NCBI GenBank assembly: GCA_030427925.1
Contig: JAUICJ010000024.1
Location: 1 to 43,327 of the forward strand
Direction of reading: 5' to 3'
DNA length: 43,327 bases
Source: Bacteroidia bacterium
GTDB taxonomy: Bacteria > Bacteroidota > Bacteroidia > Flavobacteriales_D > Sanyastnellaceae
In this document: positions 1 through 43,327 of the stretch, piece after piece
Layout: each line of letters opens with the position of its first letter
Position numbering within the stretch: position 1 is the stretch's first letter
Notes under the pieces: model-generated
The model's database searches: none
The model's input: only the letters and a program-made list of their open reading frames with translations
Told to the model about the DNA's origin: nothing
Program-made: the position numbers and the translations under genes

Positions 1-300
1 CATGGTGGCGGAGATGCCGGAGACGGTGCCGGTGAAGGTCGGGCTTGCGAGCGGCGCCTTGAGGTCGAGCGCGGCTTGGGTTGCGGACGACACGGGCTTG
101 TCGGCATCGGCGGTGTTGTCGACGTTGCCGAGGCCGACCATGGTGGCGGAGATGCCGGAGACGGTGCCGGAGAAGGTCGGGCTTGCGAGCGGCGCCTTGA
201 GGTCGAGGGCGGCTTGGGTTGCGGACGACACGGGCTTGTCGGCATCAGCGGTGTTGTCGACGTTGCCGAGGCCGACCATGGTGGCCGTGATGCCAGAGAC
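1..300 (-). repeat. tandem 138-bp coding repeats
   Basis: Copies start at 1, 139 and 277 (shared catggtggc), a spacing of exactly 138 bp or 46 codons. Copies 1-138 and 139-276 differ at only about three positions. The third copy matches for only about its first 25 bp and then diverges into the non-repeat N-terminal part. More copies may lie beyond the left edge. Confidence 0.9.
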
Positions 301-651
301 ATCCCCCGAAACACTCAAATCGCCCCCAACTTCCAAGTCCCCACCAAATTCACCAAAGGTCATCACCGTCAACGAGTCCATGAGCGAGTTGCCGGAGATC
401 TGCAACGATCCCGTCGAAATGGAGATGGCTTGATACGCTTGGACTTGCAGGATGTGATCGAGCGTGTCCTCGACCCAATTCAAGGTTTTCACCAAGGAGT
501 CCAGTTCATCGCTGACCCGTTGGCTGTTCAGGGTTTGGTACTGCCGATTCGTCGTCGAGGATTCGCGCAAATACTGTTGAGCGTGCGATTGGGTCAATCC
601 GATAAACACCAGGCAAGCGACGAGCGCTATACGATGAGCAATTGATTTCAT
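1..651 (-). CDS. secreted tail-fibre-like repeat protein (partial, C-terminus off the left edge)
   Basis: The frame read leftwards from an ATG at 651-649 has no stop and runs off the window, giving the first 217 residues. Residues 1-24 form a signal peptide (basic start, hydrophobic core ALVACLVFIGL, ending SHA before QQ). A short helical stretch rich in L/D/T follows (VSDELDSLVKTLNWVEDTL), then a beta-type stretch. From about residue 122 there are 46-residue repeats of the form GLGNVDNTADADKPVSSATQ followed by ALDLKAPLASPTF and GTVSGI. This repeat is familiar from phage tail fibres and from secreted Bacteroidota proteins of unknown role, where it forms beta-rich fibres. The protein is probably surface-exposed or secreted; adhesion is only an inference. 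Its N-terminal layout (signal peptide, short helix, long beta repeats) resembles the protein encoded at 27093-29762. The repeats are almost identical in DNA, so copy number may vary between strains. Confidence 0.8.
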   Translation of the reverse strand, partial: MKSIAHRIALVACLVFIGLTQSHAQQYLRESSTTNRQYQTLNSQRVSDELDSLVKTLNWVEDTLDHILQVQAYQAISISTGSLQISGNSLMDSLTVMTFGEFGGDLEVGGDLSVSGDVSGITATMVGLGNVDNTADADKPVSSATQAALDLKAPLASPTFSGTVSGISATMVGLGNVDNTADADKPVSSATQAALDLKAPLASPTFTGTVSGISATM

Positions 652-1056
652 GGGGATGAGTTTTAAGTTCAAGGGTCGGTTCAGCAAACTTACTCGTCGA
701 TTTTCGCGCGGATTTTCGTTGAAATGTTGGGGGAGGTTGAATGTGAAGTGGATGGGGTTGTTTTGGATTCTTAATGATTGAAGGTCAGGTATTTGTATGG
801 TTGTTTTTGTGGTCGAGAGTAGGTCGGAATGTGACGATTGCACCGCATGCCCCACCCAACGCGGTTCCCTTGGGGCATCATGAAGGATTTGTTGGAGGTC
901 AGGAGCGGTTCTTTAATGGGGTTAAGTAGCTGACAATGAATAGAAAGTTGTGTTTTGTTGTAGGTTCTAGCAGTGTGATTATTGTGAACTTATATCCTGA
1001 GAATAATAGGTGAATTTCACTTAAAATGGAGGTAGTTTTGGTGAACTTGCCGCCCG
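652..1056. other. AT-richer intergenic region between divergent genes
   Basis: No gene is supported in these 405 bases. They separate the minus-strand fibre gene (start 651) from the plus-strand regulator gene (start 1057) and must hold both promoters. One inverted repeat is visible: ATGCCCCA at 847-854 and TGGGGCAT at 871-878, with a 16-nt loop and no T-run. A TAGTTTTG at 1033-1040 fits the Bacteroidota -7 consensus for the plus-strand gene and would leave a 16-nt leader, but no convincing -33 TTG is placed for it. Confidence 0.5.
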
Positions 1057-2547
1057 ATGCGGTTGCTCGTTTTTACCTCTCTTGTGTTCGCCACCAGCGT
1101 GCTTCGGTCGCAGCCGAACTGGTCCGCCTTGGACGAACGGTTCCATGCCCTGTTCAGCAAGGTCCAAGACAACCCGATGGAGCTCCAGAGCCTTGCGCGG
1201 GCCGAGTTGTTCGACGCCCTGGAGGCCGATGATTGCGAAGCTGCGCTCGTTGCGCATTCGCTGCGCATTCGGGCCGCGATGATGCTGCAATTGCCACCCG
1301 ACGAAACGGATTGGGAATTGACGCTGCCGCCGGGCTGTCGTTTGGAATACCCTCGACTCAATTACGACATCGGGTGCAGGCTCATGGAGGTGGGTCGGTG
1401 GGAGGAGGCGCAGGAGCGATTTGGCCTAGCAGCAGAATCGCCCAAGTGGGCCAGCCACGCCTGGAACATGGTCGGCCTCATGCACCATCAAGCCGGCGAT
1501 TTGAAGGAGGCGTCATCCGCGTGGCAGCGGGCTCATGAAGCTGTTGATGGCCAGCCGAACCCCAGCGTCCTCATCAACTTGGGCCTGGTGCACAGTGCCC
1601 AGGGCGACTGGCACGAAGCGTTGCATTGGTTTCAACTCGCCCTCGAGGCGCACAAATGGAACGAGGAGACCCAAGCGTACATGTTTTTGGAGGACATCGA
1701 ACCGCTCATTTTGCTCAACCTGCTCCGGTCATCGGTGAACGTGAGCGATTCCGTGATTGCAGACCAAACCTGGGCTCAGTTGCGCCCCATCGAATTGATC
1801 GATGACCCCATTCGGCAGTTGAGGCCGCAATTGGATTACGCCCTGTGGCGCAACCGACAGGACGTAGTAGAGGGCTTGGTGCACGTGTATGGGCCGCATG
1901 TGATGGCCGACACGGCGCACGCCATGGAGCACCTCAACGACCGATTGTTGCTGTTCGACCCGTGGCGGAAAGCCGCAGGGTGGAGCTTGTACCGCGCGTT
2001 CGACGTGCTCGCACGAGCAGAGGCGGATGACCGGATGCGGCACACGGTGAGCCAGCAGACCGACAAGGAGACCAAGGCCATCGTGCGCGTAAGCCAGGTC
2101 CGATGGATGAACGCTGGGGCGTGGGCGATTTGGGTCCTCTGCACCGTTGCTGCAGCGGGCTTTGCCTTGCGGTGGCGGCATTTCCGAGCTGCCAGGTTGC
2201 AGTTGGAATCTTCCGATGATGCTGCGTTGTTCGCTCGGCTGCAAAAGGTCCTGTACTCTGAAAAGGGCGATCGCAGCCGCCAATTGGCCGTGGCTGCACT
2301 GGCGCAGCGGCTGGATCGCAAGTCGGGCATGGGCCGAGTTTCCGACGAACAGCTCAGCCGGCTGAATGCCCAGGAGGCGCGGGTACTGGAGTGGATTTTA
2401 GAAGGGCGCTCCTCGCAGGAAATCTCGGATTCCTTGAAGGTGACCGTTCAGCGGGTGTACAACATCCGTTCGGGCATTCGTTCGAAATTGGATTTGGCAC
2501 CTGGCCAAAACTGGGATGCCATCAAAAACGACCGCCATGCGGACTGA
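1057..2547 (+). CDS. TPR-containing membrane-anchored HTH (LuxR-type) regulator
   Basis: 496 aa. Residues 1-18 look like a signal peptide (MRLLVFTSLVFATSVLRS), so the long N-terminal part is probably periplasmic. Residues about 110-215 contain TPR-like helices (YDIGCRLMEVGRWEEAQERF; WNMVGLMHHQAGDLKEA; INLGLVHSAQGDWHEALHWF). A single membrane helix lies at about 353-372 (AWAIWVLCTVAAAGFAL), followed by basic residues (RWRHFRAARL) that fit a cytoplasmic side. The last about 65 residues hold a LuxR/GerE-like helix-turn-helix (LNAQEARVLEWILEGRSSQE, then VYNIRSGIRSKL). Proteins with this TPR-TM-HTH order are known in Bacteroidota as one-component membrane regulators; the ligand and targets are unknown. 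An in-frame stop at 1042 makes the ATG at 1057 the first possible ATG. The next gene overlaps its end and encodes a shorter protein with the same TM-HTH tail. Confidence 0.75.
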   Translation: MRLLVFTSLVFATSVLRSQPNWSALDERFHALFSKVQDNPMELQSLARAELFDALEADDCEAALVAHSLRIRAAMMLQLPPDETDWELTLPPGCRLEYPRLNYDIGCRLMEVGRWEEAQERFGLAAESPKWASHAWNMVGLMHHQAGDLKEASSAWQRAHEAVDGQPNPSVLINLGLVHSAQGDWHEALHWFQLALEAHKWNEETQAYMFLEDIEPLILLNLLRSSVNVSDSVIADQTWAQLRPIELIDDPIRQLRPQLDYALWRNRQDVVEGLVHVYGPHVMADTAHAMEHLNDRLLLFDPWRKAAGWSLYRAFDVLARAEADDRMRHTVSQQTDKETKAIVRVSQVRWMNAGAWAIWVLCTVAAAGFALRWRHFRAARLQLESSDDAALFARLQKVLYSEKGDRSRQLAVAALAQRLDRKSGMGRVSDEQLSRLNAQEARVLEWILEGRSSQEISDSLKVTVQRVYNIRSGIRSKLDLAPGQNWDAIKNDRHAD

Positions 2548-3217
2548 TTCCCTTCCGTGCCCCGAGGCTTCGTCGGTGGCCGAATTCGTGGCATGCGCCC
2601 AGTCGGATTGGGCGGGCCTGCCGTTCGCGGAGCCCTGGAGCCGCGGGTTTGAATGGCGGGAGAGCGATTTGGACGGGATGCGGTTGTGGTATGGGCTGCG
2701 CTCGGATTGGGGGGAGCACATCGAGCCGGAATTCGAGGGGATTCACTTGGAAACGGCGGAGTCGGTTTGGGCGTGGTGGTGGGCTGCGGGGCAAGCGCCG
2801 TACTTGGTGGTGGGCATTGTCGTTTCCGTCTTGGCGTTGGGCATTGCCTGGTGGGCCTGGCGGCGCGAGTTGCCATCGGCGGCTTCGGGGCATGCGTTTG
2901 CGCGGTGGCCGGAGTTGGCGGTGTTGCTGCAGCGGGGGGCTTCGAAGGCGGTTTTGGATGTTGTGATGAGTGACATGCGGGAGCAATTGATTCCAACGCG
3001 GGCCGAGAAGGAGCGTTGGCGGTGGTCGGAGTTGAACGAGCGGGAGCAGGAATGCGCGGGATACATCGTTCGGGGTTTGGCCCCCGAAGACGTCGCGCGC
3101 ATCATGCACTGCACGCCAAAGCACGTTTACAACCTGCGCTCGAACATCCGCAAACGCTTGGCCTTGCCGAAAGACGCGGACCTTGAAGCCACCCTCAGGG
3201 CGCGGGCGGACACGTGA
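2537..3217 (+). CDS. short membrane-anchored HTH regulator, partner of the upstream gene
   Basis: 226 aa from the ATG at 2537, which overlaps the upstream stop by 11 bp; an ATG at 2516 would add seven residues. It has no TPRs. A hydrophobic helix lies at about residues 85-106 (YLVVGIVVSVLALGIAWWAW), followed by RR. The C-terminus carries an HTH (LNEREQECAGYIVRGLAPED, then VYNLRSNIRKRL) clearly related to the tail of the preceding protein (VYNIRSGIRSKL). The N-terminal part (about 80 residues, W/E-rich) is not recognised and has no clear signal peptide, but the helix plus HTH again puts the DNA-binding end in the cytoplasm. The overlap suggests translational coupling, so the two may act as a pair, perhaps as heterodimers. 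The photolyase genes lie just downstream on the same strand; a regulatory link is only inferred. Confidence 0.7.
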   Translation: MRTDSLPCPEASSVAEFVACAQSDWAGLPFAEPWSRGFEWRESDLDGMRLWYGLRSDWGEHIEPEFEGIHLETAESVWAWWWAAGQAPYLVVGIVVSVLALGIAWWAWRRELPSAASGHAFARWPELAVLLQRGASKAVLDVVMSDMREQLIPTRAEKERWRWSELNEREQECAGYIVRGLAPEDVARIMHCTPKHVYNLRSNIRKRLALPKDADLEATLRARADT

Positions 3218-3248
3218 ACCTGGACTGCCTCCCGCCTGTTAATCGGGC

Positions 3249-3398
3249 ATGGCACACAAAAAGCTTCACCTGCCCGAAAAGGACTGCGCGGCCTGCGGAA
3301 GGCCGTTCGCGTGGCGGAAGAAATGGGAAGGGGTTTGGGATGAGGTGAAGTACTGCAGCCAACGGTGCCGTTCGCAGCGCAACGCGGTCCAAGCATGA
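3249..3398 (+). CDS. DUF2256 family zinc-ribbon-like small protein
   Basis: A 49-residue ORF begins MAHKKLHLPEKDCAACGRPF and ends YCSQRCRSQRNAVQA. Cysteines 13, 16, 36 and 40 make a CxxC...CxxxC pattern that could bind zinc. Sequence and length match DUF2256, small proteins often encoded next to photolyase/cryptochrome-like genes. Its stop codon overlaps the start of the FeS photolyase gene in an ATGA, so the two are almost certainly translationally coupled. The molecular function is not known to me; a role in photolyase assembly or damage recognition would be a guess from context. Confidence 0.85.
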   Translation: MAHKKLHLPEKDCAACGRPFAWRKKWEGVWDEVKYCSQRCRSQRNAVQA

Positions 3399-4927
3399 GC
3401 GGCGGGGAGGTGCGCCTCGTGATGGGCGATCAGCTGAACGCCCAGCATTCGTGGTTCGCGGAGCGCGATGACGAGGTGGTGTACCTGATGATGGAGGTGC
3501 GCCAGGAAACGGATTACGTGCGGCATCACGTCCAAAAGGTCGTGGCGTTTTTCCTCGCCATGCGCGCCTTTGCCGAAGCGCGGCGCGCCGAAGGGCACCG
3601 GGTGCACTACGTGGCGCTCGACGACGGGGAGAACGCCCAAACCATCGAAGGCAACCTGCGGGCGGCGTTGGCGCGCTATGGCACGCAGCGGTGGGCGCAC
3701 CAGCAAGTGGACGAATGGCGGCTCGACGAGCAGTTCCGGTCGTTGCGCGAGCGGGTCGGGGAGGGGCGCGAGGTGGATTCGGAGCATTTTTTAACGGCGC
3801 GCGGGGATTTGGCCCAGCTCTTCGAGGGGAAGAAGACGTACCTGATGGAACGGTTTTACCGCGAGATGCGGAAGCGGCATGGGGTGCTGCTCGACGCGGC
3901 GGGCGAGCCCGAGGGCGGCAAGTGGAATTACGATGCCGACAACCGCAGCAAGTGGCCGAAGGGGCACGTGCCGCCGGCGCCGCTGGAGTTCGAGCGGGAT
4001 GTGCGGCCGGTGGTGGAGTTGTTGGAGCGGAGTGGGGTGGAGGCGCTCGGGGCGGCGGAGCCGTTCGGTTGGGCGGTGACGCGGGAGGAGGCGGAAGCGA
4101 CGCTGGCGCATTTCGTGGCGGAGTTGCTGCCGCGGTTTGGGGCGTTGCAGGATGCGATGACGACGCAGGGTTGGGCGCTGTACCACAGCCGGTTGAGCTT
4201 CGTGATGAACGCGAAGATCCTGCATCCGATGGAGGTGATTCGCGCCGTGGAGGAGGCGTGGCGCGCGGATCCGGAGCGGGTGCCGCTGAACGCCGCGGAG
4301 GGCTTCATTCGCCAAATCCTGGGCTGGCGCGAATACGTGCGCGGCATCTACTGGGCCCGCATGCCGGAGTATGCTGAGCTCAATGCACTCGGGGCGGAGC
4401 GGGCGATGCCGGCGTGGTTTTGGACGGGGAACACGCGCATGGCCTGCATGCGGCACGCCATCGGCCAAACCCTGCAGCACAGCTACGCCCACCACATCCA
4501 ACGGCTCATGGTCACGGGCAACTTCGCCCTGCTGGCCGGCCTGCATCCCGACGAGGTCGACGCCTGGTACCTCGGCGTGTACATCGACGCGCTCGAATGG
4601 GTCGAAATGCCCAACACGCGCGGCATGAGCCAGTTCGCCGACGGGGGCATCGTGGGAACGAAGCCGTATGCGGCCTCCGCGAATTACATTCAGAAACAGG
4701 GCGATTACTGCAGCGGCTGCGCGTACAAGGCGAAGGAGCGCGTGGGGCCGCAGTCGTGCCCGTTGAACAGCTTGTACTGGGATTTTCACGCGCGGAATCG
4801 GCCGCTCTTGGAGCCCAATCCGCGCATCGGCATGGTGTACCGGAATTGGGATCGGAAGTCGACCGAGGAGCAGCAGGCCTTGCTGGCGCGCGCCGCCGAA
4901 GTGTTGGACCAAATCGAATCGCTATGA
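3395..4927 (+). CDS. phrB: FeS-type bacterial cryptochrome / (6-4) photolyase
   Basis: 510 aa from the ATG at 3395, inside an ATGA overlap with the DUF2256 gene. This family (deoxyribodipyrimidine photolyase-related, FeS-BCP/CryPro) repairs (6-4) photoproducts using FAD and blue light and carries a 4Fe-4S cluster. Four cysteines at 351, 439, 442 and 455 (ACMRHA, YCSGC, SCPLNS) have the 88/3/13 spacing of the cluster ligands in Agrobacterium PhrB. The HHxxR motif (AHHIQR, residues 366-370) fits the (6-4) active site. Other family blocks are NYDADNRSKWP, AEGFIRQILGWREYVRG and PNTRGMSQFADGGIVGTKPY. The N-terminal about 130 residues (MGDQLNAQHSW...) fit the antenna-binding domain. The cry-DASH gene follows with a 4-bp overlap. 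Motifs and length are complete. Confidence 0.93.
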   Translation: MSGGEVRLVMGDQLNAQHSWFAERDDEVVYLMMEVRQETDYVRHHVQKVVAFFLAMRAFAEARRAEGHRVHYVALDDGENAQTIEGNLRAALARYGTQRWAHQQVDEWRLDEQFRSLRERVGEGREVDSEHFLTARGDLAQLFEGKKTYLMERFYREMRKRHGVLLDAAGEPEGGKWNYDADNRSKWPKGHVPPAPLEFERDVRPVVELLERSGVEALGAAEPFGWAVTREEAEATLAHFVAELLPRFGALQDAMTTQGWALYHSRLSFVMNAKILHPMEVIRAVEEAWRADPERVPLNAAEGFIRQILGWREYVRGIYWARMPEYAELNALGAERAMPAWFWTGNTRMACMRHAIGQTLQHSYAHHIQRLMVTGNFALLAGLHPDEVDAWYLGVYIDALEWVEMPNTRGMSQFADGGIVGTKPYAASANYIQKQGDYCSGCAYKAKERVGPQSCPLNSLYWDFHARNRPLLEPNPRIGMVYRNWDRKSTEEQQALLARAAEVLDQIESL

Positions 4928-6177
4928 CCCCTTCCGTCCTCATCTGGTTCCGCAACGACCTCCGCCCGACTGATCACCCTGCGTGGCACGCGGCCTGCGC
5001 CTCGGGCCTGCGCCCCATTCCCGTGTTCATCGAGGAACCGTGGCGCACCGAAGCCAGTCCTTGGCTCGACGGTCGCCCCGCCCTCGGCGCCCGCCGCGCG
5101 CAATTCGTGGCCGAAAGCGTGCACGCCCTGCAAGAAGCGCTGGGCGGCCTCCTCGTCCGCCGCGGTGAACCCGCCACGGTGCTCGCGGCCCTGGCCGAAG
5201 AATACGGCGCGACCCAAGTCCACTGCACCGCCGGCCACGCGCCCTACGAGCGCAACGACGAGGCCGCCGTGGCCGCGCGGCTCGACCTCGTCCGCCACGA
5301 GGGCGCCACGCTCCTCCATCCCGACGACCTCCCCTTCGACCTCGCCGACACCCCTGAGGTGTTCACCCGCTTCCGGAATAAGGTGGAACGGAAATGGAAG
5401 GTCCGCCCTGCACTGCCCGCCCCCGCAGTCGCCGTCGACGTGCCGAAGGAAGCCCAAGCGGTGACGGCGAAGGAACCCGTCGATGCGCGTTTGGCCTTGA
5501 CCTACGAAGGCAGCCACCAAGCCGCCCGCGCCCGCCTGCACCACTACCTCGACGGCACGCGCGCCCTCTCCACGTACAAGGAAACCCGCAACGGCCTCAT
5601 CGGCGCCGATTACAGCTCCAAGTTCAGCCCGTGGCTCGCCTCCGGTGCCCTCGGTCCGCGCGAAACCTACGAGGCGATCCGCGCCTACGAGGCCCAACAC
5701 GGCGCCAACGACAGCACCTACTGGCTCGTCTTCGAACTCCTGTGGCGGGACTACTTCGCCTTCGTCGCACGGCAATTCGGCCCCCGCCTCTACGCCGGTT
5801 CGGGCCTGCGCGCCGCCGCGCCGCCTCCCCCATGGAATTCCCGCGCGCGCACCGCATTCGACCGCTGGAGCCGCGGGGCCACCGGCCAGCCCTTCGTCGA
5901 CGCTTGCCTCCACGAACTCAACGCCACGGGCTTCCTCTCCAACCGCGGCCGCCAAGTCGCCGCCTCGTACCTCGTCCACGACCTCGGCGTGGACTGGCGC
6001 GCCGGCGCCGCATGGTTCGAACACCACCTCATCGACCACGACCCCGCCTCCAATGCCGGCAACTGGCTCTACATCGCAGGCCGCGGCAACGACCCCCGCC
6101 CGGTGCGCCGCTTCAATCCCGAAGGCCAAGCCGAACGCTACGACCCCGACGGCGCCTACCGCGACCTCTGGGTATAA
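4924..6177 (+). CDS. DASH-family cryptochrome / photolyase
   Basis: 417 aa. The start is the ATG at 4924, which overlaps the photolyase stop (ATGA) and begins the typical N-terminus MTPSVLIWFRNDLRPTDHPA. The frame is open further upstream, but that is an out-of-frame reading of the previous gene. The N-terminal alpha/beta domain is followed by the FAD domain: STYKETRNGLIGADYSSKFS, SGALGPRETYEAI, LLWRDYFAFVARQFG, FLSNRGRQVAASYLVHDLG and NAGNWLYIAGRGNDPRPVRR, then the YDPDGAYRDLW tail. These are diagnostic of cry-DASH, which binds FAD and methenyltetrahydrofolate and repairs cyclobutane dimers in single-stranded DNA. Together with the FeS photolyase it gives repair of both main UV lesions. It is slightly shorter than many cry-DASH proteins but not visibly truncated. 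Confidence 0.93.
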   Translation: MTPSVLIWFRNDLRPTDHPAWHAACASGLRPIPVFIEEPWRTEASPWLDGRPALGARRAQFVAESVHALQEALGGLLVRRGEPATVLAALAEEYGATQVHCTAGHAPYERNDEAAVAARLDLVRHEGATLLHPDDLPFDLADTPEVFTRFRNKVERKWKVRPALPAPAVAVDVPKEAQAVTAKEPVDARLALTYEGSHQAARARLHHYLDGTRALSTYKETRNGLIGADYSSKFSPWLASGALGPRETYEAIRAYEAQHGANDSTYWLVFELLWRDYFAFVARQFGPRLYAGSGLRAAAPPPPWNSRARTAFDRWSRGATGQPFVDACLHELNATGFLSNRGRQVAASYLVHDLGVDWRAGAAWFEHHLIDHDPASNAGNWLYIAGRGNDPRPVRRFNPEGQAERYDPDGAYRDLWV

Positions 6178-6179
6178 AA

Positions 6180-6210
6180 AATCCCCGGCGCCACGCGGGC
6201 ACCGGGGATT
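6180..6210 (-). terminator. rho-independent terminator of the peroxiredoxin gene
   Basis: AATCCCCGG (6180-6188) pairs perfectly with CCGGGGATT (6202-6210). On the minus strand the hairpin is followed by a T-run (the plus-strand ATAAAAAA), so it best serves the peroxiredoxin gene. There is no T-run in the plus direction, but the stem may also slow readthrough from cry-DASH. Confidence 0.75.
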
Positions 6211-6228
6211 CCATGAAATTGCTGGATG

Positions 6229-6858
6229 TCAGTGCGAAGCGAGGTATGCGGCAACCCCAGAAGGCGTTGCATCCATCGCTTCCTTGCCCTCACCCCAGTT
6301 GGCGGGGCAAACTTCGCCGTTCTCCTCCACGTGGCGCAACGCATCGACCATGCGCATGGCTTCGTCCACGTTCCGTCCGAGCGGCAAGTTGTTCACGAGC
6401 TGGTGCTGAACGACGCCGTTCTTGTCGATCAAGAACAAACCGCGGTACGCCACCAAATCATTCGTCGCCGACAAGTTGCCTTCTTCGTCATACTCGTACT
6501 CGCCGGTCAAGACGTCGAAGTTCGTCGAAATGGTCTTGTTCGCGTCAGCAACGATCGGGTACTTGATGCCCTGAATGCCGCCCTTGTCCTTGGGGATGCC
6601 GAGGTACGCGTGGTGCGACTCAGCGGTGTCCGTTGAGCACGCGACCACAGCCACGTCACGCGACTCGAAATCGGCGAGGCGCTCGTTGAACGCGTGCAAT
6701 TCGGTCGGGCAGACGAACGTGAAATCCTTCGGGTAGAAGAAGAACACGACGTACTTCTTGCCGAGGTACTGGTCCAACGAGAAGTTGTCTACGATGTTTC
6801 CGTCCACTACTGCGGGCGAAGAAAAGTGGGGGGCCTTGCGGCCGACAAGTACTGCCAT
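6229..6858 (-). CDS. typical 2-Cys peroxiredoxin (AhpC/Prx1 type)
   Basis: 209 aa, starting MAVLVGRKAPHFSSPAVVDG at the ATG at 6858. The much longer open frame upstream is antisense to ppk and is not coding. It reduces hydrogen peroxide and alkyl peroxides in the cytoplasm with thioredoxin or AhpF as donor. The peroxidatic Cys50 is in the conserved FTFVCPTELHAF and the resolving Cys184 in GEVCPANW; LVAYRGLFLIDKNGVVQHQ is the usual core strand. The C-terminal helix ends in AYLASH rather than the YF tail of the most overoxidation-sensitive eukaryotic forms. A TATCTTTG -7 box at 6895-6888 gives a leader of about 29 nt, and a hairpin terminator follows. The gene is divergent from ppk; no OxyR gene is nearby. 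Confidence 0.95.
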   Translation of the reverse strand: MAVLVGRKAPHFSSPAVVDGNIVDNFSLDQYLGKKYVVFFFYPKDFTFVCPTELHAFNERLADFESRDVAVVACSTDTAESHHAYLGIPKDKGGIQGIKYPIVADANKTISTNFDVLTGEYEYDEEGNLSATNDLVAYRGLFLIDKNGVVQHQLVNNLPLGRNVDEAMRMVDALRHVEENGEVCPANWGEGKEAMDATPSGVAAYLASH

Positions 6859-6887
6859 GGTCGGTAGTTTTGATGTGGTTTCGGGTG

Positions 6888-6895
6888 CAAAGATA
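6888..6895 (-). promoter_or_regulatory. -7 box of the peroxiredoxin promoter
   Basis: The minus strand reads TATCTTTG, a full match to the Bacteroidota TAnnTTTG, 29 nt before the start codon at 6858. No exact -33 TTG was placed. Confidence 0.55.
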
Positions 6896-6927
6896 AGGTC
6901 CTTAACACAGCCGCAGGAGTGCGGGCG

Positions 6928-6935
6928 TATCTTCG
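6928..6935 (+). promoter_or_regulatory. -7 box of the ppk promoter
   Basis: TATCTTCG (one mismatch to TAnnTTTG) lies exactly 4 nt (GGCC) before the GTG at 6940. If transcription starts 4-5 nt after the box, the mRNA begins at this GTG. That favours 6940 over the GTG at 6919 and suggests a leaderless message. Confidence 0.45.
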
Positions 6936-6939
6936 GGCC

Positions 6940-9018
6940 GTGGGAAAAACAGCAGCAGCGAAAGAAAGGTTCATCAACCGCGAATTGAGTTGGTTGTCCT
7001 TCAATCATCGGGTGCTTCAGGAGGCGTCCTCGGAGGGCGTGCCCCTCATTGAGCGGGTGCGCTTCCTCGGCATCTTTTCGAACAACTTGGACGAGTTTTT
7101 CAGGGTGCGCGTCGCGAACTTGATGCGGGCGGCGCTCATCGGCAAGAAGACGACGACGACGCTGGGCTTCGACGTGAACGAGACGTTGGCGGAGGTGAGC
7201 ACGAAGGTGGTGGAGCTGCAGGCGGAGTACAACCGCGTGTTTGCCCAGTTGGAGCGCGCGCTGAAGCGGGAAGGGGTGCATTTCGTGAACGAAGGCCAAA
7301 TCAATGCCGAGCAAGCCGAATTCGCCACCGCCTACTTCACCTCCAAGGTCCGCCCGACCCTCGTGCCGGTCATGGTCGGGGGCGGGACGAAGTTCCCGGA
7401 TTTGAAGGACGGCACGCTGTACCTCGCGGTGGGACTGCAGGGCACGAAGGGCGAGGAGGGCACGCGCTATGCGGTGATTGAAGTGCCGGCCCACCTGCCG
7501 CGGTTTTTGGTCCTCCCCTCGTCCGAAACGGGTGAGTACGTCATGTTCATTGAGGACGTGATCCGCCTTGAACTCCGGCGCATCTTCGCTCTCTTCGAGC
7601 CCGAGCACGTGTTCGCGCACGCCATCAAAGTCACGCGCGATGCGGAAATCGACATGGACGACGACCTCAGCCGCTCCTTGATGGAGAAAATGTCGCGGGG
7701 CATCGCGCGTCGGAAGAAGGGGCATTACGTTCGGTTCCTGTACGACGCGGAAATGCCGCAGGAAATGCTGCAGTTCGTCAAGCGCCGCTTGAAGGTGGGT
7801 GACACGGAGAACGTGATTGCGGGGAGCCGCTACCACAACCGGAAGGACCTGATGGGCTTCCCGGATTTTGGGCGGAAGGACTTGGTGTTCCCGCCGCAGC
7901 CGCCGGTGGCGCATCCGCTTTTGGCCCATAAAACCAGCCTGTTGGACCAAATCCAAAAGCGCGACCTGCTCCTCCATTACCCCTTCCAGCGCTTCAGCTA
8001 CGTGGTGGACATTCTGCGCGAAGCGGCCATCGATCCCTCCGTGGAAAGCATCCGCATCAACCTCTACCGTGTAGCTCACAACTCGCAGGTAATCAATACG
8101 TTGGTGAACGCGGCGCGCAACGGCAAGGAAGTCCAAGTGGTCATGGAACTGGCGGCGCGATTCGACGAGCGCCACAACATCAAGGTGTCCAACGTGTTGC
8201 AAGAAGCGGGCGCGACGGTGGAATTCGGAGTGAGCGGCCTGAAAGTGCACTCGAAGGTCTTCCTCGTGGCCCGTCGCAAGGGGAAAAGGCGCGAGCTGTT
8301 CGCCCACATCGGAACGGGCAATTTCCACGAGAAAACCGCGGGCATCTACGGCGACGTTTCGCTCTTGACGGCCGATCCGAGCATCACGTCGGAGGTGGAG
8401 CGGTTGTTCAGTTTCTTCAGCAACAACTACGAGCGACCGGTGTTCCGCCACCTCATCGTGAGTCCGTATGGGACGCGCCGGCGTTTTTCGCGCCTCATCG
8501 ATCGGGAAATGACCTTGGCGCTGATGGGCAAAGAGGGGCGCATCACGCTGAAATTGAACAACTTGGTCGATTCGGAGATGATCGAGAAGCTGTATGACGC
8601 GAGCCAAGCCGGGGTGCGCGTCACCTTGCTCGTCCGCGGCATTTGTTCGCTCATTCCGGGGGTGCCGGGCATGAGCGAGAACATCGTGGTGCGGAGCATT
8701 GTGGGGCGGTACTTGGAGCACGTGCGCTTGCTGGTGTTCGGCAACGACGGGAAGCCGGAGATGTACATTTCGTCGGCGGATTGGATGACCCGGAACCTGG
8801 ACCGGCGGGTCGAAGTGAGCGTGCCGATCCGGGATCCGATGCTGCAATCGGAGCTCGCTCAGTACCTGGATTTGCAGTTGCGCGACACGGTGAAAGCGCG
8901 GGCCATCGATGCTTCGATGGAGAACCGTCCCATCAAGGCGCGCAGGGGCGCAAAAGCCGTGAATGCCCAGGAGGAGACGTACGCTTGGTACCGGGATCGG
9001 GCCGATCGCATTCCTTGA
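6940..9018 (+). CDS. ppk1: polyphosphate kinase 1
   Basis: 692 aa from the GTG at 6940 (an in-frame GTG at 6919 would add 7 residues; no ATG is available). PPK1 reversibly transfers the ATP gamma-phosphate onto polyphosphate. The N-terminus FINRELSWLSFNHRVLQEA and DEFFRVRVANL match the family. The two catalytic histidines are His437 (GLKVHSKVFL) and His594 (GRYLEHVRL), both two positions from E. coli His435/His592. HIGTGNFHEKTAGIYGD and YISSADWMTRNLDRRVEV are further signatures. Length is typical. The exopolyphosphatase-like gene ppx follows 48 bp downstream on the same strand, so synthesis and turnover are probably co-expressed. The divergent peroxiredoxin shares the upstream region, which may link polyphosphate to oxidative stress (inference). 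Confidence 0.95.
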   Translation: MGKTAAAKERFINRELSWLSFNHRVLQEASSEGVPLIERVRFLGIFSNNLDEFFRVRVANLMRAALIGKKTTTTLGFDVNETLAEVSTKVVELQAEYNRVFAQLERALKREGVHFVNEGQINAEQAEFATAYFTSKVRPTLVPVMVGGGTKFPDLKDGTLYLAVGLQGTKGEEGTRYAVIEVPAHLPRFLVLPSSETGEYVMFIEDVIRLELRRIFALFEPEHVFAHAIKVTRDAEIDMDDDLSRSLMEKMSRGIARRKKGHYVRFLYDAEMPQEMLQFVKRRLKVGDTENVIAGSRYHNRKDLMGFPDFGRKDLVFPPQPPVAHPLLAHKTSLLDQIQKRDLLLHYPFQRFSYVVDILREAAIDPSVESIRINLYRVAHNSQVINTLVNAARNGKEVQVVMELAARFDERHNIKVSNVLQEAGATVEFGVSGLKVHSKVFLVARRKGKRRELFAHIGTGNFHEKTAGIYGDVSLLTADPSITSEVERLFSFFSNNYERPVFRHLIVSPYGTRRRFSRLIDREMTLALMGKEGRITLKLNNLVDSEMIEKLYDASQAGVRVTLLVRGICSLIPGVPGMSENIVVRSIVGRYLEHVRLLVFGNDGKPEMYISSADWMTRNLDRRVEVSVPIRDPMLQSELAQYLDLQLRDTVKARAIDASMENRPIKARRGAKAVNAQEETYAWYRDRADRIP

Positions 9019-9066
9019 CCGACGCTACGATTCGTTTCCTTACCTTGAGGCGGAAAGAACGGGCGG

Positions 9067-9966
9067 ATGAAGTTTGGCGCAATTGATATCGGTTCCAATG
9101 CAGTTCGGCTGCTCGTGGAAGAAGTGCGGAGGAAGCCCTCGGGGCGGGTGCACGTGGAGAAAGTGAGTTTCACCCGGGTGCCTTTGCGCCTCGGGGACGA
9201 CGTATTCGAAACGGGAACCATCGGCCCGGAGAAATCCGCGGCCCTTGTGAAAACCATGAAAGCCTTTTGGTACCTCATGGACGTTCATGGCGTGGAAAAT
9301 TACAAGGCGTGCGCGACCAGTGCCATGCGGGAAGCCGAGAACGGCAAGGAGTTGCGCGCGTGGGTGAAAAAGAAGGCCAACATCGAAATCGACATCATCG
9401 ACGGCAAGGAAGAGGCGGACTTGATTTTCGGGGGCTTCACCACGGTCTCGGGGTTGGGCGCCAGCGACGACTTCCTGTACATCGACGTCGGCGGAGGGAG
9501 CACCGAAATCACCTTGATCCGCAGCGGTTTGCGCCTGCGTTCCCAAAGCTTCAAACTCGGCACCGTCCGGTCCCTCAAAGGCCGGATTCCCGACGGCGAA
9601 TGGGATGCCGTCGAAGCCTTCGTTTCGCAGGTCACCGACCCATCGGATTCGTTGCTGAGCATCGGGACGGGCGGCAACATCAACCGGCTCCACCGCCTCG
9701 CGGGCGGAGCGCGGTTCGAACCCATTTCTCGCGATCGCCTCCAAGAGGTGCACGAACTCGTCACGTCGTTGACGTACGAGGAGCGCATGGAGCAGCTCGG
9801 CATGAAACCGGACCGAGCGGACGTCATCGTTCCCGCAGGCGAGATTTACCTCCGCGTGATGGCCTTGGCAGGCAGCGAGCACATTTTGGTCCCCAAGGTC
9901 GGCCTGTCCGATGGCATGATCCTCGCCCAGTTCGCTGAGTGGGAAGCCCTGAACGTCCAACATTGA
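9067..9966 (+). CDS. ppx: Ppx/GppA family exopolyphosphatase-like phosphatase
   Basis: 299 aa of the ASKHA fold. The N-terminal phosphate-binding strand-turn is GAIDIGSNAVRLLV, then ATSAMREAENG, DIIDGKEEADLIFGG and the second nucleotide loop YIDVGGGSTEITL; SIGTGGNINRL and VPKVGLSDGMI close the two lobes. It has only the two core domains and lacks the helical C-terminal extension of E. coli Ppx/GppA, as is common in Bacteroidota. It hydrolyses terminal phosphates from polyphosphate or pppGpp; the motifs cannot separate these, but ppk1 next door favours polyphosphate. A TACCTTGA at about 9039-9046 could be a separate weak promoter. A strong hairpin follows 7 bp after the stop. Confidence 0.9.
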   Translation: MKFGAIDIGSNAVRLLVEEVRRKPSGRVHVEKVSFTRVPLRLGDDVFETGTIGPEKSAALVKTMKAFWYLMDVHGVENYKACATSAMREAENGKELRAWVKKKANIEIDIIDGKEEADLIFGGFTTVSGLGASDDFLYIDVGGGSTEITLIRSGLRLRSQSFKLGTVRSLKGRIPDGEWDAVEAFVSQVTDPSDSLLSIGTGGNINRLHRLAGGARFEPISRDRLQEVHELVTSLTYEERMEQLGMKPDRADVIVPAGEIYLRVMALAGSEHILVPKVGLSDGMILAQFAEWEALNVQH

Positions 9967-9973
9967 ACGCACG

Positions 9974-10003
9974 AAAAAGGGCGACCGCGAGGCCGCCCTT
10001 TTT
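9974..10003. terminator. bidirectional terminator between ppx and the TlpA-like gene
   Basis: AAAAAGGGCG (9974-9983) pairs perfectly with CGCCCTTTTT (9994-10003) around a 10-nt loop. The A-run before and T-run after allow termination in both directions, fitting the convergent genes on either side. Confidence 0.88.
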
Positions 10004-10022
10004 CATGCAGAGATGTTCTTGA

Positions 10023-11486
10023 TCAGAGCTTGTCCTTCAGGAAGTTATCCACTTCGAAGGCGCGTTCTGGCTTCAGGACGATTTTCCCCTCCTTGTCCAG
10101 CAAGAAGTACGTCGGCGTTGCCGTGACTTTGTAGGCTTCGACCACGGGGCTGTTCCAGGCCTCCAGTTGGCTCACTTGCGGCCACGTCATGCCCTTTTCT
10201 TCGATGGCCGCCGTCCACGTCTTTGCGCTTTGGTCGAGGCTGACGCCGATGACTTCGAAGCCCTTGTAATTGTACTTCGCGTACATCGGCCCCACGTACG
10301 GCATTTCTTGCTCGCACTTGTGGCACCAAGAGGCCCAAAACATCACCAACGTGTACTTGTTTTGGGAGCACGTTTTCATCAAGTCGATGACGTTGCCTTG
10401 GGGCGTGGCAATGGCGAAGTTGGGCGGGGTGTTGCCGACTTGCAGGTTGATGATGCCTTGCGCGCGGATGCGGATGGCGTCGCTGAGGTCCGCGCCGCAG
10501 TCCTCGTCGAAAATGTAATTGTCGAGGATGTACTGACAAATCGTCTCCTTGCCCGTGTTGTAGAATCCTTCGAGCATGCTGTACAGGGCGCTTTCGAGGG
10601 TGACCGGGTTGGGCTCGAAGTGGGCTTTCACCATGTCGATGCAGGCGAGGAACCCGCTGTCCGTCCCTTTGCTGTAGGTCACCATGAACTGCTGGATGCG
10701 GTCGCTGATGGCCATGCTCCGCATCGCGCTGTTGTCGAGCGGGTCGAGGTCTTCGAAGAACCGGCTTTGGTTGTCGGGGTACTTCGGGTTCTTCCAGGTC
10801 ATGAGTTTGGCCAAATACGTATCCGGATACTGGCCGATGAGCGTGTGCTGCTTCTTGACGAGCTCGAGCTCCTTGTCGGCAATCTGCTGCTCCACCCGAG
10901 CGCGGAAGGCGCCCGCGTCGGCGAGGCTCTTGCGGAGTCCGCGGATGGCGTTGCGGTTCTGGGTTTCTTCGGTTTGGTAGTCCCAGTAGCCGGTGTTTTC
11001 GGGGCTGTTGGGGGAGGTTTTCTGACCGGAGAGGCGGTTCGTGCTGAAGTTGAAGGTCACTTCCGATTCGTCCGGGTTGAGGATGATTTCCGTCGCGTTC
11101 TTGTCGTCGTTGAGGGCCAACGTGTAGACGCCGCGAGAGACTTCGAGGCGCTTGAATTCAAAGGCGCCTTCTTTCAAGGGGGTGCGGGCGAGTTCGGATT
11201 TGTTCCGGCCTTCCATGACGTACAGGATAACCTGTCCTTCGGTGGCGCGGGCGATGGTGCCGTTGATGGTCATCTTGCCCGTTGCATCCCCGGCGTTGCG
11301 CTCGGTGATGCCGTTCTTGTGCTTCGAGGAGGCCACATCGGTTTGGGCGGTGGAGGCCGGAGCCGCAGCAGCCGCGGTGGTTTCCGTGGCCGGAGCCGAG
11401 CCGTTGTCCGATCCGCCGTTGGACGGGCTTCCGCATGCAGCAAGGGCCAAGGCGAGGGTCAAGGTCGAGAACGTCATCATTTTCAT
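10023..11486 (-). CDS. TlpA-like thioredoxin lipoprotein with N-terminal DUF4369-type domain
   Basis: 487 aa from the ATG at 11486 (a second ATG two codons later is possible). The signal peptide ends in a lipobox, ALAAC, with the lipidated Cys at residue 18, so it is anchored facing the periplasm. A low-complexity S/A/T linker follows. Residues about 65-170 resemble DUF4369 (MTINGTIARATEGQVILYVM; LKEGAFEFKRL). A helical middle follows, then a C-terminal thioredoxin domain with WASWCHKC (Cys388/Cys391), the GFEVIGVSLDQ strand and the cis-proline block VTATPTYFLLDKEGKI. Proteins of this build act as periplasmic thiol oxidoreductases in Bacteroidota, for example in cytochrome c maturation or redox repair; the specific partner is unknown. 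A TAAATTTG -7 box 18 nt upstream and a terminator downstream mark it as a single-gene unit. Confidence 0.88.
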   Translation of the reverse strand: MKMMTFSTLTLALALAACGSPSNGGSDNGSAPATETTAAAAAPASTAQTDVASSKHKNGITERNAGDATGKMTINGTIARATEGQVILYVMEGRNKSELARTPLKEGAFEFKRLEVSRGVYTLALNDDKNATEIILNPDESEVTFNFSTNRLSGQKTSPNSPENTGYWDYQTEETQNRNAIRGLRKSLADAGAFRARVEQQIADKELELVKKQHTLIGQYPDTYLAKLMTWKNPKYPDNQSRFFEDLDPLDNSAMRSMAISDRIQQFMVTYSKGTDSGFLACIDMVKAHFEPNPVTLESALYSMLEGFYNTGKETICQYILDNYIFDEDCGADLSDAIRIRAQGIINLQVGNTPPNFAIATPQGNVIDLMKTCSQNKYTLVMFWASWCHKCEQEMPYVGPMYAKYNYKGFEVIGVSLDQSAKTWTAAIEEKGMTWPQVSQLEAWNSPVVEAYKVTATPTYFLLDKEGKIVLKPERAFEVDNFLKDKL

Positions 11487-11504
11487 CTGAAAAGAGGTTT
11501 GGCC

Positions 11505-11512
11505 CAAATTTA
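11505..11512 (-). promoter_or_regulatory. -7 box of the TlpA-like lipoprotein gene
   Basis: The minus strand reads TAAATTTG, a perfect TAnnTTTG match, leaving an 18-nt leader before the ATG at 11486. Confidence 0.5.
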
Positions 11513-11557
11513 AGCAACGCAACGGGGAACACCGCACGGGAAGCGGCATGCTTTGCG

Positions 11558-11565
11558 TATCTTCA
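11558..11565 (+). promoter_or_regulatory. possible -7 box for the 189-aa unknown gene
   Basis: TATCTTCA resembles TAnnTTTG (two mismatches) and lies 20 nt before the ATG at 11586. No -33 element was recognised. Confidence 0.3.
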
Positions 11566-11585
11566 CCTTTCCAAACGATTGCGCA

Positions 11586-12155
11586 ATGGACAGAAATACG
11601 GCCCTTACCTTGCTCGGTGTGGATCCGGATACCACCCATGAGGAGCTGATGGATAAACTGGATGCGGAGACGTTTTCCGTGCGCGATCACTTCATCCGCC
11701 AACCCGTCATCCCGGCGCTGTTTCGGTCGCGGGTGGACCGGTTGATGCAGCTCAGCGACATCGCCAACACGTTGGGCATTCAGCCGCTCGGCTCTCCCGT
11801 TCAGTTGCCTGAGTTGATGCCGATGGCGGGTGGGGCGTTGGAGCTTGCCGAGACGCATTTGGAGAACTTGTTGCGGTTGCGGACGTCCATGGCGGGTACG
11901 TTGGATCCGGACGTGTTGGCGCGGTTTGGGACGACGATGAGTTCGTTGCAAGCGCGGTACATGGCGGCGTTCGTCGAGGCAACCGAAGCGTTGCCCGGGG
12001 TGGCAGGGGAGGTGGAGGAAATTCCAGCTCGGGAGGAATGCCCGTGGGATGAATTGCTGGCGGAGCTGCGAACGGAGGGCAAGCAGGCCTATCCGAAGCT
12101 CAAGCGCGAACGGGACCGCATGATCCGGCTGCTCGACCGGGAAGTCGCGGGCTGA
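11586..12155 (+). CDS. conserved-looking protein of unknown function
   Basis: 189 aa from the ATG at 11586, which begins MDRNTALTLLGVDPDTTHEE. An upstream ATG at 11553 exists but would lie over the promoter-like box. I do not recognise a family. The first 20 residues resemble the start of J-like domains (LLGVDPDTTHEEL), but no HPD motif follows. The rest is predicted helical, acidic, with no signal peptide or membrane helix, and ends in a charged helix (KLKRERDRMIRLLDREVAG). Probably a soluble cytoplasmic protein. It ends 3 bp from the end of the convergent permease gene. Codon use and GC match the neighbours. Confidence 0.7.
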   Translation: MDRNTALTLLGVDPDTTHEELMDKLDAETFSVRDHFIRQPVIPALFRSRVDRLMQLSDIANTLGIQPLGSPVQLPELMPMAGGALELAETHLENLLRLRTSMAGTLDPDVLARFGTTMSSLQARYMAAFVEATEALPGVAGEVEEIPAREECPWDELLAELRTEGKQAYPKLKRERDRMIRLLDREVAG

Positions 12156-12158
12156 AAT

Positions 12159-13397
12159 TCATTCCCTTCCGAGGGCCACGATGGGGTCGAGGGCGGCGGC
12201 TTGTTTTGCCGGATAATACCCGCTCACGAAGCTCGTCACCAACGAAAGCAAAACGCCCAAGGCCATCCAATTCCACGGAATGACGAACGGCGTTTCGAGG
12301 TAGTTCGCCACCACGTTGCCGACGGCAATGCCGAGCACGATGCCCGCCAGCCCGCCGAGTTGGCCGATGACCATGACTTCGATGAGGAATTGGGCGCGAA
12401 TGGCCTTCGGGGTGGCGCCCAGCGATTTCCGCACGCCGATCTCGCGCGTCCGTTCGGCGACGCTCACGAGCATGATGTTCATCAGGCCGATGCCCGCGCC
12501 GAAGAGGGTGATGATGCCGATGGCCGTGGCCGCGAGGGTGATGCCGGTGATGGCTTCCTCGAGGGTGCCCACGAGCGCGTTGCTCTGTTCAATAACAAAG
12601 GAGTTGGGGGCGCCAGGGGCGTCGCGTCGGATGGTGCGGAAGTCGCCGAGTGCGCGGTCGGCTGCGGCGTCGATTTGGTCCAAATCGTGCACCCGACAGG
12701 TGATGGTGTAACTCCGTCCTTCGTCGGAAAACTGCCGACGCGCCGCCGTAGCGGGCACCATGCATTGTTTATCTTGGCTCATGCCAAAGGCCTGTCCGCG
12801 CGCGGCCAGCACGCCCACCACCGTGTAGCGCGTCGACCCGACTGAAATCTCCTGGCCGATGGGGTCTTCCCAAGGTTGGAAGAGCTGTTCAATCAATTCC
12901 GGTCCACACAAGGCCACGGCGCGGGCGTTGCTCACGTCATCGGCGTTGACATCGCGCCCTTGCGCCACTTCAAACCCGCTGATGGTCAGGTAATGCTCAT
13001 CGATTCCGAGGACTTGGATGTTCGGGTCCGTCTGCTCATCCGCTCGGCTCAACACGGCCGAACCCGAGCCAAACAGCGAATACGACGCCACCCAATCCGG
13101 GTGGTCCATTTCCAAGAAAGCCTGCACCTCCCTGAACCGGATCGGGTCGCTTTGCACGACGCGGCGGCCCCGGTTCATTCCGCCGCTCGTCGCTTGCCGA
13201 ATCGTAAACGATTGCGTTCCGAGCGACGCGAATTGCTGCGTGATGTTCGCCTCCAGTGAACTCGTGGCGGTGGTCATGCTGATGAGCGCGGTGATGCCCA
13301 GGCCGATGATGCCGATGGTCAATCCCGTGCGCAGCGCGTTGCCCCGAATGGAGCGCAACGCCACAATGACCTGTTCCCGAAGCAGAGCGCGCGTCAT
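12159..13397 (-). CDS. ABC transporter permease, MacB/FtsX type
   Basis: 412 aa from the ATG at 13397. A first membrane helix at about 24-43 ([20 protein letters not shown]) is followed by a large periplasmic domain (MacB_PCD type). Three helices follow: [20 protein letters not shown], then [20 protein letters not shown] and [20 protein letters not shown]. The cytoplasmic FtsX signature is [20 protein letters not shown] and the C-terminus [19 protein letters not shown] is typical. MacB-type permeases do mechanical work on periplasmic substrates rather than carry them across the inner membrane. No ATPase or membrane-fusion gene adjoins it here, so its partner must be encoded elsewhere. A TACCTTCG box sits 4 nt before the start (possible leaderless mRNA). 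Confidence 0.92.
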
Positions 13398-13401
13398 GAT
13401 G

Positions 13402-13409
13402 CGAAGGTA
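13402..13409 (-). promoter_or_regulatory. -7 box of the MacB-type permease gene
   Basis: The minus strand reads TACCTTCG followed by CATC and then ATG, a 4-nt gap. The mRNA would start at or next to the start codon. Confidence 0.45.
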
Positions 13410-13414
13410 CTGCT

Positions 13415-13422
13415 TACCTTTG
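13415..13422 (+). promoter_or_regulatory. -7 box of the aconitase promoter
   Basis: TACCTTTG is a perfect match to TAnnTTTG and leaves a 29-nt leader before the ATG at 13452. Only 5 bp separate it from the oppositely oriented box of the permease gene, so the two divergent promoters must share polymerase space. Confidence 0.55.
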
Positions 13423-13451
13423 CGCCGAACAGCAAAAAATACCACTGCGCC

Positions 13452-15716
13452 ATGACCTTTGATTTGGAGATGATTCGCGAGGTGTACAGCCAATTCCCCA
13501 AGCGGGTGGCTGCTGCACGTGAGTTGACCGGTAAGCCGCTGACGTTGGCGGAAAAAATCCTCTACACCCACCTGTGGGACGGCACGACGGATCGGCCGTA
13601 CGAGCGGGGAGCGGACTACGTGGATTTTGCTCCAGACCGGGTGGCGATGCAGGATGCGACGGCCCAAATGGCGTTGCTCCAATTCATGCAAGCCGGAAAG
13701 GCCCAAGCCGCCGTTCCCTCCACCGTTCACTGCGACCACCTGATCCAAGCAAAAGTCGGTGCAAACACCGACCTCCAAGAGGCCATCAACAAGAACAACG
13801 AGGTCTACAACTTCCTCGAATCGGTCTCGAACAAGTACGGCATCGGTTTCTGGAAGCCTGGTGCGGGCATCATCCACCAAGTCGTCCTCGAGAACTATGC
13901 GTTCCCAGGCGGCATGATGATCGGCACCGACTCGCACACGGTGAACGCGGGCGGCCTCGGCATGGTCGCTGTCGGCGTGGGCGGGGCGGACGCGGTGGAC
14001 GTGATGGCGGGCATGCCTTGGGAGCTCAAGTTCCCCAAGCTCATCGGCATCAAGCTCACGGGCAAACTCAGTGGCTGGACCACGCCAAAGGACGTCATCC
14101 TCAAAGTGGCGGGCATCCTCACGGTAAAGGGCGGAACGGGCTGCATCGTCGAGTACTTCGGCGAGGGGGCCGAGTCCATGAGCTGCACCGGGAAAGGCAC
14201 CATCTGCAACATGGGCGCGGAAATCGGCGCCACGACGTCGACCTTCGGCTACGACGAAAGCATGGCGCGCTACCTCGAGGCCACGGGCCGCAAGGACGTC
14301 GCCGAACTCGCGAACGGCATCCGCGAGCACCTCACCGGTGACGCCGAGGTCTACGCAAACCCCGAACAGTACTTCGATCAAGTCATCGAAATCAACCTCA
14401 GCGAGTTGGAGCCGCACGTGAACGGACCCTTCTCGCCGGATTTGGCCACCCCCATCAGCGAAATGAAGGCGGCTGCCGAAGCGAACGGTTGGCCCACCTC
14501 CATCGAATACGGCCTCATCGGCTCGTGCACCAACTCGAGCTACGAGGACATCAGCCGCGCGGCCTCCATCGCCCAACAAGCTGTGGCACAAGGCATCGAG
14601 GCGAAGGCCACCCTGACCGTGACCCCCGGTTCCGAGCAAGTGCGCTACACCATTGAGCGCGACGGCTTCATCGACCTCTTCCAGCAAATCGGAGGCGAAG
14701 TCTTCGCCAACGCGTGCGGACCGTGCATCGGCCAATGGGCGCGCGCCGGTGCGGAGAAGCAAGAAAAGAACAGCATCGTTCACAGCTTCAACCGCAACTT
14801 CGCGAAGCGTGCGGATGGCAACCCGAACACCCACGCCTTCGTGGCATCGCCGGAACTCGTGACGGCCATGGCCCTCGCCGGTGATTTGACCTTCAATCCG
14901 ATGAAGGACACCTTGACGGCAAAGGACGGCTCGGCGGTGATGCTTGCCGAACCGACGGGCGACGAATTGCCGAGCAAAGGATTCGCGGTGGAAGACGCGG
15001 GCTACCTCGCTCCAGCTGAAGACGGCAGCAGCGTTCAAGTGGTGGTCAACCCCGACAGCGAGCGCTTGCAGTTGCTCGATCCATTCCAGCCTTGGAATGG
15101 GGAGAACATCACGGGCGCGCGGTTGCTCATCAAAGCCGCGGGCAAGTGCACGACCGACCACATTTCCATGGCGGGACCTTGGTTGCGCTACCGGGGACAC
15201 CTCGACAACATCGCGAACAACACCTTGACCGGCGCGGTCAACGCGTTCGGCGGTGCAGTGAATGCGGTGAAGAACCAGCTCACGGGCGAAGTCGGTGAGG
15301 TGCCAGCGGTTCAGCGGGCTTACAAGGCCGCGGGCGTTCCCACGGTGGTGGTGGGCGACTGGAATTACGGGGAAGGCAGCTCGCGCGAACACGCGGCCAT
15401 GCAGCCGCGTCACCTCGGCGTCACTGCGGTGCTCGTGAAGTCGTTTGCTCGCATCCACGAAACCAACTTGAAGAAGCAGGGCATGCTCGCGCTGACCTTC
15501 ATCAACGAGTCGGACTACGAGAAGATCCAGGAGGCGGACGTGTTCAATTTCGTGGACCTCGCTTCGTTTGCCCCAGGCAAGCCGCTCACCCTTGAGCTCG
15601 TCCACGCGGACGGCAGCAGCGAACAGATCACGGTGAACCACAGCTACAACGAGCAGCAAATCGGCTGGTTCCGTGCGGGATCCGCTTTGAATCTCATCAA
15701 GCAACAAGAAGCTTGA
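13452..15716 (+). CDS. acnA: aconitate hydratase, mitochondrial type
   Basis: 754 aa, complete. It converts citrate to isocitrate in the TCA cycle using a 4Fe-4S cluster. Cluster cysteines are Cys359 (GSCTNSS), Cys422 and Cys425 (ACGPCIGQW), with the 63/3 spacing of mitochondrial aconitase. Other blocks are [67 protein letters not shown] and [11 protein letters not shown]. The about 750-residue length and sequence fit the mitochondrial-like group found in Bacteroidota rather than E. coli AcnA (about 890) or AcnB (about 865); the symbol is therefore approximate. The next gene starts 22 bp after the stop and may be cotranscribed. Confidence 0.96.
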
Positions 15717-15738
15717 TTTGGGCGTCTTGAACCCAACT

Positions 15739-16458
15739 ATGATGAACATGAAAGCAACACTTCGATTGGCAGGCTTGGCTTGGGCTTGCACCTTGGTCAC
15801 CTCGGCGGCCTTCGGTCAGCAGTATCAGAGCATCGTGAAAATGAACCCGTTCGGGTTGTTCACGGGGCAGTACATGATCGGTTATGAGCACATGTTGAAC
15901 GACCAAATGTCCGTGCAGTTGATGCCGGGTTTCATCTCGTCCAACGGCGAGCAAAACTCGTCGCTCGGCGCGTACAACAACCGACTCGAGCGTTCGAAGA
16001 CGGGATTCATTGTGATTCCGGAGTTCCGCTACTACGTCTCACCGGATGCAACCGGAGCGCCGCACGGGCTCTACTTGGCGGCCTTCGTTCGTTATTTGTC
16101 AGCGAAGTGGGATTGGAACGACGTGCGCGACGAAGGGTACACCTATTACGATGACGTGACGGGGACCACGCTGGAAGGCTCGGCCGACGTTTCGCGCGAC
16201 GACCAACGCGACGTCATCGGCGGGGGCATCACCATCGGCTATGCTTACTACACTTCGGGTGGGGCAATGGTGGAAGCATTCATCGGTCCGCAGTTCAAGA
16301 GCGTGAGCTTCACCCGCAACTACCTCTCTGAGGACATCAGTTCGGTGGAGCAGGGCGATGTGTACTTCGGTCAGAAGTACATCGACGCGTCGTTGGGCGG
16401 TGCGGAGAATTCGGGCATGGGATTGCGCTTCGGGGTGAACATCGGCTTCGGCTTCTAA
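15739..16458 (+). CDS. outer-membrane beta-barrel-like protein, unknown function
   Basis: 239 aa if it starts at the ATG at 15739; ATGs at 15742 and 15748 are equally possible. A signal peptide (MKATLRLAGLAWACTLVTSA, then AFGQQ) sends it to the envelope. The mature part is rich in alternating aromatic/polar strands (NPFGLFTGQYMIGYEHMLND; GLYLAAFVRYLSAKWDW; GGGITIGYAYY) and ends MGLRFGVNIGFGF, a typical barrel-closing strand with terminal Phe. It resembles DUF3575-like small barrels of Bacteroidota. It follows aconitase by 22 bp and precedes the phosphoesterase by 12 bp, but no functional link is evident. Confidence 0.78.
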   Translation: MMNMKATLRLAGLAWACTLVTSAAFGQQYQSIVKMNPFGLFTGQYMIGYEHMLNDQMSVQLMPGFISSNGEQNSSLGAYNNRLERSKTGFIVIPEFRYYVSPDATGAPHGLYLAAFVRYLSAKWDWNDVRDEGYTYYDDVTGTTLEGSADVSRDDQRDVIGGGITIGYAYYTSGGAMVEAFIGPQFKSVSFTRNYLSEDISSVEQGDVYFGQKYIDASLGGAENSGMGLRFGVNIGFGF

Positions 16459-16470
16459 TTCATCCGCGCC

Positions 16471-17142
16471 ATGCGCGAAGGAACGGTCTGGCATGGGGGA
16501 ACGGGCGCAACGCTGATCCTCCGGCCGGACCGTTCTGCGTTCATGCCGTCCGAGGGGGCGTTGCTGGTGGCCGACGTGCACCTGGGAAAGGCGGGGCATT
16601 TTCGGCGGAACGGCATGGCCGTGCCCAAGGGCGTGAATGCAGCGACGCTGGATCGGCTGTCAAAGGCCCTCCGTGCCACGGGCGCTCGGACCCTCGTGGT
16701 GCTGGGGGACTTGTTTCACAGCGAGCACAACGCGGAGTGGGAGGGGTTCGTTCGGTGGCGGCATGCAGCCCCGTTGGATCGGGCGGTGTTGGTGCAAGGA
16801 AACCACGATGTGTTGGCTCCGAGCGATTGGAGGGCGGCTGGATTGGACGTAACCGAAAGGTGGGATGCGGGGGGATTGACCTGTACCCACGAGCCCGAAG
16901 ATTGGAAGGAGGGGTTCGACGTGCATGCGTGTGGGCACGTTCACCCGGGCGTGAGGTTGCAGGGGGCGGGCCGGCAGGCGCTGACGGCCGCATGTTGGTG
17001 GCATTCCGCTCCCTTTACGCCCCGCGAGCGGCTCGTGTTTCCTGCCTTCGGCGGTTTCACGGGAAATCACCGCATCGAACTGGGCCCCACGGATGCCGTT
17101 TACATCCCCGCAGGCCAACACGTCATCAAAAAAGGGAGGTGA
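16471..17142 (+). CDS. pdeM: PdeM-type ligase-associated metallophosphoesterase
   Basis: 223 aa. The calcineurin-like motifs are in order: ADVHLGK (D-x-H), LGDLFHS (GD), QGNHD (GNHD), THEP and CGHVHPG (GHxH). The N-terminus with RSAFMPSEGALLVADVHLGK and the size match the family called ligase-associated DNA damage response endonuclease PdeM. In many bacteria this gene sits beside an ATP-dependent DNA ligase, a ligase-associated exonuclease and a helicase; none of those adjoins it here. Metal-dependent nuclease or phosphodiesterase activity is expected; the in vivo substrate is uncertain. It ends 2 bp before the stop of the convergent lipoprotein gene. Confidence 0.88.
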   Translation: MREGTVWHGGTGATLILRPDRSAFMPSEGALLVADVHLGKAGHFRRNGMAVPKGVNAATLDRLSKALRATGARTLVVLGDLFHSEHNAEWEGFVRWRHAAPLDRAVLVQGNHDVLAPSDWRAAGLDVTERWDAGGLTCTHEPEDWKEGFDVHACGHVHPGVRLQGAGRQALTAACWWHSAPFTPRERLVFPAFGGFTGNHRIELGPTDAVYIPAGQHVIKKGR

Positions 17143-17144
17143 GT

Positions 17145-17672
17145 TCAGTCGATGTTGACGACGAAGCTCCCGCTGAATGGAATTTCGAAGCCGACGGGAT
17201 TGCCGTTGACGGCTTCCTTGAGCAGCATTTGGAAAGTCACGCTTTCCGTTCCGCCAAGGAAGGCCGGGGTCGGCGTAATGACCGCGTTGGTGGCCACAAA
17301 ATCGCGGACCGGAAAGAACTCGTCGCCCTGGTTGATTTCCTGCATGCCATGGACGATGCCGTCGTCCGGGATGTAGAACACCGGACGGTTGATCGAATCG
17401 AATTCCAAGGTCACCGTGAAGTCGTGAGCCGGTGCATGCGATTCCACAAGTTCCAGTGTGCGCATGTCGGCCACGAGGTGGTACCGGCGCGAGAGCGGCT
17501 CGAGGGAATCCCACACCACGGCTTCCGCCATCTTCAGTGGGAACGACTGGCCATTCAGCGTGATCGCTCCGCACTCGCAGTTGTACACCGGGTTGATGAA
17601 CTCGGGGCTTTCGTAACAGCTGCTCAGGCCGACGGCCGCGGCGATGCTCAGGGTGAGGGCGATTCGCTTCAT
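17145..17672 (-). CDS. lipoprotein of unknown function
   Basis: 175 aa. A signal peptide with lipobox GLSSC puts the lipidated Cys at residue 19, so it is membrane-anchored outside the cytoplasm. Three further cysteines occur close after the anchor or just beyond (NCECG at about 31-35). The rest looks beta-rich with no recognised family (FPLKMAEAVVWDSLEPLSRR; FPVRDFVATNAVITPTPAF). A TATCTTAG box at 17698-17691 (minus strand) leaves an 18-nt leader. It shares orientation with the NamZ gene upstream (42-bp gap), but the box suggests its own promoter. Confidence 0.72.
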   Translation of the reverse strand: MKRIALTLSIAAAVGLSSCYESPEFINPVYNCECGAITLNGQSFPLKMAEAVVWDSLEPLSRRYHLVADMRTLELVESHAPAHDFTVTLEFDSINRPVFYIPDDGIVHGMQEINQGDEFFPVRDFVATNAVITPTPAFLGGTESVTFQMLLKEAVNGNPVGFEIPFSGSFVVNID

Positions 17673-17714
17673 TTCGACGAGGTTTGCCGGCTAAGATAGC
17701 ATTTCCACCGGGAT

Positions 17715-18983
17715 TTAGCGCGTCAGCGGATAGGCCAAATACGCCTCGCTCCGCCCCACGAATTCCCACAACTCCCGCGTCCACCCTTCAAAGGCGGCAT
17801 CCACCTCCGCGGCGTCTGCCCCCAACACGCGCTGGAACTCCGCCGTGCCGGCCAGCTTGTCGAAAAAGTTCGGGCTTTGGACCCACCCGGAGATGGGGTG
17901 CTCTTCAAACGCATCCAGCACCATCCGCAGATCGAATCCCGAAGGGGCATCCAACCACTCCGCCCCGAGCGTCCTGAGGTCGCGCCCCGTGCATCGCATT
18001 CCCTCGTGCTTCGGATGCGGCGCCGCTCCTGGAATCGGCACGGGCGTGAACGCAAAGCTCGAATCGGGGAATCCCGGCGAACCGATCGCCTCGAAGGGAA
18101 AGGGCGTCCCGCGCCCCACGCTCATCACCGTCGGCTCGAAGAGGCAGAGGGAGGGATAGAGGGCGATGGCGCTGGCCGTGGGGAGGTTGGGGCTCGGGGG
18201 GACGGGCGGATCCCAGCGGTCGCTGTGCACCCAGCCCCGGCAGGGAATCACCGTCAACGCGCAGTGCAGGGAATCGGGCAGCCAGTGCTCCCCGTTGATC
18301 ATTTGGCCCACCTCACCGAGCGTCAGCCCATGCACCATCGGCACGGGCAGCTGGCCCACGAAGGACGTCAACTCCGGCTGCAACATCGGCCCGGCCACGT
18401 GGTGCCCATGCGGATTCGGGCGGTCCAAAACGACCACCGCCGCCCCCGCCTCCGCAGCCGCCTCCATGACGAGGGCGAGCGTGCTCAAATACGTGTAAAA
18501 CCGGGCCCCCACGTCCTGGATGTCGAACACGATGGTCCGCACGTCCGCGAGGTCTTCCGGGCGCGGTTTCCGCCGGTCCCCGTGCAACGAAACGATGGGC
18601 AAGCCCGTGCGCGGGTCGTGGCCGTCTTCGATGTGCGCCCCGTTGGCGGCATCCCCCCGGAACCCGTGCTCCGGCGCAAACACCTTCCGCACGTTGACCC
18701 CCAAGGCCAACAACGTATCGACCAAATGCGTCGGCCGCTCCCGCACATCCGCCTGCAGCACCGACGTCGCATTCGCCACCACGGCCACGCCCCCGCGCCC
18801 GAGGAGCGGCACCAGTGCCTTCAGCTGCTCGTTCCCCAACACGACCCGCCGCGGCGGCTGCGTCCGTTCGGGCAGGTGCAATTCGGCGGCCGTTTCCCGC
18901 GCAATCCACGGCGCAGCGGGCTCCTGCTGGGCGAGGCCGCACCCGCACCACCCGACCAAAACAGCGACTTTCCAAAGCTTCAT
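17715..18983 (-). CDS. namZ: NamZ-type exo-beta-N-acetylmuramidase (DUF1343, GH171)
   Basis: 422 aa from the ATG at 18983; the longer open frame upstream is antisense to the divergent permease gene. An N-terminal signal peptide (MKLWKVAVLVGWCGCGLAQQ) sends it to the periplasm or outer membrane. The DUF1343 blocks are complete: GVAVVANATSVL, FAPEHGFRGDAANGAHI, VFDIQDVGARFYTYLSTLAL, VLDRPNPHGHHVAGPML, VPMVHGLTLGEVGQMIN and LCLFEPTVMSVGRGTPFPFE. NamZ proteins release terminal N-acetylmuramic acid from peptidoglycan fragments and belong to GH171. Other cell-wall salvage genes are not adjacent. A TAACTTCG box 5 nt before the start suggests a leaderless or very short leader. Confidence 0.9.
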   Translation of the reverse strand: MKLWKVAVLVGWCGCGLAQQEPAAPWIARETAAELHLPERTQPPRRVVLGNEQLKALVPLLGRGGVAVVANATSVLQADVRERPTHLVDTLLALGVNVRKVFAPEHGFRGDAANGAHIEDGHDPRTGLPIVSLHGDRRKPRPEDLADVRTIVFDIQDVGARFYTYLSTLALVMEAAAEAGAAVVVLDRPNPHGHHVAGPMLQPELTSFVGQLPVPMVHGLTLGEVGQMINGEHWLPDSLHCALTVIPCRGWVHSDRWDPPVPPSPNLPTASAIALYPSLCLFEPTVMSVGRGTPFPFEAIGSPGFPDSSFAFTPVPIPGAAPHPKHEGMRCTGRDLRTLGAEWLDAPSGFDLRMVLDAFEEHPISGWVQSPNFFDKLAGTAEFQRVLGADAAEVDAAFEGWTRELWEFVGRSEAYLAYPLTR

Positions 18984-18988
18984 CGCCC

Positions 18989-18996
18989 CGAAGTTA
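18989..18996 (-). promoter_or_regulatory. -7 box of the namZ promoter
   Basis: The minus strand reads TAACTTCG, then GGGCG, then ATG. On the plus strand TAACTTGC at 19013-19020 sits 5 nt before the divergent permease ATG at 19026; it is a poorer match. Confidence 0.4.
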
Positions 18997-19025
18997 GGCC
19001 GATTTCTGCGCGTAACTTGCGGCCG

Positions 19026-20501
19026 ATGAACTTGCCCCGACACATCGCTGCGCGCATGGCCCGAACCGACGCACGGGCCTCGTGGTCCCGGCCGGTGGTG
19101 CGCATTGCCACGGCGGGGGTCGCCCTCGGCATCGCGCTGATTATTGTGGCCACCGCGGTGGTGGAGGGGTTCCAGCACGAGGTGAGGGAGTTGGTGGTGG
19201 GGTTTGGGGCGCATGTGCAGGTGCTCTCGACGGACCCTACGGCCCGGAGCATCCGGCTCGATGAGGCGGTGGCTTCCGATTTGTCGGCTGCGCCCGGCGT
19301 GCGGCGCGTCCAGCCGTTCTACACGCTGCCGGGCATCCTCGAAACGAAGGAGGACCATGAAGGTGTGGTGGTGAAGGCCGTGGGGGAGGGGCTGTCGTTC
19401 GAATTGTTGGAACGGTCGATGCTGGCGGGGCGGATTGCGTTGGCGGGGGATTCGGTGGTGGTGAGCGGGCCGCAGGCGCGGGAGTTGCAGCTGGAAGTGG
19501 GGGATGCGGTGCGGCTGTATTTGGTGGCGGACGATGAGGTGCCGCGGCCGCGCCGAATGGGGGTGGCGGGCATCTACGAAACGGGGCTGTACGAATTCGA
19601 TCGGGAGTTCGTGTTCACGCCGGTTGAGGCGGTGACGCGCTCAGCGGGTTGGGGCTTGGAAGCGCAAGGGGCCGCGGTCGAGGGGGCGTTTGAAGCGTTC
19701 GGTTACGGGACGGATCCCGGGCGGTGGTCGTGGTCCAGTTCGGATCCCGCATGGCATGCGGTGGTGAGTCGGTGGCGCGGCCCCGGACCGCATCCGGCCC
19801 CGGCATTGCCAGAGGCTCCGTTCGAAGCGGTCTTCAGCGAGCGCGCAGAGCCGGCTCACAAAACCGCCGACACCGTTCGGTTCACCCCCACCGACACCGG
19901 CTGGGTCGCGCGATCGGCAGGAGGCGGTGCGCGGTTTCATGCTTCCGGCTACGAGGTCTACCTCGACGGGTTCGACGGGCTGTGGCAAGCCGACGAGGCG
20001 CTGTACAGCGCGCTTCCGCTGGGGTGGACCACGAAGACCGTCATCGAGCAGTCGCCGGAGATGTTTTCGTGGCTCGGAATGCTGGATTTGAACGTGGAAA
20101 TCATCATCGGTCTGATGGTGCTGATTTCCATCATCAACATGGCCTCGGCACTGCTCATCATCATCTTGGAGCGCACGGCGATGGTGGGCCTGCTCAAGGC
20201 GTTGGGCTTGTCCGATGGTGCCGTGGTGCGCATTTTTGTTTGGCATGCGGTGCGGATCCTCGGGTGGGGGTTTTTGTGGGGGAATGTGCTCGGCTTGGGT
20301 TTGGCCTGGGGACAAACCGCAACCGCCCTCATCCACCTCGACCCCGCCGCGTATTACGTCGACACGGTGCCCATCCGCTTGAACGCGCTCCGGATCGCGG
20401 GCATCGAAGCGGGCGCTTTCGTCGTGTGCACGGTGGCGCTCGTCCTCCCCGCTTGGGCATCGGCTCGCATTCAGCCCGCTTCAGCGCTGCGGTTTCGCTG
20501 A
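19026..20501 (+). CDS. LolC/FtsX-type ABC transporter permease with an extra insert
   Basis: 491 aa from the ATG at 19026 (MNLPRHIAARMARTDARASW). One membrane helix at about 25-47 (RIATAGVALGIALIIVATAV), a large extracytoplasmic domain, then three helices: IIIGLMVLISIINMASALLI, WGFLWGNVLGLGLAWG and AGAFVVCTVALVLPAWASA. The RTAMVGLLKALGLSDGAVVR loop and RIQPASALRFR tail fit lipoprotein-releasing (LolC/E-like) permeases, which usually have about 400-415 residues. The excess lies around residues 215-300, a W/P/A-rich stretch including WRGPGPHPAPALPEAPFEAV, with no counterpart I know. It probably works in outer-membrane lipoprotein export with a LolD-type ATPase encoded elsewhere. Confidence 0.88.
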   Translation: MNLPRHIAARMARTDARASWSRPVVRIATAGVALGIALIIVATAVVEGFQHEVRELVVGFGAHVQVLSTDPTARSIRLDEAVASDLSAAPGVRRVQPFYTLPGILETKEDHEGVVVKAVGEGLSFELLERSMLAGRIALAGDSVVVSGPQARELQLEVGDAVRLYLVADDEVPRPRRMGVAGIYETGLYEFDREFVFTPVEAVTRSAGWGLEAQGAAVEGAFEAFGYGTDPGRWSWSSSDPAWHAVVSRWRGPGPHPAPALPEAPFEAVFSERAEPAHKTADTVRFTPTDTGWVARSAGGGARFHASGYEVYLDGFDGLWQADEALYSALPLGWTTKTVIEQSPEMFSWLGMLDLNVEIIIGLMVLISIINMASALLIIILERTAMVGLLKALGLSDGAVVRIFVWHAVRILGWGFLWGNVLGLGLAWGQTATALIHLDPAAYYVDTVPIRLNALRIAGIEAGAFVVCTVALVLPAWASARIQPASALRFR

Positions 20502-20635
20502 GTTGGGCTTGGGCGAACGGGGCTGCTTTGGGCGGCGCTGGGAAAGGCACGCGGTGCAGTCCGTGCGGGTGAATGTTGTTTCGGTTTTGATTGAATTTGG
20601 CTTGCTCCCTTCTGGGACAAACCCCGGACGCGCCC

Positions 20636-20643
20636 TACCTTCG
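20636..20643 (+). promoter_or_regulatory. -7 box for the cysteine synthase-family gene
   Basis: TACCTTCG lies 19 nt before the ATG at 20663 and is a one-mismatch TAnnTTTG. It supports the start at 20663 over the earlier in-frame ATG-less extension at 20591. Confidence 0.4.
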
Positions 20644-20662
20644 CATCCACATTTTTTGCACC

Positions 20663-21652
20663 ATGGCCCACCCCTCACGCGTCTACGACAACATCCTGCA
20701 AACCATCGGCGACACCCCGATGATTCGGCTGAACCGCATCGCAGAAGACTTGCCGTGTGAGGTCTGGGCGAAGGTGGAATACTTCAATCCGGGGCACAGC
20801 GTGAAGGACCGGATGGCGCTCCAAATGATCGTGGACGCCGAAGCCCGCGGCGACATCCAACCGGGCGGAACGATCATCGAATGCACGAGCGGCAATACGG
20901 GGATGGGATTGGCTTTGGCCTGCTCCGTGAAAGGGTACCAGCTGATCTGCACGATGAGCGACAAGCAGTCGAAGGAGAAGATCGACATCCTGCGGGCGAT
21001 GGGAGCGGAAGTGCACGTGTGCCCGACGAACGTCAGCGCCGACCACCCGGACAGCTACTACAGCGTGGCGAAGCGGCTGAACGAGTCCATCGAGAATTCC
21101 TTTTGGTGCAACCAGTACGACAACCTCTCGAACAGCGAAGGGCACTACCGGACGACGGGCCCTGAGATCTGGGCCCAAACCGAAGGCCGCATCACCCACT
21201 TCGTCGTGGGCGTGGGCACTGGCGGGACCATCAGCGGCACCGGGCGCTACCTCAAGGAGCAAAACCCGGACATCCAACTCTGGGGCATCGACTCCTACGG
21301 GAGCGTGCTGAAGAAGTACCACGAAACCGGGGAATTCGACGAGTCCGAAATCTATTCGTACATCACCGAAGGCGTGGGCGAGGACATCCTGCCCGCCAAC
21401 GTCGACTTCGGCCTGATCGACCGGTTCGAGAAGGTGACGGACAAGGACGGCGCGTTGGCCGCCCGTGAGCTCGCCCGCACCGAAGGCCTGTTCCTCGGCT
21501 ACTCCTGCGGTTCCACCTTCCAAGGACTGCGGCAGCTGAAGGACGAGCTCAAGCCGACCGACGTGGTGGTGTGCCTGTTCCACGACCACGGTTCGCGCTA
21601 CGTCGGGAAGGTGTACAACGACGACTGGATGCGGAGCCACGGTTGGCTCTGA
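20663..21652 (+). CDS. PLP-dependent cysteine synthase / cystathionine beta-synthase family enzyme
   Basis: 329 aa. The PLP lysine is Lys48 in GHSVKDR; ECTSGNTGMGLALAC binds the substrate and GVGTGGTISGTG binds the cofactor phosphate. The overall pattern (ALQMIVDAEARG; HVCPTNVSADHPDSYYSVA; HYRTTGPEIWAQ; DWMRSHGWL) is closer to the catalytic core of cystathionine beta-synthase than to CysK, but there is no haem-binding N-terminus and no C-terminal CBS pair. It makes cysteine from O-acetylserine and sulfide, or cystathionine from serine and homocysteine; the neighbouring APS reductase favours a cysteine-synthesis role. A weak hairpin (CCCC-GCTT-GGGG, 21679-21690) follows the stop. Confidence 0.88.
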   Translation: MAHPSRVYDNILQTIGDTPMIRLNRIAEDLPCEVWAKVEYFNPGHSVKDRMALQMIVDAEARGDIQPGGTIIECTSGNTGMGLALACSVKGYQLICTMSDKQSKEKIDILRAMGAEVHVCPTNVSADHPDSYYSVAKRLNESIENSFWCNQYDNLSNSEGHYRTTGPEIWAQTEGRITHFVVGVGTGGTISGTGRYLKEQNPDIQLWGIDSYGSVLKKYHETGEFDESEIYSYITEGVGEDILPANVDFGLIDRFEKVTDKDGALAARELARTEGLFLGYSCGSTFQGLRQLKDELKPTDVVVCLFHDHGSRYVGKVYNDDWMRSHGWL

Positions 21653-21690
21653 GCGGATTCTCTGGGTAGTGTCAAAAGCCCCGCTTGGGG

Positions 21691-21721
21691 TTGTGTGACT
21701 TCAGTCACATTCCGAAATTTG
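21691..21721 (+). promoter_or_regulatory. cysH promoter with a CRP/FNR-like dyad between its -33 and -7 boxes
   Basis: TTG at 21691-21693, a 20-bp spacer and GAAATTTG at 21714-21721 form a -33/-7 pair. The box lies 4 nt before the cysH ATG (21726). Within the spacer, 21694-21709 is the perfect dyad TGTGACT-TC-AGTCACA, which matches the CRP-family consensus TGTGA-N6-TCACA at all ten fixed positions. Its place between the two boxes suggests repression by occlusion, or MerR-like spacer control. Confidence 0.6.
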
Positions 21722-21725
21722 CTGC

Positions 21726-22397
21726 ATGACGGCGTTTTCGGAATTGGTGGCGGCGACGGAGTCGGATTTGGCGACGACCTTGGGCGGATTTCGCGAGGAG
21801 GGTCGGCGCATTTACGCGACCTCGTCGTTCCAAACCCAAAGCGTTCCGTTGCTGCACCTGCTCTCCCAGCACGCCGGCGTGTCGGTGGTCCTGATCGATA
21901 CGGGCTACTTGTTCCCCGAGACGTACGATTTTGCTCATGACTTGCAAGGGCGGCTCGGGTTCGACCTCAAGCAGGTCCGCAGCACGCGCACGTATGCCGA
22001 ACAGTGCACGTCGTCTGGGGCGCTCCTGCATACCCGCGACGTGGATGCGTGCTGCCGCTTGAACAAGGTGGAGCCGATGGAGTCGTTGCTCAGGCCGGGG
22101 GATGTTTGGATCAGCGGAATTCGGGCGGACCAAACCGCCACCCGCGCCAGCAAACCCCGCCTCGAAACCGACGACCGCGGCATCCTGCGGTACCACCCGA
22201 TGCTGAAGTGGACCGCCCGCGACATCTACCAGTACCTCCGCGAACACGGCCTGCCGAAGCACCCCCTCGAATCCGCGGGCTACCTGAGCATCGGCTGCCT
22301 CCCTTGCACCCGCAAGTGGGACGGTTCCGACGCCCGCTCCGCCCGTTGGGAAGGCAGTTCGAAAACCGAGTGCGGCTTGCACACCAACACCCCATGA
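21726..22397 (+). CDS. cysH: adenylyl-sulfate / phosphoadenylyl-sulfate reductase (4Fe-4S type)
   Basis: 223 aa. It reduces APS (or PAPS) to sulfite with thioredoxin electrons in assimilatory sulfate reduction. The cluster motif is complete: DACCRLNKV (CC) and GCLPCTRKW (CxxC). The catalytic ECGLH is near the C-terminus (KTECGLHTNTP). SSFQTQSVPLLHLLS is the PP-loop-like start and LIDTGYLFPETYDF the second strand. Presence of the CC/CxxC cluster ligands points to APS as substrate. The stop overlaps the next gene in ATGA. The cysteine synthase-family gene lies 73 bp upstream; the dyad between them suggests separate regulation of cysH. Confidence 0.93.
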   Translation: MTAFSELVAATESDLATTLGGFREEGRRIYATSSFQTQSVPLLHLLSQHAGVSVVLIDTGYLFPETYDFAHDLQGRLGFDLKQVRSTRTYAEQCTSSGALLHTRDVDACCRLNKVEPMESLLRPGDVWISGIRADQTATRASKPRLETDDRGILRYHPMLKWTARDIYQYLREHGLPKHPLESAGYLSIGCLPCTRKWDGSDARSARWEGSSKTECGLHTNTP

Positions 22398-23287
22398 ACG
22401 TATTCATCACCGGCGGAGCCGGTTACATCGGCACCGCCCTGTGCGACGCCCTCGATGCCCGGCCCGAAATCGACCAAATCACCGTATTCGACGCGCTGGC
22501 TCGCGGCGATCGGCGGTTCTTCCTGCGCTCCGAACCCTATCGAAAAGTCCGATTCGTGCACGGCAACGTGCTCGACGGCCGGCAGGTGGAGCAGGCAAGT
22601 CGGGGCCACGACGTCGCCGTGCATTTGGCCGCCTTCGTTGACGAGCCGTACCACCACAGCCAGCACGTTCAATACGAGCAGGTCAACGGGTTCGGCACGT
22701 TGTCGGTGGTGCGCGCTTTGGAGGCGTCGCCTGACCTCAAGCGCGCCATCGCATTGAGCTCGACCGCGGTGTATGGGTTCCGTGCGAACCTGACCGCGGA
22801 TTCCGATCCGGCGCCTGAAAACGGCTACGGCGTTTCGAAGTTGCTCGGGGAGCAATATTTCGCCCAGCTGCGCCATGCGGACAAGGAAGTGCACATCCTG
22901 CGCTCGGGTCAGGTGTTTGGCCCCAACCGCTCCATGCGTTTCGACACCGTGGTGCACGCCTTTTTCTTCGAAGCGCTCACGAAAGGCCGCATCGCCGTCC
23001 ACGGTGACGGCAAGCAATCCCGCGCCTTCGCTGCGCTTCCAGACGTCGTGGACGCGTTGGTCGCTCGGGTTGTGGGGGCGGAGACGCCGATGCTTTTGGC
23101 CTCCTTTCAAGCGACCATTCAGGAGCTCTTGCACTGGATGACGGGCCAAATCCCATCCATCGAATACCGCTACCTCAGCCCCAACATCGCGCTTCCCAGC
23201 CAAACCTTCCAACACCTTCCCGGCCTCAACCCGGATGCGTTGCAATCGGCCTGGGACACTTTCGTTCGGTCCTCTGCAATTCGTTAA
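22394..23287 (+). CDS. NAD-dependent epimerase/dehydratase (extended SDR)
   Basis: 297 aa from the ATG at 22394 in an ATGA overlap with cysH. The Rossmann motif is FITGGAGYIGTAL; VHLAAFVDEP, the catalytic Ser (LSSTAVYG) and YxxxK (YGVSK) are in order. HILRSGQVFGPNRSMRF and the DGKQSRAFAALPDVVDAL block are typical of UDP-sugar epimerases and related NAD(P)-dependent sugar enzymes. The sugar substrate cannot be read from the motifs. Coupling to cysH is by position only; no glycan genes are near. The last third is shorter than in GalE (about 330 aa). Confidence 0.85.
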   Translation: MNVFITGGAGYIGTALCDALDARPEIDQITVFDALARGDRRFFLRSEPYRKVRFVHGNVLDGRQVEQASRGHDVAVHLAAFVDEPYHHSQHVQYEQVNGFGTLSVVRALEASPDLKRAIALSSTAVYGFRANLTADSDPAPENGYGVSKLLGEQYFAQLRHADKEVHILRSGQVFGPNRSMRFDTVVHAFFFEALTKGRIAVHGDGKQSRAFAALPDVVDALVARVVGAETPMLLASFQATIQELLHWMTGQIPSIEYRYLSPNIALPSQTFQHLPGLNPDALQSAWDTFVRSSAIR

Positions 23288-23313
23288 CGCCTTTGGCCTT
23301 GAAAAATTCGCGG

Positions 23314-23419
23314 CGCTCGAGTTGAAATCCCCAAATCCCTGCTAGAATCGCCATTCTGTGCCTGCAACCATCCGCCATCCCAGGAAGCAGCGGCAAAAGT
23401 GGGGATTACAATTCCAGCG
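23314..23419. repeat. intergenic element with 20-bp imperfect inverted ends
   Basis: The left end (23314-23333, CGCTCGAGTTGAAATCCCCA) matches the reverse complement of the right end (23400-23419, TGGGGATTACAATTCCAGCG) at 17 of 20 positions. The right end, AAAAGTGGGGATTACAATTC at 23395-23414, recurs exactly at 30259-30278. The element fills the gap between the convergent epimerase and ornithine aminotransferase genes and encodes nothing evident. It may be a REP/MITE-like palindromic unit. Confidence 0.55.
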
Positions 23420-23435
23420 GACAAAAATGTTCCGA

Positions 23436-24713
23436 TCAGCGGGCGAATTCGAGGAAGGTCTTGCGGATGATGGCGATGCATTCCTCCATTTGGTCCGCTG
23501 TCATGACCAAAGGCGGCGCAAAGCGGATGATGTTGCCGTGCGTTGGTTTCGCCAGCAAACCGTTCGAAGCGAGCGCCATGCACAGGTCCCAAGCGGTCGA
23601 GCTGTCCGGCGTGTCGTTGATGACGACCGCGTTGAGCAGCCCGCGGCCGCGCACGAGCGTGACCAAATCGCATTCCCCTTTCAACGCCTCCATCGCCTCC
23701 CGGAACCGCCGACCCAAAACCCGCGCATTGACAGCAAGCCGCTCGTCTTTCACGACTTCGAGCGCCGCCACCGCGACTTCGGCCGCGATCGGGTTGCCCC
23801 CGAAGGTCGAGCCGTGTTGGCCGGGCTTGATGACGTCCATCACCTCGTTGTCCGCGAGAACCGCGCTCACGGGGTACGCCCCGCCGCTCAGCGCCTTGCC
23901 GAGGATGAGGAGGTCCGCCTTGATGTACGTAGCGGGCTGGCGTTCGCACCCGTTCTCGCAGGTGCAGTTGCCGCAAGTGGCGAGCAGCGAGCCGGTGCGG
24001 GCGATGCCGGTTTGGATTTCATCCGCAATGAGGAGCACGCCGGCTTCCTTGCACAGAGCGGCCGCGCGCTGCATGTAATCGTCCGCGGGCGTGTTCACCC
24101 CGGCTTCCCCCTGAATCGGTTCCACGAGGAAGGCCGCCACGTTCGGGTCCTTCAACGCTTCCGCCAGCGCGTCCACGTCGTTGTACGGAATGACTTCAAA
24201 GCCGGGGGTGTACGGCCCGAAGCCGCCCGTGCTGTCGGGGTCGGTGGAGAAGCTGACAATGGTCGTCGTCCGACCGTGGAAGTTCTCTTGCGCCGTGATG
24301 ATCTTCGCGGTTCCTGGGGCCAACCCCTTCACGTCATACGCCCACTTCCGCGCCACCTTGATGGCGGTCTCCACCGCCTCCGCGCCCGAGTTCATCGGCA
24401 GCACCTTGTCGTATCCGAAGTACTCCGTCACGTATTGTTCGTACGGCCCGAGCTTCGAGTTGTAGAATGCGCGTGAAGTCAGCGTGAGGCGCTGCGCTTG
24501 TTCCACCATCGCTCCGACGATGCGCGGGTGGCAGTGCCCTTGGTTCACCGCCGAATAAGCACTCAGGAAATCGAAATAGCGCTTCCCCTCCACATCCCAA
24601 ACGTACACGCCTTCTCCCCGGTCGAGCACCACCGGCAACGGGTGGTAGTTGTGGGCTCCGTGTTGGTCTTCCAAGGCCATCAAGGCCGCCGAATTCAGTT
24701 GCTGGTTGCTCAT
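23436..24713 (-). CDS. rocD: ornithine aminotransferase
   Basis: 425 aa, complete. It transfers the delta-amino group of ornithine to 2-oxoglutarate, giving glutamate semialdehyde. Class-III aminotransferase motifs: [61 protein letters not shown], the PLP-lysine block [17 protein letters not shown] and [11 protein letters not shown]. Between ARTG and the PLP lysine lies an insertion with five cysteines, [20 protein letters not shown], where human OAT has a short non-cysteine loop. I believe similar cysteine loops occur in some Bacteroidota OATs; metal binding is possible but unproven. A TATCTTCG box sits 5 nt before the start. Confidence 0.93.
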
Positions 24714-24718
24714 GTTTG

Positions 24719-24726
24719 CGAAGATA
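24719..24726 (-). promoter_or_regulatory. -7 box of the rocD promoter
   Basis: The minus strand reads TATCTTCG, then CAAAC, then the ATG at 24713. The 5-nt gap suggests a leaderless message. Confidence 0.4.
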
Positions 24727-24773
24727 ACCCCTCCAAGACGAACCGACGAACCCGCTGAATGCGGCCTTGAAAC

Positions 24774-24845
24774 CTAAATTAGGCGTTTCAAATCGCCAAA
24801 TTCACGTTAATTCAGCGTTTCAAATCGCCGAATTCACTAATTTAG
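24774..24845. repeat. direct and inverted repeats in the DUF4143 ATPase promoter
   Basis: Two 23-bp direct repeats (24783-24805 and 24815-24837) share GCGTTTCAAATCGCC and AATTCAC with one mismatch, at a 32-bp period (about three helical turns). They are framed by the exact inverted repeat CTAAATTAG (24774-24782) and CTAATTTAG (24837-24845). The right arm includes TAATTTAG, a -7-like box 4 nt before the ATG at 24850. This suggests an operator, possibly autoregulatory. Confidence 0.6.
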
Positions 24846-24849
24846 CATC

Positions 24850-25995
24850 ATGTCCGCGCATTCACAGTTCATTCACCGGGAATTGACCTCCCTGCTCATG
24901 GAGCGCATTCGATCGAACAAGGTGCTCCTGATTTACGGTACGCGCAGGGTGGGGAAGACGGAACTCGCTCGGCATTTGGCATCGGGGCAGGAAAACCCCT
25001 TGTTCCTCAACGCCGAGGACGAACGGGTCCAACGCCTGTTATCCATGCAAAGTCGGGATCGATTCGAGCAGTTGGTGCGGGCGAGCTCCCTCGTGTTTCT
25101 CGACGAGGCCCAGGCAATTTCCGAGGTGGGTAAGCGGTTGAAGTTCCTGGTCGATGAGTTTCCTCACCTCACCGTTGTGGCCACGGGGTCCTCGAGTTTG
25201 GACTTGAATGCCTCCGTCGGGGAACCGCTGACTGGGCGCCAAGTGACCCACGAGTTGTTTCCGTTTTCCATGGCGGAGTTGGTGGCGTACGAGGGGCGAT
25301 TCACAGCCGAATCGCAGTTGTTGAACCGCTTGGTTTTTGGGACGTATCCCGAGGTGGTCTTGGATCCGGTTGGGGCGGAGGCCTATTTGCGGGAGTTGGC
25401 GGATGCGTACTTGATGAAGGACCTGCTCCAGTACGATGGCATCAAGCGGTCGGGCAAGTTGATGGAGCTGTTGCGGCTTTTGGCCTACCAAATCGGGAGC
25501 GAGGTGTCCACCCATGAGCTGGCGAATCAGCTGCAGATTTCAAAGGACACGGTGGCCAAATACCTGGACCTCCTGAGCAAGGTGTTCGTCATCTTCAAGG
25601 TGCAGGGCTACAGTGGAAATTTGCGAAAGGAAGTGGTGAAGTCGTCGAAATGGTATTTCACGGACAACGGCATTCGCAACGCCATCCTCCGCGATTTTTC
25701 ACCTGCGGCCATGCGCGGGGACATGGGGGCGTTGTGGGAGAATTTCTGCATCTCCGAGCGCCGGAAGCAGCTGAGCAACCGCCGGGAGTTCGCGGAATTG
25801 CATTTTTGGCGCACCTACGATCAGCAGGAAATCGACTTGATCGAGGTGCGCAATGGCCAAATCCAAGCCACGGAATTCAAATGGAATCCGGACTCAGCGC
25901 ACAAAGCTCGCATGCCCAAAGGCTTCGCAAAAGCCTACCCTGAAGCGGGCTTCCAGGTGATTCATCCGGAGAACGTGTTGGACTGGTTGGCTTGA
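24850..25995 (+). CDS. AAA ATPase with DUF4143 domain
   Basis: 381 aa. Walker A is [10 protein letters not shown] (about residues 31-40), Walker B LVFLDEAQ and sensor TGSSSLDL. The middle part holds a winged-helix-like stretch ([20 protein letters not shown]) and the C-terminus is DUF4143, with a PD-(D/E)xK-like pattern in [20 protein letters not shown]. Such ATPases are common, patchily distributed and often horizontally moved in Bacteroidota and archaea; their role is unknown, with suggestions ranging from nuclease-linked defence to chaperone-like functions. It stands alone behind a repeat-rich promoter, and its last 34 bp overlap the end of a convergent GNAT gene. Confidence 0.9.
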
Positions 25996-26516
25996 CGGAT
26001 GTAGACGTGGTCGAAGTCGTCCTCGGGCGGCCCGACGCGCACGAATTCGAAGCCAGCGCGCTGCAGCACCCGGACGCTCGGCGTGTGGTCGGGCAGCACC
26101 CGGGCGTACAGCGGCGACACGCCGGCCGCGTCGGCCCATTGCAGCACGGCCGCGACGGCCTCGGTCGCCACGCCTTGCCCCCAGAACGCGCGCTTAAAGA
26201 GGTAGCCGAATTCCGTCCACCCGTAGTGCGGCTTCGCCTTCATGCCGATGGTGCCGATGGCCTCGCCGGTGTCCCGCCATTCCACCAGCCAAAACCCATA
26301 ACCGTGGTCGTCGAACGGCGGGTCGTTCGCGAGGAACGCGTCGATGTCCGGCACGCTCGCGAAGCGCCGCGTCGGGTCGATGAAGGTCATCACCGCGGGG
26401 TCCGCCATGAGCCGGAAGTACGCGAGCCGGTCGGCGTCGCAGCGCGTCCAGCGGCGGAAGCGAAGGCGGGCCGAGGGTGGCGGCGGGTCGGGTATGCGCG
26501 CGGTGGGGAAGGGCAT
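25962..26516 (-). CDS. GNAT family N-acetyltransferase (RimJ-like)
   Basis: 184 aa from the ATG at 26516 ([20 protein letters not shown]). It has the acetyl-CoA fold in order: [60 protein letters not shown] (the A motif, with QGVATEA in place of Q/RxxGxG/A) and [20 protein letters not shown]. This is the RimJ/RimL-like group that acetylates protein N-termini or small amines; the substrate is unknown. The 3' end overlaps the ATPase gene by 34 bp tail to tail. A TACCTTAA about 10 nt upstream of the start may be its -7 box. Confidence 0.85.
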
Positions 26517-26564
26517 GGCGCACAATTTAAGGTACAGGTCATGAGGCCGTTGTGGGGTTTGGCC

Positions 26565-26572
26565 TATTTTTG
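26565..26572 (+). promoter_or_regulatory. -7 box of the ndk promoter
   Basis: TATTTTTG is a perfect TAnnTTTG match and leaves a 19-nt leader before the ATG at 26592. Confidence 0.55.
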
Positions 26573-26591
26573 CGCCCAAAATCAAGACCAA

Positions 26592-27011
26592 ATGGCCACG
26601 AACCGCACCTTCACCATGATCAAGCCGGACGCCACGGGCGCCGGAAACACGGGAAAAATCATCGACCGCATCATCGAAGCGGGCTTCACCATCAAGGCGA
26701 TGAAGTGGACGCAACTCAGCCTCGCGGACGCCCAAGCGTTCTACGCAGTCCACGCTGAGCGCCCCTTCTTCGGCGAGCTCACCGAGTACATGTCGAGCGG
26801 CCCCATCGTTGCAGCCATCCTCGAAAAGGACAACGCCGTGGCGGACTTCCGCGAACTCATCGGCGCCACGAACCCCGCTGAAGCCAAGCCGGGCACGATC
26901 CGCGCCGACTTCGCTGAGAGCATCGCGGCCAACGCGGTCCACGGTTCAGACAGCGACGAAAACGCAGCCATCGAAGGCGCGTTCTACTTCTCGACCCGCG
27001 AGCTCGCTTGA
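26592..27011 (+). CDS. ndk: nucleoside diphosphate kinase
   Basis: 139 aa, typical length. It transfers the terminal phosphate from ATP to other NDPs through a phosphohistidine. The N-terminal [20 protein letters not shown], the [19 protein letters not shown] block and the active site [12 protein letters not shown], with the phospho-acceptor at His117, are all present. The gene is a single unit with its own -7 box and a strong terminator, between two convergent genes. Confidence 0.97.
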
Positions 27012-27030
27012 GCCCAACGCATTGAAAAAG

Positions 27031-27062
27031 AAAAGCCGACTCGATTTCGAGTCGGCTTTTTT
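27031..27062. terminator. strong bidirectional terminator after ndk
   Basis: AAAAGCCGACTCGA (27031-27044) pairs without mismatch with TCGAGTCGGCTTTT (27047-27060), followed by TT (six T in all). It separates ndk from the convergent fibre-like gene and, with the A-run on the left, can serve both. Confidence 0.93.
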
Positions 27063-27092
27063 GTTCGGTCACGTCATTCGCAGATTCAAGGA

Positions 27093-29762
27093 TTATTCCA
27101 CCAGGGTCAAGTCGAAGGTGTACCAACCACCATCCCAGAAAATCATCAATCCTTCAAGGACGTTGAAGATCATGGTTCCATTTTCAGGCGTTGCGGGCAG
27201 GGAACCCGTGGTAGTCCAATTCACGTAAGCGGTGGTCGTTCTCGTAGCTTCAATGGTCGGAGCGTGCAACGTGCCAGTTGGTGGCATATGCACATCGCCG
27301 CCATAGAGGAAATATTCATAGGCATAGAGGTTCATGTTCGCCTGGTTCATGTCGGCGTTGTATGCCATTTCGATGCCCGCTTCGTCGCCGCCAACGTTTA
27401 AATTGATTCCACCAGCTGCGCTCAAAACAATGTGGCCATCGGTGTCGGGCTGGTCAAAACCCCACGTTGCGGTAGTTTGCTGAGTGACCTCCAAAGAAGC
27501 TGATGGCGCATCTTCGGAGTCGAGGGAATGGATGTTGAAGTCGTTGGCATAAAGGTTCATGTTCGCGCTTCCATCGTAGCTTACGACTTCCATGCCCGCC
27601 TTTTGGTCAACGGTCAAGTTCATTCCGCTGTTTGCGTTCATCACGACGTGACCGCTTCCAGCCGGCGAGTCGAATTTCCAAGGTGCAGTCGAGGTGACCG
27701 CAAGTTCAATCGAGCTTTGATTGGGGCCATTTGCGTCGACGACGCTGAAAACCGTTGACGCTGAGCCAATGCCGACTTCCTCAGTGCCAGTGATGTTGGT
27801 CGATCCAGCTGCCATGAAGAACAAATCATCGCCTGCATCAATGCCTGCATCGCCTGTGACCACAACGGAGTTGTGCATCGACCGGCTCTCAATCATCCCA
27901 CCGGCTTTGATGTTCAACTGACCATCAACAGCGTCCACGTTCATGTCGCCGGTGTTTGCAAACAGCGAAACGGTCCCGCAGTCCCGGCAAATTTCCAAGC
28001 CGCCCGTGTTTTCCGAATAGATCGAAATGTCGTCGGAGCTATTCATGTAGATGACCGGCATGGTATTATCCCAATAGTCTTCATTGGGATCAGAGTAATG
28101 CCAATAGCCATCGCCTTCGGCGAAATCATCGCCACTGTAATCGGCCAGCTCTACTTTGAGGCCCCCGTCCATGGCGGTGTTGGAAATGTCGCCTTCACTG
28201 TAGACTTTGTAAGAACCGAGCGTGCTCACAAATCCGCTTCCCTGTGTGTTGACGAAGAGGTCATTGCCACTGATGACGCTGATGTCTTCGCCTGATTCGA
28301 GGGTAACGTCCCCGTCAGATTCCAAGTCCATGAAGGCTCGTCCCGAGATGCTATTGTATCCCATTTCCACGGAAGCCCACCGCGTACCTGCAGAGGGGTT
28401 GACGGAATAGATATCGAGGGAATTGGAATAGACGTCCATGTTCGCGCCTCCATCATAGCTTACGACTTCCATGCCCGCCTTTTGGTCAACGGTCAGGTTC
28501 ATGCCGCCGGAAGCGTTCATCACGATGTGCCCGTTTTGGTCAGGACCACCGTACAGCCAGGGATCCGTGCTGTTGGCCCAAGCGATATCGAGGTATGCCG
28601 GCGCATCCCCATCGTCGCTGACCTCGCTGTGAATTCGGTCAAAGGAATACATGTTCACACCACCGTAGCCGTTGAGGAACAAATTATCATTAGCGTCAAT
28701 GCCTGCATCGCCTGTGACTTGGATGTGGTTGTGCGTCGACGTGCTCTCAATCAGCTCCGCGGCCTTCAGGTTCAATTGACCATCAGCGGCATCAAGGGTC
28801 ACGTCACCTCCCCAGGATTTGAGCTGCATGTTGACATCGGAATAGAAGTCCATTTTATGGGCCCACATGTTCGAGTTGATCCGGTCGGTGTTGATGTCGT
28901 AAGCCATTTCCAAACCACCGAAACCGCCATCAACGCTCAAGGCCACTCCTCCCTCCCCTTCGAGGAAAATCTGTCCAGCTTGGTCAGGGTAACCGTACCA
29001 ATACGTTCCGGAGGGATAATCGGAGACTTCGATGAAACTCGAGGATGTTCCTGCTGAAACACGGAAATCCTCAGCAGCCTCGTGGACGATGTTTTTGCCT
29101 AGGAAAAGCAGCGAGTCTTGTGCCCACAGAATTTGGTCGCCTTCGATGGTTCCTTCTAATTCAGTTGAAAAGGCGAATTGGCCTACTTCGGCGGAGTCGA
29201 GGAATGCCCTGACGTTGCCTGCATCGGTGCCTTCATCCCCAGAAAAGAATGCCTCCAAGATGAGTTCAGGTGAGGCCCCAAGTGGGTTGTTTCCACCCAC
29301 GAGATCCAGATCGAGGGAATTCCATCCCACATTGGAAACCCCAACTTGCAGGTTGGCAAAGGATGCCTCGATGTTCGCTTGTGCAGCTCCAAAGGTCACG
29401 GGCATGGGGGTGCCATTCATGTCAATGTCGGTGATGCCCATCATCCCGCCTTCGGTTGAAAAAGCTTGGAAGCCACCTTGCTGCACCGTTAGGGTGTTGA
29501 GGTAGTTGTATACCGTATCGGGATCCGCCGGCGTCGAAGTCAAGGTCTCCAAATCGTCGACCCACTTGAACAAGGAGTCAATCGATTGCTGCAATCGTTT
29601 TCCATCCACGTCCAGGAACGCCTTGTTTCCCGACGTGGTGGTGATGACGACTTGCTGGAAGTCGTTTTGGGCGGACGCACTCCCCATCGAGAGGGCGAAC
29701 AGGGAGCAAAGTGCAGATGCGGACATCCACCGCGCTCCGGTTTTGAGGTTAAAGTGACTCAT
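27093..29762 (-). CDS. large secreted beta-repeat, tail-fibre-like protein
   Basis: 889 aa, complete. A signal peptide (ARWMSASALCSLFALSMGSA, then SAQ) is followed by a short helix (RLQQSIDSLFKWVDDLETL) and then about 800 residues of N/D/G-rich beta repeats. The module HIVMNA.GGMNLTVDQKAG then MEVVSYDG.ANM recurs twice, and DAVDGQLNIKAG / DAADGQLNLKAA, VTGDAGIDA and GHIVLSA recur as well. The C-terminus (ENGTMIFNVLEGLMIFWDGG, then WYTFDL) is the closing motif of many tail-fibre-like and Bacteroidota surface proteins. It probably forms an extended fibre at the surface or is secreted; no enzymatic domain or T9SS tail was recognised. Base composition is visibly AT-richer than the neighbours, suggesting transfer or relaxed selection. 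Confidence 0.85.
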   Translation of the reverse strand: MSHFNLKTGARWMSASALCSLFALSMGSASAQNDFQQVVITTTSGNKAFLDVDGKRLQQSIDSLFKWVDDLETLTSTPADPDTVYNYLNTLTVQQGGFQAFSTEGGMMGITDIDMNGTPMPVTFGAAQANIEASFANLQVGVSNVGWNSLDLDLVGGNNPLGASPELILEAFFSGDEGTDAGNVRAFLDSAEVGQFAFSTELEGTIEGDQILWAQDSLLFLGKNIVHEAAEDFRVSAGTSSSFIEVSDYPSGTYWYGYPDQAGQIFLEGEGGVALSVDGGFGGLEMAYDINTDRINSNMWAHKMDFYSDVNMQLKSWGGDVTLDAADGQLNLKAAELIESTSTHNHIQVTGDAGIDANDNLFLNGYGGVNMYSFDRIHSEVSDDGDAPAYLDIAWANSTDPWLYGGPDQNGHIVMNASGGMNLTVDQKAGMEVVSYDGGANMDVYSNSLDIYSVNPSAGTRWASVEMGYNSISGRAFMDLESDGDVTLESGEDISVISGNDLFVNTQGSGFVSTLGSYKVYSEGDISNTAMDGGLKVELADYSGDDFAEGDGYWHYSDPNEDYWDNTMPVIYMNSSDDISIYSENTGGLEICRDCGTVSLFANTGDMNVDAVDGQLNIKAGGMIESRSMHNSVVVTGDAGIDAGDDLFFMAAGSTNITGTEEVGIGSASTVFSVVDANGPNQSSIELAVTSTAPWKFDSPAGSGHVVMNANSGMNLTVDQKAGMEVVSYDGSANMNLYANDFNIHSLDSEDAPSASLEVTQQTTATWGFDQPDTDGHIVLSAAGGINLNVGGDEAGIEMAYNADMNQANMNLYAYEYFLYGGDVHMPPTGTLHAPTIEATRTTTAYVNWTTTGSLPATPENGTMIFNVLEGLMIFWDGGWYTFDLTLVE
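27572..27652 (-). repeat. internal coding repeat, copy 2 (C-terminal side of the protein)
   Basis: An 81-bp in-frame stretch that is nearly identical to 28451-28531 (offset 879 bp, 293 codons). It encodes GMNLTVDQKAGMEVVSYDG. Confidence 0.8.
28451..28531 (-). repeat. internal coding repeat, copy 1
   Basis: Partner of 27572-27652. A second shared segment, 23 bp at 27838-27860 and 28696-28718, encodes the VTGDAGIDA module at an offset of 858 bp, so the two halves of the gene look duplicated with small length changes. Confidence 0.8.
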
Positions 29763-30317
29763 GATAACATGGTAATGGATTCGTGTAAATTCTGTCTAGG
29801 TTGAAAAAGCGCCCATTAACCGGGGTTTTTCAGTGATTGGAATTTACGGGCTCATTCAAGCGGCGGTGGCTTGATGCCTCTCATTTGATATTATGTCACC
29901 TATTTGGGGTTCGGTTCTGCGGGAAGGAAAAACATTTGGCTTAAATACTTGTAAATGAGCATTTTGTTAATAGGTTTTATAGGGTCGTGAAGGGTTAACC
30001 TCGCCTGCTTAATGAGATTCTCGGCTTCACATACATTAGATCTTCACGTATCAGGCGCTGTCCAGCTCAGGCGCAACCGTGCTTGTCAGGCGCTCGATGA
30101 ACTGCGCGCACGAGGCGCATGGTCCGGTTGTGTTCGCTGTCATCTTATTCCCCAAATCTCAATGCGAGAGGGGGGGGCGTCGGCAAGTGGACTGGCGCTT
30201 GTTCGCGATTTCTGCGTTAGACAAGGACGCGACAGGTGCGGTGAGCTGCCAAAGCGTAAAAAGTGGGGATTACAATTCGAGCGAAGCGAAGGGTGAGCGG
30301 CTTGGTTTTGGCCTCGA
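29763..30317. other. 555-bp region without a gene, containing repeats
   Basis: No ORF here has a convincing protein. The part next to the fibre gene is AT-rich and must hold its promoter, but no perfect TAnnTTTG was found. Three direct TCAGGCGC units lie at 30051-30058, 30067-30074 and 30086-30093. The sequence CCCCAAATC (about 30150-30158) and the terminal motif at 30259-30283 suggest a decayed copy of the element seen at 23314-23419. Confidence 0.5.
30259..30283 (+). repeat. second copy of the intergenic repeat end
   Basis: AAAAGTGGGGATTACAATTC at 30259-30278 is identical to 23395-23414 and is followed by GAGCG (CAGCG in the first copy). The last 20 bp (30264-30283) match the reverse complement of the left end at 23314-23333 at 18 of 20 positions. 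Confidence 0.65.
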
Positions 30318-31760
30318 TCAGCTCGCCGGAAAAAAGGCGTCATCGAAATTCAGCAAGTACAGCTCCCGCTCAGCGCGCGTGAACGCCGTGTACAGCCAGC
30401 GCAGGAACGCCACGTCCAGCAGCTCTTCGGTCAGGTAGCCCTGGTCGATGATGACCGCCGGCCACTGCCCGCCCTGGGCCTTGTGACACGTCAGCGACCA
30501 CGCGAACTTCACCTGAAGCGCTTGGTAGCACGGATCCTGCTTGACCGCTTTCGCGATGGCGCTGCGGTTGCCGAGGTGCACGTAGTCCTCCGCCACCGCT
30601 TCGAACAGGGCTTGCAACTCGGCGTGCGGGATGGAGGCGCCCTCGTAATTCAACACGCTGAGGTGAATGACGACTTGGAAGGCCGGCACCTCGGGCAGGT
30701 CGACGAGGCGGATTTCGGCTTCGGCGAAGGCTTGGCCGTAGCGTTCGAACCGCCGGGCGATGCGCACGACTTCCACCACGTCGCCGTTTGCGAGCAGCGT
30801 GTTGGGCAGGTTCGTGGCTTGGGCGAGCCAATGGTAGTTGTTCTTCACGACCATCAGGCGGTCGCCTGCGTTGAGGTCCTCTTCTTGCCAAAGCACGCGC
30901 ACCCGAATCTGCTGGTTGAACAAATTGGCCCGTTTGTTCGACCGCGTGATGACCACCACGCCGTCTTCGCCGTACCGCCCGTGCAGTTCTTCCAGCTTCT
31001 CTTGCAGGTCGTAGCCGTCGAGCCTCTGAAAGTCGGGGAAGCCCAGTTGCAGCTGCGGAAACGACGTGTCGCCCGCTTCGAGTTGGAGCCGGAGCCGGTG
31101 CGCGTTGAAGAGGATGCCGCTGTCGAGTTCTTGCCGCACGACGTCCGTCAACCGAATGGTGGCGATGGTCAGGTAAAACCCGGAACGCAGCCCGTTCTCA
31201 TCAAGGGCCGGACTCGTCTCGCACCCCACTGGCGGGAGCTGCGCATCGTCGCCCACGAGGATCAGCCGGCAGTTCACCCCGTTGAAGACGTACTCCATCA
31301 AATCGTCGAGCAGGCTGCGGTAGGAAAAGCCGCCCTCGTCGCTCCGGCCGCCGGACTCCCCGATCATGGACGCCTCGTCCACGATGAACACCGCGTGCTT
31401 GAACGGGTTGGGCGCAAGCGCGGTGGCGGGCATGCCGTCGCGCGAGCGGGTTTGGACGTAGATGTGCCGGTGGATGGTCGAGGCGGGGATGCCCGCGTAC
31501 CGCTCCATCACCTTCGCCGCGCGGCCGGTGGGGGCGAGCAGGATGGTCGGCCGTTCATAGCTCGCCAGCGTGCGCACGATCGCGCCCACGGACGTGGTTT
31601 TCCCCGTCCCTGCATAGCCGCGAATGATGAGGGCGCACCGCGGTTGTTCGCTCATGACAAACCGCGCTACGGCGTGAATCAGCCGCTCTTGCCCCGCAGT
31701 GGGGGAGTGCGGAAAGGAATGCAACAAATGCTGCTCGAACGCTTCGACGGCTGAACTCAC
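30318..31760 (-). CDS. RecD-like ATP-dependent DNA helicase (SF1B)
   Basis: 480 aa from a GTG at 31760 (MSSAVEAFEQHLLHSFPHSP). Walker A is GYAGTGKTT (residues 48-56), motif Ia LLAPTGRAAKVM, Walker B/motif II FIVDEASM, motif III LVGDDAQLPPVG, motif IV-like VVITRSNKRAN and the C-terminal motif V/VI SLTCHKAQGGQWPAVIID and YTAFTRAERELYLL. It belongs to the short stand-alone RecD-like helicases common in Bacteroidota, about 480 residues, without RecB/RecC. A role in recombination or replication-fork repair is likely. A TACCTTTG box lies 4 nt before the GTG. It is divergent from the operon starting at 31868. Confidence 0.92.
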   Translation of the reverse strand: MSSAVEAFEQHLLHSFPHSPTAGQERLIHAVARFVMSEQPRCALIIRGYAGTGKTTSVGAIVRTLASYERPTILLAPTGRAAKVMERYAGIPASTIHRHIYVQTRSRDGMPATALAPNPFKHAVFIVDEASMIGESGGRSDEGGFSYRSLLDDLMEYVFNGVNCRLILVGDDAQLPPVGCETSPALDENGLRSGFYLTIATIRLTDVVRQELDSGILFNAHRLRLQLEAGDTSFPQLQLGFPDFQRLDGYDLQEKLEELHGRYGEDGVVVITRSNKRANLFNQQIRVRVLWQEEDLNAGDRLMVVKNNYHWLAQATNLPNTLLANGDVVEVVRIARRFERYGQAFAEAEIRLVDLPEVPAFQVVIHLSVLNYEGASIPHAELQALFEAVAEDYVHLGNRSAIAKAVKQDPCYQALQVKFAWSLTCHKAQGGQWPAVIIDQGYLTEELLDVAFLRWLYTAFTRAERELYLLNFDDAFFPAS

Positions 31761-31764
31761 CTCC

Positions 31765-31772
31765 CAAAGGTA
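31765..31772 (-). promoter_or_regulatory. -7 box of the RecD-like helicase gene
   Basis: The minus strand reads TACCTTTG (perfect TAnnTTTG), then GGAG, then GTG. The same 4-nt gap seen before ppk, the MacB-type gene and pyrE implies that transcription starts at the start codon. Confidence 0.5.
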
Positions 31773-31810
31773 CTTTGTAGCGGCCGCCCCCGATTCTTCA
31801 CATCAATGCG

Positions 31811-31842
31811 TTGTGCAATGCTGAAGGGATGTCGTAGATTCG
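31811..31842 (+). promoter_or_regulatory. -33/-7 pair for the operon at 31868
   Basis: TTG at 31811-31813, a 21-bp spacer and TAGATTCG at 31835-31842, 25 nt before the ATG at 31868. The box differs from TAnnTTTG at one position. Confidence 0.45.
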
Positions 31843-31867
31843 CACCTGCAAACCTGAATTCCATCTC

Positions 31868-32749
31868 ATGGACAAGTTTTTCCGCGAAATCAATAAGTAC
31901 GTCATCACCTTGATTTTGGTGGCGTTTGGCCTGATGTTCCTGAACAAATTCCTCTCCGGGGACGAGTTGGAGAGCCAGCCGGAAGCCATGTTGTGGGCAT
32001 CGGTGGCCCTGATCGTGGTCGGATTGCTGGCCATGCCGGTGGTGCTCGAACGGTTGAACCGCCTGGTCTATGTTGGATTGGGAGTGGTGGGGTCGGTTGC
32101 GGCGTTGTATTTGGCCTGGGCGGTGTTCTACAGCGTGGATGAAGAGATTCAATTTCAGGAGACGAAGAAGGAGGTGCAGGCCGTGACCATTCAGCGCTTG
32201 AAGGACATTCGGGATGCCCAGGAGGCTTTTTATGACGTGCACGGGCATTATGCTGCGGAGTTCGATTCCCTTGCGGCCTTCGTTTACGAGCCGGTCTTGC
32301 CGGTGAAGTACAGCATGGGTTCGTTCCACGACACGTTGCCTGAAGCCACTTCGTTGGAAGAAGGGTACGTCTTGCGCCGGAGTGAGGTCGGTGCCGTTGC
32401 AAAGCGGTTGGGCGTGGAAGAGGCCACGCTCCTCGATGACATCGTGAACGATTTGAGTCCTTATAAAGTGCGCGATACCCTTTACACGTCGTTTTGGGCT
32501 GAGAATTTTGCTCCGGAGAAGCGCGCAGAGAAGCGGTTGCCGCGGGTGAGCTTGGACAGCTTGTGGTACAACCCGCTGACCGGCGTGAAATTCTTCATCG
32601 CTACGGACAGTGTGGAAGTGGGCGGTTTGGTCCAATCCACGGTCTTGGTGAAAGACATGACGCCGTTCGGCCGCGACAAGGTGAAAAAGGACACGCTGCA
32701 GTTCGGCTCATTGACCGAGGCGCACACCGATGGTAACTGGCGCAACTGA
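31868..32749 (+). CDS. membrane protein of unknown function with a pilin-like segment
   Basis: 293 aa. Three hydrophobic helices lie near the N-terminus: VITLILVAFGLMFLNKFL (about 12-29), ASVALIVVGLLAMPVVL (about 44-60) and VYVGLGVVGSVAALYLAWAV (about 67-87). The rest should lie on one side of the membrane. At about residues 104-124, QAVTIQRLKDIRDAQEAFYD and VHGHYA resemble the LRxAQxxYxxxxGxYA segment of pseudopilins, a feature I have seen in conserved Flavobacteriales proteins at this locus. The C-terminal half contains a beta-rich part (YNPLTGVKFFIATDSVEVGG). It starts an operon: DUF3822 overlaps its end by 20 bp, then rsmD. Function unknown. Confidence 0.75.
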   Translation: MDKFFREINKYVITLILVAFGLMFLNKFLSGDELESQPEAMLWASVALIVVGLLAMPVVLERLNRLVYVGLGVVGSVAALYLAWAVFYSVDEEIQFQETKKEVQAVTIQRLKDIRDAQEAFYDVHGHYAAEFDSLAAFVYEPVLPVKYSMGSFHDTLPEATSLEEGYVLRRSEVGAVAKRLGVEEATLLDDIVNDLSPYKVRDTLYTSFWAENFAPEKRAEKRLPRVSLDSLWYNPLTGVKFFIATDSVEVGGLVQSTVLVKDMTPFGRDKVKKDTLQFGSLTEAHTDGNWRN

Positions 32750-33503
32750 GGCCTCGCTTCTGTTGATGCATTGGGACGGTGCGCGGCTTCAATGGGCCGT
32801 GGGCCGGGAAGGGCGGTGCGTGAGTGCGGGGGAAGAGGTGGCGGACGGAGCCGAGCACGCAGCTGAGGTCATTGCGCAATTGAAAGGAAAGGGCCTGCAA
32901 GCCGATGAGGTCCTGTGGTCCCGTCGCCATGCACCGTGTGCCTTGGTTCCGGAGCCGTTGGATGGGGCGGCGGCGTTCGCTTTGGAACACGGGTTCGCAC
33001 CGACGTTGCGCTCCACGCGTTCGAATCGATTCGAGAATGGACTGACGTGTTGGGAGGCCCTCGAGGACGGGGTGGAGCAGGCCGTTCTGAAGGCGTGGCC
33101 CATGGCCCGTGTGGTGAGTGGGACCTTGGCTTGGCTCGAAGCCATCCAACGGCGGGAGCAGGGAAAGGCGGACGCAGCGGTTTACCTGGATGTTTCTCCG
33201 GCTCGTTCCTTTTGGTCGCGCTGGTCGGGTGGTGAATTGCGCGGAGCGATGACTTCCGCGGAGCGTTTGCCTGAAAACCTCCTGTACCAAGTGGCCAATG
33301 CGCTGCACCGGGATCACCTGGATCCCGCCGATGTCCGGTTGCACCTCAGTGGGGAGGACGCTCCGGCCATCCAGGAGTTGTTTCACCGGTTTTTCAAGGA
33401 AGCATCGGACTTGAAGCCGTTTCGAACGTGGGAGGCCACGGAATTGCAATTGAAGCACGGCCGTTGGGCCATGCTCTGGAACTTGGAGTCATGCGCATCA
33501 TAG
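32730..33503 (+). CDS. DUF3822 family protein
   Basis: 257 aa from the ATG at 32730, overlapping the previous gene by 20 bp. Length, position before rsmD and the pattern of alternating strands (LLLMHWDGARLQWAV; AAVYLDVSPARSFWSRWSGG; VRLHLSGEDAPAIQELFHRF) fit DUF3822, a Bacteroidota family with a predicted actin-like (ASKHA) ATPase fold and no known role. The overlap with rsmD (13 bp) and the preceding gene suggests tight coupling. The family call rests largely on context and length. Confidence 0.65.
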   Translation: MVTGATEASLLLMHWDGARLQWAVGREGRCVSAGEEVADGAEHAAEVIAQLKGKGLQADEVLWSRRHAPCALVPEPLDGAAAFALEHGFAPTLRSTRSNRFENGLTCWEALEDGVEQAVLKAWPMARVVSGTLAWLEAIQRREQGKADAAVYLDVSPARSFWSRWSGGELRGAMTSAERLPENLLYQVANALHRDHLDPADVRLHLSGEDAPAIQELFHRFFKEASDLKPFRTWEATELQLKHGRWAMLWNLESCAS

Positions 33504-34033
33504 GGGGCACATTGAAGGGGAGGCGGTTGGCGCCTGTAAAGGGGTGGACGGGAAGGCCCACCACCGACTTTGGGCGGGAGAGTTTGTTCAACCTGCTCCG
33601 AACCCGGGTGGACATCGAGGGGGCGGACGTGCTCGATTTGTTTTCCGGCAGCGGGATGGTCTCGCTTGAGTTCGCAAGTCGAGGGGCCGCTTCGGTGACG
33701 TCCATCGAGCGGGATGCGAAGGCGGTGCGGCATTTGGCCACGGCGTATGACCAGTTCGATTTGGGGCATTGCCGGGTGTTGCGGGGCGATGTTTGGCAAT
33801 TCATCACGCGCCCGGTTACGAGTTTCGACATCGTCTTCGCCGATCCGCCCTATGACCTCGAGCGGCTGACGGAATTGCCTGCGGCGATTTTGGCCAGCCC
33901 CTTGCTGCAGCCGAACGGCTTGCTGATTCTTGAACACGGCGAGCGCACCCACTTCGAGGAGGAACCCGGATTCTTCGAACACCGGCATTACGGCCAAGTG
34001 CATTTCAGCTTCTTCCAGCATCCCGAGGCGTGA
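33491..34033 (+). CDS. rsmD: 16S rRNA m2G966 methyltransferase
   Basis: 180 aa from the ATG at 33491 (MRIIGGTLKGRRL), the usual RsmD start, 13 bp inside DUF3822. It methylates G966 of 16S rRNA with SAM. Motif I is VLDLFSGSGMVSLEFASRGA, motif IV DIVFADPPYDLE (DPPY), and TRPTTDFGRESLFNLL-like TGRPTTDFGRESLFNLL matches the conserved RP(T/M)...R/E-x-L-F-N-L block. LLILEHGERTHFEE closes the fold. The next gene, coaD, starts 54 bp downstream; rsmD-coaD is a common pair across bacteria. Confidence 0.93.
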   Translation: MRIIGGTLKGRRLAPVKGWTGRPTTDFGRESLFNLLRTRVDIEGADVLDLFSGSGMVSLEFASRGAASVTSIERDAKAVRHLATAYDQFDLGHCRVLRGDVWQFITRPVTSFDIVFADPPYDLERLTELPAAILASPLLQPNGLLILEHGERTHFEEEPGFFEHRHYGQVHFSFFQHPEA

Positions 34034-34087
34034 GCGCACAATGCCGCGGCGGCAAGTGCGTTTTGTAATTTGGTCCCAAACTTTCCC

Positions 34088-34549
34088 ATGAAACGAGCGG
34101 TCTTTCCCGGTTCATTCGATCCCCTAACGAAGGGGCACGAGAACATCCTCCGTCGCGCGCTTCCCCTGTTCGATGAGGTCATCATCGGCATCGGGGTGAA
34201 TGCGGCCAAGCAGTCCATGTTTCCCCTTGAGCGGCGCTTGGGCTGGCTGGCGGAAGTGTTCGCGGACGAGCCCAAGGTGAGCGCTCAGGCGTATGAAGGC
34301 CTGACGGCAGACTTTTGCCAAAAAGTAAACGCCCAATGGCTCATCCGTGGCGTGCGCAATGGTGGGGACTTCGAATACGAGCGCACCATTGCCCAAATGA
34401 CCCGCCAACTCCAGCCGTCGCTCGAAACGGTCATCCTGTTCACCGACCCGGAACACGCACCCATCCATTCCACGGTGGTGCGTGAAATTTTGCGCAACCA
34501 CGGCGACGTGTCTGCCTTCGTTCCGGCCGCCATCGCCAACAGCCTATGA
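34088..34549 (+). CDS. coaD: phosphopantetheine adenylyltransferase
   Basis: 153 aa from the ATG at 34088 (MKRAVFPGSFDPLTKGHENI), the standard CoaD start. It adenylylates 4'-phosphopantetheine in the penultimate step of CoA synthesis. (T/H)xGH is KGHENI, the substrate loop is WLIRGVRNGGDFEYE and the ISSTxVR-like motif is IHSTVVREIL. An upstream TAATTTGG (34065-34072) may add a promoter. The stop overlaps the following gene in ATGA. Confidence 0.96.
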   Translation: MKRAVFPGSFDPLTKGHENILRRALPLFDEVIIGIGVNAAKQSMFPLERRLGWLAEVFADEPKVSAQAYEGLTADFCQKVNAQWLIRGVRNGGDFEYERTIAQMTRQLQPSLETVILFTDPEHAPIHSTVVREILRNHGDVSAFVPAAIANSL

Positions 34550-35898
34550 GGGGATTCGCCGTTGCCTTGGCGTTGGGGCTGATTGCGACCTCGGTTTTCG
34601 CACAGTCCTTGGAAGTTCGCCTCGAAGGCTGCCCGGAAGTGTCGTTGCTCCATGCCCACCGGGTGCACCCCATCACCGGCCAACGCCAGTGGGTGGACGT
34701 GGCGCTGGTCGACGCGGGCGCGGCATCCTTCAACCTGGAAACTGCCGACGGGCAGGCCTGGGCATTGGAGTCGCCCCCCTGGATGTGGGAACTGACCACC
34801 CGCCAAGGCGAACGCGACCGCGCGGTGTTGACCTGTCCCACAGGGGTGCCCATGCGGTTGCGAAAAGTTTACGGTACAGTCGCTTGGGAGTCCGCGCTGG
34901 GCGGTGAATCGGACCATCCGCAGCCGGCCCTCGAAGCCATCCGAGACGCTCATTTCGAGGAGTTGCGCAAGCTCGAATACGATCTGCTTTCGGCAACGGG
35001 CGCGGTGGGCCAGCGGGCGGCCTTGGTCGAGGATTCGGTGTGGGAAGCGGCGAATCGCCGAATGGCCGCTGAGTTCGCGGCCGTGAAGTCGGACGCCCCA
35101 TGGGTGCAGGACGCCCTGCTGCGCGAGCGGATGAGCTGGGCAGTGGCAACGGGCGCGCCCGATTCGATCGTGCACGCCATCTTGCTCGAACATTTGGGCC
35201 AAACCGCGCGCCCAGATTGTGCCCTGCTCACTTCGCCCTCCTTCGTGGACGCGACACAAATCGCCCTTCAGAACTGGTGGGAGGACCTCGATGAAGCCGC
35301 CCTCATAGCCGCCATCGAAGAGGGCGAGGCAATCGACCTGGGGTTCTTATCCGAAGCCCTTCGCCCGTGGGCGTGGTGGGTGCTCGCTGAAGCGCAACCG
35401 CGTTCGCGCCTCGTTACCCGAGCCTTCGCCCAAGGCATCCTGCCCGATTGCTTCCTCGAAGCCCTTCGGGAGCTCATCGTTCCCGCCCCGCCCGTGCCCC
35501 CGCAACACTGGACCACCCGATCCGGAGACGTGGAGTCCATTCGGGAATTCTGTGAAGGCCGGCGCACCGTGTTGCTCATCGTCAAGGACGGATCCACCGC
35601 GGCTTTGCGGGAACGCCAGCTCTTCGCTCAACTCGCCGAGAAGAATCCGCGCCGCGACGTGAACTTCGTGGTGGTGTCCATTGACGGCACCGAAGCGGGG
35701 TGGAACGCCGTTCAGGCCGATCGGGCTTCGCGACAAGAAAACGTGCGGTGGCTTGGCAACGACCCCCGCGCCTTGGAAGCGTGGAGCATCAGCAGCGTTC
35801 CCCAAATCGTCGTGCTCGGACCGGACGGCGACGCCCTGAGTCGGCAACGCCTTCCCAGCGAAGGGCTCGCCGCCGACATCGAGCGCTGGCCGCGTTAA
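34546..35898 (+). CDS. periplasmic thioredoxin-fold protein lacking the CXXC motif
   Basis: 450 aa, coupled to coaD by ATGA. A signal peptide (MRGFAVALALGLIATSVFAQ) sends it to the periplasm. Residues about 20-110 form a beta-rich domain like the N-terminal part of TlpA-type proteins; a helical middle follows. The C-terminal about 115 residues show a thioredoxin-like order: RTVLLIVKDGSTAAL, NFVVVSIDGTEAGWNAV, VRWLGNDPRALEAW and the cis-proline strand SSVPQIVVLGPDGDAL. Where CXXC should be there is KDGSTAAL, so the protein cannot do thiol redox chemistry by that site. It is probably a non-catalytic relative with a binding or structural role. The stop shares TTAA with the stop of the convergent nudix gene. 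Confidence 0.75.
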   Translation: MRGFAVALALGLIATSVFAQSLEVRLEGCPEVSLLHAHRVHPITGQRQWVDVALVDAGAASFNLETADGQAWALESPPWMWELTTRQGERDRAVLTCPTGVPMRLRKVYGTVAWESALGGESDHPQPALEAIRDAHFEELRKLEYDLLSATGAVGQRAALVEDSVWEAANRRMAAEFAAVKSDAPWVQDALLRERMSWAVATGAPDSIVHAILLEHLGQTARPDCALLTSPSFVDATQIALQNWWEDLDEAALIAAIEEGEAIDLGFLSEALRPWAWWVLAEAQPRSRLVTRAFAQGILPDCFLEALRELIVPAPPVPPQHWTTRSGDVESIREFCEGRRTVLLIVKDGSTAALRERQLFAQLAEKNPRRDVNFVVVSIDGTEAGWNAVQADRASRQENVRWLGNDPRALEAWSISSVPQIVVLGPDGDALSRQRLPSEGLAADIERWPR

Positions 35899-36506
35899 TC
35901 CCGCGAACCGATCAACCGACGCAAACTAGCAAAGGTGGACCCCAGAATTTCCTCTGGAATGGGCTGCGGAATCCACTCGATCGCAGAAATGCCCTCTTCC
36001 TGTTGGGGCGTTCCCGCAGTCCTTCCGCCCGTGTGAAGCGCACGGAACCAGAACGTGGTTTTCAGTTCGACGTTGCCGTGCATTTCGTAGGTGTGGTAGG
36101 TTTGGCCTAACGGCTCTTGCAAGACCAAATCCGAAATCCCCGTTTCCTCCGTCACCTCACGCAGCGCCGCATCCTCGATCCGCTCCCGTTGCTCCACCTT
36201 TCCCTTGGGCAAATCCCACCGCCCATTGCGCTTCATCCACAGCATTTCACCATGCTCATTTTCAACAATGCAGCCGGCGGCCAGCACCTCGTGGTAGCCC
36301 ATGCAGAACCGAATCCACAGGGCTTCGACGTCCTCAGCGACCAGCCAAATGGCCGGGATGTCCGACCGTTGGCGCAGCAAGCCAGGCAGCGACTTCAGGA
36401 CCGCTTCGGACGGTTCGTTCAAGACCAATCCATCCACCTCGGGCGGGGCGTTGGTGTTGAAAATAACCGGCCGGTTCAGGATGTATACTTCGTAGCTTTG
36501 CGCCAT
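35895..36506 (-). CDS. nudix hydrolase with an N-terminal extension
   Basis: 203 aa from the ATG at 36506 (MAQSYEVYILNRPVIFNTNA); an in-frame extension to 36566 would lie inside pyrE. The first about 65 residues are an uncharacterised domain. The nudix box GKVEQRERIEDAALREVTEE followed by TGI fits Gx5Ex7REUxEExGU exactly. YHEVLAAGCIVENEHGEML and TYEMHGNVELKTTFWF are typical flanks. Nudix enzymes hydrolyse NDP-linked compounds; the substrate is unknown. Both ends overlap the opposite-strand neighbours by shared palindromes: CATG (start of this gene and of pyrE) and TTAA (stop of this gene and of the thioredoxin-like gene). Its promoter must lie within pyrE (TACTTTAC at 36537-36530). Confidence 0.9.
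   Translation of the reverse strand: MAQSYEVYILNRPVIFNTNAPPEVDGLVLNEPSEAVLKSLPGLLRQRSDIPAIWLVAEDVEALWIRFCMGYHEVLAAGCIVENEHGEMLWMKRNGRWDLPKGKVEQRERIEDAALREVTEETGISDLVLQEPLGQTYHTYEMHGNVELKTTFWFRALHTGGRTAGTPQQEEGISAIEWIPQPIPEEILGSTFASLRRLIGSRD
36493..36500 (+). promoter_or_regulatory. -7 box of the pyrE promoter
   Basis: TAGCTTTG (perfect TAnnTTTG), then CGCC, then ATG at 36505. This supports the start at 36505 over the in-frame ATG at 36511 and again suggests a leaderless mRNA. Confidence 0.5.
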
Positions 36507-37173
36507 GTCAATGTCCTTGGATCGTCGTCGTAAAGTAGCTGAAATTCTCCTTCGCGTCAAAGCCATTCAGCTTCGCCCGGAGGATCCGTTCACGTGGGCC
36601 AGCGGCCGCAAGTCTCCGATTTATTGCGATAACCGCAAGACCCTTAGCCACCCAAATGTACGGACATATCTGCGGCAAGCCCTCGCTGAATTGGTGGGCG
36701 AGGCGTACGGCCGTCCAGATGCCATCGCTGGCGTGGCCACCGGGGGCATCGCCATCGGTGCTTTGGTCGCACAGGAGTTGGGATTGCCGTTCATCTACGT
36801 CCGTTCGGAGGCGAAGTCCCATGGCATGGGGAATCAAATCGAGGGGGATTTGAGCGTGTTGTCGAACGTGGTGGTCATTGAGGATTTGGTTTCGACCGGC
36901 AAGAGCAGTTTGGTGGCGGTGAAGGCGCTGGAGGCTGCGGGGGTGGACGTGAAGGGACTCATTGCAATTTTCACGTACGGCTTCGACGAGGCGTATGCCG
37001 CGTTCGAACAGGTGGGGTGCAAGTGGGAGGCGTTGACGGATTACCCGACGTTGTTGGAGCAGGCGGCCGCGGAGGGCTACATCACGGATGCGCAGCGGGA
37101 GGTGCTCTCGGCTTGGAGCGCGGATGCGAAGGGGTGGAGCGATGCGCATTTGGCCAAATCCGCGAGCGCATGA
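36505..37173 (+). CDS. pyrE: orotate phosphoribosyltransferase
   Basis: 222 aa. It joins orotate and PRPP to give OMP in pyrimidine synthesis. FTWASGRKSPIYCDNRKTLS is the orotate/PRPP entry block, PDAIAGVATGGIAIGALVA the dimer loop region, and VVVIEDLVSTGKSSL (about 121-135) the PRPP-binding motif. The start at 36505 shares CATG with the nudix start. The stop overlaps the SRPBCC gene in ATGA. Confidence 0.95.
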   Translation: MSMSLDRRRKVAEILLRVKAIQLRPEDPFTWASGRKSPIYCDNRKTLSHPNVRTYLRQALAELVGEAYGRPDAIAGVATGGIAIGALVAQELGLPFIYVRSEAKSHGMGNQIEGDLSVLSNVVVIEDLVSTGKSSLVAVKALEAAGVDVKGLIAIFTYGFDEAYAAFEQVGCKWEALTDYPTLLEQAAAEGYITDAQREVLSAWSADAKGWSDAHLAKSASA

Positions 37174-37574
37174 CCCCCATCGATTCCCCCATCGTTCAGC
37201 TCGGCGCGGACGCGGCAACCTTGGTCGAACAGGTCGCCGTTCCAGCCCGGCTCGAAGACCTCTTGCCGGGCGATAAAATCAGCGACTTCGTTGCTACCGA
37301 AGACGGGTGCTCCTTCAAAGTGCCAGGGGGCATTCCCATCGTCTTGGGTCGGGATGAGGTGGTGCCGGGTGAGCGCGTGCGCTACGGATCCCGGAAAGGC
37401 ACGCCGATTCGGTTCGTATTGGATTTGGTGTTCACCCCTGTGGAGGCCGGCCGATGCGATGCCCAAGTGCGCTGCCAAGCCGAACTCAATCCGTTCACGA
37501 AGATGATGGCGGAGAAGGCGCTGACGAGCCTGTTCGATGCGATTGCGAGCAACTTGCGCGCGACCTACCCTTGA
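37170..37574 (+). CDS. SRPBCC (START-like) domain protein
   Basis: 134 aa from the ATG at 37170 in an ATGA overlap with pyrE. Helix-grip-fold features are VARLED, FKVPGGIPIVLGRDEVVPGE and the long C-terminal helix NPFTKMMAEKALTSLFDAIA. The same gene order (pyrE-SRPBCC-birA) is familiar in flavobacteria. Such proteins bind hydrophobic ligands or act as chaperone-like factors; the ligand is unknown. Its 3' end overlaps the convergent biotin ligase gene by 10 bp. Confidence 0.82.
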   Translation: MTPIDSPIVQLGADAATLVEQVAVPARLEDLLPGDKISDFVATEDGCSFKVPGGIPIVLGRDEVVPGERVRYGSRKGTPIRFVLDLVFTPVEAGRCDAQVRCQAELNPFTKMMAEKALTSLFDAIASNLRATYP

Positions 37575-38332
37575 TCCCAGCACCAGCGCACGCTGCCTTG
37601 TTCGTGGTCGGCCACTCCATCGGCCCAAACGAACCGTCCCCGTCCGTCGTCCAGCGCATCCAAGAACGCGCCGCGTAAGCGCTGGCCGTTCACTTCAAAA
37701 TCGCGCGGTTCCCCACGAAACAACAACCGTTTGCGGTACCGTTCGCGGTCAGCGGGCTCGAACCAAGCTCGGCGCACCGCCACCTCCAATTCGTGCCCCC
37801 ACGCTTCCGCGTCCAACTGTTTGCTCCCCAACTCGTGCACGGAAACCGCGGGCCACGGGCTGTTGCTGCGGTTCGACCGAAGGTTGAGGCCGACGCCGAG
37901 CACCACGCCGACGCAGCCCGTGCCGCGCCAATGCGCTTCGATGAGCAGGCCCCCGAGCTTGCGCCACCCGGTCGTCGGCGTTCGAACGTACACGTCGTTG
38001 GGCCATTTCAAGCCGATTTCTCCTTCAACGTGGCGTTCCACCACTTCCAACACCGCTGCGGCCCACATCATGTTGAGCGCCACCAAGTCCAACTCATCGA
38101 CGGCCGATCCGAACCGCCTCGCATACGACCAAGCCAAATCCCGCCCCGCCTCGGTCGACCATTCCCTGCCATGTTGTCCGCGACCTGCCGTTTGGGCGCG
38201 TGACAGGATGACAGCCTCCGAGGCGCCGGTCGCCATGCGCAGCCACCGCCCCGCGAAGGCGTTCGTGCTGTCGAGTTCATCGAAGCGAAACCGCTCGAGG
38301 GCGGCATGGGGTCGGAGCGGGGAAAGGGGCAT
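37565..38332 (-). CDS. birA: biotin--[acetyl-CoA-carboxylase] ligase
   Basis: 255 aa. It attaches biotin to carrier proteins via biotinyl-AMP. The catalytic blocks are FDELDSTNAFAGRWL, SRAQTAGRGQHGREW (GRGxxGR), IGLKWPNDVYV and GGLLIEAHW. There is no N-terminal DNA-binding domain, so it is a plain ligase that cannot repress a bio operon. A TACCTTGC at 38356-38349 may be its -7 box with a 16-nt leader. Divergent from rsfS. Confidence 0.93.
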   Translation of the reverse strand: MPLSPLRPHAALERFRFDELDSTNAFAGRWLRMATGASEAVILSRAQTAGRGQHGREWSTEAGRDLAWSYARRFGSAVDELDLVALNMMWAAAVLEVVERHVEGEIGLKWPNDVYVRTPTTGWRKLGGLLIEAHWRGTGCVGVVLGVGLNLRSNRSNSPWPAVSVHELGSKQLDAEAWGHELEVAVRRAWFEPADRERYRKRLLFRGEPRDFEVNGQRLRGAFLDALDDGRGRFVWADGVADHEQGSVRWCWDQG

Positions 38333-38408
38333 GCGGCAGCGAGGTGTCGCAAGGTACGATGGACGCGGAAAGACCGCGAACTAAACGGGTTGCGGGTTGG
38401 TTATGTTG

Positions 38409-38416
38409 TATCTTCG
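38409..38416 (+). promoter_or_regulatory. -7 box of the rsfS-ftsH-cdsA-psd unit
   Basis: TATCTTCG with TTG at 38390-38392 (16-bp spacer), 17 nt before the rsfS ATG at 38434. Confidence 0.45.
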
Positions 38417-38433
38417 AAGCGTATTTGGCCTAC

Positions 38434-38805
38434 ATGACGAAACGGAAAACGACCGACCCCCAGCCGCTTGCCCTCTGCGCAGTTGAAGCGCTGAAAGACG
38501 TAAAAGGACACGACATCGTCGTGATGGACATGCGCGAAGTGCCCCATGCCATCACGGACATGCTGGTCATTGCAGACGGATCGAGCCGCACCCAGGTGGA
38601 GGCTTTGGCACGTTCTGTGGAGGAAGAGGCGGAAGCCATTCTCGGCGAGCGGCCGTGGCACATCCACGGGTTGCGCAACGGAGAATGGGTCATCCTCGAT
38701 TACAGCAACGTTGTGGTGCACATTTTCCATGAAGCCGTCCGCGGCAAATATGCGCTCGAAGAACTGTGGGGGGATGCCGAATTGAAAGCCTTACAACAAG
38801 TTTGA
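38434..38805 (+). CDS. rsfS: ribosome silencing factor RsfS
   Basis: 123 aa from the ATG at 38434. It binds protein L14 of the large subunit and blocks subunit joining when nutrients are short. DIVVMDMREVPHAITDMLVI, ADGSSRTQVEALARSVEEEA, GLRNGEWVILDYSNVVVHIF and YALEELWGDAE are the whole conserved core. ftsH follows 18 bp downstream, so the two are probably co-transcribed. Confidence 0.94.
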   Translation: MTKRKTTDPQPLALCAVEALKDVKGHDIVVMDMREVPHAITDMLVIADGSSRTQVEALARSVEEEAEAILGERPWHIHGLRNGEWVILDYSNVVVHIFHEAVRGKYALEELWGDAELKALQQV

Positions 38806-38823
38806 CGCGCAGCGCTGGAACAC

Positions 38824-40785
38824 ATGGAAGAACAACGGAACGAAGGGGATAAGCCCGGCGGAGGACGCCGGCAAATGAATTTCTATTGGATTTACGGGAT
38901 CATTGGGGTTGTGCTTCTGGGCATGCTGTTCATGAACAGCGGCGGAGAGGGCAAGCGCATTCAATGGGCGGAGCTCAAGGACCACGTCGAGGCGGGGCAT
39001 GTGGAGCACATTCTGTACAATGGCCACACGGCGATGGTGACGTTGAAGCCCGCTGTTCGCGACTCGCTTTTCCCTCCGCAAGATGGAGGCAACAGCCTGT
39101 TGCAGAACGTTTACAGGGGGCCGGATTACCAGGTTTCGGTCCCTTCAGCTGAAGCGTATCAGGAAGAGCTGAAGTTGTGGGCGGATGCCCGCATGGTGAA
39201 GTACGATTACGAGGAGGAGAGCGATTTGATTCCCCAGCTGTTTTCGTACGTCATTTTCTTCGGCCTGATGATCGCGGTTTGGCTGTTCCTCATGCGGCGT
39301 TTGGGTGGGGGCGGCGCTGGTGGAGGCCAAATCTTCAACATCGGAAAATCCAAGGCCCAGGTGTACGACAAGAGCAAGGGCACCAACGTCACGTTTGCGG
39401 ACGTGGCGGGTTTGGATGGGGCGAAGGAGGAATTGCAAGAGATCGTGGACTTCTTGAAACAACCGGAGAAGTACACCAACCTCGGGGCGAAGATTCCGAA
39501 GGGAGCGTTGCTCGTGGGCCCTCCCGGAACCGGCAAGACGTTGCTCGCTAAGGCGGTGGCCGGTGAAGCCCAGGTTCCGTTCTTTTCGTTGAGCGGTTCG
39601 GACTTCGTGGAGATGTTCGTGGGGGTAGGCGCTTCGCGGGTACGTGATTTGTTCAAGCAAGCGAAGGAGAAGTCCCCTGCCATCATTTTCATTGACGAAA
39701 TCGACGCCATCGGCCGAGCGCGGGGCAAGAACATTTCCATGGGCTCGAACGACGAGCGCGAAAACACGCTGAATCAGTTGCTGACGGAAATGGACGGTTT
39801 CGGCACGAACAGTGGGGTCATCATCCTCGCAGCTACGAACCGTGCGGACATTTTGGACAAGGCGCTCATGCGTGCAGGCCGGTTTGATCGCCAAATCTAT
39901 GCGGACATGCCCGACTTGACGGAGCGCAAGGCCATCTTCGAGGTGCACCTCCGTCCCATCAAGGTCGATGCGAGCATTGACATCGACTTCCTTTCGCGCC
40001 AAACCCCCGGATTCAGCGGGGCCGACATCGCCAACGTCTGCAACGAAGCGGCCCTGTTCGCGGCGCGCAAGGGCCGGGAATTGGTGACGCACCAGGATTT
40101 CCTCGATGCGGTGGATCGCATCATCGGCGGCTTGGAAAAGCGCACGAAGATCATTTCGGAGGATGAGAAGAAGACCATTGCCTTCCACGAGGCGGGCCAC
40201 GCGGTGGTGAGCTGGTTGGTGGAGCACGCTTCGCCCCTTGTGAAAGTGAGCATCGTGCCCCGCGGACAATCGCTCGGAGCCGCTTGGTACCTTCCGGAAG
40301 AGCGCCAAATCACGACCACCGATCAAATTCTCGACGAAATGTGCGCTGCCCTTGGTGGCCGAGCGGCGGAGTCGGTGGTCTTCGACAAGATTTCGACCGG
40401 CGCCCTCAGTGACTTGGAGAAGGTGACGAAGCAGGCGTATGCCCTCGTGACCGTTTACGGATTGAATGAGCGCATCGGAAACATCAGCTTTTACGACAGC
40501 CGCGGCGAACAGAGCTTTACCAAACCGTACAGCGAAGACACCGCCCGCATCATCGACGAAGAAGTGAGCAAGGTGATTGAGGCCGCTTACGATCGGGCAA
40601 AGACGATTTTGAGCAACAACCTTGAAAAGTTGACGGCCCTTGCCGAATCCCTGCTGAAGAATGAGGTGATTTTCAAGGAGGACGTGGAGCGCATCTTGGG
40701 TGCGCGACCGTTTGCGAAGCCGGAACAACCGGCCTTGAATCCTGCGCCAAGTGCGGATGCACCTGCGGAGGAAGAGCCGGCTTGA
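38824..40785 (+). CDS. ftsH: ATP-dependent zinc metalloprotease FtsH
   Basis: 653 aa. A membrane-bound AAA protease that degrades misfolded and regulatory membrane and soluble proteins. Two membrane helices: [14 protein letters not shown] (about 24-37) and [19 protein letters not shown] (about 140-158). A G-rich linker is followed by AAA motifs GPPGTGKT (about 232-239), [12 protein letters not shown] and [13 protein letters not shown]. The zinc site is HEAGH (about 455-459) with the distal Asp in SDLEKVTK. The C-terminal tail is P/A/E-rich and disordered. cdsA starts at the stop (TGATG). Confidence 0.97.
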
Positions 40786-41411
40786 TGGCGCGGTTGAATG
40801 ACCGGGAAACCCGGGTTCGGGCGCTTTCTGGTGCGGTGTTCGTTGTGGTGGTGATGGCAGCAATCGGGTGGGGGCCTTGGTCGAACGCGGTGCTTTGGGC
40901 GGTAGTGGCCTTGTTGGGACTGCGCGAAGGCTGGCGGGCTCAGCCCGGGTCCAAAGTGAAGGTGGCCCTGGCCGTGATGCCCGCAGCCGCCGCAATGGGG
41001 GCGTGGGGATGGATGGCGGAGCCTTACGATCCGTGGCCGGTGTTGGCGTTCGTTTGGATGATCTGGGCGAACGATACGGGCGCGTACTTGGTGGGCAAGC
41101 CGTTGGGTAAGCACAAACTGTGGCCGCGGATATCGCCCGGAAAGTCGTGGGAAGGTTTCATCGGCGGGATGGCAGCGGCGGCGTTGGTGGCCGGCGCGGT
41201 GTTCGGTTGGGAATGGTCCGCGATGGGAGCGCTCATCGGCGCGTTGTCCACGGCCGGTGATTTGACCGAGAGCGCGTGGAAGCGGCGGTTGGGCTTGAAG
41301 GATTCCGGCCAACTGATGCCCGGGCACGGCGGAGCGTTGGATCGGTTTGATGGATTTTTGTTCGCAGCGCCGGCCTATTGGGCGTTTATGTGCATTTTCG
41401 CAGTCGCTTAA
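40785..41411 (+). CDS. cdsA: phosphatidate cytidylyltransferase (short form)
   Basis: 208 aa from the ATG at 40785, which shares bases with the ftsH stop (TGATG). It makes CDP-diacylglycerol from phosphatidate and CTP. The signature WANDTGAYLVGKPLGKHKLW / ISPGKSWEG and the C-terminal SAWKRRLGLKDSGQLMPGHG / GALDRFDGFLF (metal-binding Asp) are intact. It is about 60 residues shorter than usual; hydrophobic segments start at about residue 14 and the first membrane part looks reduced. Catalytic motifs suggest it is functional. psd follows, so the two steps toward phosphatidylethanolamine are linked. Confidence 0.88.
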   Translation: MARLNDRETRVRALSGAVFVVVVMAAIGWGPWSNAVLWAVVALLGLREGWRAQPGSKVKVALAVMPAAAAMGAWGWMAEPYDPWPVLAFVWMIWANDTGAYLVGKPLGKHKLWPRISPGKSWEGFIGGMAAAALVAGAVFGWEWSAMGALIGALSTAGDLTESAWKRRLGLKDSGQLMPGHGGALDRFDGFLFAAPAYWAFMCIFAVA

Positions 41412-41422
41412 TTGAGCTTCAG

Positions 41423-42082
41423 ATGACGTTTCATAGAGAAGGTGTGGCCACGTTGTTGGTGGTGTTGGCGTTCGACGCCGTGGTGGTGAGTTTGGCGCAC
41501 GCGTTTTTGCCGCTTTGGGCGGCGGTGGTGCTGGATGCCGGGGCGTTGGTGCTGTTGGCCTTGGTCCTCAACTTTTTCCGCTTGCCTCAGCGCCAAATCG
41601 GAGGTGAAGATCCCGGCGATGTGCTCTGCCCCAGCGACGGCAAGGTGGTGGTCATCGAGGAAGTCGAAGAGCCGGAGTACTTCCAAGATCGGCGCCTGCA
41701 AGTCAGCATCTTCATGAGCCCGCTCAATGTGCACGCGCAGTGGGCGCCTGTCGCTGGAGAGGTGCTCGAATCGCGCTATCACCCAGGGAAGTACTTGGTT
41801 GCTTGGCATCCGAAGTCGAGCACGGAGAACGAACGCACCACGCACGTCATTGAAGGGCCACACGGTCCGGTTTTGTTCCGCCAAATCGCCGGCGCAGTCG
41901 CCCGCCGCATTTGCTGGTACATGAAGCCCGGCCAAACCCTTCAACAAGGGGACGAGGTGGGCTTCATCAAGTTCGGCTCCCGCATCGACGTGTACCTCCC
42001 CCTCGACGCGGAGGTGCAAGTGGAATTGAATCAGCTCGTAACCGGGCGGGAAACCGTCTTAGCGCGCATTCCGAAGGGGTAA
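41423..42082 (+). CDS. psd: phosphatidylserine decarboxylase proenzyme (type II-like)
   Basis: 219 aa from the ATG at 41423 (MTFHREGVATLLVVLAF), a start that resembles other short Bacteroidota Psd proteins; the open frame from 41378 overlaps cdsA. It decarboxylates phosphatidylserine to phosphatidylethanolamine. Two hydrophobic segments (about 7-24 and 27-47) precede VLCPSDGKVVVIEEVEEPEY and VSIFMSPLNVHAQWAPVAGE. The self-cleavage site is GS in IKFGSRIDVYLP (Ser186 becomes the pyruvoyl group). CDP-DAG from CdsA feeds this pathway. Confidence 0.92.
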   Translation: MTFHREGVATLLVVLAFDAVVVSLAHAFLPLWAAVVLDAGALVLLALVLNFFRLPQRQIGGEDPGDVLCPSDGKVVVIEEVEEPEYFQDRRLQVSIFMSPLNVHAQWAPVAGEVLESRYHPGKYLVAWHPKSSTENERTTHVIEGPHGPVLFRQIAGAVARRICWYMKPGQTLQQGDEVGFIKFGSRIDVYLPLDAEVQVELNQLVTGRETVLARIPKG

Positions 42083-42108
42083 TTCCCGTGCATTGAGATT
42101 GGTCCGAA

Positions 42109-42127
42109 TTGCGTAATTTTCACGCAA
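42109..42127. promoter_or_regulatory. dyad around a -7-like box before the BNR-repeat gene
   Basis: TTGCGT (42109-42114) and ACGCAA (42122-42127) form an exact inverted repeat whose 7-nt loop, with its edge, contains TAATTTTC, a -7-like box about 20 nt before the ATG at 42142. It may be an operator or a chance palindrome. Confidence 0.35.
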
Positions 42128-42141
42128 TAACCTTCCAATCC

Positions 42142-43327
42142 ATGAAACAACTTTACTTCGCACTGCTTGCAGGTGGGCTCACCTTGCAGGCCTCGGCGCA
42201 GCAGGTGGGGCCGGCCTCCGCAACCTTGGGGCAAGCTCCTCAAGTGGCTCCCGAAGCGCGCATTCCGCAATTGCGCACGCATTTTGCGGCCACTGATTTT
42301 GGAGATCGCCCGGTGCAGCCGCTGTCGGGAAGCGGCATCGGCCACGCAGAGCACATCCAGTCGCGTGAGTTGGTCATTCAGCAAGAAATCATCGGCCAAA
42401 CCCAATACGACTTGCAATCCAACGCCGCCGTGGACAACCGCATGTACGCGCGCGACAACGGTTCGGGCTTGACGCATGTGGGGGCTGCATGGACGACGAG
42501 CTTGGAGGGCGGTAGCTTCGCTGATCGCGGAACCGGATACAACGTGAACCTGGGCGATGCGTGGGACGAGGTTCCTTACAATCGCCTCGAGTCGATTCGG
42601 ACGGGATGGCCTTCGTTGGTCGAAACGGCCAGCGGTCGCGAAATATCCATTACGCACGCCGGCATCGACACCCCATTGCACATGGTGTACCGAGAAGGGG
42701 GCGCATGGTCGGAAATGGACATTCCCTCGGAATTGGAGGTCGGCAAGTTGTGGCCGCGCGCCGCGGTAGGCGGTCCCGATGGAAACACCGTGCACGTCCT
42801 CTGCATTTCGACGCCTGAAGCGAACGAAGGTACGTTGCTCAACGGCCAAAACGGTGCCCTGCTTTACTACCGTTCACTCGATGGTGGCATGACCTGGGAC
42901 ATCCAGGACCAGGTGTTCGCGGAATTGGACAGCTCCGCCTTCCTCGCGTTCACAGGTGACAGCTACGCCATTTCAGCAAACGGCAACACGGTGGCTTTCA
43001 CCGCGTTCAATGATTGGTCCGACTCCTTCACCATGGTGTCCAACGACAACGGCGACACATGGACCTACCACACGATGGTGGACTTCCCCGTGGACTTGTA
43101 TGTCATCGATGACGGTTTGCCGGAAATCGGGGAGGACTGGAACGAGGATGGCATCTTCCAAGAATTCTTCAACACGGACGGCGCAGGTGCGGTGCTTGTG
43201 GACGACGCCGGAGGGGTCCACGTCACGTTCGGGGCCATGTACTACATGGACGATGACACGACTGACGGGGGACAGTTCAGCTACTTCCCCGGGGTGAACG
43301 GTTTGGAATACTGGACACCGGACTTCG
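42142..43327 (+). CDS. secreted BNR/Asp-box beta-propeller-like protein (partial, C-terminus off the right edge)
   Basis: The frame from the ATG at 42142 is open to the end, giving 395 residues. A signal peptide (MKQLYFALLAGGLTLQASAQ) is followed by an uncharacterised stretch, then two Asp-box motifs: RSLDGGMTWD (SxDxGxTW) and SNDNGDTWTY. Asp boxes mark sialidase-like and other beta-propeller proteins; no catalytic residues of sialidases were recognised in the visible part, so enzymatic function is open. Bacteroidota proteins of this type often end in a T9SS sorting domain, which would lie beyond the window. The frame is consistent through the last full codons. Confidence 0.82.
   Translation, partial: MKQLYFALLAGGLTLQASAQQVGPASATLGQAPQVAPEARIPQLRTHFAATDFGDRPVQPLSGSGIGHAEHIQSRELVIQQEIIGQTQYDLQSNAAVDNRMYARDNGSGLTHVGAAWTTSLEGGSFADRGTGYNVNLGDAWDEVPYNRLESIRTGWPSLVETASGREISITHAGIDTPLHMVYREGGAWSEMDIPSELEVGKLWPRAAVGGPDGNTVHVLCISTPEANEGTLLNGQNGALLYYRSLDGGMTWDIQDQVFAELDSSAFLAFTGDSYAISANGNTVAFTAFNDWSDSFTMVSNDNGDTWTYHTMVDFPVDLYVIDDGLPEIGEDWNEDGIFQEFFNTDGAGAVLVDDAGGVHVTFGAMYYMDDDTTDGGQFSYFPGVNGLEYWTPDF

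Follow-up and report, generated by a model that had tools for sequence, protein, structure and literature searches.

The cysH promoter and its dyad

The window, meaning the whole stretch of 43,327 nucleotides that was analysed, is one entire contig of the 2,948,596-bp genome of a Bacteroidia bacterium (G000), which we compared with a congener (G001). A gene for a PALP-family enzyme, labelled cysK, is followed by cysH, and the 73-bp gap between the two genes contains a perfect dyad (Table 1). The dyad carries 10/10 fixed bases of the CRP-like motif TGTGA-N6-TCACA, and its sequence and coordinates are those given in the original prediction. The predicted placement between a TTG and a -7-like box with a 20-bp spacer was also found as described and is kept in the congener, whose corresponding block is TTG-TGTGACTCCGGTCACA-N4-GAAATTTG at unchanged distances. 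In both species, the dyad stops 4 nt before GAAATTTG, which places the candidate operator within the core promoter.

The dyad is centred 24.5 bp before the cysH ATG, close to the 24 bp estimated originally. The consensus of Bacteroidota promoters is TTTG/TANNTTTG, the -7 box being numbered from -12 to -5 in the excerpt of PMC6847099. By this numbering, the predicted +1 falls on the A of the ATG, the dyad spans -32 to -17 with its centre at about -24.5, and the mRNA would be nearly leaderless. Leaderless-type mRNAs are uncommon, amounting to 5.5% in F. psychrophilum according to the excerpt of PMC9723704. A scan of 20500-22500 for sigma-70-type promoters, a type of scan that does not cover Bacteroidota promoters, found none. 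With a MerR-type promoter, the cysH promoter shares only the place of the predicted operator in the spacer, and none of the observations favours a MerR-like protein. Further upstream, the octamer TGTCAAAA is kept in the congener although many bases around it differ.

Table 1. Coordinates of the features at the cysH locus (window positions) and of the related sites and regulator genes in G000 (contig:position)
Feature	Position	Strand	Basis or remark
PALP enzyme, 'cysK'	20663..21652	+	best NCBIfam match cysteate synthase CapA
TGTCAAAA	21670..21677	+	upstream of the dyad, common to both species
TTG, -33 element (at -35 to -33)	21691..21693	+	sequence; kept in G001
Dyad TGTGACTTCAGTCACA (site 1, cysH)	21694..21709	.	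predicted Crp-family operator; sequence, conserved in congener G001; exact TGTGACN4GTCACA
GAAATTTG, -7 element	21714..21721	+	G replaces T at -12 of TANNTTTG; kept in G001
cysH, PAPS/APS reductase	21726..22397	+	PF01507, 141 bits; NF002537, 225.7 bits, above the cut-off of 154
Site 2	C15:28777		before SorA-like sulfite dehydrogenase, then small CxxCH protein, then two-domain rhodanese
Site 3	C22:42787		before TauE/SafE permease, then metallo-beta-lactamase/rhodanese fusion and two sulfur-transport-family genes
Site 4			between rhodanese and LolA-like genes, both species; one mismatch off GTGACN4GTCAC
Plain Crp-type protein, 218 aa	C22:86004-86660		PF00027 and PF13545 above cut-off
Receiver-cNMP-Crp HTH fusion	C15:150981-152027 (L152 5982-7028)		after a sensor-histidine-kinase-looking gene

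Occurrence of the dyad in the window and the genome

Allowing up to three mismatches, the window contains three matches, namely the dyad, which counts once per strand, and a single site at 28628, and 0/100 shuffles reached three. The place at 28628-28643, TGTGAATTCGGTCAAA, is the sole other near match in the window and lies inside a predicted coding sequence. In the whole G000 genome, exact TGTGACN4GTCACA occurs at one place, before cysH, as opposed to 0.13 places expected from the base composition of the window. The less demanding patterns are not rarer than chance would have them: exact TGTGAN6TCACA occurs at 2 places (1.4 expected) and GTGACN4GTCAC at 3 (3.4 expected).

Up to two mismatches to TGTGACN4GTCACA gave 43 places in G000 and 25 in G001, compared with 26 and 22 for the respective reversed controls. 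Since any GTGACN4GTCAC differs from this pattern at two positions or fewer, these lists are complete for GTGACN4GTCAC. For TGTGAN6TCACA with up to one mismatch, we counted 27 places against 8 in the reversed control (G000) and 19 against 9 (G001); 18/27 and 13/19 of them fall within genes, as called by a codon-usage gene finder that is rough on starts. The count of GTGACN4GTCAC being at chance level, the evidence is the location and the conservation of the sites.

Single intergenic near matches were also seen, for example before genes for a Na:alanine symporter, a peroxiredoxin and NqrA. The congener also has a perfect TGTGAN6TCACA, TGTGAATGGGTTCACA, at C378:4208 (L102 1509-1524), between two genes of which one looks like a sulfotransferase; no counterpart is in the G000 list for TGTGAN6TCACA.

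The same sites precede the same sulfur genes in two species

The original prediction had proposed a search of the genome for the dyad and asked whether other sulfur genes carry it. Intact GTGACN4GTCAC precedes the same genes in both species (3/3 sites in G000 and 3/3 in G001): besides cysH, these are the genes of the SorA-like and the TauE sets (Table 1). By gene prediction, the SorA site in G000 overlaps the last bases of the preceding gene. Together with the fourth site, the pairs compared between G000 and G001 retain 40/40 bases in the half-site arms, 7/16 in the loops and 86/160 in the flanking 20-mers. The loop of the TauE pair differs at 4/4 bases with the arms intact, albeit in a neighbourhood where the downstream flank itself is kept at 18/20. 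Such preservation of the arms with diverged loops is what a site bound by a protein would show, and differs from the pattern of mere kinship between the species or of a hairpin in RNA.

The distances from the dyads to the predicted -7 boxes form two further arrangements. At the TauE promoter, the dyad lies 21 nt before the box in both species, which puts its centre at -41.5, and at the rhodanese promoter the distance is 21 or 22 nt depending on how the box is read. Judged from predicted boxes, these two promoters have the class II arrangement. The SorA-like and LolA-like promoters have a distance of 49 nt, or a centre at about -69.5, in both species. A single further site with the same activator geometry as TauE was seen in G000 at C45:34151 (L135 1452-1467), where TGTGACAGCCGTTACG precedes GACATTTG by exactly 21 nt; this box is at the start of cydA, the gene of cytochrome bd subunit I.

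The SorA-like protein has NF052245 (SorA) as its best NCBIfam match, with 267 bits against a cut-off of 600; PF00174 and PF03404 score above cut-off, and the protein matches solved sulfite oxidases. The fusion protein on C22 consists of PF00753 and two PF00581 domains, which suggests a persulfide dioxygenase, with NF040641 (Blh) at 64.3 bits against a cut-off of 625. Apart from the LolA-like and YeeE-type proteins, the predicted targets belong to families whose members produce, consume, export or oxidise sulfite or persulfide.

A Crp-family gene adjoins dyad promoters in relatives

Two proteins of G000 have a cNMP domain, both with a Crp-type HTH (Table 1). One, on C15, is a receiver/Crp fusion, an unusual two-component Crp regulator. 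The other, on C22, is of the plain Crp type and combines the cNMP-binding and Crp HTH domains of a CRP/FNR regulator. Homologues of the C22 protein were found in 100/150 genomes of the order, its own included (E up to 1e-20); the 100 matched genomes do not include G001, which may lie outside the 150. In the G000 stretches read, the C22 crp gene adjoins none of the four sites.

We collected the 30 best loci, own included, and, after the geometry had been seen, 40 further regions as a test. With the own locus L154 left out of these 70 (L154-L183 and L219-L258), 69 regions downstream of crp genes were obtained. The 40 new regions were the entries of the homologue list lacking a locus, taken in order of E value, with G147, which meets a contig end, replaced by G186; two of the regions, L251 and L252, have fewer than 320 bases. 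A dyad was accepted with at least 9/12 positions and a box was defined as 8 bases ending in TTG. A downstream sulfur gene was one for TauE, a dioxygenase-like protein, a rhodanese or YeeE (tblastn, 1e-6, hand count), and L240, where TauE lies upstream and not downstream, was placed in the group having none.

By these definitions, 35/69 regions have a sulfur gene downstream of the crp gene. A dyad exactly 21 nt before a -7 box is present in 24/69 regions, compared with 0-3 regions at any other spacing between 0 and 60 and with 0.10 regions on average over 60 rounds of shuffling. All 24 regions are among the 35 with a downstream sulfur gene, as opposed to 0/34 of those having none (p 2e-10, the loci being related by descent). 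The second sample of 40 regions alone contributed 8 such cases, and 11/35 crp genes with downstream sulfur genes do not have the exact 21-nt configuration. Given the box at -12 to -5, a distance of 21 nt sets the dyad centre at -41.5, which is the position of a class II CRP activator.

The recognition helix covaries with the half-site

In E. coli CRP, the recognition helix has the form R-E---R, and its E, at the position corresponding to residue 184 of the C22 protein, reads the G of TGTGA. The helix residues R183, S187 and R188 are invariant in 70/70 homologues of the C22 protein, including both arginines of this form. Residue 184 varies: 36 homologues have E and 34 have V, the G000 protein itself being one of those with E. 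We read the half-sites at the 21-nt spacing regardless of their third base, requiring at least 7/8 core bases, which excluded 6/35 loci. The third half-site base is G in 27/42 half-sites next to genes for E184 proteins, the rest being A; for V184 proteins it is A in 12/16, with G in 2 and T in 2. The covariation has a Fisher p of 0.0008 over 29 of 35 loci, a calculation that ignores the kinship of the loci, and the 29/35 is itself a looser count of the configuration that lacks a chance control. E thus goes with GTGAC and V with GTAAC half-sites, and the G000 protein with E has GTGAC sites. Residue 184 is possibly a natural specificity switch within the family.

The homologues also share a pair of cysteines in a C-x5-C arrangement, C78 in 70/70 and C84 in 61/70; both are present in 23/24 loci with the 21-nt configuration. 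Among the 34 PDB matches of the C22 protein, the best solved sequence match is 3dv8 (3.3e-22), a Crp/Fnr-family transcriptional regulator, presumably from Eubacterium rectale, which has a C-x5-C at the aligned place and an entry name that gives no function. The C-x5-C also aligns with a stretch of NtcA that we take to be its effector cassette. The conserved cysteine pair suggests that the protein senses sulfur species.

Sulfite as a possible end product of the cysH pathway

The original prediction spoke of control over sulfate reduction. This is borne out in part. A sulfite reductase (NIR_SIR) domain was found in 0/2 genomes, G000 (99.5% complete) and G001 (87% complete), as opposed to 11/14 control genomes, so that the enzyme expected for assimilatory reduction to sulfide was not detected. 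The PALP enzyme next to cysH matches CapA (NF053679) best of 34 families, with 466.9 bits over residues 5-327, below the cut-off of 600; cystathionine beta-synthase is second with 406.3 bits, also under its cut-off. A second, CysM-like enzyme is encoded on C40.

Sulfite is the co-substrate of cysteate synthase. This enzyme is the first of sulfonolipid synthesis, starting from phosphoserine (PMC11211663, excerpt), and cysteate is the substrate of the enzyme SulA (PMC9304779, excerpt). The missing NIR_SIR match and the affinity of the PALP enzyme to CapA, albeit below cut-off, thus raise the prospect that the pathway ends in sulfite and that CysH may feed this sulfite into cysteate and sulfonolipid synthesis. 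In our literature search, no paper was found that joins sulfonolipid, cysteate synthase and sulfite.

The sulfate-activation genes lie on C25, with APS kinase and CysD followed by a CysN-looking protein. No dyad was found in the 3.4-kb stretch read there (L202), which ends inside a gene of the set with the promoter of that gene outside the stretch, nor in its G001 counterpart (L203), and the genome-wide dyad lists of G000 contain no place on C25.

The cysH site beyond the congener

Absence of the dyad upstream of cysH in close relatives had been named by the original prediction as an argument against it. The outcome is divided: the single congener compared has the dyad, whereas intact GTGACN4GTCAC is absent from 13/13 cysH stretches of 13 more distant genomes, sampled from 27 such genomes with a CysH match; two near matches in those stretches (L210 and L216) do not stand before cysH. 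The cysH site is accordingly known in two species, G000 and G001. The exact repressor-geometry pattern occurs in 18/249 genomes, far below the about 85 matches (hand count) of the reversed control, and when the 16 loci outside G000 and G001 were compared by tblastn with 12 sulfur and regulator proteins of the own genome, 0 of them held a match. The family-wide pattern with a -7 box one base off occurs in 9/114 genomes, including the own genome and the congener.

Weighing the explanations

The reading that best accounts for these observations, and that we regard as probable, is that the dyad is the operator of a Crp/FNR regulator governing sulfite and persulfide homeostasis. At cysH itself, the dyad is very probably the operator of a Crp-family sulfur regulator, the most likely candidate being the C22 protein. 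A different protein might bind the dyad, either the C15 response-regulator/Crp fusion or a member of another family, with the C22 protein as a bystander. The presence of two cNMP-domain proteins with a Crp-type HTH in G000 would permit this, as would the separation of the C22 crp gene from the four sites and the lack of G001 among the matched genomes. However, it is the C22-type gene that adjoins dyad promoters in relatives and the C22-type helix that covaries with the half-site, and the fusion protein has ASESIIR where the C22 protein has SREVISR. We consider another binder improbable. Hardly more probable is activation of cysH, from an unusual position or another start, in place of repression; it would find some room in the imperfect -7 box, with its G at -12, and in the nearly leaderless mRNA that the box implies. 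The identical spacing of TTG, dyad and GAAATTTG in both species speaks against it, as do the other promoters of the set, where the dyad stands at least 17 bp further upstream.

Two further readings were rejected. The dyad strand can fold as a 7-bp hairpin of -7.8 kcal/mol and could in principle be a terminator of the upstream gene or a cysH attenuator. No T run follows the dyad, though, and a search of 20500-22500 gave no terminator-like site, on which grounds we discarded the terminator or attenuator. Moreover, this dyad is met again 21 nt in front of -7 boxes, where it precedes the predicted starts, and the cysH arms are kept at 10/10 bases with no compensatory change while the loop differs at 2/4, making a role as RNA very unlikely. 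Chance, or neutral conservation between close species, would be in keeping with the 1.4 exact TGTGAN6TCACA and 3.4 GTGACN4GTCAC expected per genome of this size. Against it stand the contrast of the arms with the flanks and the coincidence of both complete site lists at orthologous sulfur promoters; by this conservation and the lists common to G000 and G001, we rejected chance, the least credible of the four. The operator reading is thus retained, and the original suggestion that a CRP/FNR-family protein controls cysH, bound where it would block polymerase, is supported: it agrees with the recurrence of the dyad at further sulfur promoters of both species, with the Crp-family gene just before dyad promoters in relatives, and with a recognition helix that changes with the half-site.

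Comparison with known regulators

The promoters with the dyad at -41.5 resemble E. coli CRP class II promoters in the TGTGA-N6-TCACA motif, the position and the R-E---R helix. E. coli CRP uses cAMP, whereas we have no evidence of cAMP for the C22 protein, whose aligned effector region carries the C-x5-C. In established CRP logic, -41.5 and -69.5 are activator positions and a position within the promoter is that of a repressor.

The closest concept to the proposed cysH regulator is HcpR of Desulfovibrio, a CRP/FNR protein with the consensus TTGTGAnnnnnnTCACAA. In the excerpt of the 2004 study, the predicted role of HcpR is repression of the sulfate-reduction genes sat and apsAB, where its sites overlap the -10 box, and activation of other genes whose sites lie upstream; the regulon is said to exist in Bacteroides as well (PMC545781). 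The targets of HcpR are dissimilatory genes with an hcp core, as opposed to the genes for disposal of sulfite and persulfide here. None of the chains among the 34 PDB matches is named HcpR, a result by which orthology is not judged.

The reactive-sulfur sensors covered by the excerpt of a review are CstR, SqrR/BigR, PigS and FisR, which sense by paired cysteines, as the C-x5-C of the C22 protein may do, and which belong to CsoR, ArsR and Fis-type families rather than to the Crp family (PMC9774590). Like the regulator proposed here, BigR controls a sulfur transferase/dioxygenase, judging from a reference title in that review. A Crp-family sensor is not named in the same excerpt, where 'crp' appears solely in two cited titles on Shewanella respiration. 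Crp of Acinetobacter baumannii was reported to be persulfidated in sulfide-exposed cells and is 50% identical to E. coli Crp (PMC7315123, excerpt). Among titles and abstract starts, with few subscription journals covered, we found no account of a Crp-family protein that regulates genes for persulfide dioxygenase, a sulfite exporter or rhodanese.

Proposed mechanism and implications

What the genomes show directly is where the sites lie, how they are conserved and spaced, and that crp genes are linked to such promoters in relatives. The mechanism proposed here adds binding, a direction of regulation and a signal, which we infer from these features. In its most economical form, the Crp/FNR regulator would bind DNA when the cell has ample persulfide or sulfite. 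Bound at about -41.5, it would act on the TauE/dioxygenase-like and rhodanese promoters as a class II activator of the CRP type; its place on the SorA-like and LolA-like promoters would be near -69.5, in a class I-like manner. The cysH dyad, centred at about -24.5, falls between the -33 element and the -7 element, and a protein bound there would exclude RNA polymerase. Plentiful persulfide or sulfite would consequently switch disposal on and cysH, which makes sulfite from activated sulfate, off.

Tentatively, and with more doubt than confidence, we extend this to the Flavobacteriales: a Crp-fold sensor would read persulfide or sulfite through its C-x5-C, located where its relatives have their effector cassette, activate disposal and shut the APS reductase, the source of sulfite for cysteate and sulfonolipid, thereby coupling the supply of membrane sulfonolipid to sulfur stress. 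If true, the charged sensor would activate persulfide dioxygenase, sulfite export and sulfite oxidation via rigid class II and class I promoters, and the Crp family would join the reactive-sulfur sensors, among which the excerpt of the review (PMC9774590) does not list it. The presence of cysH with no sulfite reductase detected in the two genomes suggests that its sulfite serves sulfonolipid rather than cysteine synthesis. The geometry predicts for every target whether it is turned up or down, and since only two cysteines are concerned, two point changes would suffice to probe the sensing. For sulfur homeostasis throughout an order of Bacteroidota, the analysis would name a specific regulator together with its operator and promoter geometry.
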